Part shown: positions 1 through 64,000 of the stretch, in pieces
How positions within the stretch are numbered: the stretch's first letter is position 1
Layout of the letters: the number at the start of each line of letters is the position of its first letter
NCBI GenBank assembly: GCA_029256085.1
Contig: JAQSYP010000006.1
Coordinates: forward strand, 1-64,000
From: Caryophanales bacterium
GTDB lineage: Bacteria > Bacillota > Bacilli > CAJFEE01
DNA: 64,000 nucleotides
Direction of reading: 5' to 3'
Position numbers and translations under genes: made by a program
Notes under the pieces: generated by a model
Database searches by the model: none
Told to the model about the DNA's origin: nothing
The model's input: only the letters and a program-made list of their open reading frames with translations

Positions 1-43
1 GTTTAACAGCTTGTAATTTATCATCTGCAGTAAATTTAGCCAT
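1..43 (-). CDS. IS3-family transposase OrfA, N-terminal fragment (runs off window)
   Basis: The minus strand from ATG at 43 reads MAKFTADDKLQAVK and stays open to the window edge. This resembles the first residues of IS3/IS150-type OrfA proteins, which open with a helix-turn-helix that binds the element ends. A GGAGGTG ribosome binding site lies about ten bases upstream. Only 14 codons are visible, so the family call rests on this short match plus the adjacent element end. Confidence 0.6.
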   Translation of the reverse strand, partial: MAKFTADDKLQAVK

Positions 44-98
44 AGAAAAACTGCACCTCCAATTATTAGATCATGTCTAACAATTGGGGTGCAGTTCA
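1..98 (-). mobile_element. End of an IS3-type insertion sequence (left end with transposase start)
   Basis: Read on the minus strand, the element begins near 98 with TGAACTGCACCCC, which matches the TG-initiated ends I know from IS3-family elements. Inside the end, CTGCACCCCAATTGTTAGA (minus) is repeated in inverted, imperfect form at 51-70, so the end could fold into a hairpin. A good ribosome binding site (GGAGGTG) and a transposase start follow. Only this end lies in the window; the rest is beyond position 1. It abuts the 3' end of a decayed MFS gene. The exact boundary and any target duplication cannot be fixed from one end. Confidence 0.72.
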
Positions 99-1187
99 TA
101 GTTGCGGGGTTTTCTTCTTTAATAGGTAAGTTTACTATTGCTGCTGCTAGAGCAAGGGCTATATCCGCGTACCACATCCATGTATAAGTACCACTAAATT
201 CTATAGAAATGCCACCTAGCCAGGCACCTAGAAACCTTCCGATTTGATGCGTTAGTAACGTTAATCCGAAAAGTGTTGCGAGATATTTTGTTCCAAACAG
301 TTTTCCTACAAGGCCTGAGGTTGGTGGAACTGTGGCTAGCCATGTAAATCCAAGAGCCGCCAAAAATATATATAAGGTAATTGGCGTCTTGGGTGCAATT
401 AGAAAAAAAGCAATCATTAGAGCGCGACTTCCATAAACTAATGCTAAAATATATTTCATTCGATAATGGGAACCAAGCCAACCTGCATATAAGCTCACGG
501 CTATATTAAACAGGCCAATTATTGATAACGATGCAGCCGAAACACTATCATGATGTCCACTAAGAGACACCTCGCCAGGTAAGTGCGTTACTAAAAACGC
601 AATATGGAAGCCACATGTAAAAAATCCAGCATGTAAACAAAGATAACTTCGGTCTCTCAATTGCAAGTTTAATTTGCTGTACTAACCCGATTTAACCCTG
701 TTCTAATGCAATTTCAGTTTTTTGAGGTTTTTCACCCTTTAACAGTGACGCCAATGGAATTGTAAGTAATGTTGTAACTGCCATTGTAATCATGGCAGCA
801 ACCCAATTAAACCTACTAATAACTGTTTGTAATATTGGGGCGAAAATAAATTGTCCGAAAGATCCACCTGCATTTATAAAACCGCCTGCAAATTACCTAC
901 GTTCTGGTGGTAGTTGCTTTGCTGTAGCGCCTATTAGTATTGAATAACTCCCTGCTCCAGCTCCGGCTGCACTTAAAATACCCATAGCCAAAATTAGTGA
1001 CCACTCTGTTTTTACAAAAGGAGTTAAAGCCAAGCCACCAGCGAGTAATATTGCCCCAATTACAAGAACACCGTAAGATCCCTTTTTGTCTGCTATAGCA
1101 CCAAAAATAGGCTGAGCTATCCCCCAAATAAATTGTCCAATAGCCAGAGCGAAGCTGATCGATACAATTCCTAGCACACAACACAAA
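99..1187 (-). pseudogene. Decayed MFS transporter
   Basis: Minus-strand translation gives a recognisable major facilitator protein in pieces. From 1186 it reads through ISFALAIGQFIWGIAQPIFG and the segment ending QLPPERR, then meets TAA at about 892. The same frame continues with FAGGFINAGGSFGQF to a second TAA near 690. A one-base shift near 655 is needed to continue with LHAGFFTCGFHIAFLVTHLP, GFTWLATVPPTSGLVGK and ADIALALAAAIVNLPIKEE. The N-terminal 60 or so residues of a normal MFS protein are missing. The C-terminus runs into the IS end at 98. Two stops, a frameshift and a missing start show that it is dead. Confidence 0.85.
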
Positions 1188-1199
1188 GTGTAAACTTGC

Positions 1200-1345
1200 T
1201 TATTGAATAATATCTTCTAATTTCTTTAACACTTACATAAAGATACGGTTCTCTTCATCTGTCAAAACATCATTAATATATTGTTGTGCCTGATTATAAT
1301 ACGGTACTGCAGACTCTAATTGAATAATAGATTTTTCATTAAAAA
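1200..1345 (-). pseudogene. Remnant of a MarR-family regulator C-terminus
   Basis: On the minus strand one frame reads EKSIIQLESAVPYYNQAQQ then INDVLTDEENRIFM, a TAA, and VLKKLEDIIQ followed by a stop. The phrase LTDEE..IF..VLKKLE is typical of the last helix of MarR regulators. No start or DNA-binding domain remains, and there is an internal stop. It sits directly upstream of the headless MFS gene, so one deletion probably removed the middle of a MarR-MFS pair. Short, hence moderate confidence. Confidence 0.55.
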
Positions 1346-1382
1346 AGGAGACCTTTCCTATCTATATTAGGAAAGTGTCTCC
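1339..1382 (-). terminator. Rho-independent terminator of the Ig-repeat gene
   Basis: On the minus strand GGAGACACTTTCCTA pairs with TAGGAAAGGTCTCC around a short loop, followed by a run of six T. It lies 16 bases past the stop of the gene ending at 1398. Confidence 0.9.
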
Positions 1383-1397
1383 AAATATATTAATACA

Positions 1398-4300
1398 TTA
1401 ATACACTCTTACAAATGAAGTTTTACTTCTTAGCTTTACTTTATCAACAGTAAATAGACTTAAATTAATTTTCTTTTTTTGCTTTGGAATTTTAATTATG
1501 AATTTTCCTGTTGATCCTACTACCCCACTATTTAAGTATTTTCTTCCGTTGTAAACGTAAACTCTTGTACCTTTTTCTGCAGTACCTGTAATAACTGTTG
1601 AATATGAATAAAGCTTATTAACTTTTGGTGCACTTGGAGGCGTCTTATCAAGTACAGTGACAATCTTAGCAATACTTAGATTGCCTGCACTATCTTTTGC
1701 ATAAACATATATTTTACTACCAGCACTTTGTTTTTTTATATTCAATTTATAGTATCCAGTACTAGACGATTTAACTGCACCTAATGATAGCGACCCATTT
1801 TTAACTATTAATGTTGTATTAGGGGTGGCCTTTCCTGTAATGTTTAAGTGATTATCCCATATAGGGTTAACTGATGGAACTTGAGGTGGAGTTTTGTCTA
1901 ATACAGTAATAACCCTTGGGTTACTTACATTACTACTAAAATCTTTAGAAAAAACTGATATCTTAATTCCTGCTACTTGCTTTGTTATAAATAGATTGTA
2001 ATATCCGGTTGTTGAAGATTCTACTTGATTTAATAACTTTGTACCATTATATGCATAAACAATTACATTCGGTTCAGTCTTGCCTGTAATCACCACATGA
2101 TTATCCCAAATAGGCTTGACAAAAGGGGCATCTGGAGCTGTTTTATCACTTACTCCAAGTACCATTGGAATACTCAGATTTCCGGCTGGATCCTTACTGT
2201 ACACTGATATTATACTAAAAGCCTTTTGTTTACTTATAGGTATACTATAATAACCAGTTGATGTAGCTCTAGTAGTTCCTATAACTGTACCCCCATTTTT
2301 GGCATTAACAATATAGTTAGGCTTTGTATTGCCACTAATAGCAATATGATTATCCGCTACTGGCTCAACTGATGGTGTGTTTATATTACGCTTATAAATG
2401 TTTGTAATATTGATTGATTTAATAGTTTTATTTCCAGCAAAATCTTCTACTGAAATCTTGTAAGTACCATTACTACTAATTGAGTAATATGCATTATCCC
2501 CATTTACAATTTCACCGTTTGGTAAAGTAATACTTTTTACATTTGTATTATCATACGCACTTATTACAAGCAGTACGTTTTCCTTTGTTGGTTCTTTTGT
2601 ACTTTGTATTAATGTAACCTCTGGGTTTAATTTATCAATAATATCGATATTAAGTGCTTTTGATGTTATGTTACCAAACAAATCTTTTACTTCAAAGTTA
2701 TAAACTCCATTTTCGCTAACAGTAATCTTTGTCTCAGAGTTATTAATAATTGTACCATTTGGTAATTTAATAGACTCTATACCAACGTTATCACTAGCAT
2801 TAATATTAATAGTTACGTCTTCATTTGTTGAGAATGTTTTATCTTGTACTAAATTTACGCTTGGTAAAATGTTGTCATTTACATGCTGATTAAAATCTAT
2901 ATATTCATCGTATTCTGCAGATGATTCAGCACTTTTTACTTGTAATCTAAATCTATATGTGCCATTTTTTCTTGTGCTCCAAATTAAGTCTGTATTTGTA
3001 CTGTAGTTCTGTATAACCTTCCATTCGGAGTTTTCACTGATAAGAAATCTATACAATGGCTCGTGTCCACCTGATGCTTGTGCTTTAAACGTGTATTGTT
3101 TAGGTGCCTCACTATTATCAACTGCGATATTTAGACTTGTTAAAGCCGGTACCGCAGTTTTAAATTTTATTGTAAACCCACCCAACTTTTTCTCATTTAA
3201 ATAACCAGTAATAGCATCCTCACCTATATGAAGTGTATAATCTGATAAATCTCTTAGATATTCTGGTTGAATACATAATATGCCTTTGTCAGCCTCTATA
3301 TTCAATTTAACTACGCCATCTGGACCCAGTAATGTAATCTTAGAACTGTCTAGTATATTAACTTGTTGATTTAATTGAATAATAAATGCACTGCTAGTCG
3401 GGATTCCGTTTTTATTATTATAAAAGTCATCAAAGAATATTCCGTTTTTTCCATATGCCCTGTATGAACTATCAGTTATACTAAAGGGATTTTGTTTGTA
3501 ATCGATAATATATTCAACAAAATAATCACCATAGTCATTTGTTTGAATTGTTATCAGCCCACTTTTAAAGTGCATTTTCTCTATGTAACAATCTCTTTTA
3601 ATTGTATAAAGATACTCATTGCTATCATATCGGAAAACATCAATACCACCCAAAGAATTAGAAACAAATGTTAATTGATCATTTGCACTGAATTCATAAT
3701 CAGTATAAGGATATTCTTCATCCTCTTGAAATTCGTGCATTTTAAATTTAAAACTCATATCACCGGTTCTTGTAGATGATAATCCCAATACTACACCTGT
3801 ATTAAAATACATTCTAAGGCCATCCGGAGAGATTTTTGATAAAATACTTAATTCATATTCGCCGTGATACGGTGAATCATACTTTGACTTAATAATTCCT
3901 TTATCAACTTCAAACGCCAAAACATCTCTCGGAAAACTATCAGAAGTAATTGTATATAATTTATTGGTAGTAGGATTATAAACAATACTTGATCGATCAC
4001 CCATACGCGCTATAAAGTCATTAACTACCTCGGTTTTATCTTTAAGTGAGTAAACTTTTATATATTCATGTTGTCCCGATCCTGGCGTTACATAAATATA
4101 ACCATCTTTATCAATAGCAATATCGTAAGGATCAGCTTCAATGTTCATCATGCTTGTAATAGAAAAGTTTACTGGATCCACTTCTGCTATACCCCCACTA
4201 TATGGACCATAATTGTGATAGCTATGTGGGACTTTAACTTGAGTTACATAAAGTTTATCGTTATACATTTCAATCTTTTCAGAAGAATACGGTAATAGTA

Positions 4301-4526
4301 GTGTCTTAATCTCGCCTGTAACGTAATTTACTGAATAAATAGTTTTACTATTCTTTTCAGTCATATATACAACTGTTCTATTTGGATCTATAACCGTGTC
4401 GAAAGGCTCAAACCCTAATGATATTTTTCCTTGTGTAGCATATACACTTTTTTCTGTAGTTAATGGCGTATTAATTATAGTAATAATTAATACTAGTACA
4501 CTAAATCCCCTAAATAATTTCCCCAA
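1398..4526 (-). CDS. Secreted surface protein with beta-propeller and bacterial Ig-like repeats
   Basis: A 1042-residue exported protein. I chose the TTG at 4526 because AAAGGAGG lies six bases upstream and the product then opens with a clean signal peptide (MGKLFRGFSVLVLIITIIN, cleavage near SVYA); an upstream ATG at 4571 has no ribosome site. Residues about 30-350 look like a YVTN-type beta-propeller (PFDTVIDPNRTVVYMTEKN). An SbsA-like Ig segment follows near 375-460, then two Ig modules with NVGIESIKLPNG and NVKSITLPNGE. The last 310 residues hold four Big_6-type repeats, each opening with DKT.P..P.V and containing ITGKT.PN. No LPXTG or S-layer anchor is visible. It shares architecture with the gene at 38630. 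Role on the cell surface is inferred; no enzymatic domain was recognised. Confidence 0.85.
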   Translation of the reverse strand: MGKLFRGFSVLVLIITIINTPLTTEKSVYATQGKISLGFEPFDTVIDPNRTVVYMTEKNSKTIYSVNYVTGEIKTLLLPYSSEKIEMYNDKLYVTQVKVPHSYHNYGPYSGGIAEVDPVNFSITSMMNIEADPYDIAIDKDGYIYVTPGSGQHEYIKVYSLKDKTEVVNDFIARMGDRSSIVYNPTTNKLYTITSDSFPRDVLAFEVDKGIIKSKYDSPYHGEYELSILSKISPDGLRMYFNTGVVLGLSSTRTGDMSFKFKMHEFQEDEEYPYTDYEFSANDQLTFVSNSLGGIDVFRYDSNEYLYTIKRDCYIEKMHFKSGLITIQTNDYGDYFVEYIIDYKQNPFSITDSSYRAYGKNGIFFDDFYNNKNGIPTSSAFIIQLNQQVNILDSSKITLLGPDGVVKLNIEADKGILCIQPEYLRDLSDYTLHIGEDAITGYLNEKKLGGFTIKFKTAVPALTSLNIAVDNSEAPKQYTFKAQASGGHEPLYRFLISENSEWKVIQNYSTNTDLIWSTRKNGTYRFRLQVKSAESSAEYDEYIDFNQHVNDNILPSVNLVQDKTFSTNEDVTININASDNVGIESIKLPNGTIINNSETKITVSENGVYNFEVKDLFGNITSKALNIDIIDKLNPEVTLIQSTKEPTKENVLLVISAYDNTNVKSITLPNGEIVNGDNAYYSISSNGTYKISVEDFAGNKTIKSINITNIYKRNINTPSVEPVADNHIAISGNTKPNYIVNAKNGGTVIGTTRATSTGYYSIPISKQKAFSIISVYSKDPAGNLSIPMVLGVSDKTAPDAPFVKPIWDNHVVITGKTEPNVIVYAYNGTKLLNQVESSTTGYYNLFITKQVAGIKISVFSKDFSSNVSNPRVITVLDKTPPQVPSVNPIWDNHLNITGKATPNTTLIVKNGSLSLGAVKSSSTGYYKLNIKKQSAGSKIYVYAKDSAGNLSIAKIVTVLDKTPPSAPKVNKLYSYSTVITGTAEKGTRVYVYNGRKYLNSGVVGSTGKFIIKIPKQKKKINLSLFTVDKVKLRSKTSFVRVY

Positions 4527-4745
4527 AATTATCCTCCTTTGATTACCAATACCAATACACTCTTTTAACATAATAATTCAAAGTTTTACACTTTTCTCTA
4601 CTAGACCTTAATAACATTCTATCATCTTCAATATTACATTTCTAAGTTTTTATACACTTTTCGAATTTATTATGTATTTCTAATTACTTACAAGTAAATA
4701 ATAAACACGTTAATTTATATAAAAATTAGTGAAGGTGGTCCGTCT

Positions 4746-7700
4746 ATGGCTAAAAAAATGAAAACAATGGATGGTAACCAAGCTGCAGCAGAAGCATCAT
4801 ATGGGTTTACAGAGGTAGCGGCTATTTATCCAATTACCCCTTCTACACCTATGGCTGAAATTGTAGATGAGTGGTCATCACGTGAAAGAAAAAATTACTT
4901 TGGACAGCCTGTAAAAGTTGTCGAAATGCAATCCGAGGCTGGTGCTGCTGGTGCAGTCCATGGTTCCCTAGTTGCTGGTGCGCTAACCACTACATACACT
5001 GCTTCGCAAGGTCTACTGTTGATGATACCAAACTTATACAGATGGTCAGGAGAGTTATTGCCAGCAGTATTACATGTTACCGCAAGGGCAATTGCTACTC
5101 ACGCGTTATCAATATTCGGAGACCATCAGGATGTAATGGCTACTAGACAAACTGGTGTAGTAATTTTAGCATCATCGAATGTACAAGAGGTAATGGATTT
5201 AGCAAATGTTGCGCACTTGTCTGCAATCAAAGCTAGATTACCATTTATCCACTTTTTCGATGGATTTCGCACGTCACATGAAGTCCAGAAGATTGAAACT
5301 ATCGACCATGATGACATTGCTAAATTAATAGACCATGAAGCTATTAAAGAATTTAGAGCAAGAGCTTTACTACCTGAACATCCTACTTTAAAAGGAACTG
5401 CGCAAAATCCGGATATATACTTCCAGGGAAGAGAAGCCCAAAATAAGTTCTATAATGAAGTACCAGCAATAGTAGAGCACTATATGAAAGAAATTGAGAA
5501 AATTACAGGAAGATCATATAAACCGTTCGATTATTATGGTGATCCTGAAGCAGAAAATATTATAATTGCCATGGGCTCTGTCTGCGATACTATTGAAGAA
5601 ACTATTGATTATTTAAGAGGAAAGGGAGAGAAAGTTGGGTTAATTAATGTCCACTTATATCGACCTTTTAGCGCTAAACATTTCATGCAAGTATGTCCTA
5701 AAACTGTTAAAAAAATTGCAGTACTTGACCGTACTAAGGAACCAGGTTCTCTAGGCGAGCCTTTATACCTAGATGTATGTAAATTATTCTATGGTTCTGA
5801 TGAAAAGCCTTTAATTGTTGGTGGGCGTTATGGTCTAGCATCTAAAGATACAAGACCATCTCAAATAGTTTCTGTGTTTGATAACTTGAACCAAAGTAAG
5901 CCAAAAGATGGTTTCACAATTGGTATTGTAGACGATGTAACTCATACTTCTCTACCTGAAAGTGAAACTATTGAAACAACACCAGAAGGTACAATCCGTT
6001 GTAAATTCTGGGGTCTAGGTTCTGATGGTACTGTTGGTGCAAATAAAACAGCAATCAAAATCATCGGAGATAATACAGACTTATTCGCTCAAGCATACTT
6101 CTCTTATGACAGTAAAAAATCTGGTGGTAGTACAGTTTCACATTTAAGGTTTGGTAAAAAACGAATAAAATCGCCTTATCTAATATATACCGCTGACTAT
6201 ATTGCATGCCATAATCACTCGTTTATTTTTAATCAGGATGTTATTAAGGGTCTTAAGAAGAATGGAACTTTCGTACTAAATTGTCCTTGGGCAGAGGATG
6301 AATTGACCGGAAAAATGCCAGCAAATCTGAAAAAATATATAGCTCAAAACGATATTAATTTCTATATTATTGATGCTATCTCAATTGCTAAAAATATCGG
6401 TCTTGGCGGAAGAATTAACATGATAATGCAATCCGCATTCTTTAAACTTGCTGAAGTTATCCCTGTTGATCAAGCCATTGAACTGTTAAAAAACTCTGTA
6501 GATACTGCCTATGGTAAAAAGGGGCAAAAAATCGTAGATATGAACAAGGCCGCTATAGATCAAGGTCTTGATGCTTTAGTGAAAGTTAATGTACCTTCAT
6601 CATGGAAAGACGCGGAAGATGCAGATACCCCTGTAAAAGATGAACCAGATTTTGTCAAGAATATACAAAGACCAATGGAAAGACATGAAGGTGATGAGCT
6701 TCCAGTTAGTGCATTTAATGGCATGGAGGATGGAACATTCCCATTAGGAACAACTGCGTATGAGAAACGTGGAATTGCAGTAATGATTCCTGAGTGGCAA
6801 TTAGACAAATGTATTCAGTGTAACCAGTGTTCTTATATATGTCCTCATGCTGTAATTAGACCTTTCATTCTAAACGATGAAGAAAAAGCAAAAGCACCAG
6901 ATACTTTTAAAACTAAATCTGCACAAGGTAAAGGATTAAAAGAATATGGATATCGTATTCAAGTAAGTCCACTTGATTGTACCGGATGCGCGAACTGTGC
7001 GGATGTTTGTCCAGCTCCTGGCAAAGCTTTAATTATGAAAAATGCAGAAATAGAAACAGCAAATGAATCTGAAAACTGGGAATTTGCACTTTCAGTTAGT
7101 GAAAAACACAACCTACTTGATCCAAAAACACTAAAAGGAAGTCAGTTTGTAAGACCGTTATTAGAATTTCATGGAGCTTGTCCTGGTTGCGGCGAGACAC
7201 CTTACATTAAACTTTTAACTCAACTATTTGGTGACAGGATGATGATTGCAAACGCTACTGGTTGTTCAATGATTTGGGGAGCTAGCGCACCTTCAATCCC
7301 GTACTCTACTAACGCCGAAGGTAAAGGACCAGCATGGGGCAACTCACTTTTTGAAGATAATGCTGAATACGGATACGGTATGTACCTTGGCGTGAGACAG
7401 CTGAGGGAGAGATTGTACCAACTAGTTAGTGAAGCATTGCAAATGGATATTAACCAAAACCTAAAAGATGCTTTCCAGGAATGGTTGGATAATTTTGATG
7501 AAGGTGAAGCTTCTAAGGTTGCTACAGGTAAGATTTTAGATTCAATCGTTAATGAAAATTATGAAAGTAATCCCGTGTTAAAAGAGATTATGGAAAAGAA
7601 AGATTATCTCATTAAAAAGTCCCACTGGCTAATAGGTGGAGACGGTTGGGCATACGACATTGGTTTTGGCGGCTTAGATCAAGTTTTAGCTTCTGGTGAT

Positions 7701-8264
7701 GACGTAAACATTTTCGTAATGGATACCGAAATTTATTCGAATACCGGTGGACAATCATCGAAATCAACACCTGCTGCTGCTGTTGCTAAATTTGCTGCCG
7801 CTGGAAAAAAAGTTAGGAAGAAGGATTTAGGTATGATGGCTATGAGTTATGGCCATGTATATGTAGCACAAATAGCAATGGGTGCTAATATGAACCATAC
7901 TATTAAAGTTATCAATGAGGCAGAAGCATATAAAGGACCTTCATTAATAATTGCCTATGCTCCTTGTATAAGTCATGGTATAAAGACAGGTATGGGAACG
8001 AGTATTTTACAGATGAAGCGCGCTGTAGAATCCGGTTATTGGCATCTATATAGGCATAATCCAATGTTACGTGAAGAAGGTAAAAATCCATTTACATTAG
8101 ATTCTAAGGAACCAAAAGAATCCTATAAGGAATTTATTCATGGTGAAATACGTTATTCTTCTCTAACTAATACTTTCCCGAGTATTGCCGATAAAATGGC
8201 AGAAATTTCTGAGCAGCACGCTCGCGAACGTTATGAAACTTATAAGCGTTTAGCTGATAGTTAG
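4746..8264 (+). CDS. nifJ: Pyruvate:ferredoxin (flavodoxin) oxidoreductase
   Basis: Single-chain PFOR of 1172 residues, the usual length. It oxidatively decarboxylates pyruvate to acetyl-CoA and passes electrons to ferredoxin or flavodoxin in the cytoplasm. The N-terminus shows the domain I signature AAEASYGFTEVAAIYPITPS. Two 4Fe-4S motifs are visible, CIQCNQCSYICP near residue 689 and CTGCANCADVCP near 745. A further cysteine pair, GACPGCGETPY near 813, opens the thiamine diphosphate domain, which continues with GGDGWAYDIGFGG and YSNTGGQSSKSTPA. GAAGGTGG precedes the ATG. The gene stands alone with its own terminator. The enzyme is oxygen-sensitive in most bacteria, which fits an anaerobic or facultative lifestyle. 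Confidence 0.98.
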   Translation: MAKKMKTMDGNQAAAEASYGFTEVAAIYPITPSTPMAEIVDEWSSRERKNYFGQPVKVVEMQSEAGAAGAVHGSLVAGALTTTYTASQGLLLMIPNLYRWSGELLPAVLHVTARAIATHALSIFGDHQDVMATRQTGVVILASSNVQEVMDLANVAHLSAIKARLPFIHFFDGFRTSHEVQKIETIDHDDIAKLIDHEAIKEFRARALLPEHPTLKGTAQNPDIYFQGREAQNKFYNEVPAIVEHYMKEIEKITGRSYKPFDYYGDPEAENIIIAMGSVCDTIEETIDYLRGKGEKVGLINVHLYRPFSAKHFMQVCPKTVKKIAVLDRTKEPGSLGEPLYLDVCKLFYGSDEKPLIVGGRYGLASKDTRPSQIVSVFDNLNQSKPKDGFTIGIVDDVTHTSLPESETIETTPEGTIRCKFWGLGSDGTVGANKTAIKIIGDNTDLFAQAYFSYDSKKSGGSTVSHLRFGKKRIKSPYLIYTADYIACHNHSFIFNQDVIKGLKKNGTFVLNCPWAEDELTGKMPANLKKYIAQNDINFYIIDAISIAKNIGLGGRINMIMQSAFFKLAEVIPVDQAIELLKNSVDTAYGKKGQKIVDMNKAAIDQGLDALVKVNVPSSWKDAEDADTPVKDEPDFVKNIQRPMERHEGDELPVSAFNGMEDGTFPLGTTAYEKRGIAVMIPEWQLDKCIQCNQCSYICPHAVIRPFILNDEEKAKAPDTFKTKSAQGKGLKEYGYRIQVSPLDCTGCANCADVCPAPGKALIMKNAEIETANESENWEFALSVSEKHNLLDPKTLKGSQFVRPLLEFHGACPGCGETPYIKLLTQLFGDRMMIANATGCSMIWGASAPSIPYSTNAEGKGPAWGNSLFEDNAEYGYGMYLGVRQLRERLYQLVSEALQMDINQNLKDAFQEWLDNFDEGEASKVATGKILDSIVNENYESNPVLKEIMEKKDYLIKKSHWLIGGDGWAYDIGFGGLDQVLASGDDVNIFVMDTEIYSNTGGQSSKSTPAAAVAKFAAAGKKVRKKDLGMMAMSYGHVYVAQIAMGANMNHTIKVINEAEAYKGPSLIIAYAPCISHGIKTGMGTSILQMKRAVESGYWHLYRHNPMLREEGKNPFTLDSKEPKESYKEFIHGEIRYSSLTNTFPSIADKMAEISEQHARERYETYKRLADS

Positions 8265-8268
8265 AAAT

Positions 8269-8308
8269 AAAAGGAAGGAAGTCGTTAAGACTTCCTTCCT
8301 TTATTTTT
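8269..8308 (+). terminator. Terminator of nifJ, probably shared with the convergent small gene
   Basis: AAAGGAAGGAAGTC pairs perfectly with GACTTCCTTCCTTT around a four-base loop, then ATTTTT. It starts just after the nifJ stop and overlaps the stop codon of the convergent 55-residue gene. Confidence 0.93.
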
Positions 8309-8468
8309 CATTTTGATCAGCGTATTCTTTTGCATTCATTACTTCGAATTCACTAGGAATGTGCACGTTTGATACTGGTTTCATGTCATCAATATTTGCC
8401 CACGATGCAGTATCATGTTTCTCAATCGGAACAGCCATGAAATGATCTTTTTTATTGTTTTTTGCCAT
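8301..8468 (-). CDS. Small DUF3787-like (CDIF630_02480-type) spore surface protein
   Basis: A 55-residue gene below usual length cut-offs. It begins MAKNNKKDHFMAVPIEKHDT, continues ASWANIDDMKPVSNVHIPSE and ends FEVMNAKEYADQNEK. The core PIEKHDT..WANI...KPVSNV.IP matches, from memory, a small family (DUF3787) of clostridia and anaerobic bacilli described as spore surface proteins. GAGGT lies about eight bases before the ATG. It is hydrophilic, with no signal or membrane segment. It converges on nifJ and shares its terminator. The family assignment is by recall and should be confirmed by profile search; the coding call is well supported by the ribosome site and the intact motif. Confidence 0.8.
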   Translation of the reverse strand: MAKNNKKDHFMAVPIEKHDTASWANIDDMKPVSNVHIPSEFEVMNAKEYADQNEK

Positions 8469-8549
8469 GTTATCAACCTCTTATCTTTATATTTATATAT
8501 TATTTTCGGTTTAATTTAATTTTATATTCCTAAAAATAATATAAACTTA

Positions 8550-8588
8550 GAAAAGGCAAATCTCTTCTACAAGCAGATTAGCTTTTTT
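8550..8588. terminator. Possible hairpin terminator or attenuator in the nifJ-permease gap
   Basis: AAATCT and AGATT pair across an 11-base loop, with flanking AAAAGGC and GCTTTTTT, so T-runs occur on either strand. It is not next to a gene end and may be a relic. Confidence 0.35.
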
Positions 8589-8700
8589 AATCCATAATCA
8601 TATTTATTTAATCCGAATTTTTATTTTTTAATCCAAAATTTCATTTTTTAATCCGAAATTTCATTTTTTAATCCGAAATAAAGTTTTTTTAATCCATTAA
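8584..8700. repeat. Six phased TTTTTTAATCC repeats, 20-21 bp period
   Basis: AATCC occurs at 8589, 8610, 8630, 8650, 8670 and 8691, each preceded by a T-run and mostly followed by gAAaTTTCAT. Spacing of 20-21 bp puts every copy on the same face of the helix. The array lies upstream of the small spore-type gene (minus strand), where it reads GGATTAAAAAA. Function unknown. Confidence 0.8.
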
Positions 8701-8742
8701 TATTGATCATGGCATAAGCAAAATCATTTGCAAGTAGCAAAA

Positions 8743-8862
8743 ATAAAGAAAACTCGGCGATTGCCGAGCCTTAAGGGCGACGGCAGAGCCGTAGTTGCAC
8801 TTATGCGTTAGGAAAGTATGAACTACGCAGAAGATTATACTTTCCTGGTTATAGCTGAAAAA
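8743..8862. repeat. Structured dispersed intergenic repeat, copy A
   Basis: About 87 bases are identical to the copy at 30786, from ATAAAGAAAACTCGG to GAACTACGCA, with a diverged tail that still keeps ATACTTTCCT. It contains the hairpins CTCGGCgattGCCGAG and ACGGCagaGCCGT, and the longer pairings GTAGTT/GAACTAC and GGAAAGTAT/ATACTTTCC, which interleave. It lies directly beyond the terminator of the permease gene. It looks like a non-coding mobile repeat or structured RNA element. Confidence 0.85.
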
Positions 8863-8892
8863 AGAGGGCCACATAAAAATGTGATACCCTCT
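8858..8892 (-). terminator. Terminator of the amino acid permease gene
   Basis: Minus strand: GAGGGTATCACAT and ATGTGGCCCTC form a stem around a short loop, followed by TTTTTT. It lies eight bases past the permease stop. Confidence 0.85.
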
Positions 8893-8900
8893 TAGTGATA

Positions 8901-10238
8901 TTAGCTTGCCTTTAATTCTGAGTCTTTTTCACCCTTATTTTTCAGGTTCCAATATATCGGCAACCCGATTAAGCCTATTCCAATAGATGTAAATGCATCA
9001 ATTGGAGCGTCAACAATTGTACTATAAATAATATAAAGTGTTCCACCAATAGCTAATATAGGAGTTATAGGATATAAAGGGACTTTATAAAGATTTTTAT
9101 CATAATTATCATTCTTGCGAAGTAAGAACACCGCAATGAATGCCATTACATAAAATGCTAGAACAGCAAAGATAGCCATAGATGATAATCTATCTGGATC
9201 CCATAATATCATCATTGCAATAGCAATAACCATTTGCATAACAGTAGCTCCTACAGGAGTACCGAATTTCGGATGAATACTTGAAAACATTTTTGCGCCT
9301 GGAAGTAATCCTCTTTCCGCCATTGCAAATGGGATTCTTGGGAATGTAAGAATTTTACCATTTAGGCATCCAAAGATAGATACTAAAATACCTATTGCTA
9401 ATAACTTACCACCGATTTCTCCGAAAAGCGAAGTTGCAGCTGTAGATGCCGCATTTGGTCCTAATTCTACTATTTGAGTTGCTGGTAAAACGTGTAACAT
9501 AGCTACATTTACAGATAAGTATGCAACGATAACAATAAGAATACCAGAAATGATAGATCTAGGAAGTGTTTTCGAAGGGTTTTTCATTTCCCCTGCCATA
9601 TATCCAACATTCATCCATCCATCATATGCCCATAATGTTGCTAAAATTGCTGCTCCCATACTTAAATTCTTTGCTGCAGATCCACTTTCAACGTTGAAAA
9701 CTTGTACATCGCCTTGTAAAATACCAAAAATTGCGATTAAGAAAATAGGAATAAGTTTACCTATTGTAGAAGCAGTTTGAATGAAACCTCCAAAATGCGT
9801 TCCTAATAAATTTAAAGCTACTAATAAAACAACACTTATAATTCCAACTAGCATTTCGCTTCCTTCTGGTAAGTTAAAGAATCCTACCATTAGAACACCA
9901 AAGTACAAACCTAACGCACCTATAATCGCGGGACCATAAACTATCGTCTGTACCCAACCACATAGAAAGCCCCACATTTTTCCATATACTTCTTCAATAT
10001 ATGCATATAATCCGCCAGTTTTAGGGATTTTTACACTTACTTCAGCAATTGTTAATCCACTTGCCAACGTAATAATACCCCCAATAACCCAAGCTAATAG
10101 TGCCATGTTAGAATTAGCTGTCGCTGCTAATACTACCCCTGGCTTCATAAAGATACCTGACCCTATTACAGTCCCGATAACTAATGAAGTTGATACAAAT
10201 ACTCCAATGTTTTGTTTTAACTGTGCTTCTTTCCCCAT
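8901..10238 (-). CDS. APC-family amino acid permease (LAT/SteT-like)
   Basis: Integral membrane amino acid transporter of 445 residues with about 12 hydrophobic segments. The ATG at 10238 is chosen because AGAGGAG lies just upstream; the longer frame to 10349 has no ribosome site. The first helix carries the APC signature VIGTVIGSGIFMKPGVVLA, and ATLWAYDGWMNVGYMAGEMK with NPSKTLPRS is typical of the L-type and SteT branch, whose members exchange neutral amino acids such as serine and threonine. Substrate cannot be set from sequence. It is monocistronic with a strong terminator followed by dispersed repeat copy A. Confidence 0.9.
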   Translation of the reverse strand: MGKEAQLKQNIGVFVSTSLVIGTVIGSGIFMKPGVVLAATANSNMALLAWVIGGIITLASGLTIAEVSVKIPKTGGLYAYIEEVYGKMWGFLCGWVQTIVYGPAIIGALGLYFGVLMVGFFNLPEGSEMLVGIISVVLLVALNLLGTHFGGFIQTASTIGKLIPIFLIAIFGILQGDVQVFNVESGSAAKNLSMGAAILATLWAYDGWMNVGYMAGEMKNPSKTLPRSIISGILIVIVAYLSVNVAMLHVLPATQIVELGPNAASTAATSLFGEIGGKLLAIGILVSIFGCLNGKILTFPRIPFAMAERGLLPGAKMFSSIHPKFGTPVGATVMQMVIAIAMMILWDPDRLSSMAIFAVLAFYVMAFIAVFLLRKNDNYDKNLYKVPLYPITPILAIGGTLYIIYSTIVDAPIDAFTSIGIGLIGLPIYWNLKNKGEKDSELKAS

Positions 10239-10422
10239 ATTATGTCTCCTCTTTGCTGACAAATATTTTGTCGAAATATAAAGGATTATAACATATAATT
10301 TTGACTCTACTGATTTTAAAAAATATTTAAAATATTCTGTTATATGCACCTAAATTTAGCAATAATTGGATACTAAAAATTAAAACAGGAAACAATATTA
10401 GGTAAGAGGATTATTACATCTT

Positions 10423-10438
10423 TGTGATAATTATCACT
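10423..10438. promoter_or_regulatory. FNR/CRP-type palindrome upstream of the hemerythrin gene
   Basis: TGTGATAATTATCACT contains a perfect 14-bp palindrome and fits the FNR/CRP consensus TGTGA-N6-TCACA with one mismatch. Its centre is about 40-46 bases before the likely transcription start (a TAATAC -10-like hexamer at 10465), the usual class II activator position. Anaerobic activation by FNR is inferred. Confidence 0.6.
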
Positions 10439-10472
10439 AGCATAAGAAATTTGCTATGTTATTGTAATACTG

Positions 10473-10487
10473 TGATAATTATTCTCA
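10473..10487. promoter_or_regulatory. Fur-box-like site
   Basis: TGATAATTATTCTCA matches the 7-1-7 Fur consensus TGATAATNATTATCA except at one position. It overlaps the expected transcription start of the gene at 10531, where a bound repressor would block initiation. Part of it also resembles the first half of the FNR-like palindrome at 10423, so a second FNR half-site is an alternative. Confidence 0.45.
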
Positions 10488-10530
10488 ATCTCAGTCTAAT
10501 CTTTTTAAATACAAATAAGGAGTGCTACCA

Positions 10531-11769
10531 ATGAGCGAACTAATCAATAATCGTGAGCAACTTCACACTACTAATCCTACACAACGTCAAAAAATATTAG
10601 AAAAGATTTTTGTTGGACTTTATAATGGAGAAAGCTTAGAAGACGTAAAAGCGCTTTTCGAAAAGGAAATTGGTAAAGTAACACTAGATGAAGTGTCTCA
10701 ACTTTCTTTACTCCAACGAGATATATTAGAATCAAAAAATCTTTCTAAAGATGAGATTCAGAATCTATCTGATGCTCACATGTCTATACTCAAAGGAAAC
10801 ATTGAGAGTGCTCAAACTCCTGAGGATGAGCCTGGACATCCAATTCACACATTTAAACTTGAAAATCGAGAGCTAGAAAAACTAATAAACACTAGTTTGA
10901 AGCCACACTTAAATAAATTTATTCAAGAAGATAATGACATTAACAGATTCAAACTACTAGAAGATTGTAATTTACTTCTTGATATAGATAAGCATTATGT
11001 GCGTAAAGAACATCTGATTTTTCCTTATCTGGAGAAGTATGGTATAACAGGACCTTCTACTAACATGTGGCGAATTGATGATTTTATCCGTGATGCTATA
11101 AAGGAGCTCAAAAATGCTCTAGTAGGATATGACGGTAACAAAAATTTCATTTCTGAAAAGGCCGACTTTATAATAACTCAAGTTATTGAAATGATTTATA
11201 GAGAAGAAAACATTCTATTTCCTATGTGTATGAGCAATTTTACTGAAGACGAATGGATTAAGGTTGCCCATGAAAGTGATGAAATTGGTTATTGCTTAAC
11301 TTATCCTGTCGTTCAGTGGAAACCAGAAAGATCTGAACTAAATATAAAAGCGATGTCTGAAGGCTATATTAAGTTAGCAACTGGTATTCTATCTCTTACT
11401 CAACTTGAATTACTTTTAAATCATCTACCAGTAGATATGACATTCATAGATGAAAATGATATTGTACGTTATTTCTCTCATGGTAAAGAACGTATTTTCC
11501 CAAGAACGAAAGCTATTATCGGTAGAACCGTCCAAAACTGTCACCCTCCTAAAAGTGCTCATGTAGTAGAGGAACTTTTGAATGATTTTAAATTAGGTAA
11601 AAAAGAAAATGAAGATTTCTGGATAAGATTTAAAGATAAATATGTATATATCCGCTACTTTGCTATACGGGACGAGAACGGGAAGTACCTTGGCACTCTA
11701 GAATTTACACAAAACATTGATCCAATCCAGGCAATTCAAGGGGAAAAAAGAATTTTATCTGAAGAATAG
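10531..11769 (+). CDS. DUF438 / hemerythrin-like / PAS domain protein
   Basis: A soluble 412-residue protein. ATG at 10531 is used because ATAAGGAG lies about nine bases upstream; the GTG at 10522 sits inside that ribosome site. Residues about 15-90 form a DUF438 helical region (EKIFVGLYNGESLEDVKALF). Residues about 110-260 hold a hemerythrin-type four-helix segment with HYVRKEHLIFPYLEKYG and EMIYREENILFPM, whose His and Glu could bind a di-iron centre. The C-terminal 120 residues are a PAS-like sensor (VDMTFIDENDIVRYFSHGK, GRTVQNCHPPKS). Such proteins are thought to sense or bind O2 or NO in anaerobes. FNR-like and Fur-like sites upstream agree with a redox or iron role. No output domain is present. 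Confidence 0.88.
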   Translation: MSELINNREQLHTTNPTQRQKILEKIFVGLYNGESLEDVKALFEKEIGKVTLDEVSQLSLLQRDILESKNLSKDEIQNLSDAHMSILKGNIESAQTPEDEPGHPIHTFKLENRELEKLINTSLKPHLNKFIQEDNDINRFKLLEDCNLLLDIDKHYVRKEHLIFPYLEKYGITGPSTNMWRIDDFIRDAIKELKNALVGYDGNKNFISEKADFIITQVIEMIYREENILFPMCMSNFTEDEWIKVAHESDEIGYCLTYPVVQWKPERSELNIKAMSEGYIKLATGILSLTQLELLLNHLPVDMTFIDENDIVRYFSHGKERIFPRTKAIIGRTVQNCHPPKSAHVVEELLNDFKLGKKENEDFWIRFKDKYVYIRYFAIRDENGKYLGTLEFTQNIDPIQAIQGEKRILSEE

Positions 11770-11774
11770 CAACA

Positions 11775-11805
11775 ACCCTCTTCAAGTTTGAAGAGGGTCT
11801 TTTTA
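11775..11805 (+). terminator. Terminator of the DUF438 gene
   Basis: ACCCTCTTCA and TGAAGAGGGT pair around a short loop, followed by CTTTTTAT. Confidence 0.92.
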
Positions 11806-11816
11806 TTTGTAATGTA

Positions 11817-12062
11817 TTATGAGCTTTCTGGCATAATCCATACAATCTCACATGTTCTTAAGAAGAATGTTGAATCATGCTCCTTAATCACAACATGATC
11901 CGGTTTAACATCTAATACTACACCATTAACGGGCCCTCTTGAAGTGTCTATCACTACTCTTTTACCCACAAGACTCATAAGTGCGGCATATACGTATGGT
12001 TCAACAACTACTACCTGCATTGGACTATTAGGATTGGAATTCCCTCTAAATTGTTGATACAT
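11817..12062 (-). CDS. YuzF-family (DUF2642) protein
   Basis: An 81-residue protein starting MYQQFRGNSNPNS, with GGAGG ten bases before the ATG at 12062; a TTG three codons earlier is too close to that site. The body VYAALMSLVGKRVVIDTS, GVVLDVKPDHVVI and FFLRTCEIVWIMPE forms the small beta-barrel typical of DUF2642/YuzF proteins of bacilli. Related DUF2642 proteins occur among spore coat components, so a sporulation role is possible but not shown. It converges with the DUF438 gene and is probably monocistronic. Confidence 0.8.
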   Translation of the reverse strand: MYQQFRGNSNPNSPMQVVVVEPYVYAALMSLVGKRVVIDTSRGPVNGVVLDVKPDHVVIKEHDSTFFLRTCEIVWIMPESS

Positions 12063-12210
12063 AATTATCAAGCCTCCATCGAATTTAACATCTAAATTAC
12101 CCTATGTCTTAAATGGCCCGTTCAATGACCATTATAAATGGATAATTTTCCCAAAATAAACAAGAATACAACTGGGAAATATATTTTTATAAGATATTGG
12201 AGGTGTAATA

Positions 12211-12426
12211 ATGGATTTTAAACAACTTGAGCAACTAGGCGAAGAGTTGCGTGGATGTGGCCATAAAAGAAGAGAATTAGTTGAGAAAATATATCAAGAA
12301 GTCCAAGATGGTGATTCACTATCTTCAAGGGAGTTATACGAAGAGTTAAGTAACGTTTCGAATCAAGCTATCGGAATCATGGAACGCCAAAAGCAAATAT
12401 TTGATGAGGAACTAGGGAGAATGTAG
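12211..12426 (+). CDS. Small helical protein of unknown function
   Basis: A 71-residue soluble protein, MDFKQLEQLGEELRGCGHKR at the start and ending MERQKQIFDEELGRM. TTGGAGGTG precedes the ATG at good spacing, which strongly supports translation. It is rich in Glu, Gln, Lys and Leu with heptad-like spacing, so it is likely a helical hairpin or coiled coil. There is no signal peptide or metal motif beyond a single Cys and His (GCGHKR). I do not recognise the family. It is followed by a weak hairpin and then the YetF-type gene. Confidence 0.75.
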   Translation: MDFKQLEQLGEELRGCGHKRRELVEKIYQEVQDGDSLSSRELYEELSNVSNQAIGIMERQKQIFDEELGRM

Positions 12427-12453
12427 CATGAAAATTTCATGCTGCATTTTTTC
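12424..12453 (+). terminator. Weak terminator after the 71-residue gene
   Basis: GCATGAAA and TTTCATGC form a short stem with a two-base loop; TGCATTTTTTCT follows. The stem is short but the T-run is good. Confidence 0.55.
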
Positions 12454-12500
12454 TATAATAGAATTATCTAACGAATCTTAAGTTAAAGGATGCGTGTTAC

Positions 12501-13205
12501 ATGGATTTTTATCAAAGTCAGGAAACACTAACTTCAATTGAATGGATTCTTAGAGCGATTGTAGCCTTCTTCTTTTTAGTAATTGTTGCTAGACTTTTAG
12601 GTCAACGGGCAATATCGCAATTAAGACTCCTAGATTTTGTCATGGCGCTAGTTATAGGAAATATAATCGCACATCCTCTATCCGATCAACATCTTGGTTT
12701 AAAAGGTTCTGTAATTACTACGGTAGTCCTTGTAGTTTTATATTTTTGCGGTATATACATGATTCTGAAATGGCCGTGGTTTAGGCGAGTGATTAATTCG
12801 GCACCTATAACCATTATTGAGAACGGGAATATAATTTATGATGGCTTAAAAAAAGCACGAATTTCTATAGATGTATTATTAGAAGAACTTAGAGAAAATA
12901 AGGTAATAGATATAAACAAAGTAGCATTAGCAATCTGGGAGGCAAATGGTAAATTTTCGTTTTTCCTAGATCCAAAATATGAACCAATTACTCCTGCTTT
13001 TTACAATAAGGAGACCGAACCTTTCAACCTCCCAAAAACAATTATTAAAGAAGGCAAAATTAACCCCGAGGAGTTAAGGCAAATACATAAAGATGAAAAT
13101 TGGGTTGTTTCTAGCTTAGAAAAAACATATAACACTGAAATAAAAGACATTCTTCTTGCAACTTATGATAAAAGTGGAAAATGGAGAATTTTTTTATATA
13201 AATAA
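12501..13205 (+). CDS. DUF421 (YetF-family) membrane protein
   Basis: A 234-residue protein of the YetF/YdfR/YrbG type. The ATG follows AAAGGATG. Three transmembrane helices lie at about residues 15-33, 42-60 and 67-88, with the family signature RLLGQRAISQLRLLDFVMAL and VIGNIIAHPLSD between them. The cytoplasmic part carries PITIIENGNIIYDGLKKARIS, two DUF421 beta-domains in which lysine and glutamate residues are conserved, and a C-terminus ending KSGKWRIFLYK. The family is widespread in spore formers; several members are forespore-expressed, and their molecular role is unsettled. Monocistronic by spacing. Confidence 0.9.
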   Translation: MDFYQSQETLTSIEWILRAIVAFFFLVIVARLLGQRAISQLRLLDFVMALVIGNIIAHPLSDQHLGLKGSVITTVVLVVLYFCGIYMILKWPWFRRVINSAPITIIENGNIIYDGLKKARISIDVLLEELRENKVIDINKVALAIWEANGKFSFFLDPKYEPITPAFYNKETEPFNLPKTIIKEGKINPEELRQIHKDENWVVSSLEKTYNTEIKDILLATYDKSGKWRIFLYK

Positions 13206-13284
13206 TTTTTAGAAATTAATTCCAAATTTAGGAATTGTCTTCCGCTTTTTGTAAATAATACCAAAAGAAGGAGGAATTTAACAA

Positions 13285-14745
13285 ATGAATAAACATTTAA
13301 TTCTTATTTTTACAGCTATAAGTTTATTGTTCAGTGGTTGCACTGATGCAAACATGGATGATAAACATAAAAAGGAGACAACTGAGACTAAAAAAGAAGA
13401 TACTGAAGCTTTAAACAATCGGCTAGCTGGTGGAAGGCTCGGAAGTGAAAACATTGCATTCATTGGTGGGGGCAGTAGTAATAAAATATGGGTAGTTGAT
13501 GCCAAATACCATAAGTTACTTACAGCAATTGATATGGGTGGCCCTAAGCTCGAACGAACAAAGAAGCTTTATCCAGATCTGCATGATGCACACGCCATAA
13601 CATTTTCAAAGGATTTTAAAATCGCATATACGGTAGTTTGGTTTAATTATGATGACCCTTCTCAAGTAATAGCTTTTGATCCTACAACTTTTAAAGAGTT
13701 ATGGAGAGCGCCTGCTGGTGCAGGAGGTCATCATGCTGCCTTATCTCCTGATGACAAGTATCTATATGTAGCTAATCAATATGGCGGGACTATCTCAGTA
13801 ATTGACACAAAGTCCAGAAAAAAAATAAAAGACCTCAAGACTGGTAAAGGTCCAGATTATATATCACCTTCGATGTACTGGGATGGAAAAGCAATAGATT
13901 CCCCTTACTTATGGGCAAGTATTGACCAAGAAAGTAAAGTTGTTGCTATAGATTGGAAAACAAATGAAATAGTAAAAGAAATTAAAGTCGATGGTATGAT
14001 GCACGGAATTAACCTGACTCCAGACGGCAAGCAAGTTTGGGTTTGCGTTATGGGTGGTAAAAATGTAACAGTAATTGATGTTGAAAAAATGGAAATAAAA
14101 GACAAAATTTCTTTTAAAGAATCTCCAATACACTTATCCTTTAGCCCTGATGGAAAATCAGCTTACATTACTATTGGGGGTACTAAAAATCAAGTTAATA
14201 AAATTAACACTAGTGATTATAAAAAAGTTTGGAGTTCAACTGGGGTATCTTTACCGGCTCACACAGGGGTAAGCCCTGATGGGAAAGAGTTATGGACACT
14301 TAATCACGGCCTAGACGCTGAGCGTTATCCTTATAATCTAGGTGGTTCAGTTGTAAGTGGAGTTCAGATTTGGGATACTGAAAATGGAGATTTAATTAAT
14401 GAAATTCCGGCTGAGGGAATGCCTCATGAAATTCAATTTGTTCCTTACTCTGCTGTTGGAGAATATACCGAGATTCACCCTGATCATGAAAGTGATACAG
14501 GGAAAAGTGATGACAAACACGCAGATGACCATGATGTACAGGCTGTATATAATAAAAACTGTGCATCTTGTCACGGCAAAGATCTCGCTGGGAAAACTGG
14601 TCCTAATTTATTAAAGGTTGGTAACCGCCTTTCTGCTGAAGAAATATATAAAATTACTATGAACGGTAAAGGCATGATGCCAAGTGGCCTTGTTTCAAAA
14701 GATGAAGCAAAATCTCTAAGTGAATGGTTAGCAAAAAAGAAATAG
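13285..14745 (+). CDS. Lipoprotein with YVTN beta-propeller and C-terminal cytochrome c domain
   Basis: A 486-residue exported protein. A lipobox (LLFSGC) places the lipid-modified Cys at residue 19, so it should be anchored outside the membrane. Residues about 50-400 form a YVTN/cytochrome d1-like beta-propeller, with repeated motifs such as LSPDDKYLYVANQYGGTISV and LTPDGKQVWVCVMGGKNVTV. A His/Asp-rich linker (HPDHESDTGKSDDKHADDH) follows. The last 65 residues are a class I cytochrome c with CASCH at 426-430 and a probable axial Met in GKGMMPSG. AGAAGGAGG precedes the ATG. The architecture resembles NirN/NirF-like and other propeller-cytochrome electron carriers, but no denitrification genes are nearby. 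Substrate unknown; a role in extracytoplasmic electron transfer is likely. Confidence 0.88.
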   Translation: MNKHLILIFTAISLLFSGCTDANMDDKHKKETTETKKEDTEALNNRLAGGRLGSENIAFIGGGSSNKIWVVDAKYHKLLTAIDMGGPKLERTKKLYPDLHDAHAITFSKDFKIAYTVVWFNYDDPSQVIAFDPTTFKELWRAPAGAGGHHAALSPDDKYLYVANQYGGTISVIDTKSRKKIKDLKTGKGPDYISPSMYWDGKAIDSPYLWASIDQESKVVAIDWKTNEIVKEIKVDGMMHGINLTPDGKQVWVCVMGGKNVTVIDVEKMEIKDKISFKESPIHLSFSPDGKSAYITIGGTKNQVNKINTSDYKKVWSSTGVSLPAHTGVSPDGKELWTLNHGLDAERYPYNLGGSVVSGVQIWDTENGDLINEIPAEGMPHEIQFVPYSAVGEYTEIHPDHESDTGKSDDKHADDHDVQAVYNKNCASCHGKDLAGKTGPNLLKVGNRLSAEEIYKITMNGKGMMPSGLVSKDEAKSLSEWLAKKK

Positions 14746-14751
14746 TTATAA

Positions 14752-14783
14752 ATAACCCCCTCCAAATATAGGAGGGGGTTATT
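14752..14783. terminator. Terminator after the cytochrome c lipoprotein gene
   Basis: AATAACCCCCTCC and GGAGGGGGTTATT pair perfectly around a six-base loop. The T-run is short, but the stem is strong. Confidence 0.82.
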
Positions 14784-14902
14784 CTATGAACTTTTACTGA
14801 GTATCAAAAAAATGTTTAATAACCACATTAACTGTATAACCTAAAACCATGTGATTTTCCAGGCGGAAAATTAAGAAATTCTACACATTGAAGGTGATAT
14901 TA

Positions 14903-15316
14903 GTGATTTTGCGTGGAGATGCCCATAAATTATACCTTAAAGTTAGAAGTGTATATATGCACAATAAGTCAGTGAATATTAAAGAATTAGAAGAAATTCA
15001 AGAAATTCGTAACTTCTACTCACTTATTAATTCTGATAAGTTGAAATCAATTTACTATCGTATGGTAAAAGAAAAAAACGGATCAGGAATCGTCCCAATC
15101 CTCGTTACCGCAATACCTTGGTTTTTCTTTCTTTTTTCAAAACAATTACATAGCTTTCTATTTCAACACGGGATACTACCCTGGATTATTTTTAGTGTTT
15201 TTTATTTGGTTACACTTACGTTAAGTGTAATAATTCATTTTCGAGAAAAGGCTTGGGCTGCTTTACACATTGAAATAATACAAGATATTTTGTCAGAAAG
15301 AAATGGATTTGACTAA
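14903..15316 (+). CDS. Small membrane protein of unknown function
   Basis: A 137-residue protein. I prefer the GTG at 14903 (MILRGDAHKLYLK) because AAGGTG lies six bases upstream; a TTG at 14888 is the alternative. Residues about 1-60 are charged and helical (NIKELEEIQEIRNFYSLIN). Two membrane helices follow (VPILVTAIPWFFFLFS and ILPWIIFSVFYLVTLTLSV), then a short charged tail. I do not recognise the family. Its stop codon abuts the stop codon of the convergent FAD oxidoreductase gene with no base between, so any terminator would lie inside the neighbour. Confidence 0.72.
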   Translation: MILRGDAHKLYLKVRSVYMHNKSVNIKELEEIQEIRNFYSLINSDKLKSIYYRMVKEKNGSGIVPILVTAIPWFFFLFSKQLHSFLFQHGILPWIIFSVFYLVTLTLSVIIHFREKAWAALHIEIIQDILSERNGFD

Positions 15317-16423
15317 TTAACTCTTAAGCTTATTCCATATTTTCATTGTTGGTGTTAAAATTTCGAGAAAATCTATATTGCTTTTATTACTAATAACTTT
15401 ATCTATTAAACCATCCAAAAATTTAGCGTCCAAACTTCTAGCAAATACGTCTAAATTTTCATCATTTAAACTCTCGAAAAATCTTCTTAAAGTTAAAGAG
15501 CGACTATAGTTATTAAATAGTGGCTTTGAAAGTTCTTCATATTTCCCTATCTTGCATATATCATATGCTGAATAAATCCCAGATAATATTGATGTGATTT
15601 GCCCAAAGCCAACTCCAGGTGAAATCGCCCCGAAGCAATTACCAACAAAATATGTGTTATCCAAAACTACTTTATCACAGATCCCTATCATATATTTTGA
15701 GATTTCAAAAGAATCGGTAATTATTAGATTTTGATTTAGATCATTACAGGCCAAATTATAAAATTTTTCCCACATTTCATTAATATCTAGTTTTATATTT
15801 TTAGGATACTCTGGGTAGGCAATGACTAAGTTTGCTTCTTTTTCTGAAAAAGGAATAAGCCATGCATATCCTTTAGGAATGATGTCATAGTTAAACCATA
15901 CTTCCGCCTTATTTTTTATAAAATTCCCTGTAACTGTTGAACCCTTGATTGCAACAGTAAAATCACATCTGTAGTTCCCTAATTTTGTTGAGTACCCCCC
16001 ATCACCGGTAGCCAAAACTACATATTCAAATTCTTTGCATAGCTGTTCATATTCAAATCTAGAATTAAAAACTATTTCAGATTTAACTTGTTCCCTAAGT
16101 TGGTTTTCATATGAGTTTTCATGTCTGCCTCTAACATTCATATATCCCATATCACCGTTAAGACTTCCTACCTCATTTTTAGTGTGCATAACTAAATTTT
16201 GCATCATTGCTGTAGGCATAAGGCTTATATCAAATTTATCTTTTAAAAATTTAATTTCGTCCTTTATCGGTCTATTTAGTAAGCTAAATGTTACTTCACC
16301 ATTTATAAACCTATCTCCAACTCTACTTCTTTTTTCAAAAATTGTGGGCTTAATACCTTGTTTTTCTAATGTTATTGCACATGCAAGTCCCGAAAGTCCT
16401 GCCCCCATAATAGCAACACTCAT
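15317..16423 (-). CDS. FAD-dependent oxidoreductase (geranylgeranyl reductase-like)
   Basis: A 368-residue flavoprotein. ATG at 16423 is used since AAGGAC lies nine bases upstream and the product begins directly with the FAD-binding Rossmann fold, GAGLSGLACA (G7, G9, G12). A second FAD contact is the YVVLATGDGGYS segment, and a C-terminal FAD motif is NTYFVGNCFGAISPGVGFG. Residues between resemble geranylgeranyl reductase and tryptophan halogenase-type monooxygenases. The substrate cannot be told. It is monocistronic and tail-to-tail with the preceding gene. Prenyl lipid reduction is one possibility, based only on family resemblance. Confidence 0.8.
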   Translation of the reverse strand: MSVAIMGAGLSGLACAITLEKQGIKPTIFEKRSRVGDRFINGEVTFSLLNRPIKDEIKFLKDKFDISLMPTAMMQNLVMHTKNEVGSLNGDMGYMNVRGRHENSYENQLREQVKSEIVFNSRFEYEQLCKEFEYVVLATGDGGYSTKLGNYRCDFTVAIKGSTVTGNFIKNKAEVWFNYDIIPKGYAWLIPFSEKEANLVIAYPEYPKNIKLDINEMWEKFYNLACNDLNQNLIITDSFEISKYMIGICDKVVLDNTYFVGNCFGAISPGVGFGQITSILSGIYSAYDICKIGKYEELSKPLFNNYSRSLTLRRFFESLNDENLDVFARSLDAKFLDGLIDKVISNKSNIDFLEILTPTMKIWNKLKS

Positions 16424-16552
16424 ATAATACACGTCCTTATTTTCTAACTTCACCTTATAGTGTGCATTATGATATATAAATAAACTTTTTTTAAAAAAAT
16501 AAGAAGAATCTACATTAAGTATTTTCTTCTCACTCGTATAATTAAATATTGT

Positions 16553-17761
16553 CTAGTATTCGAGGTTACTAACCCACTTCAACGCTTTTATATAATTAGA
16601 CATAATAACTTCTTTCTCTAATTTAAAGCTTAATAATTCGTCAACATGATTCCAATTTGCCACTTCGAAGCATAATATAAAATCTAAAACTTGTCTAATT
16701 TCATTTTCCCTACCAAGTAAAGCGTCCTTCACATCACTTGTTAAAGGAAGGTCACAAATTATTTCTTCCATCTCCCTATTTAGCAGTTTGTCTATTGATG
16801 AAAAAATGCCTGTCAGAAAAAATTCTAAGTGTCTTTGTTTAATTCCTAATTCAATAGAAAACAGTTCCATTAATTTGCCCCTGATTAAGGAGTTCTTAAT
16901 AAATTCATCATTTTCTAATACCTTTATTTCTTTTAAAATTATTATAAATATCCATTTTCTTATTTCTTCTAGACCAAATCTGATTAAAGCTTGTTTAATT
17001 GAATATATCTTTTTTCTTGAACCAAAAAATACACAGTTCACTGCTTTTAGTAATTTATATGTAAGATCAAGATCCTTTTCGATAATCTCTGTAATTTTCT
17101 GATAGTCTGGTTCGTCTTTATTTAATTCATTTAGTATTTGAATGGCATTCGTATGTAACCCACCTATTTCTACACCTCTAGAAATTATTGGTTTGCAATA
17201 AAAATATCCTTGAAAAAGGTCGTAGCCCATATCCATAGCAAGTTTATGTTCTTCTCTAGTTTCTATTTTCTCTGCTAAAAAAACTTTGTCATAGTTTTCT
17301 TTATATAACTTCAGCATTTCGCGCTGTTTATCATAATTTACTCTTTGAAAATCAATCTTAATAATATCGGCTATTTCAATTAGAGAAGAATAATTATCCT
17401 GAAATTCATAATCATCAAGGGCTAAAACGTATCCCTTTTCTTTTAAACTATTACATGCACGAATTACCGATTCCGTAGGTTCCACTTGTTCTAGAATTTC
17501 TACTACAACTTTTTCCTTTGGTAACAATAGTGGAATCTCTCTTTCTAGTAATTCTTCAGAAAAATTAATAAAAGCTGTTGTTCCACTTGTTAACTCATCT
17601 AGTTGAAAAACTAAAAATGAATTGTTTATCAATTCAGCCGTTGCTTGCTTGTCATCAAGACCTTCATAGAAGTTATTTAAGCTTCTCCTATATAGTAGTT
17701 CATACCCATGAACTCCCATATCACGATTGAAAATTGGTTGCCTCGCTACATAGACTTCCAT
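16553..17761 (-). CDS. EAL-HDOD signalling protein (YuxH-like)
   Basis: A 402-residue cytoplasmic protein. The ATG at 17761 follows GGGAGTGG and gives the usual start MEVYVARQPIFNRDMGVHGYE without the ten extra residues of the longer frame. Residues 1-200 are an EAL-type domain in which the catalytic EAL is replaced (VVVEILEQVEPTE), although ALDDYEFQD, IIKIDFQ and LAEKIET are retained. Residues about 210-400 form an HDOD domain (DLDLTYKLLKAVN, KKIYSIKQALIRFGLEEIRK). The altered EAL argues against c-di-GMP hydrolysis and for binding or scaffolding, as in YuxH-type proteins. No linked partner is visible. Confidence 0.88.
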   Translation of the reverse strand: MEVYVARQPIFNRDMGVHGYELLYRRSLNNFYEGLDDKQATAELINNSFLVFQLDELTSGTTAFINFSEELLEREIPLLLPKEKVVVEILEQVEPTESVIRACNSLKEKGYVLALDDYEFQDNYSSLIEIADIIKIDFQRVNYDKQREMLKLYKENYDKVFLAEKIETREEHKLAMDMGYDLFQGYFYCKPIISRGVEIGGLHTNAIQILNELNKDEPDYQKITEIIEKDLDLTYKLLKAVNCVFFGSRKKIYSIKQALIRFGLEEIRKWIFIIILKEIKVLENDEFIKNSLIRGKLMELFSIELGIKQRHLEFFLTGIFSSIDKLLNREMEEIICDLPLTSDVKDALLGRENEIRQVLDFILCFEVANWNHVDELLSFKLEKEVIMSNYIKALKWVSNLEY

Positions 17762-18006
17762 CTTGTATCCACTCCCGCTCATTTGAAACACAACTACATA
17801 TTTAAGTATATCAAATATATTTGAACAACGTAATCTATTCTAATTTTGAATATCAAGGATTAAATATTGGAAACTAAATGGAAATTATTGTGGTTAGCTT
17901 GGGGTAGGTTCTGATGTTACCATTTTATATATAGTCTATTAATCTATTTAATAGATATAAAGTAACTCTAACAAAGACCTTTTATAAGGTTCTAAGGAGG
18001 AAAAAA

Positions 18007-18993
18007 ATGAACATCATGAAAAAAACCTTAATTAAATTTTCTATCTTATGTATACTTGCACCCGCAATACCGATTTATGACAAAGCTAGCGCACAGGATA
18101 ATTGTCCGGGTGTCCCCCCATTAACTGATCCATTAGCAATTAGAATGGAAAATGGTGATACATTAATTTGGGACAAGGTAGATAAAGGCTTAATTGCCGC
18201 AAAGATTAAATATGAGAAATTACTAGAAGGCAAAGGGTGGAAAATAAAGTACGAATCAGCATATCGACCATTACAATACCAAGAGCATTTCTATAAACTC
18301 GTAAATGCGCCAGCAAGTGCTTGTAAAAGTGCCGAGTTAAAAAAACATGGATTAGTTGGTGTAGTTGCAAAACCTAATCCAAATGCCCCTCATGTAAAGG
18401 GAATAGCATTTGATGCTATTGTTACTAATAAATACGGAGTAGCCCTTAACGGAAAGAACTTTGTGAATTCAGCACTTATAACTGTTGCTCATCAAGCTGG
18501 TCTAAAATTTCCACTAATCAAAACTGATGGCGTTCACCATGAGTTAAATTCAACAGTCACTAAACTATCTAAAACAAAATCTAAAATAAGTGAGAAGCCA
18601 TTTAATGCTACTGGTAAAATTACAACCAAAAGTGGATTTAACGTAAGAAAAACCCCAAGTACTTCATTGAAAAGGTTGGGCCTCATTAAAAAGAATTCAA
18701 ATGTCACAATAGTAGCTATTACTGGTGACTGGTATAAAATCAGATATGGTAAAGGCTATGGGTATATAAAAGCTGTTAAAAATGGGCTTTCAATTACTAA
18801 AAAGGAAAACCGTGGAACTGTCGTAGCACCCTCTGGCTTAAATGTAAGAAAATCCGCTAGTATTAATTCAACTAAAACTGGTTGGCTCAAAAAAGGAACT
18901 TCTGTCACTATTGTTTCTAAAAACGGTGACTGGTACAAAATTAAGTACGGCAAAAGTTATGGATGGGTTAATAAAAAGTTCGTTAAAATGTAA
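18007..18993 (+). CDS. Secreted D-alanyl-D-alanine carboxypeptidase (VanY-like) with two SH3 domains
   Basis: A 328-residue exported peptidase. AAGGAGG sits six bases before the ATG. The signal peptide is about 30 residues (FSILCILAPAIPI, cleavage near ASA). The catalytic domain (about 40-190) shows the M15 motifs: ESAYRP, the zinc motif APHVKGIAFDA (H and D), and DGVHHEL with the last zinc His. Two bacterial SH3 domains follow, near 200-260 and 268-328, each with FNVRKTPS or LNVRKSAS and GDWYKI. The SH3 domains should bind peptidoglycan. It trims peptide stems outside the cell. It lies next to a VanRS-like two-component system but on the other strand. Confidence 0.88.
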   Translation: MNIMKKTLIKFSILCILAPAIPIYDKASAQDNCPGVPPLTDPLAIRMENGDTLIWDKVDKGLIAAKIKYEKLLEGKGWKIKYESAYRPLQYQEHFYKLVNAPASACKSAELKKHGLVGVVAKPNPNAPHVKGIAFDAIVTNKYGVALNGKNFVNSALITVAHQAGLKFPLIKTDGVHHELNSTVTKLSKTKSKISEKPFNATGKITTKSGFNVRKTPSTSLKRLGLIKKNSNVTIVAITGDWYKIRYGKGYGYIKAVKNGLSITKKENRGTVVAPSGLNVRKSASINSTKTGWLKKGTSVTIVSKNGDWYKIKYGKSYGWVNKKFVKM

Positions 18994-18998
18994 TTGCA

Positions 18999-19037
18999 AA
19001 ACAAGGTACCCGTGGAATTTTCCACGGGTACTTTGTT
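18999..19037 (+). terminator. Terminator of the VanY-like gene
   Basis: AACAAGGTACCCGTGG pairs with CCACGGGTACTTTGTT around a six-base loop. The tail is a TTTGTTGTT tract. Confidence 0.85.
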
Positions 19038-19116
19038 GTTAGATGAAAACCACAAGTCCAGTGGTTCTAAAGCTTAAAGTTATAGGTAAAATGACCTAAT
19101 TATTAATATTATCCTT

Positions 19117-19262
19117 TGTTGATTTTGCGCTTTCGGCGCTCGCTTTCCTGGGGCCCTCCGTGAGCCTCCGCACTCGCTTTTCTCGCTTGCGGGGTCTCAC
19201 CTGGAGCGCTTTTCCCCTAGGAGTCGAGCGCCTACGCTCTAATCACTTTTCAGCCCTTAATA
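19117..19262. repeat. GC-rich intergenic repeat of the type dispersed in bacilli
   Basis: A GC-rich island in AT-rich surroundings, containing GCGCTTTCGGCGCTCGCTTT, GTGAGCCTCCGCACTCGC, GCGGGGTCTCACC and CCCCTAGGAGTCGAGCGCC. GTGAGCC/GGTCTCAC and GCGAG/CTCGC arms allow a long folded structure. I recognise the general pattern from intergenic repeats in many Bacillaceae genomes. It is not coding; apparent short frames in it should be ignored. Only one copy is in the window. Confidence 0.7.
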
Positions 19263-19326
19263 CTTTAATTTAAAGGCAAACAAAACAGTAGGCAATAAGT
19301 AGCAAAAGTAATAGTCCCTTAAGGGG

Positions 19327-19347
19327 CTAGGCCGGTAGGCCTGATTT
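19327..19347 (+). terminator. Weak hairpin with T-run
   Basis: AGGCCggtaGGCCT forms a five-pair stem followed by GATTTTTTTA. It could end transcription entering the sensor kinase gene from the left. Confidence 0.45.
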
Positions 19348-19349
19348 TT

Positions 19350-21407
19350 TTATTGTTTTGGTAAATATATCATTGCCTTAAATAAATCACCATCTACACT
19401 AATATTGAATCTTCCCTTTTGCATTTCAATAAGACTTTTTGCAATTGATAGTCCTAGTCCACTACCTTGGCTTGATCTTGATTCATCACCTCTTATAAAG
19501 CGCTCCATTAATTCATCAGCAGAAACATTTAACTCATAAGCCGAAATGTTTTTAAAAGTAATTAGTACTTCATTACCTTTATCTTCAATATCAATATATA
19601 CTCTTGATCCTCTAAGTGCATATTTGAAAATATTTGATAATAGATTTTCAATTGACCTCCACAACAATTTGCCGTCTGCCGTAATATATAAGTTTTCCTT
19701 AGAATTATTAATCCTGAAATTAAGATCTAATGCTTCAATTTTAGCATTAACTTCACCTAAACCTTGTGTGATTAATGATAATATATCAATTCGCTCTAAG
19801 TTGACTGGAATATTACCACTGGAAGCTTTTGCTGCTTCAAATAAATCATCTGTCAGCATTTTTAATCTTTTTGATTTTTGATCAAGTACCTCTATATATT
19901 CTTCTACCTTAGGTTCGTGTTGTTCTTTTTTCAATAAATCGACATACGTAATGATAGAAGTTAGTGGTGTTCTAATATCATGAGAAACGTTTGTTATAAG
20001 CTCTGTTTTCATCCTCTCACTTTTTAGCTCATTATCTACTGCATTTTTTAGACCTTCAGTAATTCCGTTAATATTTTCAGCCAATTGACTAAATTGACCT
20101 TTTCCTTCAATTTCAATTATATGGTTAATATCTCCTGATTTTATTCTTTCAACGCCTTCTTTAATGGCATTAAACGATTTCACTTTTTTATAAGCAAACC
20201 AAGCTGCAACGCCTATTGTCACTGGGAACATGAAGAATGTCATAGCTATTAATATTGGATAACCAACTACAACTAATACTGTTTTAACTCCTACATTTCC
20301 ACTGTTATAAACATTACGAACAAACTTAATAATTACATAAATAATGTTAAAGATTATAGTGTTCCTTAAAAGTGTTTTATTCTTGTAATGTTTAATTAGA
20401 GATAACAATAGAACTACTACTATTGAAGCAAATGGTACAGTAATCGGAACTATCACCTTAGTAATGTACATAAAATCAAAAGCTTCAATTAATGCTATCC
20501 ATATTGCAATCGTTATTATACAAAGTATAAAATTTACATCGTTATATAATCTGTCTATAAAATTTAAGCTAACATTATTGTTATTAAATGAATTTCTTCC
20601 AATAACAATTACTAGATAAATAAAAGAAGGTATAAATACGAGTAAGAATATCCCTAATATATATAAATTTTTAGTAGCTACTTCTTTGTTTTTCTTCCAT
20701 TTGTTTATTTCTGTATTTAAGAATTCATCTTTATATCCTAAATAAATAACATCACTATCCGGATCAAATTGCTCAGTAAATTCTGCAAAATAACCCAAGT
20801 TATTATTACTATTTATATCCTCTGGATAGAAATGTTGCCTATAATTTTCAAACTTTATATATGAAGGATAATTATTAATATTTTCTTTTTCGATATTTTT
20901 ATATGTGTTAACACCGTCACTGACATAATAGACAAAGTCTTTGTTATTTTCTAGCCTTTGTAATATAACATTATACTCTTTAATATCTTCTCTTATTAAT
21001 TTCTCTCTAGCTTGAGAAATTTCATTTGCATAGACTTTTTTAAAATTGTTATAGTTTTCCTCTTCACTAAGTTCAGGTTTATAGCTTATTGACTGGTATT
21101 CATAAAACAATTCATCTACTTCTTCCTTTATATCCTCATCACTGATAGTTACACCTTTTAAAATATTTTCTTCACTTTTATATTCGGATATTAACGTGGA
21201 TAAATCATTTAATATAGGCCCTACTTTTCTTACATATGCACTACTAGTAAAGTAATCTTTTTCAACAGCTGTACTGAAGTATCCATCATTTATTACTTCT
21301 ACTTTAATTACTGATGTTAAAGCACCTGTTATAGATATTACGACCATAACAAAAACAATAATTTTCGTAATGAGCGAGTGACTATAGTTTTTCAACTTTG
21401 TATCCAA
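19350..21407 (-). CDS. Sensor histidine kinase (VanS-like) of a two-component system
   Basis: A 685-residue membrane kinase. A helix at about 12-32 is followed by roughly 190 extracytoplasmic residues, then about six further helices (residues 245-420). A HAMP-like region (VERIKSGDINHIIEIEGKGQ) leads to the dimerisation domain with the phospho-acceptor His in NVSHDIRTPLTSIITYVDLL. The ATPase domain shows N-box SIENLLSNIFKYA and G-box SSQGSGLGLSIAKSL; its central D-x-G motif is diverged. The TTG at 21407 overlaps the response regulator by 26 bases, showing translational coupling. The large sensor and many helices differ from classical two-helix VanS. Neighbours suggest a cell-wall signal; this is inferred. 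Confidence 0.88.
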   Translation of the reverse strand: MDTKLKNYSHSLITKIIVFVMVVISITGALTSVIKVEVINDGYFSTAVEKDYFTSSAYVRKVGPILNDLSTLISEYKSEENILKGVTISDEDIKEEVDELFYEYQSISYKPELSEEENYNNFKKVYANEISQAREKLIREDIKEYNVILQRLENNKDFVYYVSDGVNTYKNIEKENINNYPSYIKFENYRQHFYPEDINSNNNLGYFAEFTEQFDPDSDVIYLGYKDEFLNTEINKWKKNKEVATKNLYILGIFLLVFIPSFIYLVIVIGRNSFNNNNVSLNFIDRLYNDVNFILCIITIAIWIALIEAFDFMYITKVIVPITVPFASIVVVLLLSLIKHYKNKTLLRNTIIFNIIYVIIKFVRNVYNSGNVGVKTVLVVVGYPILIAMTFFMFPVTIGVAAWFAYKKVKSFNAIKEGVERIKSGDINHIIEIEGKGQFSQLAENINGITEGLKNAVDNELKSERMKTELITNVSHDIRTPLTSIITYVDLLKKEQHEPKVEEYIEVLDQKSKRLKMLTDDLFEAAKASSGNIPVNLERIDILSLITQGLGEVNAKIEALDLNFRINNSKENLYITADGKLLWRSIENLLSNIFKYALRGSRVYIDIEDKGNEVLITFKNISAYELNVSADELMERFIRGDESRSSQGSGLGLSIAKSLIEMQKGRFNISVDGDLFKAMIYLPKQ

Positions 21408-22068
21408 TACCCCACACCACCTTTAAATATTTAGGTTCTTTCGGACTTATTTCAATTTTTTCTCTTATTTTTCTAATGTGAACCGTTACCGTATTTTCAG
21501 GGCTAAAAGCCGCTTCGTTCCATACCTTTTCGTAAATTTCGTCTATTGAAAATACCTTTCCTGCGTTGGCAGTCAAAAGCACTAGTATCTTATATTGAAC
21601 AGGTGTAAGGTGAATCTCTTCTCCATCAAGAGTTATAATTTTCGATTCGTCATCGATGATGAGACCACCTGTCCTATATAAATTACTCTTCATGTCTAGA
21701 CTTCCTAGTGTTACATATCTTCTTAGCTGTGATTTAACTCTAGCTATTAATTCTAACGGGTTAAAAGGTTTAGTAATGTAATCATCAGCCCCAAGGTTTA
21801 ACCCAAGTATTTTGTCCGTATCCTCAGATTTTGCTGATAGCATTATTACTGGTACTTTACTATTTTCACGAATTTTCATCGTAGCCCTTATACCATCCAT
21901 TTTAGGCATCATAATGTCCATGATTATAAGGTGAACTTCGTTATCTTCAACTAAATTTATAGCCTCGGCTCCATCAAAAGCTTTAAGTATTGTGTAACCT
22001 TCATTTTCTAAATAGATTCCTATTGCATCTACAATTGACTTATCATCATCACAAACTAATATGTTCAA
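21382..22068 (-). CDS. OmpR/VanR-family response regulator
   Basis: A 228-residue regulator. The receiver domain (1-115) has the acidic pair CDDD, the phosphorylated Asp in LIIMDIMMPKMDG, conserved Ser in VIMLSAKS and Lys in ADDYITKPFNPLEL. The C-terminal winged helix reads LTPVQYKILVLLTANAGKVF and NTVTVHIRKIREKIE. Start is TTG at 22068, nine bases after AGGAG. It is the first gene of a two-gene operon with the kinase. A direct-repeat operator of OmpR type lies upstream at 22173-22189, suggesting autoregulation. Confidence 0.92.
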   Translation of the reverse strand: MNILVCDDDKSIVDAIGIYLENEGYTILKAFDGAEAINLVEDNEVHLIIMDIMMPKMDGIRATMKIRENSKVPVIMLSAKSEDTDKILGLNLGADDYITKPFNPLELIARVKSQLRRYVTLGSLDMKSNLYRTGGLIIDDESKIITLDGEEIHLTPVQYKILVLLTANAGKVFSIDEIYEKVWNEAAFSPENTVTVHIRKIREKIEISPKEPKYLKVVWGIGYKVEKL

Positions 22069-22119
22069 GTAAATTCACTCCTAAAACTAAGTCTGTACAT
22101 AATATATCACCTCTTATGC

Positions 22120-22125
22120 ATTATA
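22120..22125 (-). promoter_or_regulatory. Probable -10 element of the two-component operon
   Basis: TATAAT on the minus strand (ATTATA on plus), about 50 bases before the regulator start. A weak TTTAAT -35-like hexamer lies 18 bases upstream. Confidence 0.5.
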
Positions 22126-22172
22126 TCTAAGATGATAATACCAATTAAATCTTATCAAACTCTCAACGTAAA

Positions 22173-22189
22173 TCTTAAGATTTTCTTAA
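22173..22189 (-). promoter_or_regulatory. OmpR-type direct repeat operator (TTAAGA-N5-TTAAGA)
   Basis: The minus strand has TTAAGAAAATCTTAAGA, two identical hexamers 11 bp apart, the spacing used by OmpR/VanR-type winged-helix dimers. A third related hexamer, ATAAGA, lies about two turns away at 22150-22155. The site is upstream of the TATAAT at 22120, an activator position. Confidence 0.6.
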
Positions 22190-22208
22190 TGTTAAATAAG
22201 ACAACGAC

Positions 22209-22242
22209 AAAAAACAGTGAGAAATACCTTCTCACTGCTTTT
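22209..22242 (-). terminator. Terminator of the lytic transglycosylase gene
   Basis: CAGTGAGAA and TTCTCACTG pair around five bases. On the minus strand TTTTTTG follows the stem. Confidence 0.88.
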
Positions 22243-22257
22243 ATCATAAATTTATAG

Positions 22258-23262
22258 TTAAAATTTATCCCGATACTTTTCAACTAGTATTGGTACTTTG
22301 CGAATATAATTTTGTGTTTCCGAAATATATAAATATCTCGAATTATATACATTACCTGGTCCTGCATTATACGCTGCAAGCGCTAATTCAAGGTTTCCAA
22401 AGCGTTTAAGTTGAATTGCTATATATTTTGTGCCACCTTCAATATTCTGAGCAGGGTCGTAAGGATTAACCTTCAATCCCTCAGCTGTCCTAGGCATTAA
22501 TTGCATCAATCCAATTGCACCAGCATGACTTCCTGCGTTTGGATCACCGCCAGATTCCTGTTCAATAATTGCTGCTATTAGTGCTGGATCAACACCATAC
22601 TTTTTAGATGCAGCTAATATTTCATTACCCCATCTCATAATTTTATCTGAGGAATCAAATTCAACTTCTTCAACTACAACCGGTTCGTCCTCAACAACTT
22701 TAACAATAACAGGTTTTCCATCACGGGTCATAATACTTACAGTTAACATGTCTTCAAGCGCACTAAATCCATCTTTTAGATTGTCCTTAATAATAGCCCA
22801 GTCGGATATACTTGCCTTTGTGTCTGCTATTTTTACATCATCAAAATCTGCACTATACACAGGAAGATCTTTATATTTGCTCTTTTTAGTAATTTCTTTA
22901 CTGATACTTGCGTACTTTTGATCTTTTGCTTTTTCATGGAAGCCAAGCTTTGAAGTTATTAATTGAACAGAATTTTTGATATTAGTCTTGAAAATCAAAT
23001 ATTTTTCTCTCTTAAAATCTACTGTATCTGTGATACTTACTTTGCTCTGAATTAGCAGCGGGTTTCTTTGTTCAGGTGGATCTTGTTGAGCGAGTTTATT
23101 AATAGCCCAGTTTTCAATAGGTGTCCAGTTAATCTTGCTTCCTGAATATATTATTATTGCAAGTACAGCTAACATTATCAAAAGCTTTCGAAAAAATGGC
23201 CATACCCATTTCTTAATAAAAGGTATACTATTTTTTTGTATTTTTTCAATGTATTTATTCAA
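22258..23262 (-). CDS. Lytic transglycosylase, SLT family, membrane-anchored
   Basis: A 334-residue protein with one N-terminal membrane helix ([19 protein letters not shown]) that should place the rest outside. The middle 150 residues are a charged stalk without recognised fold. The C-terminal 130 residues form the SLT domain: [20 protein letters not shown] with the catalytic Glu, [19 protein letters not shown], then [12 protein letters not shown] and [14 protein letters not shown]. It cleaves peptidoglycan between MurNAc and GlcNAc with formation of anhydro-MurNAc. It follows the two-component operon on the same strand but has its own terminator. Confidence 0.92.
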
Positions 23263-23373
23263 GGGAGATTCCTCACTAGTAATTAATCTATGATCTTATG
23301 GTAGATTGATAATTAAATTATAACATTTATTTCAATGATAGATTAATAGCAACTAATTGGGAATTCTCTTTTA

Positions 23374-24915
23374 TTAATTCAAGCGAAATTGATGGGGCTT
23401 AATACCTTCAGATAACGGAACGAATGTATATCCTAACTTTTTCATACTTGCTAATAATTGGGGCAAGCTATCTACCGTAGCTTTACGGTCATGAATAAGA
23501 ATTATTGGAGCTATGCCACTCTTTTCGAATTTCTTCACTTGAGAAAGAGTATAGCTAACGTAGCTAGCGTTATTAAACTTCCAATCTAGACTATCTACAT
23601 TCCAATCCCACATAATAAAATCCCGTTTAGCTTCGGCAACCCTATAACTTTGTTTCATATACGGTACACTACCGTACGGAACCCTCATTAAGTTTGTATT
23701 TACACCTGTTACTTTTAACAAAGTGTTTCTTGTTATAACCATCTCATTAACAGCTGATTCAGGTGAGCGATAAAACTTATTTCTGTCATGAGTAACCCCA
23801 TGTGATGCGATTGCGTGACCTTCTTTTACCATTCTTTTTACATCATTTTGATAAGTATTTATATTACCATTAATCATAAAGAATGTTGCTTTAGATTGGT
23901 ATATATTTAAAATATTTAGTAGTTTGCTAGTAAATTTTGTTGGTCCATCATCAATCGTTAAATATGCCAACTTTAGCTTGTTTGCAGAGATTGAATCTTC
24001 ATGTAGCCATCCACTTTTACCATTCTTTAATAAGACTTTATACCAAATTTTATTTTCTACACTTATAAATTTTGTAATTGCTTTAACTTGTTCACTACTA
24101 TTTACTGTAGTTGTAATTCTACTGCTGTTGTCAGCAGAGCGTAAAATTTTTGAATTTTTTTTAGCATATAAATATATTGATATTTCAACCTGCTTACTAG
24201 TGTTGACCTCTTGTATCCAACCACTTACTCCTACATTATTTATGTAATACCATGTTCCGCTTCCATCCTTCGCAATGTAAAAGCTCTTAATTGTTACTAG
24301 AGAGCCCCGCTTAATTAAGTGGCTTCCGTTTTCATTAAGGGATGCACCTCTTCTAACTTGTGTATCACTATTTATATATAATTGTTTATTTAAGTAGTTA
24401 TTATCTCTATTAAATACTTCCATATTATCAAGTTGAATCCATCCTGATATTTCCCCTATTTTAACCCGGACCCACCGTTCACCATTTTCACCAATAGCTA
24501 CATCCATAGGTATAACAACTTGCCCTTTGTTTATTTTTCCAATCTGTTTAGACGTTTTTTGGTAACCTAATCTCAAAGGAGTTGCTTCAGAAATATTAAA
24601 AAGATGTTGATTTTTAATTTTTAAACTACTATTTTCAGTCTTTTTGATCCATCCGTCACGCCCATTATAGTTTACATGTAACCACTGTTCTTTTTTACTA
24701 TCTAGCACTTCTTTAATTACTAACAGTCTTTGACTCTTCGGTATAGTTGCCTTTACGCTAGAATCCTCTTTTGCCTGCTGTCGTAAAAAAGTAGACTGAT
24801 TTGTCGTTTCTATTAGAAAGAATTCATCATGCTGATTTACCGCAAAAGTATTATGTTGTGGGCGTATTACTAAAATTAATAGAAAAATAACTGATAATAA
24901 TAGTTTTTTAAACAT
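23374..24915 (-). CDS. Secreted polysaccharide deacetylase with SH3-like repeats
   Basis: A 513-residue exported protein. I use ATG 24915 (MFKKLLLSVIFLLILVIRP), nine bases after AAAGGG; upstream starts lack spacing. Four SH3-like segments fill residues about 30-300 (FLRQQAKEDSSVKATIP, TPLRLGYQKTSKQIG, TQVRRGASLNENGS, ILRSADNSSRI), each ending with a W-containing GW strand. The NodB domain (about 315-500) shows LTIDDGPT, ASHGVTHDRN, RVPYGS and a C-terminal LIHD. This is the full metal-binding and catalytic set. It should deacetylate peptidoglycan or a surface polysaccharide. It fits the wall-enzyme group here. Confidence 0.92.
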   Translation of the reverse strand: MFKKLLLSVIFLLILVIRPQHNTFAVNQHDEFFLIETTNQSTFLRQQAKEDSSVKATIPKSQRLLVIKEVLDSKKEQWLHVNYNGRDGWIKKTENSSLKIKNQHLFNISEATPLRLGYQKTSKQIGKINKGQVVIPMDVAIGENGERWVRVKIGEISGWIQLDNMEVFNRDNNYLNKQLYINSDTQVRRGASLNENGSHLIKRGSLVTIKSFYIAKDGSGTWYYINNVGVSGWIQEVNTSKQVEISIYLYAKKNSKILRSADNSSRITTTVNSSEQVKAITKFISVENKIWYKVLLKNGKSGWLHEDSISANKLKLAYLTIDDGPTKFTSKLLNILNIYQSKATFFMINGNINTYQNDVKRMVKEGHAIASHGVTHDRNKFYRSPESAVNEMVITRNTLLKVTGVNTNLMRVPYGSVPYMKQSYRVAEAKRDFIMWDWNVDSLDWKFNNASYVSYTLSQVKKFEKSGIAPIILIHDRKATVDSLPQLLASMKKLGYTFVPLSEGIKPHQFRLN

Positions 24916-24956
24916 TCTAATCATCCCTTTACTAGTTTTCAGTCCAATAGAATACA

Positions 24957-24990
24957 AATGAGCTATCCATTTGATATGGATAGCTCATTA
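24957..24990 (-). terminator. Terminator after the isochorismatase-family gene
   Basis: AATGAGCTATCCAT and ATGGATAGCTCATT pair around a short loop. It lies about 40 bases past the stop at 25032. The minus-strand tail (TGTATTC) is a poor T-run. Confidence 0.65.
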
Positions 24991-25031
24991 ATACTTATTC
25001 ACTAGTTTTACTTCTAATTACTATATATTTA

Positions 25032-25562
25032 TTATTTTAAAAATTTAATAGTATCTTCGATTGAAAGAACGTTAGCAAAACGTTTATCCCAAATTTTATA
25101 GTTATAAAACTTATATAATTTTTCAGCAGATAGGTACTCGTTATCAAAAGTTGTATTAGTTTCTTCTGGAATAATTACCTTATATTCAAAATCAAAGGCA
25201 CTTTTACAAGTAGCATCAATACAATATTCAGTTTGAAGTCCTACCAATATAATAGTATCTATCCCCCTATTTACTAAATACTCCCTTAAGTTGGTTTTAT
25301 GAAAAGCACTGTTGTATTGCTTTTCGATGATTACTTCACCAACGCTAGGTGCTATCTCTTCATAAATCTGCCATCCATCTTTACCCTGCTCAAGTTCGGA
25401 CCCCTTACCATCATCATGCCGAACATAAAGAACTTCTTTCTTATTATCTCTAGCAGTTATTATAATTTGCTTAATATTTTCTATTACCTTTTGTTCATTA
25501 TAAGGTTGTGCCTTAATCAATGCATTTTGGACATCAACCACCATTAAAATAATATTACTCAT
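25032..25562 (-). CDS. Isochorismatase-family cysteine hydrolase
   Basis: A 176-residue cytoplasmic hydrolase. ATG 25562 follows GGAGGAGG and gives MSNIILMVVDVQNALI. The triad residues of the family are visible: Asp in VVDVQNA, Lys in VIIEKQYNSAF, and Cys in GLQTEYCIDATCKSAFD. This subgroup includes nicotinamidase-like and other amidases; the substrate is unclear. It is the last gene of a minus-strand run from 27835 and is 89 bases after the phosphodiesterase, so possibly co-transcribed. Confidence 0.87.
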   Translation of the reverse strand: MSNIILMVVDVQNALIKAQPYNEQKVIENIKQIIITARDNKKEVLYVRHDDGKGSELEQGKDGWQIYEEIAPSVGEVIIEKQYNSAFHKTNLREYLVNRGIDTIILVGLQTEYCIDATCKSAFDFEYKVIIPEETNTTFDNEYLSAEKLYKFYNYKIWDKRFANVLSIEDTIKFLK

Positions 25563-25651
25563 TATTTTCCTCCTCCCCAGATAACCACCCAAGCTTAACT
25601 AACATGCTGTTACGCAGAATTGGCAAAAAGTTTTAAAACGTAACTCATAAC

Positions 25652-26215
25652 CTAAATAATGTTAGAATTATTTCGTATTTTTAATCTTTTTATCATACTT
25701 TGTCTCTCTATATCCCAAAGTTCGATAAACTCATTTTCATAAACAGCAAATGATCTTGTCCCATCTTTTGGTATGGTTATACTTCCTGGATTAAGTACTA
25801 TAATCCCGTCTTGCTCTTTAAGTACTTTAACATGTGTATGACCTGAAACAACAACTTGACAACCGAACTTTATAGCTTCCTTAATACGTTCATCTTCTGT
25901 CTCTTCATACCCATGAACGAGATAAAACAAATAATTGTCAAACTCAACGATTTTAGATTTATTAGAAATGTCTTGCCCAGTTACAGTCTCATCTACATCA
26001 GAATCACAATTTCCACGTACATAAACTATATCCGTTCGATTTTTGAGTAATTCTGCTAACTTTTTAGGATTATAAGTTTCTGGCAAATCATTTCGTGGTC
26101 CATGATAAAGCACATCTCCTAAATGGCAAATTTGTTTTGACCCTTTAAGAATTTCTAATGTTTGGACTACGTACTCATAGCTTCCGTGTGTGTCACTTAT
26201 GAACCCTAATTTCAT
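25652..26215 (-). CDS. YfcE/MJ0936-family metallophosphoesterase
   Basis: A 187-residue phosphodiesterase. The two-metal motifs are complete: FISDTHG, HLGDVLYHG, VRGNCDSD, YLVHGYE and VVSGHTHV with LNPGSITIPKDG. These match YfcE of Escherichia coli (about 184 residues), a cytoplasmic enzyme active on model phosphodiesters, natural substrate uncertain. GAGGAAG precedes the ATG. It starts three bases after the stop of the VOC-family gene, so the two are in one operon. Confidence 0.92.
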   Translation of the reverse strand: MKLGFISDTHGSYEYVVQTLEILKGSKQICHLGDVLYHGPRNDLPETYNPKKLAELLKNRTDIVYVRGNCDSDVDETVTGQDISNKSKIVEFDNYLFYLVHGYEETEDERIKEAIKFGCQVVVSGHTHVKVLKEQDGIIVLNPGSITIPKDGTRSFAVYENEFIELWDIERQSMIKRLKIRNNSNII

Positions 26216-26218
26216 AAA

Positions 26219-27103
26219 CTATACTTCCTCTCGTGCTTGTTCTAGAGTTACTAAATCGAATTTCTTCATTTTTAGGAAGGCCTCTGTAACACGCTTAACC
26301 TCTTCTTTTGACCCATTCATTAGTATGTCGTTCATATTTGCAGGTGAGATTTGCCATGACAATCCAAATTGGTCTTTCAACCAACCACATTGTTCAGCTT
26401 CAGGTACAAAGGATAGCTTATCCCAATAGTAATCTATTTCAGATTGGTTATCACAAACTACCATGAAAGAAAATGCTTCATTGAAAGTAAAATCTCCACC
26501 ATAACCATGATCCATAACAATCAATTGAGTGCCTAGAATAGTTACCTCTCCATAATTTAATTTTGCCCTAGTATCTTTTGCTTCTCCAAGTTCATAAAAG
26601 TTAAGAAACCCCTTCTTAGCATTCTCAAATAGGGAAACATAGAAGTCAACAGCCTCCTCTGCTCTACCACATACATTATCTGAGAAAAGTAATACAGGTC
26701 TAATTTTCTCATGTTCTTCTATATTATCAACTAACATAAGTTGCCAGCTTAATCCAAACTTATCTTGAACCCATGCATACCATTTGCTGAAAGGATACTC
26801 ACCTAATGGCATGAGGTCTGCACCGCCAACCGATAGATTTTCGTATAAGTTATTAACCTCATCTTTTGTACTACACGATACCATTAACGATATAGATGGA
26901 TTGAATTTGAAGTATGGACCTGCGCTGATTGCATTGAACCTGAAATTGCCAAGTTTAAAATCAACAATTTCAGCATCACCTGATGGTGTATCTGGAATTA
27001 TACCTATATTCATAATGTTAGAATCCTCAAACAAACTTACATACCACTTGGCAGCTTCTACTGCTTCCTTGTCAAACCATAAATGTGGGATTAGTTTCTG
27101 CAT
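26219..27103 (-). CDS. Tandem VOC/PhnB-like domain protein
   Basis: A 294-residue protein with two copies of the PhnB-like (3-demethylubiquinone methyltransferase-like) VOC fold. Copy one starts MQKLIPHLWFDKEAVEAAKW and includes FSKWYAWVQDKFGLSWQL; copy two includes AEEAVDFYVSLFENAKKG and CGWLKDQFGLSWQISPANM. GGAGGC precedes the ATG. Members are often antibiotic-resistance-like or unknown small-molecule enzymes; no substrate can be inferred. It is between the DNA alkylation-repair-like gene (36 bases upstream) and the YfcE-like gene. Confidence 0.9.
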   Translation of the reverse strand: MQKLIPHLWFDKEAVEAAKWYVSLFEDSNIMNIGIIPDTPSGDAEIVDFKLGNFRFNAISAGPYFKFNPSISLMVSCSTKDEVNNLYENLSVGGADLMPLGEYPFSKWYAWVQDKFGLSWQLMLVDNIEEHEKIRPVLLFSDNVCGRAEEAVDFYVSLFENAKKGFLNFYELGEAKDTRAKLNYGEVTILGTQLIVMDHGYGGDFTFNEAFSFMVVCDNQSEIDYYWDKLSFVPEAEQCGWLKDQFGLSWQISPANMNDILMNGSKEEVKRVTEAFLKMKKFDLVTLEQAREEV

Positions 27104-27139
27104 AATTTAGCCTCCTATATTCGGTGAGATTTTTGCATC

Positions 27140-27835
27140 TTAGCACCTTACATATTTTCTCTTGAATCCTAGTTTTTTTCTATCTATCTCCTTTTGAATT
27201 CTATCAATGGCCTGTAACTTTTTCCCTTGACTAACTTCTACTGGACCAACTCTCTTTGCTATTTCAACTGCCTTTTCATGAAGGGGCAAGAAAGAAATTC
27301 CAACTGTATATATAAATTGATTCATAGCGTATTTCGTACGTTCTGGAGATTTGTGAATTGTATCTTCCACATATGTTAACAAATTCTCAATCTTACTTTC
27401 GGAAAATTCACTGTCCGGACGATTTCCCAAAAGCCAGCAATAACAACTCCATCCCGCCGACATTTTTAAATCCTCACCACTTTCAATCCATTTATCAGAG
27501 ACTTCTTGAGCGATGTCTGTTTCTGATAAAGTTACAGCTACTACAAAATCAGAGAGCATATAAAAGTATGCCCCATCTATCCAACGATTAAAATCTACCT
27601 CAGTCATAGCTTTCGGATCTGCGATAACGCCTGCAAAGTACATAGCGTCGTAATTCCCGGTAGCATAAAGTTCTTCTGCTAAAGATTGATTCTTTTTAAT
27701 TTTCTTAGCAATTGGTTTCATAGCACCTGTAGCAACACCAAATAGCGGCTCACGGGCACCATTAGATATGTACATTTTCTTCGTCCGTTCCTTGCCAATT
27801 GCTTCAAGTTCCTGCATAATCGTTTCTAAATTCAT
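27140..27835 (-). CDS. DNA alkylation repair (AlkD-like) HEAT-repeat protein
   Basis: A 231-residue all-helical protein. It starts MNLETIMQELEAIGKERTKK and contains REPLFGVATGAMKPIAKKIK, typical of the AlkD-like superfamily of DNA alkylation repair proteins. The central WSCYCWLLGNRPDSEF segment differs from canonical AlkD, whose catalytic Asp I cannot place with certainty, so it may belong to a divergent branch. It is first in the minus-strand run 27835-25032 and is divergent from the selenoprotein peroxiredoxin gene. Confidence 0.82.
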   Translation of the reverse strand: MNLETIMQELEAIGKERTKKMYISNGAREPLFGVATGAMKPIAKKIKKNQSLAEELYATGNYDAMYFAGVIADPKAMTEVDFNRWIDGAYFYMLSDFVVAVTLSETDIAQEVSDKWIESGEDLKMSAGWSCYCWLLGNRPDSEFSESKIENLLTYVEDTIHKSPERTKYAMNQFIYTVGISFLPLHEKAVEIAKRVGPVEVSQGKKLQAIDRIQKEIDRKKLGFKRKYVRC

Positions 27836-27942
27836 AACTTACCACTACTCTCTTATTAATTTTGCTAGATATATAATAAAAATCTTTATTTTGGGTATCT
27901 ATATAAATAATATAAGAAAATATAACTGAAGGAAAGATTACT

Positions 27943-28407
27943 ATGAAACCTATTACAGTTGGGGCAGAGGCACCAGACTTTACAGTAAAAGATAATAATA
28001 AACAAAATATTTGTTTGTCTTCCTTAAGAGGAAAACAAGTTCTTCTTTCATGGCATCCACTAGCCTGGACCCCAGTTTGAACAGACCAAATGAGAGCGTT
28101 GGAAACGCATTTATTCGAATTTGAAAAATTGAACACAGTTCCATTTGGATTTAGTGTAGATTCTCAACCTTGTAAGGAGGCTTGGGCAAATGCACTGCAA
28201 ATAAAGAAAATTAGCCTTCCGTGCGATTTTTGGCCACATGGAAAGGTAGCGAGTGACTATGGAGTATTTAATGAAACAAAAGGAATATCCGAGCGAGCTA
28301 ACATTATAGTTGATGAAAACGGTAAGATTAAATGGGTTAAAATATACCCATCTGACCAACTACCAGACATTAACGAAATTTTGCAGGTATTATCAAGTGT
28401 TAGCTAA
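27943..28407 (+). CDS. Peroxiredoxin with in-frame TGA at the active-site position (probable selenoprotein)
   Basis: A 154-residue thiol/selenol peroxidase of the AhpC/TSA fold, cytoplasmic. Start is ATG 27943 (MKPITVGAEAPDFTVKD) after GAAGGAA. The frame is open except for TGA at 28078-28080, codon 46. It falls exactly at the peroxidatic position of P-x3-T-x2-C: the protein reads SWHPLAWTPV, TGA, TDQMRALE. Family members carry TPVCTDQM there. The rest is intact, with Cys77 in SVDSQPCKEAW, which is conserved in this group, the Arg in SERANIIVDENG, and a normal end. A hairpin starting 15 bases after the TGA fits a bacterial SECIS. Selenocysteine is therefore the best reading. An inactivating mutation is the alternative, but no other defect is seen. 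Sel genes are not in the window. Confidence 0.85.
28078..28115 (+). promoter_or_regulatory. Candidate bacterial SECIS element
   Basis: After the TGA (28078-28080), GCGTT (28096-28100) and AACGC (28104-28108) pair around the loop GGA. An alternative lower stem AAATG (28088-28092) with CATTT (28108-28112) extends it through a bulge. The loop begins 20 bases after the TGA with G as first base. This agrees with the known rule for bacterial SECIS (loop about 16-37 bases from UGA, G in the first two loop positions). Fold and SelB binding are predictions. Confidence 0.65.
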
Positions 28408-28410
28408 AAA

Positions 28411-28443
28411 AAGCCACTTACAAATTATAGTAAGTGGCTATCT
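28411..28443. terminator. Terminator between convergent peroxiredoxin and DegV genes
   Basis: AGCCACTTAC and GTAAGTGGCT-type arms pair around a loop; T-rich sequence on plus and AAAAAA (T-run on minus) flank it, so it may act in both directions. Confidence 0.85.
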
Positions 28444-28449
28444 TTAATA

Positions 28450-29313
28450 TCATTTTTCTACAAAAAACATTGAAATTGCGCCTAAGCCAACGTGAGTTCC
28501 CACAGATACTCCCATTTGCATAATATGGATTTCCCCGTTAAAGTCTGTATCCAACTGAAGTTTTATCTTAAGGTTTTCAGCAACTTTAATATCCGATGTA
28601 TATCCTAGTATTATGAAATCAGTCATCTTTTTATCATTTCTTTTAATAAACTCCTGCGTATAATGCTCAAGTACTCTTTTTAATCCTCTTTCCTTTGCAA
28701 CAATGGCGCCTTTACCGTTCTTCATTGTCATAATTGGTTTTAGCATTAAGAGTTTTCCTATTAGGGCACTTGCATTTGTTAGCCTACCACTTTTAATTAA
28801 ATGGTCTAAATCATCAACAGAAAGAAAATGTTTTATTTTTATCTTATAATTTTCATTAAAAGAAACAATTTCCTCAAATGATACCCCTTGTTCTCTCATA
28901 ATTGCACTTTTCATAGTAAGCCAACCACTACCGTGACTCATACATTTTGAATCAACTATATGTATTTTTACATCTGAACTAGGATTTTCCTCATAAAAAT
29001 AATCTTTTGCTAGAACAGCTGATTGGTACGAACCACTCGTTCCACTCGACATGCATATACAAAGTATTTCTTTATGACCTTCCTTAATTGCTTCGTTAAT
29101 TATATTTAAGTATTCAGATGGGTTTGGCATTCCTGTCGTAGGAAATTCATGTAACGTTTCCATCATTCCATAAAATTCATCTGGTTGTAAATCTATCCTG
29201 TCTTTATATACTTTTCCGTCAATGTTAATACTTAGAGGTGCTAAGCTGATATTGTACTTTTTCAGTACTTCATCAGATAAGTCACAAGTTGAATCAGCCA
29301 TAATTTTTATCAT
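28450..29313 (-). CDS. DegV-family fatty acid-binding protein
   Basis: A 287-residue cytoplasmic protein. It starts MIKIMADSTCDLSDEVLKKY, with GGAGGA-type site upstream. Typical DegV features are DSTCDL, PTTGMPNPSEYLN, CMSSGTSGSYQSA and LDHLIKSGRLTNASALIG, ending GVSVGTHVGLGAISMFF. DegV (FakB) proteins bind a fatty acid and present it to the kinase FakA for phosphorylation; most genomes carry several. It is 41 bases downstream of the amidohydrolase gene, probably co-transcribed. A deletion-scarred paralogue lies at 33809. Confidence 0.92.
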   Translation of the reverse strand: MIKIMADSTCDLSDEVLKKYNISLAPLSINIDGKVYKDRIDLQPDEFYGMMETLHEFPTTGMPNPSEYLNIINEAIKEGHKEILCICMSSGTSGSYQSAVLAKDYFYEENPSSDVKIHIVDSKCMSHGSGWLTMKSAIMREQGVSFEEIVSFNENYKIKIKHFLSVDDLDHLIKSGRLTNASALIGKLLMLKPIMTMKNGKGAIVAKERGLKRVLEHYTQEFIKRNDKKMTDFIILGYTSDIKVAENLKIKLQLDTDFNGEIHIMQMGVSVGTHVGLGAISMFFVEK

Positions 29314-29353
29314 AATTTCCTCCGATTAGGTTTTATTTTGGCTCAATAGCAAT

Positions 29354-30634
29354 CTATACGTTATATTTGCCGAATACCTTATTTATAATTACTTCATAGT
29401 TCATTGCTACGGTCTTTTCATCCAATTGTGTTATTGTTCGATCTCTCATAACCCAATTGCCATTTACCATTACATGCTTAATCATTTCTTCTCTACACTC
29501 AATCATTATGTTATGGATCACATTTGAGAAACCTTCCTCGTTGATTAAAGGTGATAACTTAATATTATTTTTATCTATAAAAACTATATCTGCATAGTAA
29601 CCATCTGAGATTGCACCTATTTTATCCTCTAGCCCAAAGGTCTTAGCTCCATTATTAGTAGCCATTCTGAATACATCTTCAGCTGTAAATGCATTTCTTT
29701 GGGTATTAATTTTAAGTAGAAAATATGCAAACCTCATTGCTTCCCATATATCGTACCTTGCCCAATCTGTACCAATACTTACATTTACACCCGAAGAAAG
29801 ACAGTCCTTGATATTAGCGATACCACCACCAGCAATATTGGAAACAGGACAATGAACTACTGATGTAGCTCTATTCTTAATAATATCTATATCAGTATTG
29901 GATAATTCAACGCAATGGAACAAGACAGTCTTATCACTAAGTAGTTTGTTTTCATCGAATAACTCAATCGTTGATTTCCCATACTTTTCATAGATAAGGT
30001 CTTTTCTCCAACCATTTTCTAAGCAGTGAGTCATCATTATTGGATCATGTTTCTTTATTACGTTCTTGCATTGTTCTAATGACTCATCAGTTATGTATTC
30101 CTCTTCTGGTAAATGTCCAGTAAATAAGATGTCTTGACTATTTTCAGATAAATACTCTTCAATCTTATCCTCTACATCTACTACGCCCCTAATTCCTAGA
30201 ATGTTCATTGCCTTAGCTAAATAGTCTGGACTTCTATCAGATGCGCCAGAATCACTAACAAAAGTCACTCCATTTTTAATTAATTCAATATATCCTTTTA
30301 AACAAACGGTGAAATATTCATCCTCACTTAGGTCCTCATCTAAGTATTTAAATAAAGTAGATTGTAGGATTCCTTGAAGAGATTCTCCTCCCCATTCATT
30401 TATTGCAATTTCTTTTGATAGACCTTTAGCAAGTAGTGATCCATTATGATAATGGCTATTTATGAGACCTGGGCTAAGAATATAGTTTGTACAATCAAAG
30501 ATCTCTGAAGATTTGTATTCTTCTAGGCAAAGGTCACCATCGCTAATGATTTTAATTACCCGATCAAGAACTTTTATATTACCTTTTTTAATTTTTTGAT
30601 CTTTATCTATATACGTAGCGTTAATCAGCAACAT
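29354..30634 (-). CDS. Amidohydrolase (SsnA/cytosine deaminase-like)
   Basis: A 426-residue zinc hydrolase. ATG 30634 is chosen, six bases after GGGGTG; three earlier codons lack spacing. The metal motif is LSPGLINSHYHNGSLLAKG (HxH), with further ligands in PIMMTHCLENG, SVVHCPVSN and SIGTDWARYDIW. The C-terminal strand VMVNGNWVMRDRTI closes the beta-sandwich. This pattern fits the SsnA, atrazine chlorohydrolase and S-adenosylhomocysteine deaminase group, all acting on amino or halogen groups of heterocycles. Substrate unknown. First gene of a likely two-gene unit with DegV. Confidence 0.88.
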   Translation of the reverse strand: MLLINATYIDKDQKIKKGNIKVLDRVIKIISDGDLCLEEYKSSEIFDCTNYILSPGLINSHYHNGSLLAKGLSKEIAINEWGGESLQGILQSTLFKYLDEDLSEDEYFTVCLKGYIELIKNGVTFVSDSGASDRSPDYLAKAMNILGIRGVVDVEDKIEEYLSENSQDILFTGHLPEEEYITDESLEQCKNVIKKHDPIMMTHCLENGWRKDLIYEKYGKSTIELFDENKLLSDKTVLFHCVELSNTDIDIIKNRATSVVHCPVSNIAGGGIANIKDCLSSGVNVSIGTDWARYDIWEAMRFAYFLLKINTQRNAFTAEDVFRMATNNGAKTFGLEDKIGAISDGYYADIVFIDKNNIKLSPLINEEGFSNVIHNIMIECREEMIKHVMVNGNWVMRDRTITQLDEKTVAMNYEVIINKVFGKYNV

Positions 30635-30785
30635 TGTTATCACCCCAATACTTTATACGTAATCTTATAATATATAAGAAATTTCCCTTGTCATTTATTA
30701 AAAATTTTTTCACTTACACATATATAAATAATATAAGAAAATAAAACTTAATGAAAGTTTCTTTGTAACTATAACTATATCAAAT

Positions 30786-30902
30786 AATAAAGAAAACTCG
30801 GCGATTGCCGAGCCTTAAGGGCGACGGCAGAGCCGTAGTTGCACTTATGCGTTAGGAAAGTATGAACTACGCATAAGTTTATACTTTCCTATAGCTTAAA
30901 AA
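30786..30902. repeat. Structured dispersed intergenic repeat, copy B
   Basis: Second copy of the element at 8743, with about 87 identical bases and a similar tail. This copy keeps a perfect ACTTATGCG / CGCATAAGT pairing, which copy A has lost (CGCAGAAGA), besides GTAGTT/GAACTAC and GGAAAGTAT/ATACTTTCC. As in copy A, it lies directly beyond the terminator of a minus-strand amino acid transporter gene. Confidence 0.87.
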
Positions 30903-30949
30903 ACACTGCATAAAAACCTCCATATTTCGAGGTTTTGCAGTGTTTTTAA
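30897..30949 (-). terminator. Terminator of the lysine-type ABC operon
   Basis: AAAACACTGCA and AAACCTC form arms with GAGGTTT and TGCAGTGTTTT around a loop; T-runs flank both strands. It begins at the operon's 3' end. Confidence 0.92.
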
Positions 30950-30950
30950 A

Positions 30951-31706
30951 TCAGACAAATGCTAATCGCGACTGAACTAGCGTGCGTTTTAAAAATTCTC
31001 TAGTACGTTCTTGCGATGGGTTATTAAAAATATGCTCAGGATGTCCTTCTTCTGCAATGACTCCCTTATCCATAAAGACAACTCGGTCAGATACTTCTTT
31101 AGCAAATTCCATTTCGTGCGTAACGATTAACATTGTTAGTCCAGATTCCGCAAGATCTTTCATAACTTTTAGAACTTCTCCTACCATCTCTGGATCAAGA
31201 GCTGATGTTGGCTCATCGAATAGAATTACATCAGGTTCCATGCATAGTGCTCTTGCAATTGCTACTCTTTGCTTTTGTCCACCAGAAAGTTGCTTCGGTT
31301 TTGCGTTAATATACCTGTCCATTCCAACTACTCCCAAGTACTTCATCGCTACTTTCTCAGCTTCTCCTCTAGTGCGCTTTAGAACTTTTATCTGACCCAC
31401 TACGCAATTATTTAAGACATTATGATTATTAAATAAATTAAACTGTTGGAAAACCATGCCTAAATGCTTTCTGTATTCGGCTAAATCATGCTTATCATCT
31501 AAAATGTTCTCACCACGATAAATAATCTCGCCACCACTTGGTTTCTCTAGAAGGTTAATACAACGAAGAAGAGTTGATTTACCAGAACCTGATGAACCAA
31601 TGATGGAGACTACCTCACCCTTATTCACAGAGAAGTTAATATCTTTTAATACTTCATGAGCTCCAAAGGATTTGTTTAAATGTTGAATATCAACAATCTT
31701 TTCCAT
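30951..31706 (-). CDS. Polar amino acid ABC transporter ATP-binding protein (predicted lysine)
   Basis: A 251-residue ATPase of the GlnQ/ArtM type. Walker A is [16 protein letters not shown], the signature is [19 protein letters not shown], and Walker B is [17 protein letters not shown], with the switch His in [13 protein letters not shown]. It energises uptake through the membrane partner encoded 18 bases upstream. The operon begins with a lysine riboswitch, so lysine is the predicted substrate; the protein alone would only be called polar amino acid. Confidence 0.93.
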
Positions 31707-31724
31707 CTAAAACCTCTCCCGCAA

Positions 31725-32468
31725 TTATTTTTGTATAGCTTCAAATTGTGTATCGTTAGTAATCATCGTATAGTTCTCAGATCCATCTAAGCGTTTTTCA
31801 ATATATAGTAAAATTCTTGTAACAACAAAGGTCATTGTAAAATAAATCATACAAGCCACAAAGAATGTCTCAAAATATCTATAACTAATTCCTGATACAG
31901 TTTTTGTAACGAAATATAATTCTGTTACTGAGATTACATTCAGTACGGATGTGTCTTTTATATTGATAACAAATTGGTTTCCGGTTGCAGGTAATATATT
32001 TCGAATAACTTGTGGTAGTACAACATTCCACATCGTTTGCATGTGATTCATTCCTACAGCATGCGCTGCTTCAAATTGTCCCTTATCAATTGATAGTACT
32101 CCACCACGAACAATCTCAGCCATATATGCGCCAGTATTAATAGAAACAATAATAATGGCTGCAGCAAAAACATTCATATCTATACCAAATGCTAGGGCAG
32201 AACCATAAAATATCACCATTGCCTGGGCAATCATAGGTGTTCCACGGAAGAATTCAATATAGATTGATAGAATTAAATTTATTGTTTTTAAGAGTATTTT
32301 TCTCATACCGCGTTCCGGCATTGGAATTGTACGGATCATACCTGCTAAAAGGCCAATTATTGCGCCGAAAACTGTTCCAATAAGAGCAATTAACAGTGTT
32401 ACTCCAGCACCACGAAGGAACATAGGCCAGTTTTCTACTAATATTTTTATGACCCAATCAAGACTCAT
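31725..32468 (-). CDS. Polar amino acid ABC transporter permease (predicted lysine)
   Basis: A 247-residue membrane protein with about five helices. LRGAGVTLLIALIGTVFGAI opens the HisM/GlnP-type permease fold. The coupling loop to the ATPase is the EAA-like EAAHAVGMNHMQTMWNVVLP, followed by QVIRNILPATGNQFVINIKD. It probably forms a homodimer since only one permease gene is present. It lies between the binding protein and the ATPase in one operon behind the lysine riboswitch. Confidence 0.92.
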   Translation of the reverse strand: MSLDWVIKILVENWPMFLRGAGVTLLIALIGTVFGAIIGLLAGMIRTIPMPERGMRKILLKTINLILSIYIEFFRGTPMIAQAMVIFYGSALAFGIDMNVFAAAIIIVSINTGAYMAEIVRGGVLSIDKGQFEAAHAVGMNHMQTMWNVVLPQVIRNILPATGNQFVINIKDTSVLNVISVTELYFVTKTVSGISYRYFETFFVACMIYFTMTFVVTRILLYIEKRLDGSENYTMITNDTQFEAIQK

Positions 32469-32537
32469 CTTTTACCCTCCTTAACGTGTATAAAACCGAC
32501 TGCACGCTTTTACATACAGCCGGTTTCCATCATTTTA

Positions 32538-33374
32538 TTATTTTGCTGCTGGTTGATTCTTAATAGCCGTATCCATAATGCTTGTACGTTCTTCTTCACT
32601 TATACTAGCTAAAGTTTTGTTAATTTTTTCTGTTAAATCGCTACCTTTTTTAAGTCCTACAGCAATTGCCGTATCATCCTCAGATGTTTCAAATCCTTTT
32701 TCAAATTCGACCATTACGTAGTTTTCATTTGCAGCCGATGCACTTACGCCTTCAGGACGCTCTGAAACATATCCATCAATAATTCCAGACTCTAGTGCAA
32801 CTCTCATTGCTGGGAAGTTGTCCATTGCGGTTTTCTTCTCTACACCTTCGATTTGGTCGATTACTGAATAGTGGAAAGTGTTTAACTGTGCTGTAATCTT
32901 AGCACCTTTAAAATCTTGTATAGAAGTAGCCTTTTCATACTTACTACCTTTTTTTACAACCATTATTAAATTTGACTTATAGTAGTTTTCTGAAAAGTCG
33001 ATAGTTTCCTTACGCTCAGCTGTAGGTGACATACCCGCAATAATAGCGTCAATTTTCCCTGATAATAATGCCGGTACAAGTCCATCCCATTCAGTTTTAA
33101 CGATTACAAGTTCCTTACCTAAATCTGCCGCTACTTTCTTAGCGATTTCTACATCGTACCCACCAGCGTATTCTGCTGAACCTTCTATCTTAACAGCTCC
33201 GTTTGAATCATCATTTTGTGTCCAGTTAAATGGCGCGTATCCGGCTTCAAGACCTACTTTAAATGTCTCTTTTTCCGTTGACTTCTTATCCGTAGTCTTT
33301 TCTTCTCCGCACCCTACTAATAAAATCATTGCAGCTGTCATAATTACCATAAATAGTGCTAATTTGTTTCTCAT
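32538..33374 (-). CDS. Amino acid ABC transporter substrate-binding lipoprotein (predicted lysine)
   Basis: A 278-residue lipoprotein. The ATG at 33374 follows GGAGGAG and gives MRNKLALFMVIMTAAMILLV with lipobox LLVGC. The longer frame to 33593 is only the riboswitch read through. The mature part is an SBP_bac_3 fold: KVGLEAGYAPFNWTQNDD, DVEIAKKVAADLGKELVIV, WDGLVPALLSGKIDAIIAGM, TAERKETIDFSENYY. First coding gene of the three-gene lysine-type operon. Confidence 0.92.
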   Translation of the reverse strand: MRNKLALFMVIMTAAMILLVGCGEEKTTDKKSTEKETFKVGLEAGYAPFNWTQNDDSNGAVKIEGSAEYAGGYDVEIAKKVAADLGKELVIVKTEWDGLVPALLSGKIDAIIAGMSPTAERKETIDFSENYYKSNLIMVVKKGSKYEKATSIQDFKGAKITAQLNTFHYSVIDQIEGVEKKTAMDNFPAMRVALESGIIDGYVSERPEGVSASAANENYVMVEFEKGFETSEDDTAIAVGLKKGSDLTEKINKTLASISEEERTSIMDTAIKNQPAAK

Positions 33375-33418
33375 AATAATGTTTCTCCTCCTAGTGTAAA
33401 TAAAGGTAACCAAACAAA

Positions 33419-33681
33419 AAACGACCTGAGATAAACTCAGGTCGCTATAATCGTAGTAGCCCTTAAGTCCTCTCTTTTTATCCCAAATGAGATAGCACAA
33501 CTCAATAAACTGAGGGTTTATTGAGACAGTTCTGCAGCTCTTAACTACAGACCCAGCATGTAATAATGAGTATATTACAAACTTCGGCGACATTTCCTTC
33601 TCTTTAGTATCTTAGCCTCTCAAGCTCCACTAAAAACTGTTAAATATCGCGCCTCTACCTCACTGTAAAAAAGTGAGGTTG
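33419..33681 (-). promoter_or_regulatory. Lysine riboswitch (L box) with intrinsic terminator
   Basis: On the minus strand the leader carries conserved L-box pieces: GTAGAGGCGCGATATTTAAC, GGAAATGTCGCCGAAG, GCTGGGTCTG and GCTATCTCATTTGGG. TGAGGTAG and CTATCTCA can form the closing P1 stem (aptamer about 33487-33664). The terminator is CGACCTGAG/CTCAGGTCG (33422-33444) followed by six T, 45 bases before the binding-protein start. In known lysine riboswitches ligand binding favours the terminator, so high lysine should shut the transporter off. Confidence 0.92.
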
Positions 33682-33701
33682 TTATTAAATTTTCCTTCTA
33701 T

Positions 33702-33731
33702 ATATTACATTATTATGTTTAAATCCGTCAA
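33702..33731 (-). promoter_or_regulatory. Probable sigma-A promoter of the riboswitch-controlled operon
   Basis: Minus strand: TTGACG (33731-33726) and TAATAT (33707-33702) with an 18-base spacer, just upstream of the riboswitch. Confidence 0.6.
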
Positions 33732-33808
33732 TTAGTTTAACTATCCAAAATCTAGTAACCTAATAAATAATCTTTTTTATATTAACCAGAAAAAACATAT
33801 TTTTATAA

Positions 33809-33990
33809 TTATTTTTCCACAAAGAACATTGAAATGGAGCCTAGTCCCACATAGGTTCCTACCAATACTCCCATTTGCATTATTTGATACCTCACTAAAA
33901 ACCTCTTTCGTTACCAGTTATGATCTTATCGTCATAATAGATTTATCATTAAGCTTATTCCTATTAAAGTACTTGCATTAGTTGCCTTCA
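33809..33990 (-). pseudogene. Deletion remnant of a second DegV-family gene
   Basis: The minus strand ends MQMGVLVGTYVGLGSISMFF then VEK and TAA, nearly identical to the DegV C-terminus at 28450. Just upstream is LTNASTLIG, matching the internal GRLTNASALIG, with the roughly 90 residues between them collapsed to a short stop-containing stretch. No start remains. It is a paralogue reduced by deletion. Confidence 0.8.
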
Positions 33991-34036
33991 ACTAAAACCT
34001 AGTTAACAATAAAATAATTTATTTCAATTATAGTTA

Positions 34037-34073
34037 TAAAAAACCATATTGATATGTAATCAATATGGTTTTC
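34037..34073 (-). terminator. Terminator of the M4 metalloprotease gene
   Basis: AAACCATATTGAT and ATCAATATGGTTT pair around a five-base loop; a T-run follows on the minus strand. It starts about eight bases past the stop at 34081. Confidence 0.9.
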
Positions 34074-34080
34074 TATTACA

Positions 34081-37000
34081 TCAGTATGTTCTTGTATACA
34101 CAATTTTTGACCAATTACTATAAATCTTGGTTGTACCAACTAATCTGTAGGCCCTAATCTTATAGTAATAAGTTCTACCTCTTATTAAACGTGTATTAGT
34201 AAAATTCAATGTATTTAATCTTTTGATTAAACTGTAAGATCTGTTGGGTGCAGTTGACCTATAGATTTCATATCCGCTTGCTCCTTTAACGCCTATCCAT
34301 GTTAGTTTAATAGAAGTGCTACTACCCCTAGTCGCTTTAAATCTTTGAGGACTTGACGGAATTGGCTTAGAGCTTATAGTTGTTGAATAATTACTATAGA
34401 CTTTTGTACTTCCTAATAATCGATATGCTCTTACTTTATAATAATATAATTTATTTGTTATCAAACCTGTGTTTATGAAACTTGTTGACGTTGTATTACT
34501 AACAATTGAATACGTTCCATTGCTTGATGTTGATCGGTATACCAAGTATCCACTTGCTCCGCTTACTGGTGCCCAACTTGTCTTAATACTATTATATGCC
34601 GATGAAACGGCCCTAGCTGTTGGTGCTGACGGAATTGGTTTAGCACTTATAGCTGTTGAATAATTACTATAGACTTTTGTGCTTCCTACTAATCGATATG
34701 CTCTTACTTTATAATAATATAATTTATTTGTTGTCAATCCAGTATTCATGAAACTTGTTGACGTTGTATCACTAACAATTGAATACGTTCCACTGCTTGT
34801 TGTCGATCGGTATACCGAGTATCCACTTGCTCCGCTTACTGGCGACCAACTTGTCTTAATACTATTATATGCCGATGAAACAGCCCTAGCCGAAGTTGGT
34901 GCTGACGGAATTGGTTTAGCACATGTAGCTGTTGAATAATTACTATAGGCTTTTGTACTTCCTACTAATCGATATGCTCTTATTTTATAACAATATAATT
35001 CGTTTGTTACTAATCCGATATTTTTATATTTAGTTATGTCTAAGGTTGTATTTGTAATTAGAGTATATACTCCACCATACCAGGGGGATCTGTAAACCTC
35101 ATAGCCGTTTGCTCCTATAACTGGACTCCATTCAACAATTATACTATTATATGCTGAAGACAGAGATTTTACTGCTGCTGGTACAGTTGGTGTAGTCACC
35201 ACCCATTTTGCATACAGTGTAATTGGTTTATTTACTGCGTTATAAGTAAAACCCCAAAGTTCTTTAAATGTTAAATCTTTATACCAACCCTTAAACGTAT
35301 ATCCTGATCTTGTAGGAGCAATTGGTTCCTTTATTAGTGTATTATAATTAGTAACTATTGAAGGTATTAAACTCCCACCTTGGCTATCAAATGTAACTTT
35401 ATATGAATTAATTATCCATTTTGCATAAAGGGTTCTATTATTGGAAACAACATCTTTATTAAAATCCCATAAGAATTCCATTTGGGGGTCTTTATACCAA
35501 CCTAAGAATGTATAGCCAAGCATGATTGGTGGTTTTGGTTCGGTTATAAGTTTATTGTATTCTGTTGTTATAGGCAACACCTCAATCCAACTATTACTAT
35601 CAAACTCAACAGTATATGATTCAATATTCCATTTAGCGTATAAGGTCATGTCCGAGTAAACATAGTTTGTGCTAAAATCCCATCTGTCAGTAAATGCAAG
35701 GTCTTTATACCATCCCGCAAATTCATGCCCTCTCTTATAAGGCCGAGGCGGTTCATTACCTATGAACGAGTTAGTTGAAATCGGGGATACATAAGTCCCT
35801 CCTAAACTATCAAAAGTCACTGTCCTTGGTAATCGAAGCACATATACTGTACAGGTTGCTAGATATCCACCATCTTCTGTCTTCACAGTAATTGTTGTCT
35901 TTCCATTTTCCCCAACTGCAGTTACTTTGCCATTACTATCGACTGTAGCTATGGATTCGTTACTACTTGTCCATGTAACATTCTTGTTTGTTGCATCAAT
36001 TGGTGTAATATTAGCAGAAAGATTAATATTATCACCTACATTTAAGGTAATAGACCGTTCAGAGAGGCTAACACCACTAACATATTTTGTTACAGTCAGC
36101 GAATAATTTTCATTAGGACTATAGTTTCCATTTGGTGCAACTCTAATGTAGTAAGTCCCCGTATTAGCATAATAGTTTATATTTTCAGATTCATTGGCAG
36201 AATTTATTGAAGATTTTATCTCAAAACCACTAGAGTTATATAAGTAAAGATTATAATTTTTAGGTAGGTTTGAGAGATTAATATTTATATGGCCAACTGA
36301 ATTTATATCAAACCTATAGTAATCATTATCTTTAAGCGTATTTATATATGAACTATATGTTGTCCCTAGATTTATAGGATATGCGGAAGCCATACTATCA
36401 TTAGGTTCATACAAATCATTGGAAACCGTTACCTTTAATGCATATTTTTGTGTAACACTTGAACCTGAATATGAACCAACCAATATATAATACTTAGTTC
36501 CTGGACTCGCTAAAAAAACTATATTTTCTTGTAATTGGTAGAGGTTCTCCGAATAGTCTATTAATGATCCATCGGAGCTGATTAAATATAAATCATAATC
36601 TTTTGGTAAATTTGAAAGATTAATTATAAGTAGTGATTTTGTATCAACTGCTACCTGATAGAAATCCAGATCATTCTCTGATGAAATATATGACTCGTAG
36701 GTATTTCCAACTGTAATAGGATATGCTGATGTCATTGAATCATTAATTTCATATGGGTCAATTACTAGAGAACTATATATACCTACAGTATCAAATGATG
36801 TATTTATTGCAGATACCTCTAATGAATCTTGTCCGTATAAATCTGATGCAGCTTGAACTAATGAATCTCTAGCTTTACTAAAATCTGTAAACATTCCAAA
36901 GTAATACGTTAATGCTCTATAATATATTTTTGCAGTTTTTTCCATTCCAATAGTTTGAGCAACTAAAAATGCTGCCTTATTAGGAATTCCAGAATTAGTA

Positions 37001-38493
37001 TGAACTCCACCGAAATCTCCCTCTTCGGTATCTGGCATATTATTATAATTGTTCATATTATCTGGTTGGTTATATAGAGATGGATTCGCCAAACTTCTTA
37101 AGGCATCTCCGTTTATATTTGGAGTGTAAACCTTATCCCCTACTATCCAGTCTGCAGGATCAAAAACCCAATTGCCGCCTTTTGCTACATCATATTTGTC
37201 ATATGTTTCGATTAATACACCAAATAGATCAGCAACAGATTCATTCAATGCACCAGATTGATTAGAATAGTATAGGTCGGCCGAATTCTCAATTACAGCA
37301 TGAGTCATTTCATGTCCAACAATATCTAGGTCCCCACTTAAATGTGTAAACTGGATACCATCCCCTGACCCGTAAACCATTTCGTACCCGTTCCAGAAGG
37401 CATTATTATAATTAGTGCCAAAATTCGTATATGACCTAACTTGCATACCTCGATCATCTAAACTATTTCTATTAAACAAGTTTTTATAAAAATCTATTAC
37501 TCTACTAGCATTATAATGTGCACTCACGGCACCTTTTGTACTTTCAGATGTGAAATTATTACTTTGATTAGAAACTAGACTAGCGTTATAGATATTAATA
37601 CTATTATTCATATCAAATGTACTAATATCACTCGTCTGCAGACTTATAGAATCCTTCATAACAAATAAACTACCAGTTTGGTATAAGTTTAATTGTTTTG
37701 TGTTTCCCTGAATGTCTAAACCAGTTCCTATAACTGGTCCATCAGCCCTAATTCTATTGACCTTGTGAATAATTTTCCCCGAGTGCGCTTCTACAAAAAC
37801 ATCATAATTTCCAATATAAGGTTCTAGGAAAGAAATATTAATTTTGTATACTTCATAGTTACTATTGTCTTTATTTAATATGAACTTTTCAGCTGTAGGA
37901 GTATTCCGCAGAGAATTAAAAGAAAACTCCTTTTTAGCAATTTCTATTGCTTCGTTTTCTGATAAATTGTCATTACCCACCGTTTTAATTACTTTATTTT
38001 TATCTAGTTTTCCATTAATATTTTTCACTTTACCATTCTGGTCATAGTGAACTGTAATGTTGTTTCCGTAAACCGGGATTCCATTAATAATTTGCGAGAA
38101 TTTCACAAATGTATGCCCAATTTCATCCCTCTTGGTTTCTACTAATTTTAATTCTTTTGTGACATCACTTACTCCAAGAGAAGACTTGTTCTCCTCTATG
38201 AAAATCTTAGCAGATTTCTCATCTGGAATTAGTGGTTGTTCTCCTTGTGTTAACGGGTTAATTTTTCTTTTTCTCGGTATCTCGACGTTTGGTAAAACTT
38301 TCTCAACGTATCCGTTACTAGATTTCTTAACAGTTTCAGTATCCTTTAAAATCGGTGGTATACTATCTATGTTTGTAAAATTCTTATTATATGCTGTGGG
38401 TGCAGCGGATACAGGAATTTGAATACTAGATATTATTAAAAATAATATTATTATTAATGATTGATACTTTAGATACTTTTTAATATTAACCAA
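34081..38493 (-). CDS. Large secreted M4 (thermolysin-like) metalloprotease with PPC, Big_2, InlB-type and Fn3 domains
   Basis: A 1470-residue exported protease. A signal peptide (IIILFLIISSIQIPVSAA) is followed by FTP/PepSY propeptide (residues about 90-245, HTFVKFSQIINGIPVYG). The M4 domain (about 255-575) has the zinc site DIVGHEMTHAVIENS, the Glu ligand in GALNESVADLFG, and the catalytic His region GDFGGVHTNSGIPNKAAFL. Two PPC domains (DPYEINDSMTSAYPI, DLYEPNDSMASAYPI), a Big_2 Ig domain (NLSANITPIDATNKNVTWTS), three InlB-type repeats ending LYAKW and four Fn3 modules (SGYSVYRSTTSSGTYS) follow. Bacillolysins are usually 500-600 residues, so about 900 adhesion-type residues were added. No wall anchor motif seen. 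Confidence 0.93.
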   Translation of the reverse strand: MVNIKKYLKYQSLIIILFLIISSIQIPVSAAPTAYNKNFTNIDSIPPILKDTETVKKSSNGYVEKVLPNVEIPRKRKINPLTQGEQPLIPDEKSAKIFIEENKSSLGVSDVTKELKLVETKRDEIGHTFVKFSQIINGIPVYGNNITVHYDQNGKVKNINGKLDKNKVIKTVGNDNLSENEAIEIAKKEFSFNSLRNTPTAEKFILNKDNSNYEVYKINISFLEPYIGNYDVFVEAHSGKIIHKVNRIRADGPVIGTGLDIQGNTKQLNLYQTGSLFVMKDSISLQTSDISTFDMNNSINIYNASLVSNQSNNFTSESTKGAVSAHYNASRVIDFYKNLFNRNSLDDRGMQVRSYTNFGTNYNNAFWNGYEMVYGSGDGIQFTHLSGDLDIVGHEMTHAVIENSADLYYSNQSGALNESVADLFGVLIETYDKYDVAKGGNWVFDPADWIVGDKVYTPNINGDALRSLANPSLYNQPDNMNNYNNMPDTEEGDFGGVHTNSGIPNKAAFLVAQTIGMEKTAKIYYRALTYYFGMFTDFSKARDSLVQAASDLYGQDSLEVSAINTSFDTVGIYSSLVIDPYEINDSMTSAYPITVGNTYESYISSENDLDFYQVAVDTKSLLIINLSNLPKDYDLYLISSDGSLIDYSENLYQLQENIVFLASPGTKYYILVGSYSGSSVTQKYALKVTVSNDLYEPNDSMASAYPINLGTTYSSYINTLKDNDYYRFDINSVGHININLSNLPKNYNLYLYNSSGFEIKSSINSANESENINYYANTGTYYIRVAPNGNYSPNENYSLTVTKYVSGVSLSERSITLNVGDNINLSANITPIDATNKNVTWTSSNESIATVDSNGKVTAVGENGKTTITVKTEDGGYLATCTVYVLRLPRTVTFDSLGGTYVSPISTNSFIGNEPPRPYKRGHEFAGWYKDLAFTDRWDFSTNYVYSDMTLYAKWNIESYTVEFDSNSWIEVLPITTEYNKLITEPKPPIMLGYTFLGWYKDPQMEFLWDFNKDVVSNNRTLYAKWIINSYKVTFDSQGGSLIPSIVTNYNTLIKEPIAPTRSGYTFKGWYKDLTFKELWGFTYNAVNKPITLYAKWVVTTPTVPAAVKSLSSAYNSIIVEWSPVIGANGYEVYRSPWYGGVYTLITNTTLDITKYKNIGLVTNELYCYKIRAYRLVGSTKAYSNYSTATCAKPIPSAPTSARAVSSAYNSIKTSWSPVSGASGYSVYRSTTSSGTYSIVSDTTSTSFMNTGLTTNKLYYYKVRAYRLVGSTKVYSNYSTAISAKPIPSAPTARAVSSAYNSIKTSWAPVSGASGYLVYRSTSSNGTYSIVSNTTSTSFINTGLITNKLYYYKVRAYRLLGSTKVYSNYSTTISSKPIPSSPQRFKATRGSSTSIKLTWIGVKGASGYEIYRSTAPNRSYSLIKRLNTLNFTNTRLIRGRTYYYKIRAYRLVGTTKIYSNWSKIVYTRTY
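34390..34960. repeat. Near-identical tandem Fn3-coding repeats
   Basis: Within the protease gene, blocks of about 280 bases recur almost unchanged: CGATATGCTCTTACTTTATA occurs near 34424 and 34693, and ATACTATTATATGCCGATGA near 34576 and 34858. The high DNA identity indicates recent duplication and makes the region prone to length change by recombination. Confidence 0.8.
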
Positions 38494-38591
38494 CCCCTGT
38501 ATATATTAAGTTTATATTCTATTAAAATCTTAACATATTTAATTATTTATTTAATGGGGAGTTGTGTCAAATAGTTTAAGTTCAATAAAAA

Positions 38592-38622
38592 ATACTGGGT
38601 GCTTCATAGAATACCCAGTACA
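38592..38622 (-). terminator. Terminator of the second Ig-repeat gene
   Basis: TACTGGGT and ACCCAGTA pair around a loop; the minus strand continues with TTTTTT. It follows the stop at 38630. Confidence 0.85.
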
Positions 38623-38629
38623 TAAAAAA

Positions 38630-40897
38630 TTAGTACACCTTTACCAAAGTTGCTAGGCTACTATTCTTTGCTTTATCAGTTGCAGTTACATTTAATATGG
38701 TATTCCTAGTCTGTTTTTTAATTTTAACTTTATAGGTCCCGTACTTATTTGCCACTCCTCTACCAATAACCCCTTTTTTATTTCTTACTACAATAGTTGA
38801 ATAAGCCTCAGCCTTACCTATAACATAATTACTACTTTTATAGATACGGTTAGTTTTCGGCTTTGTAGGCGCAATCTTATCAAGTACTAATAAAATGTTT
38901 GAACGACTTATATTTCCCGAAGCATCTTTAGCATGTACAGATATTTTAGTGCCTGCTTTTTTGTGGGATATTGCCATTTTGAATAATCCTTTAGCGTCTG
39001 TTTTTAAGGTGTATCTATAATTTCCGATTTGTAAAGTAATTGTTGATCTCGCCTCAGCCCTACCTGATATTACTTTTGATAAATTAGTAACAGCATTAAC
39101 AATGGGTATTGAAGGAGCAATCTTATCAAGTACTTTAACCTGTGCCTTATTACTTAAATTATTAGCGTTATCTTTTGCAGATACTAAAATATATGTTCCT
39201 TCTTTTTGTTGTGGTATTACTACCCTGAAATAACCATTTAGCCCTGTCACAGAAATATAACTTGTATTGCCAATATTAATTGTAACAATTGAACCCGGTT
39301 CAGCTTTTCCACTCAATTCCCTTGAAAGGTTTGAAATAGGGGAAATTATCGGAGTGATCGGAGCCGTACGATCAACTACATAACTATATATTGGATTTGT
39401 GTAATTTCCGGATTTGTTAGTGGCTTTAACACTGATCTGTGTATTAGGCTTTTGGATCGGAATTTCTATTTTAAATAATCCGTTAATATCCGCTGTTCCT
39501 GTATAGTTTACATTACCAATTTTAATATGTACTATTGCACCACTATCCGTTCTACCTGTAACTTGTTTAGACTTATCACTAACCTCATTAACAATAAGGA
39601 ATGATGGAGGAAACCCGTTACTGACAACAACAATTGTTGGTTCACTCCTATTTCCAGCTTTGTCTATAGCAATAACTTCCAATTTAGTTCCTGTGAAATG
39701 TATAAGGGAGCCATTACCAATATTAATATTAAAAGTACCATCGGCTTCGGTTACAGTTGACCCTAGAAGGTAGGTACCCACTTTAACCTCTATTTTCGAA
39801 TTTCTTTCAGCAGTCCCTTGAATAATATTAGATAGATTTGTGATTGCATTAACTACTGGTGAACCAGGAGGTGTTCCATCTGAAACAATTACTTCTTTAG
39901 CTATACTCATATTTTCGGAAAGATCTGTTGAAGTAACTTTAATCAACGTTCCTTCCATCTGCCTTGGTATCCCTATATTGAAATTACCATTAATATCAGA
40001 AATTCCTTTATATTCTATGTCTCCGATTTTTACAATGACATCTGTATATCTGTCGGTCTTTCCGGTAATATTTGTATCAATATCAGAGACGTTATCTACA
40101 ACAGGAGTGGTGGGTGGAGTTATGTCACTCCAATCTACTACTTTGAATTCTTCACTATAAGGAATTGATCTGTACTCTGCCTGATTTCCATTTTTGTCTT
40201 GAACACTTACACTTAGAAGCTTCCATGTTCCTAGTGGCATTGCAATTTGACTTTTTATTATATATGTTCCTTCATACATACCGGTTTCAGGATTTAAGCT
40301 AGTATTTACACTTATTCCATATTTACCATTACAATAGAATAACGATACATCTAGAACTCCTGACTGCTCGTCGGACGCATCAATCGAAAAAGTAATACTA
40401 TCTCCTTCTCCTACTCTTTCCTTATCAACTTTTACAGACTTTACATTCGGTGGGGTAATATCATACTCCTCATTCACAACTGTAAAATCCGTAGCTTCAG
40501 AGGGTTGTATCATATCTCTTTTTATGTAATAGTTGTTATACTCTTTATCTAAGATATTAATTTGATACAGCGTCCATAGACCCGGACGTTCATTACCAAC
40601 AACCAATTTGGCCTCATATTTTCCCGTTTCCCGGTTTAAAAACGCCCTTTGTGTCTTTTGTGCAATACCGTCAGGACCTAGGTAATAGATGTGAACTGAT
40701 AACACATTTTCATTTAAGTCCTCAATGTCTAAAAAAGCAGTAACTACATCGTCTACTCGGGCTTCCTTCTTATCTAGAGTGATATCCTTAAACGTAGGAC
40801 TATAACTATTTGCCAATGTCTTTAGGTTACTGACGTTACAGAAAATGAGTGTTAGTGTAATTAAAATACATGAAAATTTCTTTAGAATAGCCTCCAC
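38630..40897 (-). CDS. Secreted Ig-repeat surface protein
   Basis: A 755-residue exported protein. Signal peptide FSCILITLTLIFCNVSNL with cleavage near LANS. The start is uncertain: GTG 40897 is the only standard start before the signal peptide, with AAGGAA close to it. Residues about 35-255 hold two domains of DITLDKKEARVDDVVTAF type (Ig-like with ion-binding acidic residues). Residues 260-755 are six or more Big_6-type modules, each with DK.AP..P.V and ITGKT or ISGRAEARSTI motifs. The C-terminus (KIKKQTRNTILNVTATDKAK) closely resembles the end of the gene at 1398, so the two are paralogous. No catalytic motif and no sorting signal found. Confidence 0.83.
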   Translation of the reverse strand: MEAILKKFSCILITLTLIFCNVSNLKTLANSYSPTFKDITLDKKEARVDDVVTAFLDIEDLNENVLSVHIYYLGPDGIAQKTQRAFLNRETGKYEAKLVVGNERPGLWTLYQINILDKEYNNYYIKRDMIQPSEATDFTVVNEEYDITPPNVKSVKVDKERVGEGDSITFSIDASDEQSGVLDVSLFYCNGKYGISVNTSLNPETGMYEGTYIIKSQIAMPLGTWKLLSVSVQDKNGNQAEYRSIPYSEEFKVVDWSDITPPTTPVVDNVSDIDTNITGKTDRYTDVIVKIGDIEYKGISDINGNFNIGIPRQMEGTLIKVTSTDLSENMSIAKEVIVSDGTPPGSPVVNAITNLSNIIQGTAERNSKIEVKVGTYLLGSTVTEADGTFNINIGNGSLIHFTGTKLEVIAIDKAGNRSEPTIVVVSNGFPPSFLIVNEVSDKSKQVTGRTDSGAIVHIKIGNVNYTGTADINGLFKIEIPIQKPNTQISVKATNKSGNYTNPIYSYVVDRTAPITPIISPISNLSRELSGKAEPGSIVTINIGNTSYISVTGLNGYFRVVIPQQKEGTYILVSAKDNANNLSNKAQVKVLDKIAPSIPIVNAVTNLSKVISGRAEARSTITLQIGNYRYTLKTDAKGLFKMAISHKKAGTKISVHAKDASGNISRSNILLVLDKIAPTKPKTNRIYKSSNYVIGKAEAYSTIVVRNKKGVIGRGVANKYGTYKVKIKKQTRNTILNVTATDKAKNSSLATLVKVY

Positions 40898-40972
40898 TTC
40901 CTTCCAGTCCTAATTTATAACTTCGTTTGATACCAAATATATTAACACATTGTAAATATCTTGGTTTAATTT

Positions 40973-42232
40973 TTATTTTATTATTAATTCCCTTGGAAAA
41001 GGTTCGTTTTTCATTAGGTTCCACATTCTGTCTATATAAGACAGCGTGTAAAAATTTTCATAATAATAATAGTAGTAAGACCCTTTTGTAGTCATAACAA
41101 ATTGATTGTTTTCCTTTTTTACAAAGCCCAAAATTCTGGCCAACAACAGCTCAAATCCATAATTCTGCTCCAACCTCTCACCGGAAAATGTTTTGAAATC
41201 GGTCGAATTAACCCTCATTGTGTATGCGGTCCAAAACAAGTAATAAACCATTCTTTGTCTTCGTGAAAAATTCAACTTTAATGCGGTAGGTAAATTACCA
41301 CTATTGATCCTATGCTGATACTCCTGCAAGTCAAATGTATTAATTTTAAATTGGTCTTCAAGTAAGGTTGTCGCAGAGCAACCAAACCCAAGGAAGTTTT
41401 CCCTCGTCATTGAGGAATACTTTGATGAACCGTATTTTGAGTACGTCCAAATTAAATCTCGTACATATCCTTGTTCATTACAATAGTCAACGATTTCATA
41501 CAGTAGTTTTTTCTTTTCCCTATTGTTCATTTTAATAAACTTGCGGTCTGTAAAAGTAAAATCAATAAACGGATAAATTGCAAAGTGATTTGCACCATTA
41601 TTGAACGCTGTTTCAATATCCCTTTTTAAAATTTCGATTGTCTGTCCAGGTAACCCAAAAATAAAATCCATTGAAACCGTTTCGAAATTTACCTTTGCTA
41701 ATGCACTAAAAATTCTGTTGTAATTAAATTCTCCTCTACAGAGAAGTTTTAAATATTCTGTCTGAAATGATTGAATCCCAATGCTGATTTTTGTTACACC
41801 AGCATCTTTTAACACTAACAGCTTTTCTTCGGTTACGTCACATGGATGTAGTTCTATCCCTATATCTTCGGTGATAGTAAAATATGTATTAATATGCCCG
41901 ACTATCTGTTTTATTTTATTTGCAACAAGTGCAGGAGTTCCACCACCAAAGTAAAGGCTTGTAACTTCCTTTTTTTCCATACCTAAAGAACTTCTTATAA
42001 TATCAATTTCTTTAAGTAATGCTTCAATATATGTATCTATTAAGTTCTTATTTTACTTTACCTTACATTACGGACAAAAATCACAAAGCGTCCTACAAAA
42101 TGGAATATGTACATATAATCCAAGGTTTCTTGTATCCTTATAATTTAATGTATTATCGTATTTATTGGTGAAATGAAATAGCTTAAAAGACCTTGTCAGC
42201 CATGCCCGTGTTGCTTTTGTTATAATGCTCAT
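40973..42232 (-). pseudogene. Decayed copy of the HemW-like radical SAM gene
   Basis: The 420-codon minus-strand frame from ATG 42232 (MSIITKATRAWLTRSFKLFH) matches the gene at 43831 end to end. Two in-frame TAA codons lie just after the radical SAM cysteines: the intact CPYCKVQYNKN reads CP*CKVK*NKN here, each TAA replacing a Tyr codon. The downstream 335 codons (from 41980) are open and highly similar, so the mutations are recent or the tail is still constrained. A short product from an internal start would lack the iron-sulfur cysteines. Confidence 0.88.
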
Positions 42233-42236
42233 CCAA

Positions 42237-42640
42237 TTCTCCTCTTTAAATATATCTTAGATACGTCTTTAGCATATTGATCATTATCTTTATTTTCCCA
42301 CTAAATAATAGGGTGTACTCTGCTGCAAAGAAGTACCCACATTTTTCACAGAGTCCAGGGACATCAATACATCTTCCACAGATTGATAACTTACCATTTT
42401 CCATCACAACACACTGGTAACAGGGGGGTACCCTATGTCTATAAGTTCGCTAGTTTTATCACAGAATTGCCGTTTTTCATCAATGTTCAATGCCAAATCT
42501 ACTGTATCAGGATACGGAGTATGAAAATTAAATGATACTGCTCTGATATTTGCCTTGTTTTTTGCGACATCACAAACATGGTGTATGCACCCTTTATTTA
42601 TCTGATTAATTGCCATATATAAGCAAATATTACGAAGTTT
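42237..42640 (-). pseudogene. Truncated copy of the SPASM-like radical SAM gene
   Basis: From about 42640 the minus strand reads NICLYMAINQINKGC and on to TSELIDIGY, matching the C-terminal half of the gene at 45104. About 25 residues are then missing. The ending (CYQCVVMENGKLSICGRC and LCEKCGYFFAAEYTL) follows in another frame. The N-terminal half with the CxxxCxxC motif is absent. It is the partner of the decayed HemW-like copy, so the whole two-gene cassette was duplicated. Confidence 0.87.
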
Positions 42641-42888
42641 TAAATGGTATTGATGTCGAAACTATTTAAAAAAACACCGTGATTTTGGTGTTTTGAAGTG
42701 GCCTCTAGATGTTAGAGCTTTATTTTAAGCAGCTATGCGTTTGTTGTTATAGCATTAAATTTAATGTTAATGTTGTATGGATAAAAGCAAAGTGCAGATT
42801 CCAACAAATTTGTTTTATTTTATTTTCTTAGGTATATGCCCAACCCCAATGGGCCACTTTTGCATATCCTCTAGTGTGTGAAATAAAT
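42641..42888. other. Non-coding junction beside the duplicated cassette
   Basis: Similarity to the intact cassette stops near 42640. A hairpin AAAACACC/GGTGTTTT with seven T on the minus strand lies at 42667-42690. No gene is seen between it and the next start at 42903. The hairpin has no obvious gene to end, so it may be a relic of a lost gene or mobile element. Confidence 0.5.
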
Positions 42889-42902
42889 AGGAGGGATTTG
42901 CT

Positions 42903-43181
42903 TTGACATATGATTATTCAGTAATTGATTTTAACGATCAACGAATACGCCCAGGATTGGGATTCGGTAGACCAAGACCCGGTTTTGGATTCGGTAGACC
43001 GAGACCTGGCTTTGGATTGGGCTTTTTAGGGGGGCTTGCTACTGGTGCACTATTGACACCCGGACCTGGATTCGGCTATGGTTACCCACAATACACTTAC
43101 TATCCACCATACCCTTATCCGCCTTACCCTTACCCTTACTATCAAGATCTAAACTATAATATTCCATTTTCTCCTTACTAA
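42903..43181 (+). CDS. Gly/Pro/Tyr-rich low-complexity protein, possibly spore coat-like
   Basis: A 92-residue protein. TTG 42903 is used; AGGAGGG lies eight bases upstream, so translation is well supported. After MTYDYSVIDFNDQRIRP come three GFGRPRPGFGFG-type repeats, then FLGGLATGALLTPGPGFGYG, then PYPYPPYPYPYYQDL. The composition (Gly, Pro, Tyr, Phe, Arg) is like small coat and crust proteins of spore formers, and the short GGLATGALL segment could insert in a membrane. It has its own terminator. Function unknown. Confidence 0.75.
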   Translation: MTYDYSVIDFNDQRIRPGLGFGRPRPGFGFGRPRPGFGLGFLGGLATGALLTPGPGFGYGYPQYTYYPPYPYPPYPYPYYQDLNYNIPFSPY

Positions 43182-43227
43182 AAACAAATATTAAAACGTG
43201 ATAGTAGTATAACCTCTAAAGAAATCA

Positions 43228-43274
43228 AGTGGATCAACCCGATAAAACATCATCAGACTGGTCCACTTTTTTAT
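43228..43274 (+). terminator. Terminator of the Gly/Pro-rich protein gene
   Basis: AAGTGGA and TCCACTT pair (with TCA/TGG extension) around a long loop, followed by TTTTTTA. Confidence 0.72.
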
Positions 43275-43280
43275 AGTTAA

Positions 43281-43775
43281 TTATTCTAATCCATACCCCT
43301 TATAAACTTCTTCCCAATTAAGAGCCCTAACCATTCTATTTTCTATTTGACCTATTTGCTTAAATCCATATTGCGCGTAGAGAGAATGAGCATCTTTAGT
43401 AGCTAGGTGAAAATTTGTACCTTTTAATTTAGGATGGTCAGTTATAATACCCATTAGCCACTTGCCAAGTCCACGTCCTCGGAATTCAGGTATTATAAAG
43501 ACATCCCCAACCCAGGAAAACCTGACAAGGTCCGATACAACGCGTGCAAACCCAATCTGTTTAGCAGTTCCATCTTTAGGATTTCCTTCATAGACACCAT
43601 AACAAAGAACTGAATTTTTAATAGATTCTCTTACTAACTCCTTAGGAATACCTTGAACCCAATATGAGTCTTTACTAAGAAAATTATGTATAACTTCTAT
43701 ATCTAAAAAGCTTTTGTTTGTGCTTATAGTAAATCCATCGCTGTTAGTCCAAAATAATTCTTCATCCTTTATCAA
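43281..43775 (-). CDS. GNAT-family N-acetyltransferase
   Basis: A 164-residue acetyltransferase. TTG 43775 follows AGGGTG. The acetyl-CoA loop is VFIIPEFRGRGLGKWLM (R/Q-x-x-G-x-G), preceded by GFARVVSDLVRFSWVGD and followed by FHLATKDAHSLYAQYGFKQI. The subgroup resembles proteins annotated as acetyltransferases of unknown substrate. It lies between the Gly/Pro-rich gene and the radical SAM pair on the same strand as the latter, about 55 bases after the end of the HemW-like gene. Confidence 0.87.
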   Translation of the reverse strand: MIKDEELFWTNSDGFTISTNKSFLDIEVIHNFLSKDSYWVQGIPKELVRESIKNSVLCYGVYEGNPKDGTAKQIGFARVVSDLVRFSWVGDVFIIPEFRGRGLGKWLMGIITDHPKLKGTNFHLATKDAHSLYAQYGFKQIGQIENRMVRALNWEEVYKGYGLE

Positions 43776-43830
43776 TCTTATTCACCCTATTTTTTATACT
43801 TTTTTGTGATATCAAAAGGGGTCAATATGC

Positions 43831-45090
43831 TTACTTAATTATTAGTTCCTTAGGAAAAGGTTCATTTTTCATAAGGTGCCACATTTTGTCTATATATGAT
43901 AGTGTGTAAAAATTTTCATAATAATAATAGTAGTAAGACCCCTTTGTTGTCATAACATATTGATTGTTTTCCTTTTTAACAAAGCCTAAAATTCTGGCAA
44001 GCCATAGCTCAAAGCCATAATTTTGTTCCAAACTCTCACCGAAGAACGTTTTGAAATCGGTTGAATTAACCCTCATTGTGTATGAAGTCCAAAACAAGTA
44101 ATATATCATTCTTTGTCTCCGTGAAAAATTCAACTTTAGAGCAGTAGGCAAGTTACCACTATTGATCCTCTTTTGATACTCGTACAAATCAAATGTATTA
44201 ATTTTAAACTGGTCCTCTAGAAGGGTTGTAGCAGAGCAACCAAATCCGAGAAAATTCTCCCTGGTCATTGAGGAGTACTTTGAAGAACCATGCTTGGAAA
44301 ACGTCCAAATTGAATCACGTACGTACCCTTGTTCATAGCAATAGTCAACTATTTCATACAATAACCCTTTCTTTTCTTTGTTGGTCATTTTAATAAATTT
44401 ACGGTCTGTAAAGGTGAAATCGATAAATGGATATATGGCGAAATGATTGGCACCATTATTGAATGCTGTTTCAATGTCCCTTTTCAAGATTTCGATTGTC
44501 TGACCTGGTAGTCCAAAAATGAAATCCATTGAAACGGTTTCGAAATTAACCTTTGATAATGCTTTGAACATGTTGGTGTAATTAAGCTCTCCTCTTCCTA
44601 GGAGCTTTAGATATTCAATCTGAAATGATTGAATCCCAATGCTGATCTTTGTAACACCAGCTTCTTTTAAAACTGTAAGTTTTTCTTCTGTCACATCACA
44701 AGGGTGTAGTTCTAACCCTATGCCTTCAGTTACAGTAAAATACTTATTAATCTGCTGAATTATATATTTTATTTCATTTGCGATAAGTGCAGGGGTTCCA
44801 CCACCAAAGTAAAGGCTTGTTACCTCCTTCTTTTCTATACCAACAGTACTTCCTACCATATCAATTTCTTTAAGCAACGCTTCAATATATGTATCTACTA
44901 AATTCTTATTGTATTGAACCTTACAATACGGGCAGAACTCACAAAGCGTCCTACAAAATGGAATATGTACATATAATCCTAGATTTCTTGTATCCTTATA
45001 ATCTAACTTGTTTTCGTATGTATTAGTAAAATGAAATGGCTTAAAAGACCTTGTCAGCCATGCACGTGTAGCTTTTGTTATAACACTCAT
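43831..45090 (-). CDS. HemW-like radical SAM protein
   Basis: A 419-residue radical SAM enzyme. GAGGAGAAAAT precedes the ATG. LYVHIPFCRTLCEFCPYC gives the CxxxCxxC cluster motif. The SAM-binding GGE-like motif is SLYFGGGTPALIA, followed by GVTKISIGIQSFQ and VSMDFIFGLPGQTIE, all typical of the HemW/HemN coproporphyrinogen dehydrogenase group. The N-terminal 40 residues and the C-terminal 150 (YYLFWTSYTMRV, GSYYYYYYENFYTLSYID) are not like canonical HemW. It starts 13 bases after the SPASM-like radical SAM gene, so the two form an operon. Heme handling or a novel radical modification are both possible; true heme synthesis is unlikely. Confidence 0.85.
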   Translation of the reverse strand: MSVITKATRAWLTRSFKPFHFTNTYENKLDYKDTRNLGLYVHIPFCRTLCEFCPYCKVQYNKNLVDTYIEALLKEIDMVGSTVGIEKKEVTSLYFGGGTPALIANEIKYIIQQINKYFTVTEGIGLELHPCDVTEEKLTVLKEAGVTKISIGIQSFQIEYLKLLGRGELNYTNMFKALSKVNFETVSMDFIFGLPGQTIEILKRDIETAFNNGANHFAIYPFIDFTFTDRKFIKMTNKEKKGLLYEIVDYCYEQGYVRDSIWTFSKHGSSKYSSMTRENFLGFGCSATTLLEDQFKINTFDLYEYQKRINSGNLPTALKLNFSRRQRMIYYLFWTSYTMRVNSTDFKTFFGESLEQNYGFELWLARILGFVKKENNQYVMTTKGSYYYYYYENFYTLSYIDKMWHLMKNEPFPKELIIK

Positions 45091-45103
45091 TATTTTCTCC
45101 TCT

Positions 45104-46006
45104 TTAAATGTATCTTAGATATGTCTTCAACATATCTACCATTACCTTGATTTTACCACTAAATATAAGCGTGTATTCTGCTGCGAAGAAATATCCACAC
45201 TTTTCACAGAGTCCCGGAACATCAATACACCTTCCACAAATTGAAAGTTTGCCATTTTCCATCACAACACACTGGTAACAAGGAGTTGGAAAATTATTGT
45301 GTACGATATAATCAAAGGCCGACTTCAGATTGAATATGGGGTATTCCCTATGTATAAGTTCGGTTATTTTATCACAACATTGCTGTTTTTCATAAACGCT
45401 CAATGCCAAGTCTAATGTTTCAGGGTATGGAGTATGAAAATTAAATGATACCGCTCTTATATTCATCTTGTCTTTTGCAACATCACAAACTTGTTGAATG
45501 CAACTCTTGTTAATCTGGTTGATTGCCATATATAAACAAATATTATCAGATGTTGCTTCATCAATATTCTTCATAATGACATCATAAGTATTGCCACGAA
45601 TGATGTTATGGTGCTCTCTGTCGCCGTCTAGACTTAGTAAAATTAAGTCTGCTTCGGGCAAATCTATTTTTTGTGTGCCATTAGTTACTATATTAACAAT
45701 ATAAAATCCCATATCTTTTGCTTCTATTACTAAGTCGCGCAAAGTTTTGTTCTCGCTTCTCCATAATAAGGTTTCTCCACCACAAAAAAACAGAATGCGT
45801 ATGCCCTTTTTATATAAAAATTCCATTTCTTGTTTTATTTGTTCGTAAGGGTGTATGACTGCATTATGATTATTAACAGAGCAGTGCTTACAGTTTAAAT
45901 TGCATTTGTCTGTGACAATAATCGTTCCCAATATGGGCTTTTTCCTCTGAAACAGTACAGTGCTAATTCCAAAAGACCCTAGTTTTATCAAATGATTTAA
46001 TTTCAT
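45104..46006 (-). CDS. Radical SAM protein with SPASM-like C-terminal cysteine cluster
   Basis: A 300-residue enzyme. ATG 46006 is used because GAGG lies five bases upstream; an extra 14 residues from 46048 lack a site. GTIIVTDKCNLNCKHCSVNN holds the CxxxCxxC motif. GIRILFFCGGETLLWRS is the GGE motif, and LILLSLDGDREHHNIIRG follows. The C-terminus has eight further cysteines including CYQCVV, CGRC and CEKC, which look like a SPASM-type auxiliary cluster, then a hydrophobic tail. It is the first gene of a two-gene operon with a HemW-like radical SAM. Product and substrate are unknown; lipid or peptide modification are guesses. Confidence 0.85.
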   Translation of the reverse strand: MKLNHLIKLGSFGISTVLFQRKKPILGTIIVTDKCNLNCKHCSVNNHNAVIHPYEQIKQEMEFLYKKGIRILFFCGGETLLWRSENKTLRDLVIEAKDMGFYIVNIVTNGTQKIDLPEADLILLSLDGDREHHNIIRGNTYDVIMKNIDEATSDNICLYMAINQINKSCIQQVCDVAKDKMNIRAVSFNFHTPYPETLDLALSVYEKQQCCDKITELIHREYPIFNLKSAFDYIVHNNFPTPCYQCVVMENGKLSICGRCIDVPGLCEKCGYFFAAEYTLIFSGKIKVMVDMLKTYLRYI

Positions 46007-46164
46007 ATTAACCTCGCGTAGAAAAAGTAATTTATTAATGGTTTTCAATATTATCTCAAAAATGTTTATTGCTTCTTGTAAAACTGTGTCGAAATTAATA
46101 AAAAAACACCTAATCTATTTGATTGTATTTATACAAATTAAATTGGCCTTATATAAATAAAAGA

Positions 46165-46190
46165 AAAGATAGCTTAATTCAAGCTATCTT
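46165..46190 (-). terminator. Terminator of the opuA operon
   Basis: AGATAGCTT and AAGCTATCT pair around five bases; the minus strand continues TTTTCTTTTATTT. It follows the opuAC stop at 46210. Confidence 0.85.
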
Positions 46191-46209
46191 CTCGTTAATT
46201 ATAATTCTA

Positions 46210-47112
46210 TTATTTTAGATCTTCAATTGAGTCAATATCCATGTAAGCTGGAACGACTAATCCAAGTTTAGTTCCAGAAAGGTTTGCACCTAAGTCTTCG
46301 AACTTTCCTTTATATTCAGCGTAGTAGTCAGCGTGAGTTGTTGGCAACCATGCACCTACCATTGCGTCACCACTTCCGTCTGCAATACCTGCCCACATTG
46401 GACCTGCATCAACTTGAACTAACTTTACTTCATATCCTACACTTTCTAGTACATTTTCTACAACATGTGAACTAGCTATTACATCATCCCATGCAACGTA
46501 TAGCATTTTTAGCTCTTTACCGTTAACTTTTTCAACACCATCAGTCCAAGTGTCAACTAGCTCCTTATTATCTTTCACCCATTGTGCTGCTGCATCTTCT
46601 GGATCCGTACCTTCTTGAATTGAATTCATTACTGTTTCAATGTGTTTCGGCTCCCATTTAAATTGGTCAAGAAGCTTATAGGCATCCGGGTGATCTTCTT
46701 TCAGCCCTTTACGAACGATGGTATTAACATCTTCAGCACCACCATATATTCCCTTTGGATCTTCTAAGTATTTTAAATCATAGCTTGCAAACTTCCAGTG
46801 TGGGCTCCAACCTGTTACAATGATTGGTTCCTTTTTGTCATAAGCTTTTTTCAAGGCCGCTGCCATTGCAGCACCTGAACCTTCCACTACTTCCCATTTA
46901 TCTAGACCATATTTAGGAAGAACATCATTAATAGTTAATTTCATTAATCCTGCACCTGGATCTATCCCAACAATTTTATAATCAACTTGTTCTCCTACAA
47001 ATTTAGTAGAGTTTTTTGATTCAGATGATTTTTCTGTTTCATCTCCCCCACAAGCAGTTAATCCAAGTGCTAGAGCTAGTGCTGATGTGATCCCAACTAA
47101 TTTTTTAAACAT
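46210..47112 (-). CDS. opuAC: Glycine betaine ABC transporter, substrate-binding lipoprotein OpuAC
   Basis: A 300-residue lipoprotein with lipobox LGLTACGG. The mature part is an OpuAC fold: YKIVGIDPGAGLMKLTIN, IVTGWSPHWKFASYDLKYL and GPMWAGIADGSGDAMVGAWL, whose Trp residues form the aromatic cage for the quaternary ammonium group. Length is close to Bacillus OpuAC. Its ATG overlaps the opuAB stop by one base. It imports osmoprotectants such as glycine betaine in partnership with OpuAA and OpuAB. Confidence 0.95.
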   Translation of the reverse strand: MFKKLVGITSALALALGLTACGGDETEKSSESKNSTKFVGEQVDYKIVGIDPGAGLMKLTINDVLPKYGLDKWEVVEGSGAAMAAALKKAYDKKEPIIVTGWSPHWKFASYDLKYLEDPKGIYGGAEDVNTIVRKGLKEDHPDAYKLLDQFKWEPKHIETVMNSIQEGTDPEDAAAQWVKDNKELVDTWTDGVEKVNGKELKMLYVAWDDVIASSHVVENVLESVGYEVKLVQVDAGPMWAGIADGSGDAMVGAWLPTTHADYYAEYKGKFEDLGANLSGTKLGLVVPAYMDIDSIEDLK

Positions 47113-47960
47113 TATAAAATTCCCCCTTGTTTTTTCTTTCCAATATTTTGTGTGATACGGTCTAGTAAAATAGCAATTACAACTATTGCTATTCCCGCTT
47201 CAAACCCATCACCTGTTTTAATTTGTGTGACTGCACGATATACTTCTGTACCAAGTCCTGGTGCGCCAACCATAGATGCTATTACTACCATTGATAAAGA
47301 TAGCATTATACTTTGATTAATCCCCGCCATAATCGTTGGCATAGCCAGTGGCAATTCTACCTTTAGCAGCTTTTGCTTAGTTGTAGAGCCAAATGCTTCT
47401 GACGCCTCAATTAAATCCGCTGGAACTTGTTTAATTCCTAATACGGTTAAGCGAATCGTTGGTGGCATTGCAAAAATAACCGATGCAATTACCCCTGGTA
47501 CAACACCTATGCTAAAGAAGAAGATTGCTGGAAGTAAATAAACGAAAGCTGGCATAGTTTGCATCAAATCGAGAATAGGTGTAACTATTTGTCTCACTCT
47601 TTCACTTTGAGATGCCCAAATACCAACTGGAATCCCTATCACGATAGAAATTAAAACCGAGGTCAATACAAGAGATAGTGTCTCAATCATTTCTTCCCAA
47701 TAACCTAAATTATCAATAAGAAATAAACCTAATAAGGAAAATAAAGCAATTCTCCAATTACAAACCTTCCAAGCTATTAAACTCACAATAATAATTAGTA
47801 CTATTGAAGGGACAATGCTTAAACCTGTAACAATGCCTTCAACAAAGAACTCAATGCTATCTGATATACCATCAAATACTTCACCAAAGTTACTTGTCAT
47901 CCAATCAACTAATAAGTCGATCCAATCTGCTAAGGGAAGTCTCGGTAAAATTCCTTCCAT
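47112..47960 (-). CDS. opuAB: Glycine betaine ABC transporter permease OpuAB
   Basis: A 282-residue permease, the same length as Bacillus OpuAB, with about six helices. It shows the ProW-type N-terminus (LPLADWIDLLVDWMTSNFGE), the SERVRQIVTPILDLMQTMPA region and the EAA loop DLIEASEAFGSTTKQKLLKV. Its start overlaps the last base of opuAA, and its end overlaps opuAC, so the three are translationally coupled. Confidence 0.96.
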   Translation of the reverse strand: MEGILPRLPLADWIDLLVDWMTSNFGEVFDGISDSIEFFVEGIVTGLSIVPSIVLIIIVSLIAWKVCNWRIALFSLLGLFLIDNLGYWEEMIETLSLVLTSVLISIVIGIPVGIWASQSERVRQIVTPILDLMQTMPAFVYLLPAIFFFSIGVVPGVIASVIFAMPPTIRLTVLGIKQVPADLIEASEAFGSTTKQKLLKVELPLAMPTIMAGINQSIMLSLSMVVIASMVGAPGLGTEVYRAVTQIKTGDGFEAGIAIVVIAILLDRITQNIGKKKQGGIL

Positions 47961-49216
47961 TACAGCACCTCCTTAGCTATTGCCACTTCGGGTTCAATTA
48001 TTTCTGATTCAACAACTTCATTTATATATTTCGAATTACCCGTAAGTGCTCCAATTACTGCACCTTTAATTAAAATACCTTTTAACCGGTTATTAACATC
48101 TGTAACAGCAACAGGAATGTTTGACGATGAAACTTTATCAAATAAATCGATTAGTACAGTGTCTGTTCCAACGACATTTATATCCTTATCTAGGATGTCT
48201 ATTAGCGACTCACTTTTATCAGCTGCTTCCGAAGCATCTTTAGCAGTAATTGCCCCAAGAAGATGCTGCTGTTTATCCACGACATATATAGATGAAATAC
48301 CTAGATTCTTCATTAATTTTAGAGCAACACGTGGCCCTTTATCGATTTGTACGGTTTCAGCACGCTTCATAACATGTTGAGCAGTCAAGACCTTCGAAAG
48401 ATCTACGTCCTCTACAAATCTCTCAACATATTCATTAGAAGGATTCATTAATACTTCTTCGGGTGTTCCTATTTGTACGATGTTACCATCCTTCATAAGG
48501 GCAATTCTGTCACCAATACGTAGGGCTTCATCTAAATCATGGGTAATAAAGACGATTGTCTTCTCCATATTAGACTGTAATTCTAGCAACTCATCCTGCA
48601 TATCTTTACGAATTAACGGATCCAATGCGCTAAAAGCTTCATCCATTAAAAGAACATCAGGATCATTTGCTAGCGCTCTCGCCAATCCCACACGCTGTTG
48701 CATTCCACCACTTAGTTGACTAGGATATTGATTCTCATAACCATCTAGACCTACTAATGCTAAGGCCTCTAATGCCTTTGTACTTCTTTCAGACTTTTCA
48801 ACACCCTGAATTTCCAAACCATATTCAGTGTTTTCAAGCACTGTCTTATGAGGAAACAATGCAAACTTCTGAAAGACCATGCTAATTTTCTTTCTTCTAA
48901 CTTGCCTTAATTCTTCCTTATTCATCTTAACTACGTCTTTACCATCAATAAGAACTTGCCCTAATGTTGGTTCAATTAGACGATTAAGCAAGCGCACTAA
49001 GGTTGACTTTCCACTTCCAGATAACCCCATAATTACAAATATTTCACCTGATTTCACTTCGAAAGTTGCTCTATTAACACCAACCGTTGAACCTGTTTCC
49101 TTTAATATTTTTTCCTTAGATTTCCCCTCCTTTAGTAATTGGAGTGCCTTCTTTGATGATTTCCCGAAAATCTTGGTAACATCATTGACCCTTATCTTTA
49201 CCTCGGTTTCTATCAT
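47960..49216 (-). CDS. opuAA: Glycine betaine ABC transporter ATP-binding protein OpuAA
   Basis: A 418-residue ATPase matching Bacillus OpuAA in length. Walker A is [18 protein letters not shown], the signature is YPSQLSGGMQQRVGLARAL and Walker B is DVLLMDEAFSALDPLIRKD. The C-terminal 140 residues are two CBS domains (VMKRAETVQIDKGPRV, DIDLLDKD-type region), which in OpuA sense ionic strength. First gene of the opuA operon; GAGGTGATTG precedes the ATG. Confidence 0.96.
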   Translation of the reverse strand: MIETEVKIRVNDVTKIFGKSSKKALQLLKEGKSKEKILKETGSTVGVNRATFEVKSGEIFVIMGLSGSGKSTLVRLLNRLIEPTLGQVLIDGKDVVKMNKEELRQVRRKKISMVFQKFALFPHKTVLENTEYGLEIQGVEKSERSTKALEALALVGLDGYENQYPSQLSGGMQQRVGLARALANDPDVLLMDEAFSALDPLIRKDMQDELLELQSNMEKTIVFITHDLDEALRIGDRIALMKDGNIVQIGTPEEVLMNPSNEYVERFVEDVDLSKVLTAQHVMKRAETVQIDKGPRVALKLMKNLGISSIYVVDKQQHLLGAITAKDASEAADKSESLIDILDKDINVVGTDTVLIDLFDKVSSSNIPVAVTDVNNRLKGILIKGAVIGALTGNSKYINEVVESEIIEPEVAIAKEVL

Positions 49217-49279
49217 TCAATCACCTCGTTTTTTCTTTGGTCTTTCATAAGTATAACACATTTTTAAAAAAATAATTTG

Positions 49280-49324
49280 TATGAACAGTCTAATTTATGT
49301 TTATAAGTTATATAATATGAACAG
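49280..49324. promoter_or_regulatory. Candidate operator between opuA and its GbsR-type regulator
   Basis: TATGAACAG occurs twice as a direct repeat, at 49280 and 49316. Between them GTTTATA forms an inverted pair with the second TATGAAC (GTTTATA-N10-TATGAAC). The divergent GbsR-type regulator gene makes this the natural binding region for controlling opuA; the assignment is inferred. Confidence 0.4.
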
Positions 49325-49350
49325 AAAAAACTGTGCGAATTTATTTTTTG

Positions 49351-49378
49351 TTTACTTTAATGCTCATTTAAGTATAAT
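49351..49378 (+). promoter_or_regulatory. Probable promoter of the GbsR-type gene
   Basis: TTTACT (49351-49356) and TATAAT (49373-49378) with a 16-base spacer, about 45 bases before the start codon. Confidence 0.55.
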
Positions 49379-49421
49379 GATTATGTAGTATTACAATTAA
49401 TTGACGATTTTGTTATAGGAC

Positions 49422-49973
49422 GTGAGAAAGTTGAAAGATGAAGAAGTATTACAAAAAACAAGGACAATGGTTATAGATACCATTTCTCAAAATATGAACC
49501 TATATGGAATTACCCCCTCAGCTGGACGTCTTTACGGCCTTCTTTTTTTCTCGGATAAACCACTTACACTCGATGAAATGAAAGAAGAGCTCGGTATGAG
49601 TAAAACTAGTATGAGTAATTCGATTAAAAGCTTACTAGATTTAAATATGGTGGAAAAGGTTTGGGTAAGGGGAGCTAGAAGGGATCTATATACAATCAAA
49701 GAAGATTGGTATCAGTGCTTCTTTGACTTCTTCAAAATAAAATGGCGTACAGCCATTATGATGAATAGTAGTGCGATGGAAAAATCTATCTCAAAATTAA
49801 ATGATCTTATTGCTGATCCGAGTACTTCTGAAGAAATTCGTGAGCATGCACTAACGGATATAGATAAGCTAAAGGAAAGACTTGAATATTACGAATGGCA
49901 AAACAGACTCTTCGACACCTTTCAAACAAAAGAGATTCTTAAGTTTGTTCCAATCGATAAGAAGAAAGAATAG
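49422..49973 (+). CDS. GbsR/OpcR-type MarR-like transcriptional regulator
   Basis: A 183-residue winged-helix protein. GTG 49422 or TTG 49431 may be the start; AGGA lies upstream of both. The DNA-binding part reads GITPSAGRLYGLLFFSDKPL, LDEMKEELGMSKTSMSNSIK and LNMVEKVWVRGARRDLYTIK, the hallmark of the GbsR family, which senses choline or glycine betaine-related ligands and represses uptake or synthesis genes. It is divergent from opuA, as OpcR-type repressors often are from their targets. Confidence 0.92.
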   Translation: MRKLKDEEVLQKTRTMVIDTISQNMNLYGITPSAGRLYGLLFFSDKPLTLDEMKEELGMSKTSMSNSIKSLLDLNMVEKVWVRGARRDLYTIKEDWYQCFFDFFKIKWRTAIMMNSSAMEKSISKLNDLIADPSTSEEIREHALTDIDKLKERLEYYEWQNRLFDTFQTKEILKFVPIDKKKE

Positions 49974-49994
49974 ATATGTAGCTTTTTGGAAATA

Positions 49995-50037
49995 AATACC
50001 CTTCTATAATGCTAAGTATTATAGAAGGGTATTTTAT
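49995..50037. terminator. Bidirectional terminator between gbsR-type and serine hydrolase genes
   Basis: AATACCCTTCTATAAT and ATTATAGAAGGGTATT pair perfectly around seven bases. T-rich sequence follows on plus and AT-rich on minus. Confidence 0.9.
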
Positions 50038-51129
50038 TTAGAGTAAATTCAAATCAGAATTATTATTTATAATAGCATTATGAATATCCCAACCTAATGG
50101 ACCCGAACATAGTCCTTGGTTAGCCAAAATAACTACATAAATATCTAGGCTCGGATAATAATATAGCCTTGCACTAATTCCATATTCTTCCCCGGTATGA
50201 CCACATCGAACGATTTCTTTGCTTTCTTTATTTAAAATAAATTCATTGCCGTATCCATACATCCATATGTAATCCCTTGGTGTGTCATCATATTCTGAAA
50301 CCTTTGGAATAAACATCTCCCTTGTCATTTTTTCACCAAGTAATTCATTATTTCTCAATCCTTTTATAAACTTTACTAGGTCTTCCGCACTTGAGGTAGC
50401 TCCTCCATCTGAAGCAGCGTCAGGGGTTGCAGTATAAATGTTCTTTTTCCATCCTATAATTTTTTCATTACCATCTAATATAATTTCATAACCTTCAGCC
50501 ACTGACTCATCAGCATCATCTAAAGAAAGGAAATCTGAATCATTCATATTTAACTTTTTGAAGATATTTTCTCTAATATAATCAAAATAAGAAAATCCTG
50601 ACTCTTTTTGTATTATAAGACCCAATAATATATACCCTGCACCATTATAATGGTATTTTTCATTAACCTTTCTAACTGGTTCGTTATACATAAATAAATC
50701 TAGATAATCTTCTAGTTTACGAATTTTATAGATTGGAGTTTTTGACCAAAGTTTTTCCCATTCTTCACTTCCAAGCTTTTCATCAAAGTAATCTCCAATG
50801 CCTGATGTGTGCGTTAGTAAACTTTCAACTGTTACGTCTTTTGGAATTTTACTACCCTTAAGCTCTAGATATTCAACAACTTTAGTATTAAAAGAAAGTT
50901 TACCAGTTTCGATTAATTGGAGGATGCCTACTGCTGTGAACATTTTTGATACAGACGCAATTCTAAAGCGTGTCTTCAAACTATTATTTATCTTCCAAGA
51001 TCTATTAGCATATCCATAGGTTCCTGAAAAAAGCTCTTCGTTCCCTTTACTAATTAGTACAACACCTGAAAATTGATCATTTTCTACCTTTTTAGAAATC
51101 AGTTTATTAATTTGTTCACTGAAATTCAT
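50038..51129 (-). CDS. Serine hydrolase of the beta-lactamase/AmpC family
   Basis: A 363-residue protein. The nucleophile motif SxxK is RIASVSKMFTAVGILQLIE. The second motif Y-x-N is in YHYNGAGYILLGL, and the third, HTG, in GHTGEEYGISARLYYYP. Near the middle, LLTHTSGIGDYFDEK is the usual class C-like segment. No signal peptide is visible, so it is probably cytoplasmic, which argues for an esterase or peptidase rather than a wall enzyme. The start overlaps the acetyltransferase stop by one base, so they are co-translated. Confidence 0.88.
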   Translation of the reverse strand: MNFSEQINKLISKKVENDQFSGVVLISKGNEELFSGTYGYANRSWKINNSLKTRFRIASVSKMFTAVGILQLIETGKLSFNTKVVEYLELKGSKIPKDVTVESLLTHTSGIGDYFDEKLGSEEWEKLWSKTPIYKIRKLEDYLDLFMYNEPVRKVNEKYHYNGAGYILLGLIIQKESGFSYFDYIRENIFKKLNMNDSDFLSLDDADESVAEGYEIILDGNEKIIGWKKNIYTATPDAASDGGATSSAEDLVKFIKGLRNNELLGEKMTREMFIPKVSEYDDTPRDYIWMYGYGNEFILNKESKEIVRCGHTGEEYGISARLYYYPSLDIYVVILANQGLCSGPLGWDIHNAIINNNSDLNLL

Positions 51130-51686
51130 TACAGTACTCCTTTTGCTTCATTATGTAGATTAAACTCCAACTGAAAATCTCTCGGATCATTTTCATATAG
51201 TTGCCTGTTTATTTCTGCTGCCTCAACACAGCCTACAGCAAAGTAGAATGCAATCGTTTCTTCTGCAGATCCAGCACATATATATATTTTGTCAGCATTC
51301 CACTGTTTTGCAACATCTGCTGAAAGGAAGAATAAATTTTTACCTATACCCTTATTTCTATATTCTAGCGATATAAATAGTTGATCTAGTAGAACATATT
51401 TAGACTCCTGGCCGAAGAATCCGCGATTAACCGTTACTAACCCTATTAAAGTTTGTTTTTCATCAAATGCACCAATTGCGCAACCTTTACCTTGAATTGT
51501 CTCTTTAAGCCTACTCACATGATAACCATAACCATTTGGCCAATCAGGATCTTGATAATTAATTTCCACTAATTTTCTTTCACCATTTACTTCTCGCCAT
51601 GCTCTCCCTATGAATTGCGACGCATCGATTTCACGAATTCGTTCACATTCTTCAATTTTCAATTCTCTATATGTGATTCCTACCAT
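51129..51686 (-). CDS. GNAT-family N-acetyltransferase
   Basis: A 185-residue acetyltransferase. ATG 51686 follows GGAGG at five bases; the frame from 51698 starts inside that site. The acetyl-CoA loop is LFISLEYRNKGIGKNLFFLS, preceded by GLVTVNRGFFGQESKYVLLD and followed by YICAGSAEETIAFYFAVGC. The stop shares one base with the start of the serine hydrolase gene. Substrate unknown. Confidence 0.87.
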   Translation of the reverse strand: MVGITYRELKIEECERIREIDASQFIGRAWREVNGERKLVEINYQDPDWPNGYGYHVSRLKETIQGKGCAIGAFDEKQTLIGLVTVNRGFFGQESKYVLLDQLFISLEYRNKGIGKNLFFLSADVAKQWNADKIYICAGSAEETIAFYFAVGCVEAAEINRQLYENDPRDFQLEFNLHNEAKGVL

Positions 51687-51715
51687 CAGTTCCTCCATTT
51701 AAATACACAAAAATA

Positions 51716-51746
51716 TAAAAAGCGCTATCTATTTCAGATGAGCGCA
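51716..51746 (-). terminator. Terminator of the pentapeptide-repeat gene
   Basis: GCGCT and AGCGC pair around a 14-base loop; the minus strand then reads TTTTTATATTTTTG. Confidence 0.72.
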
Positions 51747-51801
51747 ATGATGTCTCTTTTACAAAACTGCATAAAGAACTGTCTCTCCGTTTCCAAGAGA
51801 G

Positions 51802-52614
51802 CTAAGACCAATCCCTTGGACGCTTTATTCTTATTGGTAGGCTAGTGTTAGAATCTCCCTTTGCAGAGTTAATTTGGGATTGTGTAATAAATATGCTTTC
51901 TGTAAGGTTTGCTCCTCTAATATCTACATTCCGCAGATCTGCTCCAATAAGATTGGTACCAGCTAAGTTGTTCCCCCTTAAATCTGCTGCAATTAGGAGT
52001 GCGCCTGCCAAGTTCTCTCCTCTTAGGTCAGTTTTTTTTAAATCTTTACCTATTAAATCTAGTCTTCTAGAAATCGTTCTCTTACCTTTAAAAGTCTTTC
52101 TTTTATCCTCGTAATACTTAACACATACATGTTCACTAACCTTTTTGAGAAGAGAGTTAACTTTAACTCTATGAGAATCTATGTCTAACTCTAAAAGATC
52201 ATTAGCATTTAAATATGTAAGCTCTTCTGTTTCATTTATCAAGTGTTCTACCTTATTTCTTATGTTACTATCTATTTTTATCAAAAGTATCTCAGTCAAA
52301 TACCATAGCATCTCATGGAGTTGTCTCATTACAGAAAACGCATTAAACATCTGCTGCGCCGATTCTATATCTTTCTGCCAATCTTGTCCCTTAAATGTAG
52401 TTTGAGCTACTTTTTGTCCAGCTCCAAAACATTCATAGGAAGTACATCCTTTATGACCTTTTTCTTGAAGATCTTTGTGAACAGAACATCTAAAATCCTT
52501 TTTAAGATTCGAGCAAGGTTTACCAGCCTCTTTATCACCCGGAAATCCCTCAGAAGCCGAAAAATATAACGCAACACAGCAAAGACCGAAACATTTCCTG
52601 CAATCGCTTTTCAT
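51802..52614 (-). CDS. Cysteine-rich pentapeptide-repeat protein
   Basis: A 270-residue protein if ATG 52614 is used (MKSDCRKCFGLCCVALYFSA); related proteins as I recall begin there. GTG 52689 would add 25 residues and the ribosome site is weak for both. Residues 1-75 hold eight or more cysteines (CRKCFGLCC, PCSNL, RCSVHKDL, GCTSYECFGAG), probably a metal site. A helical middle leads to pentapeptide repeats near 185-245: LDLIGKDLKKTDLRGENLAG and LRGNNLAGTNLIGADLRN, a right-handed beta-helix. The family is known only as hypothetical. Monocistronic, divergent from malate synthase. Confidence 0.8.
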   Translation of the reverse strand: MKSDCRKCFGLCCVALYFSASEGFPGDKEAGKPCSNLKKDFRCSVHKDLQEKGHKGCTSYECFGAGQKVAQTTFKGQDWQKDIESAQQMFNAFSVMRQLHEMLWYLTEILLIKIDSNIRNKVEHLINETEELTYLNANDLLELDIDSHRVKVNSLLKKVSEHVCVKYYEDKRKTFKGKRTISRRLDLIGKDLKKTDLRGENLAGALLIAADLRGNNLAGTNLIGADLRNVDIRGANLTESIFITQSQINSAKGDSNTSLPIRIKRPRDWS

Positions 52615-52931
52615 ATCTACAAATAACCTATCTTCATATATATTGCTATTTTCGTATACTATATAACTCACCCCTTGAAGCAACCCCACAATTATATATT
52701 CTCTTAAGTATTCAATATTAGTTTAATAAAATCCTCTTTTTCAATCCAACAAGAGTTATTGATTGATTCAAATTCGTAATTACAAAACACCCTAAAATAT
52801 TGTTGTATTTCGGGAAGGATTTTCAAAAGATAGGTAGAAATTATTGTTATTGCAGAAAATTTTACAGTACAATGTCTATGGATATTAATGTATTATATTT
52901 TCTGCTAAATTTTTGGAGGGTAGGTAGTGAA

Positions 52932-55118
52932 ATGACGAAGTACGTAGAAAAGGGAAATTTGAAAATTGCATCAGTTCTTTATGATTTTCTTAATTACGAG
53001 GTTCTTCCAGGTAGCAAATTGGATCAAGAATCTTTTTGGACAAGCTTTGAAAGCCTGATCGATGAACTTTCTCCACAAAATAGAGCATTACTAGAACGTC
53101 GTGGGGAATTTCAACAAAAGCTTAATAACTGGCACTTAGAATATAAAGGCGAATCTAATTTTGATAAATATAAAGCGTTTTTACAGGAAATAGGGTACTT
53201 AGAACCTACTCCTGAAGAATTCAAAGTATCAACAGAAAATGTTGATGTTGAGGTTGCTTTCCAGGGTGGACCGCAGCTTGTAGTTCCAATTAATAACCCC
53301 CGTTATGCTATCAATGCAGCTAATGCACGTTGGGGAAGCTTGTATGATGCATTATACGGAACTAATGCAATCAGTGAGGAAAACGGTGCTGAACTTAGTG
53401 GTGCATATAATCCAGTTCGTGGCGCAAAGGTTATTGCTTATGGAAAAGACTTTTTAGATAATGCTATACCTCTTTCAAATGGATCTCATAAAGAGGCAGT
53501 AAAGTACGCGATTATTAATAAAAAATTAAACATCACACTTGAAAACGGAGAATCTGTTGAGTTAACGGATCCTTCAAAATTAGTAGGCTACAAAGGTGAA
53601 CTTGATAATCCAACCTCTTTACTTTTAAAAAATAACCGATTGCACATAGAAATTCAAATTGATCGCAACCATATAATTGGAAGCAAAGATTCTGCAGGCG
53701 TAAAAGACATAGTACTAGAATCAGCTGTTACAACTATTATGGACTGTGAAGATTCAGTTGCTGCTGTTGATGCTGAGGATAAGGTTGAAGTCTATAGAAG
53801 TTGGCTAGGACTTATTAAAGGTGACTTAACTGCAACCTTCACAAAAGGAGTAAAGGAAGTAATACGGACACTAAATCCTGATCGAGTTTACGAGTCAATT
53901 GATGGAGGTCAAATTACTCTATCTGGACGCTCACTTATGTTTATCCGTAACGTCGGACATTTAATGACTAACAATGCAATTCTTGATAAAGATGGCAACG
54001 AAGTTCCTGAAGGTATCATGGATAGCGTTATAACAAGTTTAATTGCTAAACATGATATTATCGGAAATAGTAAATATCGTAACTCTGCTAAAGGCTCTGT
54101 TTACATTGTTAAGCCAAAAATGCACGGTCCACAGGAAGTTGCATTTGCGAATACTCTTTTCACACGTATTGAGGATATAATTGGACTAGAGCGAAACACT
54201 TTAAAAATTGGGGTTATGGATGAAGAACGCCGTACATCAATCAACCTAAAGGCATGTATCCGTGAAGTAAAAGAAAGATTAGCATTTATCAATACTGGGT
54301 TCTTAGACCGTACAGGGGATGAAATGCATACTTCAATGGAAGCAGGACCAATGCTACGTAAAGGTGAAATGAAGTCTTCCGAATGGCTAGCTTCTTATGA
54401 AAAATCAAATGTATTTACCGGTCTTGCTTGTGGCTTACAAGGTCGCGCTCAAATTGGTAAAGGTATGTGGGCAATGCCTGATCTTATGGCTGACATGCTA
54501 GAACAAAAGATTGGTCACTTAAAGGCTGGTGCTAATACTGCATGGGTTCCTTCTCCAACAGCAGCAACATTGCATGCGACGCATTATCATCTAATTGACT
54601 CAATCGAAGTTCAAAATGATTTGAAAAAAGATATAACTGATCTTGTTGACGGAATTTTACAAGTTCCTGTTGCCAAAAATCCAAACTGGACTCCTGAAGA
54701 AGTTCAAGCGGAGTTAGATAACAATGCCCAAAGTATTCTAGGTTATGTTGTTCGTTGGGTTGAACACGGTGTTGGATGTTCGAAGGTACCTGATATTAAT
54801 AATGTTGGTTTAATGGAGGACCGTGCAACACTTCGTATTTCTAGTCAGCATATTGCCAACTGGTTACACCATGGCATTTGCTCAAAGGAACAGGTTGTTG
54901 AGACATTACAACGTATGGCAAAAGTTGTTGATGAGCAAAACTCAGGTGATGTTGAATATCGTCCGATGTCACCGGATTTTGAAAACTCTATAGCGTTCCA
55001 AGCGGCATGTGATTTAATTTTCCTTGGTTACAATCAACCAAGTGGTTACACTGAACCAATCCTGCACCGTCGTCGCATAGAGGCAAAAGCTCAATTTTCA
55101 GAGGAACAAGTACGCTAA
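52932..55118 (+). CDS. glcB: Malate synthase G
   Basis: A 728-residue enzyme, standard length for the G isoform. It condenses glyoxylate with acetyl-CoA to malate. ATG 52932 ([20 protein letters not shown]) follows GGAGGG; the frame open from 52800 is upstream noise. Diagnostic pieces are [54 protein letters not shown] and [20 protein letters not shown]. No isocitrate lyase lies nearby, so it may serve glycolate/glyoxylate use, or the lyase is elsewhere. Own terminator. Confidence 0.97.
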
Positions 55119-55135
55119 TCTACGAATCAAGTTTA

Positions 55136-55178
55136 AAAACCAATGTATCTCTTTTCATGAGAACATTGGTTTTTTTTA
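55136..55178 (+). terminator. Terminator of malate synthase gene
   Basis: AAACCAATGT and ACATTGGTTT pair around a loop, followed by eight T. Confidence 0.93.
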
Positions 55179-55385
55179 TAGATTTTACAACTTATCCTTA
55201 ACAATAATGTATGAAATAGAAAAAAGATGATTAGATAATAGTTAAGCAGGAAAAGGTACTGTAAGGAATCAGAGGTAATGGAAACGGATATAATTTATAA
55301 CAGTGCTCAAGAGGACCTTTCATTTTATAAAATAAAAAGAGTGAGGCAACCCATTACATGATTATAAGTTCAATGAGGGATTAAA

Positions 55386-55886
55386 GTGTACTATAGAATA
55401 TGGACAGTTACAAATGGTTTTATATTGATAGGTTCAATTATATTTATTTGGTTTTTTCGACAACATGATGGCACACTAATTATTATAAGTCAGCTTTTAG
55501 CCCAGCTAACCGTCCTCTTATTTATCATCAACTTAAATATGTATTTTATTTTTTTAATCATTCGCAAAACGAAAAAACGAGAAATTAAGATACGTCTTGC
55601 AACTATCTCAAGGTATTTGATGAAAGGTCATATAAAAATTGCCCTTTTTTCTACTATTTTCACTATAGGTCATATAATGATTAACATTTTCAAATATGGC
55701 CCAATGATAGGATACTTACATATTAAGATGGTAATGGGATATTCAAGCTTTAGCCTTCTGATGATCACTTTGATTGCTGGATATCAACGTCATAAAAAAG
55801 CATCTGGTTTCCGCAAAAAATTTCATAGGATCATGGCAATGATCTTTACCTTTTTGTTTCTACTACATATGTTTATTCCTATTTGA
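55386..55886 (+). CDS. Four-helix membrane protein with heme-ligand-like histidines
   Basis: A 166-residue membrane protein. GTG 55386 follows GAGGG at good spacing. About four helices are seen: FILIGSIIFIWFF, LLFIINLNMYFIFLI, IALFSTIFTIGHIMIN and IFTFLFLLHMFIPI, with a further one near GYSSFSLLMITLIAG. Histidines recur in membrane positions (KGHIKI, TIGHIMIN, YLHIKM, KKFHRIM, LLHMF), as in cytochrome b561 or ferric reductase-like di-heme proteins. The heme role is inferred. No redox partner gene is adjacent. Alternatively an uncharacterised DUF protein. Confidence 0.7.
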   Translation: MYYRIWTVTNGFILIGSIIFIWFFRQHDGTLIIISQLLAQLTVLLFIINLNMYFIFLIIRKTKKREIKIRLATISRYLMKGHIKIALFSTIFTIGHIMINIFKYGPMIGYLHIKMVMGYSSFSLLMITLIAGYQRHKKASGFRKKFHRIMAMIFTFLFLLHMFIPI

Positions 55887-56079
55887 TACTAATAAAACAA
55901 AATATAAGTGAAGTTCTTCTGCTGTTGTAATACTCGTTATCTTCTAAAAGGTCATATATATCACATAGATTATGCATTTATTTCATGATGGATTACAACA
56001 CTTATAATGCAATAAGGACATTGAATATTCAATGCCCCATTGATGACCTTTATACCTAACTAACTTATTAGGTTCAAAA

Positions 56080-56826
56080 TCATTCATCCCTAAATGCTAT
56101 CTTCGCAGTATATCCAAGATTGCTAAAAAAGCCTTTAAGGACTTTTTCTGCGCTTTTTTCTGCTTTTTCTAATACGCCTACTTCAATAGCCTCTTCTTTA
56201 AGTTTCTCCTGTGCTTCTGCTGCTAAATCAAATCCTTCATCCCATTCGATTCCCCCACTGATTAATCCTTCATTTGAGAATGTTATCACCTTATCCATCT
56301 CAATTGCTGGTTTTTGTATTAAGGAGGCTCTTGGTAGTACAATATTTAGTTCTTTCTTATTATCATTTACCTTTATATCATCTGAAGTTATATTTTTAAG
56401 ATCAACTCCTGCAATAACTGTGGCAGGGACAATTAATAATACCTCTCTCTTTGTACCAGGCAGATTAACTGGAATATCATTTCCAAACACCTTATTATCC
56501 TCTTCTTTAATGACTACTTTTAAATGGGCTTCAGCCGTTGCAAGCATTGCTAAAGCTTTTACATCTTCTACAAATATTGTACTTTCCTTTTTAAATGTAT
56601 TTTCGGATAATAACCAAATACTTCCGGACAGAGTTACTACTAGTAGCACTGCAATAACAACTATTTTTACTCCCCAATATTTAAAGATAATCTTAAATAA
56701 TGCTCCCGATAAATTTGCAGTTCCTCTTCTCTGTCCTACAACGGCAGTAGCAGCACTTTCTTCTTCACCCTTTAGTTCCTTCAATATACTCTCAATTTGT
56801 GTTAATGCCTCATCTTTTCTACTCAT
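56080..56826 (-). CDS. DUF4230 membrane-anchored protein
   Basis: A 248-residue protein. ATG 56826 follows GGGAG; the earlier in-frame start at 56847 lacks one. Residues 1-50 are cytoplasmic and charged (MSRKDEALTQIESILKELKG), then a helix (IVVIAVLLVVTLSGSIWLL), then an extracytoplasmic DUF4230 domain (about 80-248) with VPATVIAGVDLKNITSDDIK, NIVLPRASLIQKPAIEMDK and EVLKGFFSNLGY-like end. The family has no known activity. Monocistronic. Confidence 0.87.
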   Translation of the reverse strand: MSRKDEALTQIESILKELKGEEESAATAVVGQRRGTANLSGALFKIIFKYWGVKIVVIAVLLVVTLSGSIWLLSENTFKKESTIFVEDVKALAMLATAEAHLKVVIKEEDNKVFGNDIPVNLPGTKREVLLIVPATVIAGVDLKNITSDDIKVNDNKKELNIVLPRASLIQKPAIEMDKVITFSNEGLISGGIEWDEGFDLAAEAQEKLKEEAIEVGVLEKAEKSAEKVLKGFFSNLGYTAKIAFRDE

Positions 56827-57234
56827 TGTTTTCTCCCAATACCTCACTTCTTACAAATTAATTTACGTTTGTTTTCATTTTTCTTAGATTAGCAAAAATA
56901 AAAGTAGATTACTAACTTCAGTAAGGTTTGATACTTTATGTTTGTTTTGATATATGTTGCAAGTGTTAATCATTAAAATAACTATTAAACTTTCAATAAG
57001 TAAATTATACTATAATAATTTCAATTGAATATAAAAAAAGCCTCCACTAATAAATGGAAGCTTTTTTTATATTTTTCTAATTGAAAAGTACCGTGTGCCT
57101 ATTTATCATACGGTTCTCTGTAAAAAGGATAAGTGCAATTTTTCCGTCTAAATTGAGAACAAGGAAACGTGTTGTTACTGGATATTCTAGATACACTTAT
57201 TAATTAAAATAATTTAAGCTTTACCAACACCACA
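56827..57234. other. Intergenic stretch, mostly no recognisable feature
   Basis: AT-rich upstream region of the DUF4230 gene, then a hairpin at 57033-57069. On the minus strand a 40-codon frame (57077-57196) is open but has no ribosome site, and I do not recognise it, so it is not called. Confidence 0.5.
57033..57069. terminator. Bidirectional hairpin terminator
   Basis: AAAAAAAGCcTCCA and TGGAaGCTTTTTTT pair around a short loop, giving T-runs on both strands. It lies past the 3' end of the acetyltransferase gene at 57235. Confidence 0.82.
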
Positions 57235-57720
57235 TTATAAATATGATTCAAGATCAATTTCATAACGCCACATCTGTTCATTTTTTTCGTGCTTTTCATA
57301 AGTATAACCACACCTTGAGATTAGTTTTTCCCAATAGGCTACCGCAGAGAGATTTGCTTTTAATACACTCAATGTGCAGATTCCTTTATATTTTCTCCAA
57401 AATTCTGTACAGATTCTCTCGCTTATTCCCAACCCTCTGCTTGTTTCAATTAAGAAAATTTCATCTATAGAACATATATTTCCCCCACTGCGATCAGAAT
57501 AGGAAAATACTACAAACCCAACTGCTTTCTTATCGTATGTTATACAAAATGCATCAAGGCTTCTATCGCTTATAAGTTTTTCCACATGCTTTGATAAATA
57601 ATTTCCTTGACTGTCAATCTGCGTCCCAAGCCAGGGATTATATTTTGAAAGTTCATTGGCATATATATTAAATAATCTGACAAATGCATTTTTCATTTCC
57701 GATGACCTTATTAATTCCAT
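57235..57720 (-). CDS. GNAT-family N-acetyltransferase
   Basis: A 161-residue acetyltransferase. It starts MELIRSSEMKNAFVRLFNIY. The core strand is AVGFVVFSYSDR, and the acetyl-CoA loop is IFLIETSRGLGISERICTEF, where RGLGI replaces the usual R/QGxGxG/A. The end is a typical VLKANLSAVAYWEKLISRCG. Substrate unknown. It stands 82 bases before rlmH on the same strand and may be an insertion next to the wal region. Confidence 0.85.
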   Translation of the reverse strand: MELIRSSEMKNAFVRLFNIYANELSKYNPWLGTQIDSQGNYLSKHVEKLISDRSLDAFCITYDKKAVGFVVFSYSDRSGGNICSIDEIFLIETSRGLGISERICTEFWRKYKGICTLSVLKANLSAVAYWEKLISRCGYTYEKHEKNEQMWRYEIDLESYL

Positions 57721-57801
57721 TACCTTCCCCCATGATAATTTCTATATAATATTTTATCCATTGTACTAACGTATTCATTTTAATTTATTCTAAAACCTCA
57801 T

Positions 57802-58281
57802 TTACTTGTGATACGGTTCACCCCGATTAATCCTAAACGCTCTATAAACTTGCTCCAACAAGAACATCCTTATCATCTGATGCGGAAATGTCATCTTTGA
57901 AAAAGAAATCAGTTCATTTGCACGTTTGTAAACTGCATCTGACAAACCTAGAGATCCACCAATAATAAAAACAACCTTACTTTTCCCATAGGTTGCTAGA
58001 CTATCTAATTTTTCAGCGAACTGCTCTGAAGAAAACTGCTTGCCTTCAATTGCGAGCGCAAAAACATGAGCATCATCACTAACCTTACCCAGTATGCGCT
58101 CACCTTCGCGATCTTTAACTTGAATCATTTCTGACTCACTTAGATTTTCTGGTGCTTTTTCATCGGCCAATTCAATAATTTCAACTTTCGCATAGGGTCC
58201 AAGTCTCTTTGTAAATTCATCTATACCTTGTTTCAAATATTTTTCTTTGAGCTTTCCTATGCACACAATTGATATATTCAC
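57802..58281 (-). CDS. rlmH: 23S rRNA (pseudouridine-1915 N3) methyltransferase RlmH
   Basis: A 159-residue SPOUT methyltransferase, exactly the family length when GTG 58281 is used ([20 protein letters not shown]), six bases after [26 protein letters not shown] is the SAM-binding knot region and [20 protein letters not shown] the conserved C-terminal helix ending RGEPYHK. It methylates helix 69 of 23S rRNA. The position after htrA is typical of Bacillus near the origin. Confidence 0.97.
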
Positions 58282-58363
58282 ACTAATCCCCACTTTATAT
58301 ACAAGTTATCCACAAAAGTTATCCACATATCAACAATTCCTATCCACATTTCGTGGTAGAACA

Positions 58364-58525
58364 TTAGTTCGACACAATATATACTGCTTTCTCAGAACAA
58401 TATTCACAGGCTGTTGATAACTTTTCAGCTTCATTTAACTTTGTTATTTTAGGAGCCACTCCTAATTCATCTACTATTACATCTATTGCTAAATCAGCGT
58501 GTTCTTCACAACATTTAATGTTCAT
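58364..58525 (-). CDS. CxxH/CxxC family small protein (YyzF-like)
   Basis: A 53-residue protein. ATG 58525 follows AGAGGTG. MNIKCCEEHADLAIDVIVDE has the CxxH motif (CEEH), and STACEYCSEKAVYIVSN has the CxxC motif, a likely zinc site. It corresponds to the small protein found between htrA and rlmH in bacilli. Function unknown. Confidence 0.88.
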   Translation of the reverse strand: MNIKCCEEHADLAIDVIVDELGVAPKITKLNEAEKLSTACEYCSEKAVYIVSN

Positions 58526-58599
58526 TACAATCACCTCTAGTGTATTTTCAATTCTTATCATAATCTATTATCGCATTTTCTATAACAACTGGAAATATA

Positions 58600-58634
58600 G
58601 AAAAAGAGGAACCCTCTACAGAGAGTTCCTCTTA
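58600..58634 (-). terminator. Terminator of the htrA-like gene
   Basis: AAGAGGAAC and GTTCCTCTT arms pair, with an inner CTCT/AGAG; the minus strand continues TTTTTCTAT. Confidence 0.88.
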
Positions 58635-58651
58635 TTAACATGTGTATAAGT

Positions 58652-59866
58652 TTAGCCTTGAGTTTTGCTTAATTTCATTTTTGTTGATAACTTTTTGCCG
58701 CCTCGATAATATTCAACTTCCATACTATCTCCGACTTCCTTTTGATAAAGAACCTTGCGTAGTTGGATAACGTTTGAAACTTCCTTACCATCAAGCTTAG
58801 TAACTACATCGTACTTTTGAATTCCTGCTGCTTCTGCAGGTGATCCTTGAATGACTGACATTATAACAATACCATCTTTAACACTCATTGGTAGATTTAG
58901 TGTTTCACGTTGATTATGTTCAGGTATTTCTCCAACGGATCTTAATTCAACACCCATATATGGTCTATGGACTTCACCGTGTTTTTGTAAACTACTAATA
59001 ATTGGTTTTGCGATATCCATAGGTATTGCAAGCCCAATTCCTTCTACAGCTTCTTGTCTAATTTTCATAGAGTTAATTCCAATAACATCACCCTCGATGT
59101 TGATTAGCGCTCCACCGCTGTTTCCTGGATTAATTGCGGCATCTGTTTGCAATACTTCAACTTCCCAGTCATATGTTCCATTTCCATCTAAATCAACCGG
59201 CACTGTACGCTCCAGTCCAGAGATAATACCTTGAGTTACTGAACCAGAAAAGTTCAGACTAAGTGGGTTACCAATTGCAACTGCAGGTTCACCAACTTTT
59301 AAACTACCTGAATTTCCTAAGTCAGCAACGCTCTTTACATATTTTGACTGAATCTCTAGAACAGCTAGATCAGTATAAATGTCTGTACCTAAAACTTTAG
59401 CCGAGATTCTGCGACCATCACTTAGGCTCACTTCAACCTTTGAAGCTCCCTCAACTACATGGTTATTAGTTACAATAAAGGCTTTATCACCAGACTTTTG
59501 GTAAATTACACCTGAACCTGTTCCTGCTTCACCATCTTGAACAAACATATTGCCTTGTTGAATGTTTATAACTCCAACAACTGCATCACGAACTTTATCT
59601 ACTGCCTTTGTAATGTCGGTTGTTACGTTAACATTTACATTGCGTTGTTTGGTTCCATCTTCATTTTCTACCATCTCTACTACGCCAGGATCTTTTTCCT
59701 TAACATCGTATGGCAGTAAATTAAACTTTGCTAAAACTGGTATTGATACTATTATTATTAATCCACCAATTATAGCACTTATAAGAGAAGTAAAAATTGT
59801 TCGGCTAGAATTGTCTTTTTTCTCTGTTCTATAACTCTTTTCTTCAAAATCATCATAATAACCCAT
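58652..59866 (-). CDS. htrC: HtrA-like S1C serine protease (YyxA/HtrC)
   Basis: A 404-residue membrane-anchored protease. ATG 59866 (MGYYDDFEEKSYRTEKKDN) is preferred over the GTG four codons earlier. One helix (TSLISAIIGGLIIIVSIPVL) anchors it. The trypsin-like domain has the catalytic His in VTNNHVVEGASKVEV, Asp in TDIYTDLAVLEI, and Ser in AAINPGNSGGALIN. The C-terminal PDZ domain includes VSVIQGSPAEAAGIQKYDVV-like segment. It degrades misfolded proteins outside the membrane. It follows walJ on the same strand, about 127 bases on, as in Bacillus. Confidence 0.94.
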   Translation of the reverse strand: MGYYDDFEEKSYRTEKKDNSSRTIFTSLISAIIGGLIIIVSIPVLAKFNLLPYDVKEKDPGVVEMVENEDGTKQRNVNVNVTTDITKAVDKVRDAVVGVINIQQGNMFVQDGEAGTGSGVIYQKSGDKAFIVTNNHVVEGASKVEVSLSDGRRISAKVLGTDIYTDLAVLEIQSKYVKSVADLGNSGSLKVGEPAVAIGNPLSLNFSGSVTQGIISGLERTVPVDLDGNGTYDWEVEVLQTDAAINPGNSGGALINIEGDVIGINSMKIRQEAVEGIGLAIPMDIAKPIISSLQKHGEVHRPYMGVELRSVGEIPEHNQRETLNLPMSVKDGIVIMSVIQGSPAEAAGIQKYDVVTKLDGKEVSNVIQLRKVLYQKEVGDSMEVEYYRGGKKLSTKMKLSKTQG

Positions 59867-59993
59867 AAATGACACCAACCCTTTGTGAAATCTTATACTT
59901 AGATTATAAAAACTAAAGCTCTATAAGAAAAGTAGGTTTAGTTACAATTGCTTTATATTTCATATTGTCTCTATAATTTATGCACAAATTTTT

Positions 59994-60788
59994 CTAAATT
60001 AAAACTAATTCAGTAGGAGTTTTCGGGTCAGTATCATGAATTTGTAGTTTATCTCCTATTATATGACCCCGTTCTTCTAAGATTTGTGTACACACCATCT
60101 TAGCTATATCCTTCAAATTATTATCCTGACTTAAGTGCGCTAAATATATTCGGTTTGTTCTATCAGTAATAACTTCTGAAAGTGCAATTGCAGCATCTTC
60201 ATTAGAAACATGTCCAACATCACTTAAAATTCTTCGCTTTATATGCCATGGATACTGACACATTTGAAGCATGCTTACGTCGTGATTTGATTCAAAAATA
60301 TATATATCAGCATCTTTTATAATTGATTTAACTCTCTGGCTAACATAACCAGTATCCGTAATATACACTAGTTTCTTCCCATTGTTATGAAAAACATAGC
60401 CCATTGGCTCTGCTGCATCATGTGATATAGCAAATGACTCAATTCCTAAGCCTTCGAGTACTTTATTATCCTCTACATCAAAAAGATTTCTACACTCTAA
60501 AGGAATTTTTCCTAGACTTTCACCAATTGACTTCCACGTTTTCTCATTCGCATAGATTGGAATATTATGTTTACGCGCTATTACACCAATTCCTTTGACA
60601 TGGTCGATATGTTCATGCGTTATAAGAATACCGTTTATATCCTTTATGTTTCTGTCGATTTTAATTAATTGTTCTTCTAAGCCTTTGGCACTTAACCCTG
60701 CATCAACTAGAAATTGTGTTTTTTCATTCCCTATAAAAAAAGAGTTGCCAGTGCTTCCACTGGCTAACACGCTAAATTGTAAGTTCAT
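59994..60788 (-). CDS. walJ: Metallo-beta-lactamase fold protein WalJ (YycJ)
   Basis: A 264-residue cytoplasmic protein of the MBL fold. SVLASGSTGNSFFIGNEKTQ opens it, and GILITHEHIDHVKGIGVIAR gives HxHxDH. Further ligands are in AISHDAAEP, YITDTGYVS and LSDVGHVSNEDAA. ATG 60788 overlaps walI by four bases (ATGA). In streptococci the homologue VicX/WalJ modulates WalRK output; an exonuclease-like role has been described for YycJ in repair. Confidence 0.95.
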   Translation of the reverse strand: MNLQFSVLASGSTGNSFFIGNEKTQFLVDAGLSAKGLEEQLIKIDRNIKDINGILITHEHIDHVKGIGVIARKHNIPIYANEKTWKSIGESLGKIPLECRNLFDVEDNKVLEGLGIESFAISHDAAEPMGYVFHNNGKKLVYITDTGYVSQRVKSIIKDADIYIFESNHDVSMLQMCQYPWHIKRRILSDVGHVSNEDAAIALSEVITDRTNRIYLAHLSQDNNLKDIAKMVCTQILEERGHIIGDKLQIHDTDPKTPTELVLI

Positions 60789-61591
60789 TGAGCTTCACTC
60801 CATTGTAGTTCTTGATCGGTTATTATATGACCTTCAATTGCGTTTACCAGGTATTCATCTGTATCGTTTAACTTTACATACCAAGTTGGTGCTAGTACCT
60901 GTGTCCCGGTTTCTAGCGGTACAAGTGTACTGAAACAAATCTTGATATCTGTTATTTTAGAGTTAGGTGCAATTGTAACATTATTGCTAATTACTTCTAA
61001 TGCTTTAGTTGCCGATAATAGATCGGGATTATTTTTGTTATTTGCAATTTCTTTTATATCATCTAGCATTGTTTGGCTGTATCCTATAATATTACCATCA
61101 CTATCAAGCTTGATCTTTAGTTTACTATTTTGATTCTGATAAATTAATCTTTTTCCATATGTTTGATTTAAGATAACAATATTTTCTTCTTCATTAAACT
61201 CCCAGAATTCATAAATTCCACCACGATATACAAATTCATTTAAGAATTGTTTAAACGAGTATGAATCGTAACCTTCGTACTTTAAAAAAGGCGGTTTTAT
61301 TGTTGATACTAATTCAATCTCATTAATAATTTTGATATCTTGTTTTTTTAAGTTTTCAACTTCGTTCTTAGAGAACTTCTTAACCCTACCACTTATATAT
61401 GATATCTTCATAGGTAGCTTAGGCAAGTCTTCCATTTGCTGTTCATTAAATAACGCATTATTCTCAATAGAAACTTCAGTAAGGTAATCTAATTGATTAC
61501 TAGACTTTTTCAGCCAATATTGGTAAAAAAGGAAGATATCTAGAATGAGGAATATTATTATAAATAGAGTCTTAGTTTTACTCCAATCCAA
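60785..61591 (-). CDS. walI: WalI (YycI), regulator of WalK
   Basis: A 268-residue protein with one N-terminal helix (LFIIIFLILDIFLFYQYWL) and an extracytoplasmic YycI domain (NGNIIGYSQTMLDDIKEIAN-like region, ALEVISNNVT, EYLVNAIEGHIITD). TTG 61591 follows AGGAGGAGG at eight bases, overlapping walH by 14 bases. Together with WalH it restrains the WalK kinase through the membrane. Divergent in sequence, as usual for the family. Confidence 0.93.
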   Translation of the reverse strand: MDWSKTKTLFIIIFLILDIFLFYQYWLKKSSNQLDYLTEVSIENNALFNEQQMEDLPKLPMKISYISGRVKKFSKNEVENLKKQDIKIINEIELVSTIKPPFLKYEGYDSYSFKQFLNEFVYRGGIYEFWEFNEEENIVILNQTYGKRLIYQNQNSKLKIKLDSDGNIIGYSQTMLDDIKEIANNKNNPDLLSATKALEVISNNVTIAPNSKITDIKICFSTLVPLETGTQVLAPTWYVKLNDTDEYLVNAIEGHIITDQELQWSEAQ

Positions 61592-62909
61592 TAAAATTAC
61601 CTCCTCCTATTTCACTGGTGTAGCTCAACTTCTTCCAATTACCTGCATATTTAATTATCCATACTGGTTCTAGTTTTGCTACATTCCCAATTGATTCATT
61701 TAATGATAATTCATAGCCAATGGAAACATCCTCAAGTAGATCCTTATCTAAATTCTTTTCAAACTTAATTAATGAAATGATGTCATAGCCTGACTCTAAA
61801 TCTATTGTCTTTTTTTCTCTTTCAATAGGAAATGAAAGTTTAAATAATGGATGAGAGTAATTAATAGCTTCATCATTGCCCCATTTAATTTTAATTGATG
61901 AGAAATTACCTTTTGAGAATATAGGGGTATTATTGTAATTCAATCTGAAAGTACTATATTTATTTTGTTGATCGTTTTTATATAGTGTGTAATTATCATT
62001 AAATCCACCATGGTCATTAATAAAGCTGATAGACTGTTGCAGACTATCTACTTCTTCTTTTTTTGTTTTATCAATACTTACAGGATTTACATACTCAATA
62101 TTACTCGATTTATAGTTTACTTTAAGTAATCTAGTGCCATCAGTAAATGATTCAAATGACTTAGAAGTATTCTTCTTTACAAACTTTGGATCTATAAATA
62201 ATGCGTCTTTGAATAAATCCTGATCAATCTCTTCAGTTAAGAATGTCATCACGTATGTTTTAGTCTTCGACTCTGGTAAAAATACTGTGCTGTTTTTCTT
62301 TATATAATACGGGAAATACGTCGGGTATTTCTCGACTCCAAAGTAATAATTACGCTTTAAAACGTTAAAATTTATATTAGAAACATCTGCCTGGTAAACT
62401 TCTTGTTTAGCATAGTTAATAAAGTATATTTTTGGATTTTGTGTATTTTTATTTGCAACGCTAACTAGGATTCGATCAAAATTGAAGGTCACATCATCTA
62501 AATGAACCTCTTCAAAATTATCTTTCATTGTTTTAATAGAGATTGAAGTAGGATAAATAGTTTCCAACTTTTCAGTTCCATGTACAAACTTTAAAAAGTT
62601 TTCGTTACCTGAAATATTTGTTACCTTTTCAAAATTTTTGAGTTTCCATTCCCCGAATTGCTCTAATAATACATTCAAATCTTCTATTTTGGTTACACCA
62701 TAATGTAATTGGTATTTATGAATAATTAGTTGTTCTGGAAAAATTATATCTTTTAATAGTTTTTTAGGACCGATTTGTACTTCCTGAATGACTTTATTTT
62801 CTTCAATAGTTTCATAAACTGGTTTTATAGTCCAAATATACCAAGATAAAACTAAGCTTATGATAATTAAGATACTAAGAATGTACGATTTTGCAATTTC
62901 TCTTTTCAT
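61578..62909 (-). CDS. walH: WalH (YycH), regulator of WalK
   Basis: A 443-residue protein. ATG 62909 (MKREIAKSYILSILIIISLV) is chosen because it overlaps the walK stop as ATGA and GAGGT lies nine bases before. One helix (SILIIISLVLSWYIWTI) is followed by a large extracytoplasmic YycH domain (IIFPEQLIIHKYQLHYG, YPTYFPYYIKKNSTVFLPES). It interacts with WalI and WalK to inhibit the kinase in Bacillus subtilis. Confidence 0.94.
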   Translation of the reverse strand: MKREIAKSYILSILIIISLVLSWYIWTIKPVYETIEENKVIQEVQIGPKKLLKDIIFPEQLIIHKYQLHYGVTKIEDLNVLLEQFGEWKLKNFEKVTNISGNENFLKFVHGTEKLETIYPTSISIKTMKDNFEEVHLDDVTFNFDRILVSVANKNTQNPKIYFINYAKQEVYQADVSNINFNVLKRNYYFGVEKYPTYFPYYIKKNSTVFLPESKTKTYVMTFLTEEIDQDLFKDALFIDPKFVKKNTSKSFESFTDGTRLLKVNYKSSNIEYVNPVSIDKTKKEEVDSLQQSISFINDHGGFNDNYTLYKNDQQNKYSTFRLNYNNTPIFSKGNFSSIKIKWGNDEAINYSHPLFKLSFPIEREKKTIDLESGYDIISLIKFEKNLDKDLLEDVSIGYELSLNESIGNVAKLEPVWIIKYAGNWKKLSYTSEIGGGNFIGLE

Positions 62910-64000
62910 TCCCAATCTACCTCATCATCATTTTCAATAGGTAATGTAAATAAAATAGATGTTCCATTACCTTCTTCACTTTTTGCCCATATATTACCAC
63001 CATGAGCCTCTACCATTTCCTTAGCGATGGCCAGTCCAAGCCCAGTCCCACCAAGTTTTCTTGATCTAGCTTTATCAACTCTGTAGAACCTCTCGAATAT
63101 TTGATCCATTTCTTCTCTAGGAATTCCGACACCCTGATCTCTAATTTCAAGCTCTATAAAATTATCCTTGTTACGTAGGATAAAATTGATTGTTCCACCT
63201 TGAGGGCTATATTTAACAGCATTTGAGATTATATTATCTAGAACTTGTGTAATTTTATCGTCATCAACAAATATAAATAGTGGACTACTATTAAAGTTTC
63301 TAACAAAATTTATATTTTCTGGTTTTGTCATCTCAAATCTATCTATTATACGATTAAAATATTCCGGAAAGTTAATCCATTCCTTGTATAAACGATAGTC
63401 TCTACTGTCCATTTTAGAAAGCTGTAATAAATCTGTTACTAATCGGATCATTCGTTCAGTTTCATTTTGAACTACATCAATGAAATTTGGTGCAATTGAC
63501 GGTTCTTTCCAAGCACCCTCACTGAGAGCCTCTAAATAACTCCTCATTGTTGTAAGAGGAGTACGTAACTCATGTGATACATTTGCAACGAACTCACGTC
63601 TCTCACGGTCAATTACTTCCTGATCTGTAACATCGTATAAAACAGAAATTATACCGCTATTAAAACCAGAGTCATTCTGAATTATTGAGAAGCTAATTTT
63701 AATAAAATAAGTATCATACTGAGTGCTATAATCAACAGTTATCGAATGTGGATCGTTATAAATATCTTCGATGCTATACTCATCTGTAAGACCTAATACA
63801 CTTAGCAAGTCTTGCTCAATTATTGTTTCACGTGGAACATCAAGCATCTGTAAGGCCGGTTCGTTTACAAGAATTATTCTCCCTTTACGATCTGTAGCAA
63901 TAACACCGTCTCTCATGTTCTTTAGAACTGAGCTTAGTTTTCTTCGCTCACCATCGGTTGTAGCTCTAGCCTCTTGCAGCTTTTTTGTTAAAGTATTAAA
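62906..64000 (-). CDS. walK: Sensor histidine kinase WalK (YycG), C-terminal part
   Basis: The frame is open through the window edge at 64000, so the start is missing (about 365 of roughly 600 residues are seen). It opens at the end of a HAMP domain (FNTLTKKLQEARATTDGERR), then a PAS domain (MRDGVIATDRKGRIILVNEP), the His-containing NVSHELRTPLTTMRSYLEAL with DLLQLSKMDS, and the ATPase domain (DNIISNAVKYSPQGG, DQGVGIPREEMDQIFERFYR, GGTGLGLAIAKEMVEAHGG). It phosphorylates WalR to control cell-wall hydrolases and is essential in bacilli. walR should lie just beyond the window. Confidence 0.96.
   Translation of the reverse strand, partial: FNTLTKKLQEARATTDGERRKLSSVLKNMRDGVIATDRKGRIILVNEPALQMLDVPRETIIEQDLLSVLGLTDEYSIEDIYNDPHSITVDYSTQYDTYFIKISFSIIQNDSGFNSGIISVLYDVTDQEVIDRERREFVANVSHELRTPLTTMRSYLEALSEGAWKEPSIAPNFIDVVQNETERMIRLVTDLLQLSKMDSRDYRLYKEWINFPEYFNRIIDRFEMTKPENINFVRNFNSSPLFIFVDDDKITQVLDNIISNAVKYSPQGGTINFILRNKDNFIELEIRDQGVGIPREEMDQIFERFYRVDKARSRKLGGTGLGLAIAKEMVEAHGGNIWAKSEEGNGTSILFTLPIENDDEVDWE

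Follow-up and report, generated by a model that had tools for sequence, protein, structure and literature searches.

The window analysed here, a DNA stretch of 64,000 nucleotides, carries the gene for an AhpE-type peroxiredoxin in which the UGA at codon 46 almost certainly specifies selenocysteine (Sec) as the peroxidatic residue; we infer Sec insertion from the sequence. Translation of positions 27943-28407 of the forward strand gives a peroxiredoxin frame whose lone internal stop is the TGA at codon 46, followed by the terminal TAA, with the active-site motif PLAWTPV-U-TDQM. The original prediction had described an intact peroxiredoxin frame with this TGA as its sole defect, as both the translation and the AhpC-TSA match confirm; the length of 155 codons that it gave stands as a count that includes the terminal stop, and the product has 154 amino acids. 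The features of the locus, all on the forward strand, are as follows:

27930-27936 (+): Shine-Dalgarno-like AGGAAAG, 6 nt 5' of the ATG, read from the sequence
27943-28407 (+): AhpE-type peroxiredoxin gene, terminal TAA included, predicted product 154 aa with UGA read as Sec
28078-28080 (+): putative Sec-UGA (codon 46), occupying the peroxidatic site of PxxxTxxU, Cys in 41 of 41 aligned relatives
28089-28115 (+): bSECIS-like stem-loop of 27 nt, apical loop 19-20 nt after the UGA
28090-28407 (+): ATG-started remnant of 105 aa lacking the active site, as a standard gene caller would give it
28412-28439 (+): terminator-like stem-loop directly 3' of the stop codon, terminator-like on the opposite strand too

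Given the AGGAAAG before the ATG and the stem-loop at 28412-28439, the peroxiredoxin gene looks like a single-gene transcript. Six in-frame TGAs flanked by open frame occur in the window, five of which are antisense to recognised ORFs. The TGA at codon 46 alone has no recognised long ORF opposite it, and is more than a chance occurrence.

With the UGA read as Sec, the product matches the Pfam AhpC-TSA family in a profile search (1.7e-30), and its closest relatives of solved structure are those of Mycobacterium tuberculosis AhpE (1.6e-29), with the UGA falling on the AhpE peroxidatic Cys. In an alignment of 42 rows (the window protein and 41 relatives), T43, C46 and R118 are invariant, residue 46 being Cys in every one of the 41 relatives, which upholds the earlier placement of the TGA at the peroxidatic residue. 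The AlphaFold2 model of the window protein, computed with the 41 relatives, has a pLDDT of 96.9, and the twelve best PDB hits for it are without exception M. tuberculosis AhpE (TM ~0.94, 36-38% identity). The gene is accordingly classed as a genuine AhpE-type peroxiredoxin with predicted peroxidase activity. Other Cys residues are found at positions 77 (26/42 rows), 94 (3/42) and 24 (2/42), and no resolving Cys is strictly conserved among the 42 rows, though Cys77 is common. The product reaches the cut-off of no NCBIfam model; orthology to PrxU was considered and rejected because the PrxU equivalog model NF040737 scores 60.1 bits against a curated cut-off of 270; the window gene is AhpE-like. 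The expectation that automated callers would split the gene was also sound, given the 105-aa remnant and the lack of a model at its cut-off.

The source organism very probably decodes Sec, since its genome contains a complete sel system together with UGA-bearing fdhA and selD genes. As had been expected, a genome search found selA, selB, selC and selD, all above curated cut-offs. The tRNA-Sec gene selC (anticodon tca) lies on contig C15 directly adjoining selB, with selA ~11 kb beyond the two, while selD lies on contig C4. The gene fdhA, which also adjoins selB, contains an in-frame UGA (codon 188) within ARI-U-HSPT, the context expected there, and selD itself contains a UGA in the canonical active site KAG-U-GCK (C4:774373-775296, L080, minus strand). 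Around selC, the segments C15:16720-18781 and ~19.8-22.8 kb (L009:8717-14817) hold selC and selB, a formate-dehydrogenase accessory-like gene and fdhA as neighbours; fdhA, with its UGA at codon 188, would likewise be cut apart by gene callers.

The UGA is followed by a hairpin (28089-28115) composed of a 6-bp lower stem (AAUGAG/UUUAUU), an A.A mismatch and a 5-bp upper stem, GCGU(U-GGA-A)ACGC, with the loop GGA (or UGGAA). The published bSECIS model requires a loop of 3-9 nt with G in the first two positions (N1-G-G-N-N2 with N1-N2 pairing), a stem of at least 4 bp, a distance of 16-37 nt from the UGA and an MFE of -7.5 or below (PMC13188914). The hairpin agrees with these loop, stem, spacing, apical-G and energy limits, its energy of -7.6 to -8.3 kcal/mol only narrowly passing the -7.5 cut-off. 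An equally stable strict hairpin arose in 34 of 20,000 synonymous-codon resamplings under host codon usage, and the background rate in long ORFs is 351 strict hairpins at 16,210 codon positions. None of 32 Cys homologues has a hairpin of this quality, and the nearest lack one altogether, by a strict scan whose sensitivity is low, as it misses many other Sec genes of the window's class, so that a negative in Cys genes is weak by itself. The stem and loop codons in the window are GCG, TTG, ACG and CAT, whereas GCA, TTA/TTG, ACT/ACA and AAT predominate at these places in the nearest homologues; GCG (9%), TTG (10%) and ACG (9%) are synonymous choices rare in the host, and CAT represents an N-to-H change. 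The putative SECIS was most likely built largely through synonymous changes and is apparently young. Together with the sel machinery, a SECIS-like hairpin at the right distance, a feature absent from the original prediction, supports the predicted translation with Sec.

The frame after the UGA appears to be under strong purifying selection. The degree of conservation is similar in codons 47-149 and codons 1-45, and comparison of the downstream frame with five close homologues gives amino acid identities of 71-79%, dN of 0.11-0.17 and, where computable, dS of 1.9-5.3. Such constraint makes readings as a pseudogene or a sequencing error very unlikely, and these were rejected on this ground and on the hairpin statistics. 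If the TGA were a mistake of sequencing or assembly, or a recent nonsense mutation, in what was a Cys codon, a single base would have changed (TGA versus TGT/TGC), and the closest homologues do have Cys; this reading is nonetheless very improbable, as it would need a correctly spaced hairpin by coincidence (34/20,000) and a change at the one residue where Sec substitutes functionally, in a Sec-decoding genome, with the downstream frame left intact and constrained. Two of the conditions named in the original prediction as refuting it were checked and do not hold: no sel gene is missing from the genome, and the frame is otherwise undisrupted. That the open 105-codon frame at 28090-28407 is the true gene, with the UGA terminating a separate peptide, is scarcely credible, since no Shine-Dalgarno-like sequence precedes 28090, every homologue is conserved from residue 1 onwards and through the UGA position, and the fragment would be without the active site.

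The close relatives found for the window gene all use Cys. All 32 relatives from named genomes (60-76% identity) have TGT or TGC at the active site, and a phylum sample of 398 genomes yielded 21 non-self matches, 19 with Cys (45-76% identity) and two, more distant, with Sec. Altogether, the other subfamily members that were read have Cys in 51 of 51 cases, and further Sec members of the subfamily were found neither among the named genome contigs nor among the 398 phylum genomes. The nearest genome of the phylum sample belongs to an order and class with only 4 genomes, which added nothing, and matches from a plasmid search were all below 60% identity. Of 30 Cys-form genomes tested, 19 have selA, among them the closely related Anaerovirgula and Alkaliphilus; a lack of Sec decoding is therefore not enough by itself to explain their Cys.

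In the class to which the window belongs, a match occurs in 18 of the 398 other genomes, and every match has one TGA; a Cys-form match at E<=1e-30 is found in none of the 398. The window gene is also absent from the one other genome of its family examined. The class matches that were read form a separate AhpE-like clade (~43% identity), in nearly all of which the motif is DWTPV-U-GAQM. Most members of this clade (L061-L079) have a stable hairpin ~26-27 nt after the UGA, and one genome (G181) has two copies. A further AhpE-like frame with a peroxidatic TGA (PLAFTGG-U-VSEM) and a strong downstream hairpin of -19.3 kcal/mol was noted in Chloroflexota (Thermoflexaceae; L056:5001-5444).

Because all close relatives found use Cys, a separate switch to selenium looks likely, and the criterion that Zhang and Gladyshev apply (PMC1794560) makes the window gene a Cys-to-Sec conversion. 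The favoured history, which we regard as quite probable, is a lineage-specific Cys-to-Sec replacement, probably after entry of the gene from Clostridia-like donors, and it is compatible with the explanation of the gene as a Sec peroxiredoxin. It is supported by the tree, which nests the window gene among nine Cys sequences with support of 97/94, and by its 200 bootstrap replicates, none of which joins the gene to the other Sec clade, by the Cys in all 51 other members, by the lack of Cys-form matches in the class and of the gene in the other family genome, by a stem made from synonymous rare codons and an N-to-H change and absent in the nearest Cys homologues, and by the occurrence of selA in Cys-form genomes. 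Against it stand the AU test, which does not reject a tree joining all Sec rows (p 0.48), and the sampling, as homologues were gathered by similarity to the window gene, and peptide patterns based on Cys served in one of the searches. The tree disfavours placing the window gene with the Sec peroxiredoxins of its class, a grouping that the AU test tolerates.

In line with the same p value, Sec may instead have been ancestral to the AhpE-like group, kept by the window gene and lost in the Cys subfamily. The AhpE-like Sec peroxiredoxins (40-45% identity) in 18 genomes of the class and in two more of the phylum sample are consistent with this history, as are a few distant Cys homologues (L050, L053 and L040) that can form hairpins in the SECIS region; we consider it rather unlikely, since it requires the window gene at the base of the Cys subfamily, contrary to the 97/94 branch, the strict SECIS is not seen in the nearest Cys relatives, and the published trend is mostly from Cys to Sec (PMC1794560). 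Returning to lineage-specific replacement, the fuller account, which we hold to be fairly likely, is an independent Cys-to-Sec switch within an otherwise Cys-only and largely Sec-capable clade, with the SECIS arising mainly via synonymous changes to rare codons within the 35 nt that follow the active site.

In the proposed mechanism, Sec-tRNA would be made via SelA and SelD and delivered by SelB, which would bind the stem-loop 19-20 nt 3' of the UGA. Positioned at the N-terminal end of helix 44-55, the selenolate would then attack a peroxide activated by Thr43 and Arg118, the presumed substrate being H2O2, peroxynitrite or an organic hydroperoxide. The resulting selenenic acid would be reduced by a low-molecular-weight thiol or a redoxin, the presumed reductants, given that the family has no strictly conserved resolving Cys.

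Elsewhere in the window, a lysine riboswitch (RF00168, 106.8 bits, 33485-33665, minus strand) lies upstream of the amino-acid ABC transporter encoded at 30951-33593. As the riboswitch covers the ORF start listed at 33593, translation of the transporter must really begin at a site further downstream. Positions 34081-38493 (minus strand) encode a secreted-type thermolysin (M4) protease of 1470 aa with Big_2 and List_Bact repeat domains, neighboured by a Big_6 repeat protein gene at 38630-40897.

Reading the UGA as Sec recovers an enzyme that automated annotation would halve, there being no NCBIfam model at its cut-off. It also provides a clean comparison offered by nature, between a single Sec enzyme and its Cys orthologues of 75% identity, with Sec-decoding neighbours, through which one can ask what Sec gives a peroxiredoxin and how a SECIS emerges within a coding sequence. 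The original prediction was right about the gene and its mechanism, and noted that Sec peroxiredoxins exist in bacteria; it overlooked that the gene is AhpE-type and that the nearest relatives all have Cys, which makes the Sec form a probable independent gain. It also overlooked that the PxxxTxxU proteins are already a catalogued selenoprotein family (PMC9312934, PMC13188914), the type example being the Eubacterium acidaminophilum Sec-peroxiredoxin/PrxU, and the 2006 survey by Zhang and Gladyshev tabulated 12 Sec peroxiredoxins and reported Cys-to-Sec conversions in many thiol-redox families (PMC1794560). No paper devoted to a Sec AhpE was found in the literature library searched. Frequent Cys-to-Sec replacement is likewise known; the window gene adds a well-supported member in an AhpE-like branch, of interest as an isolated Sec form among Cys orthologues and for its apparently young SECIS.

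Among known systems, the best solved-structure match by both sequence and fold (TM 0.94, 38% identity) is the 1-Cys peroxiredoxin AhpE of M. tuberculosis (Rv2238c), which is alike in its catalytic Thr/Cys/Arg positions. The window protein differs from it in having Sec in place of Cys, His38 (invariant among its relatives) in place of the native Phe37, and a Cys77 that is not conserved across its relatives. The PrxU/Sec-containing peroxiredoxin family shares the AhpC-TSA fold, the peroxidatic UGA, the TxxU motif and a bacterial SECIS after the UGA. The class Sec peroxiredoxins are AhpE-like with Sec at the same position, but form a distinct clade with their own hairpin ~26-27 nt after the UGA, compared with 19-20 nt in the window. 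By contrast, the Cys-form relatives in Clostridium, Anaerovirgula, Alkaliphilus and Sporomusa (L023-L054 and L084-L102; 45-76% identity, equal length) share the motif SWHPLAWTPV-C-TDQM with TGT or TGC at the active-site codon, the nearest of them being without the hairpin.
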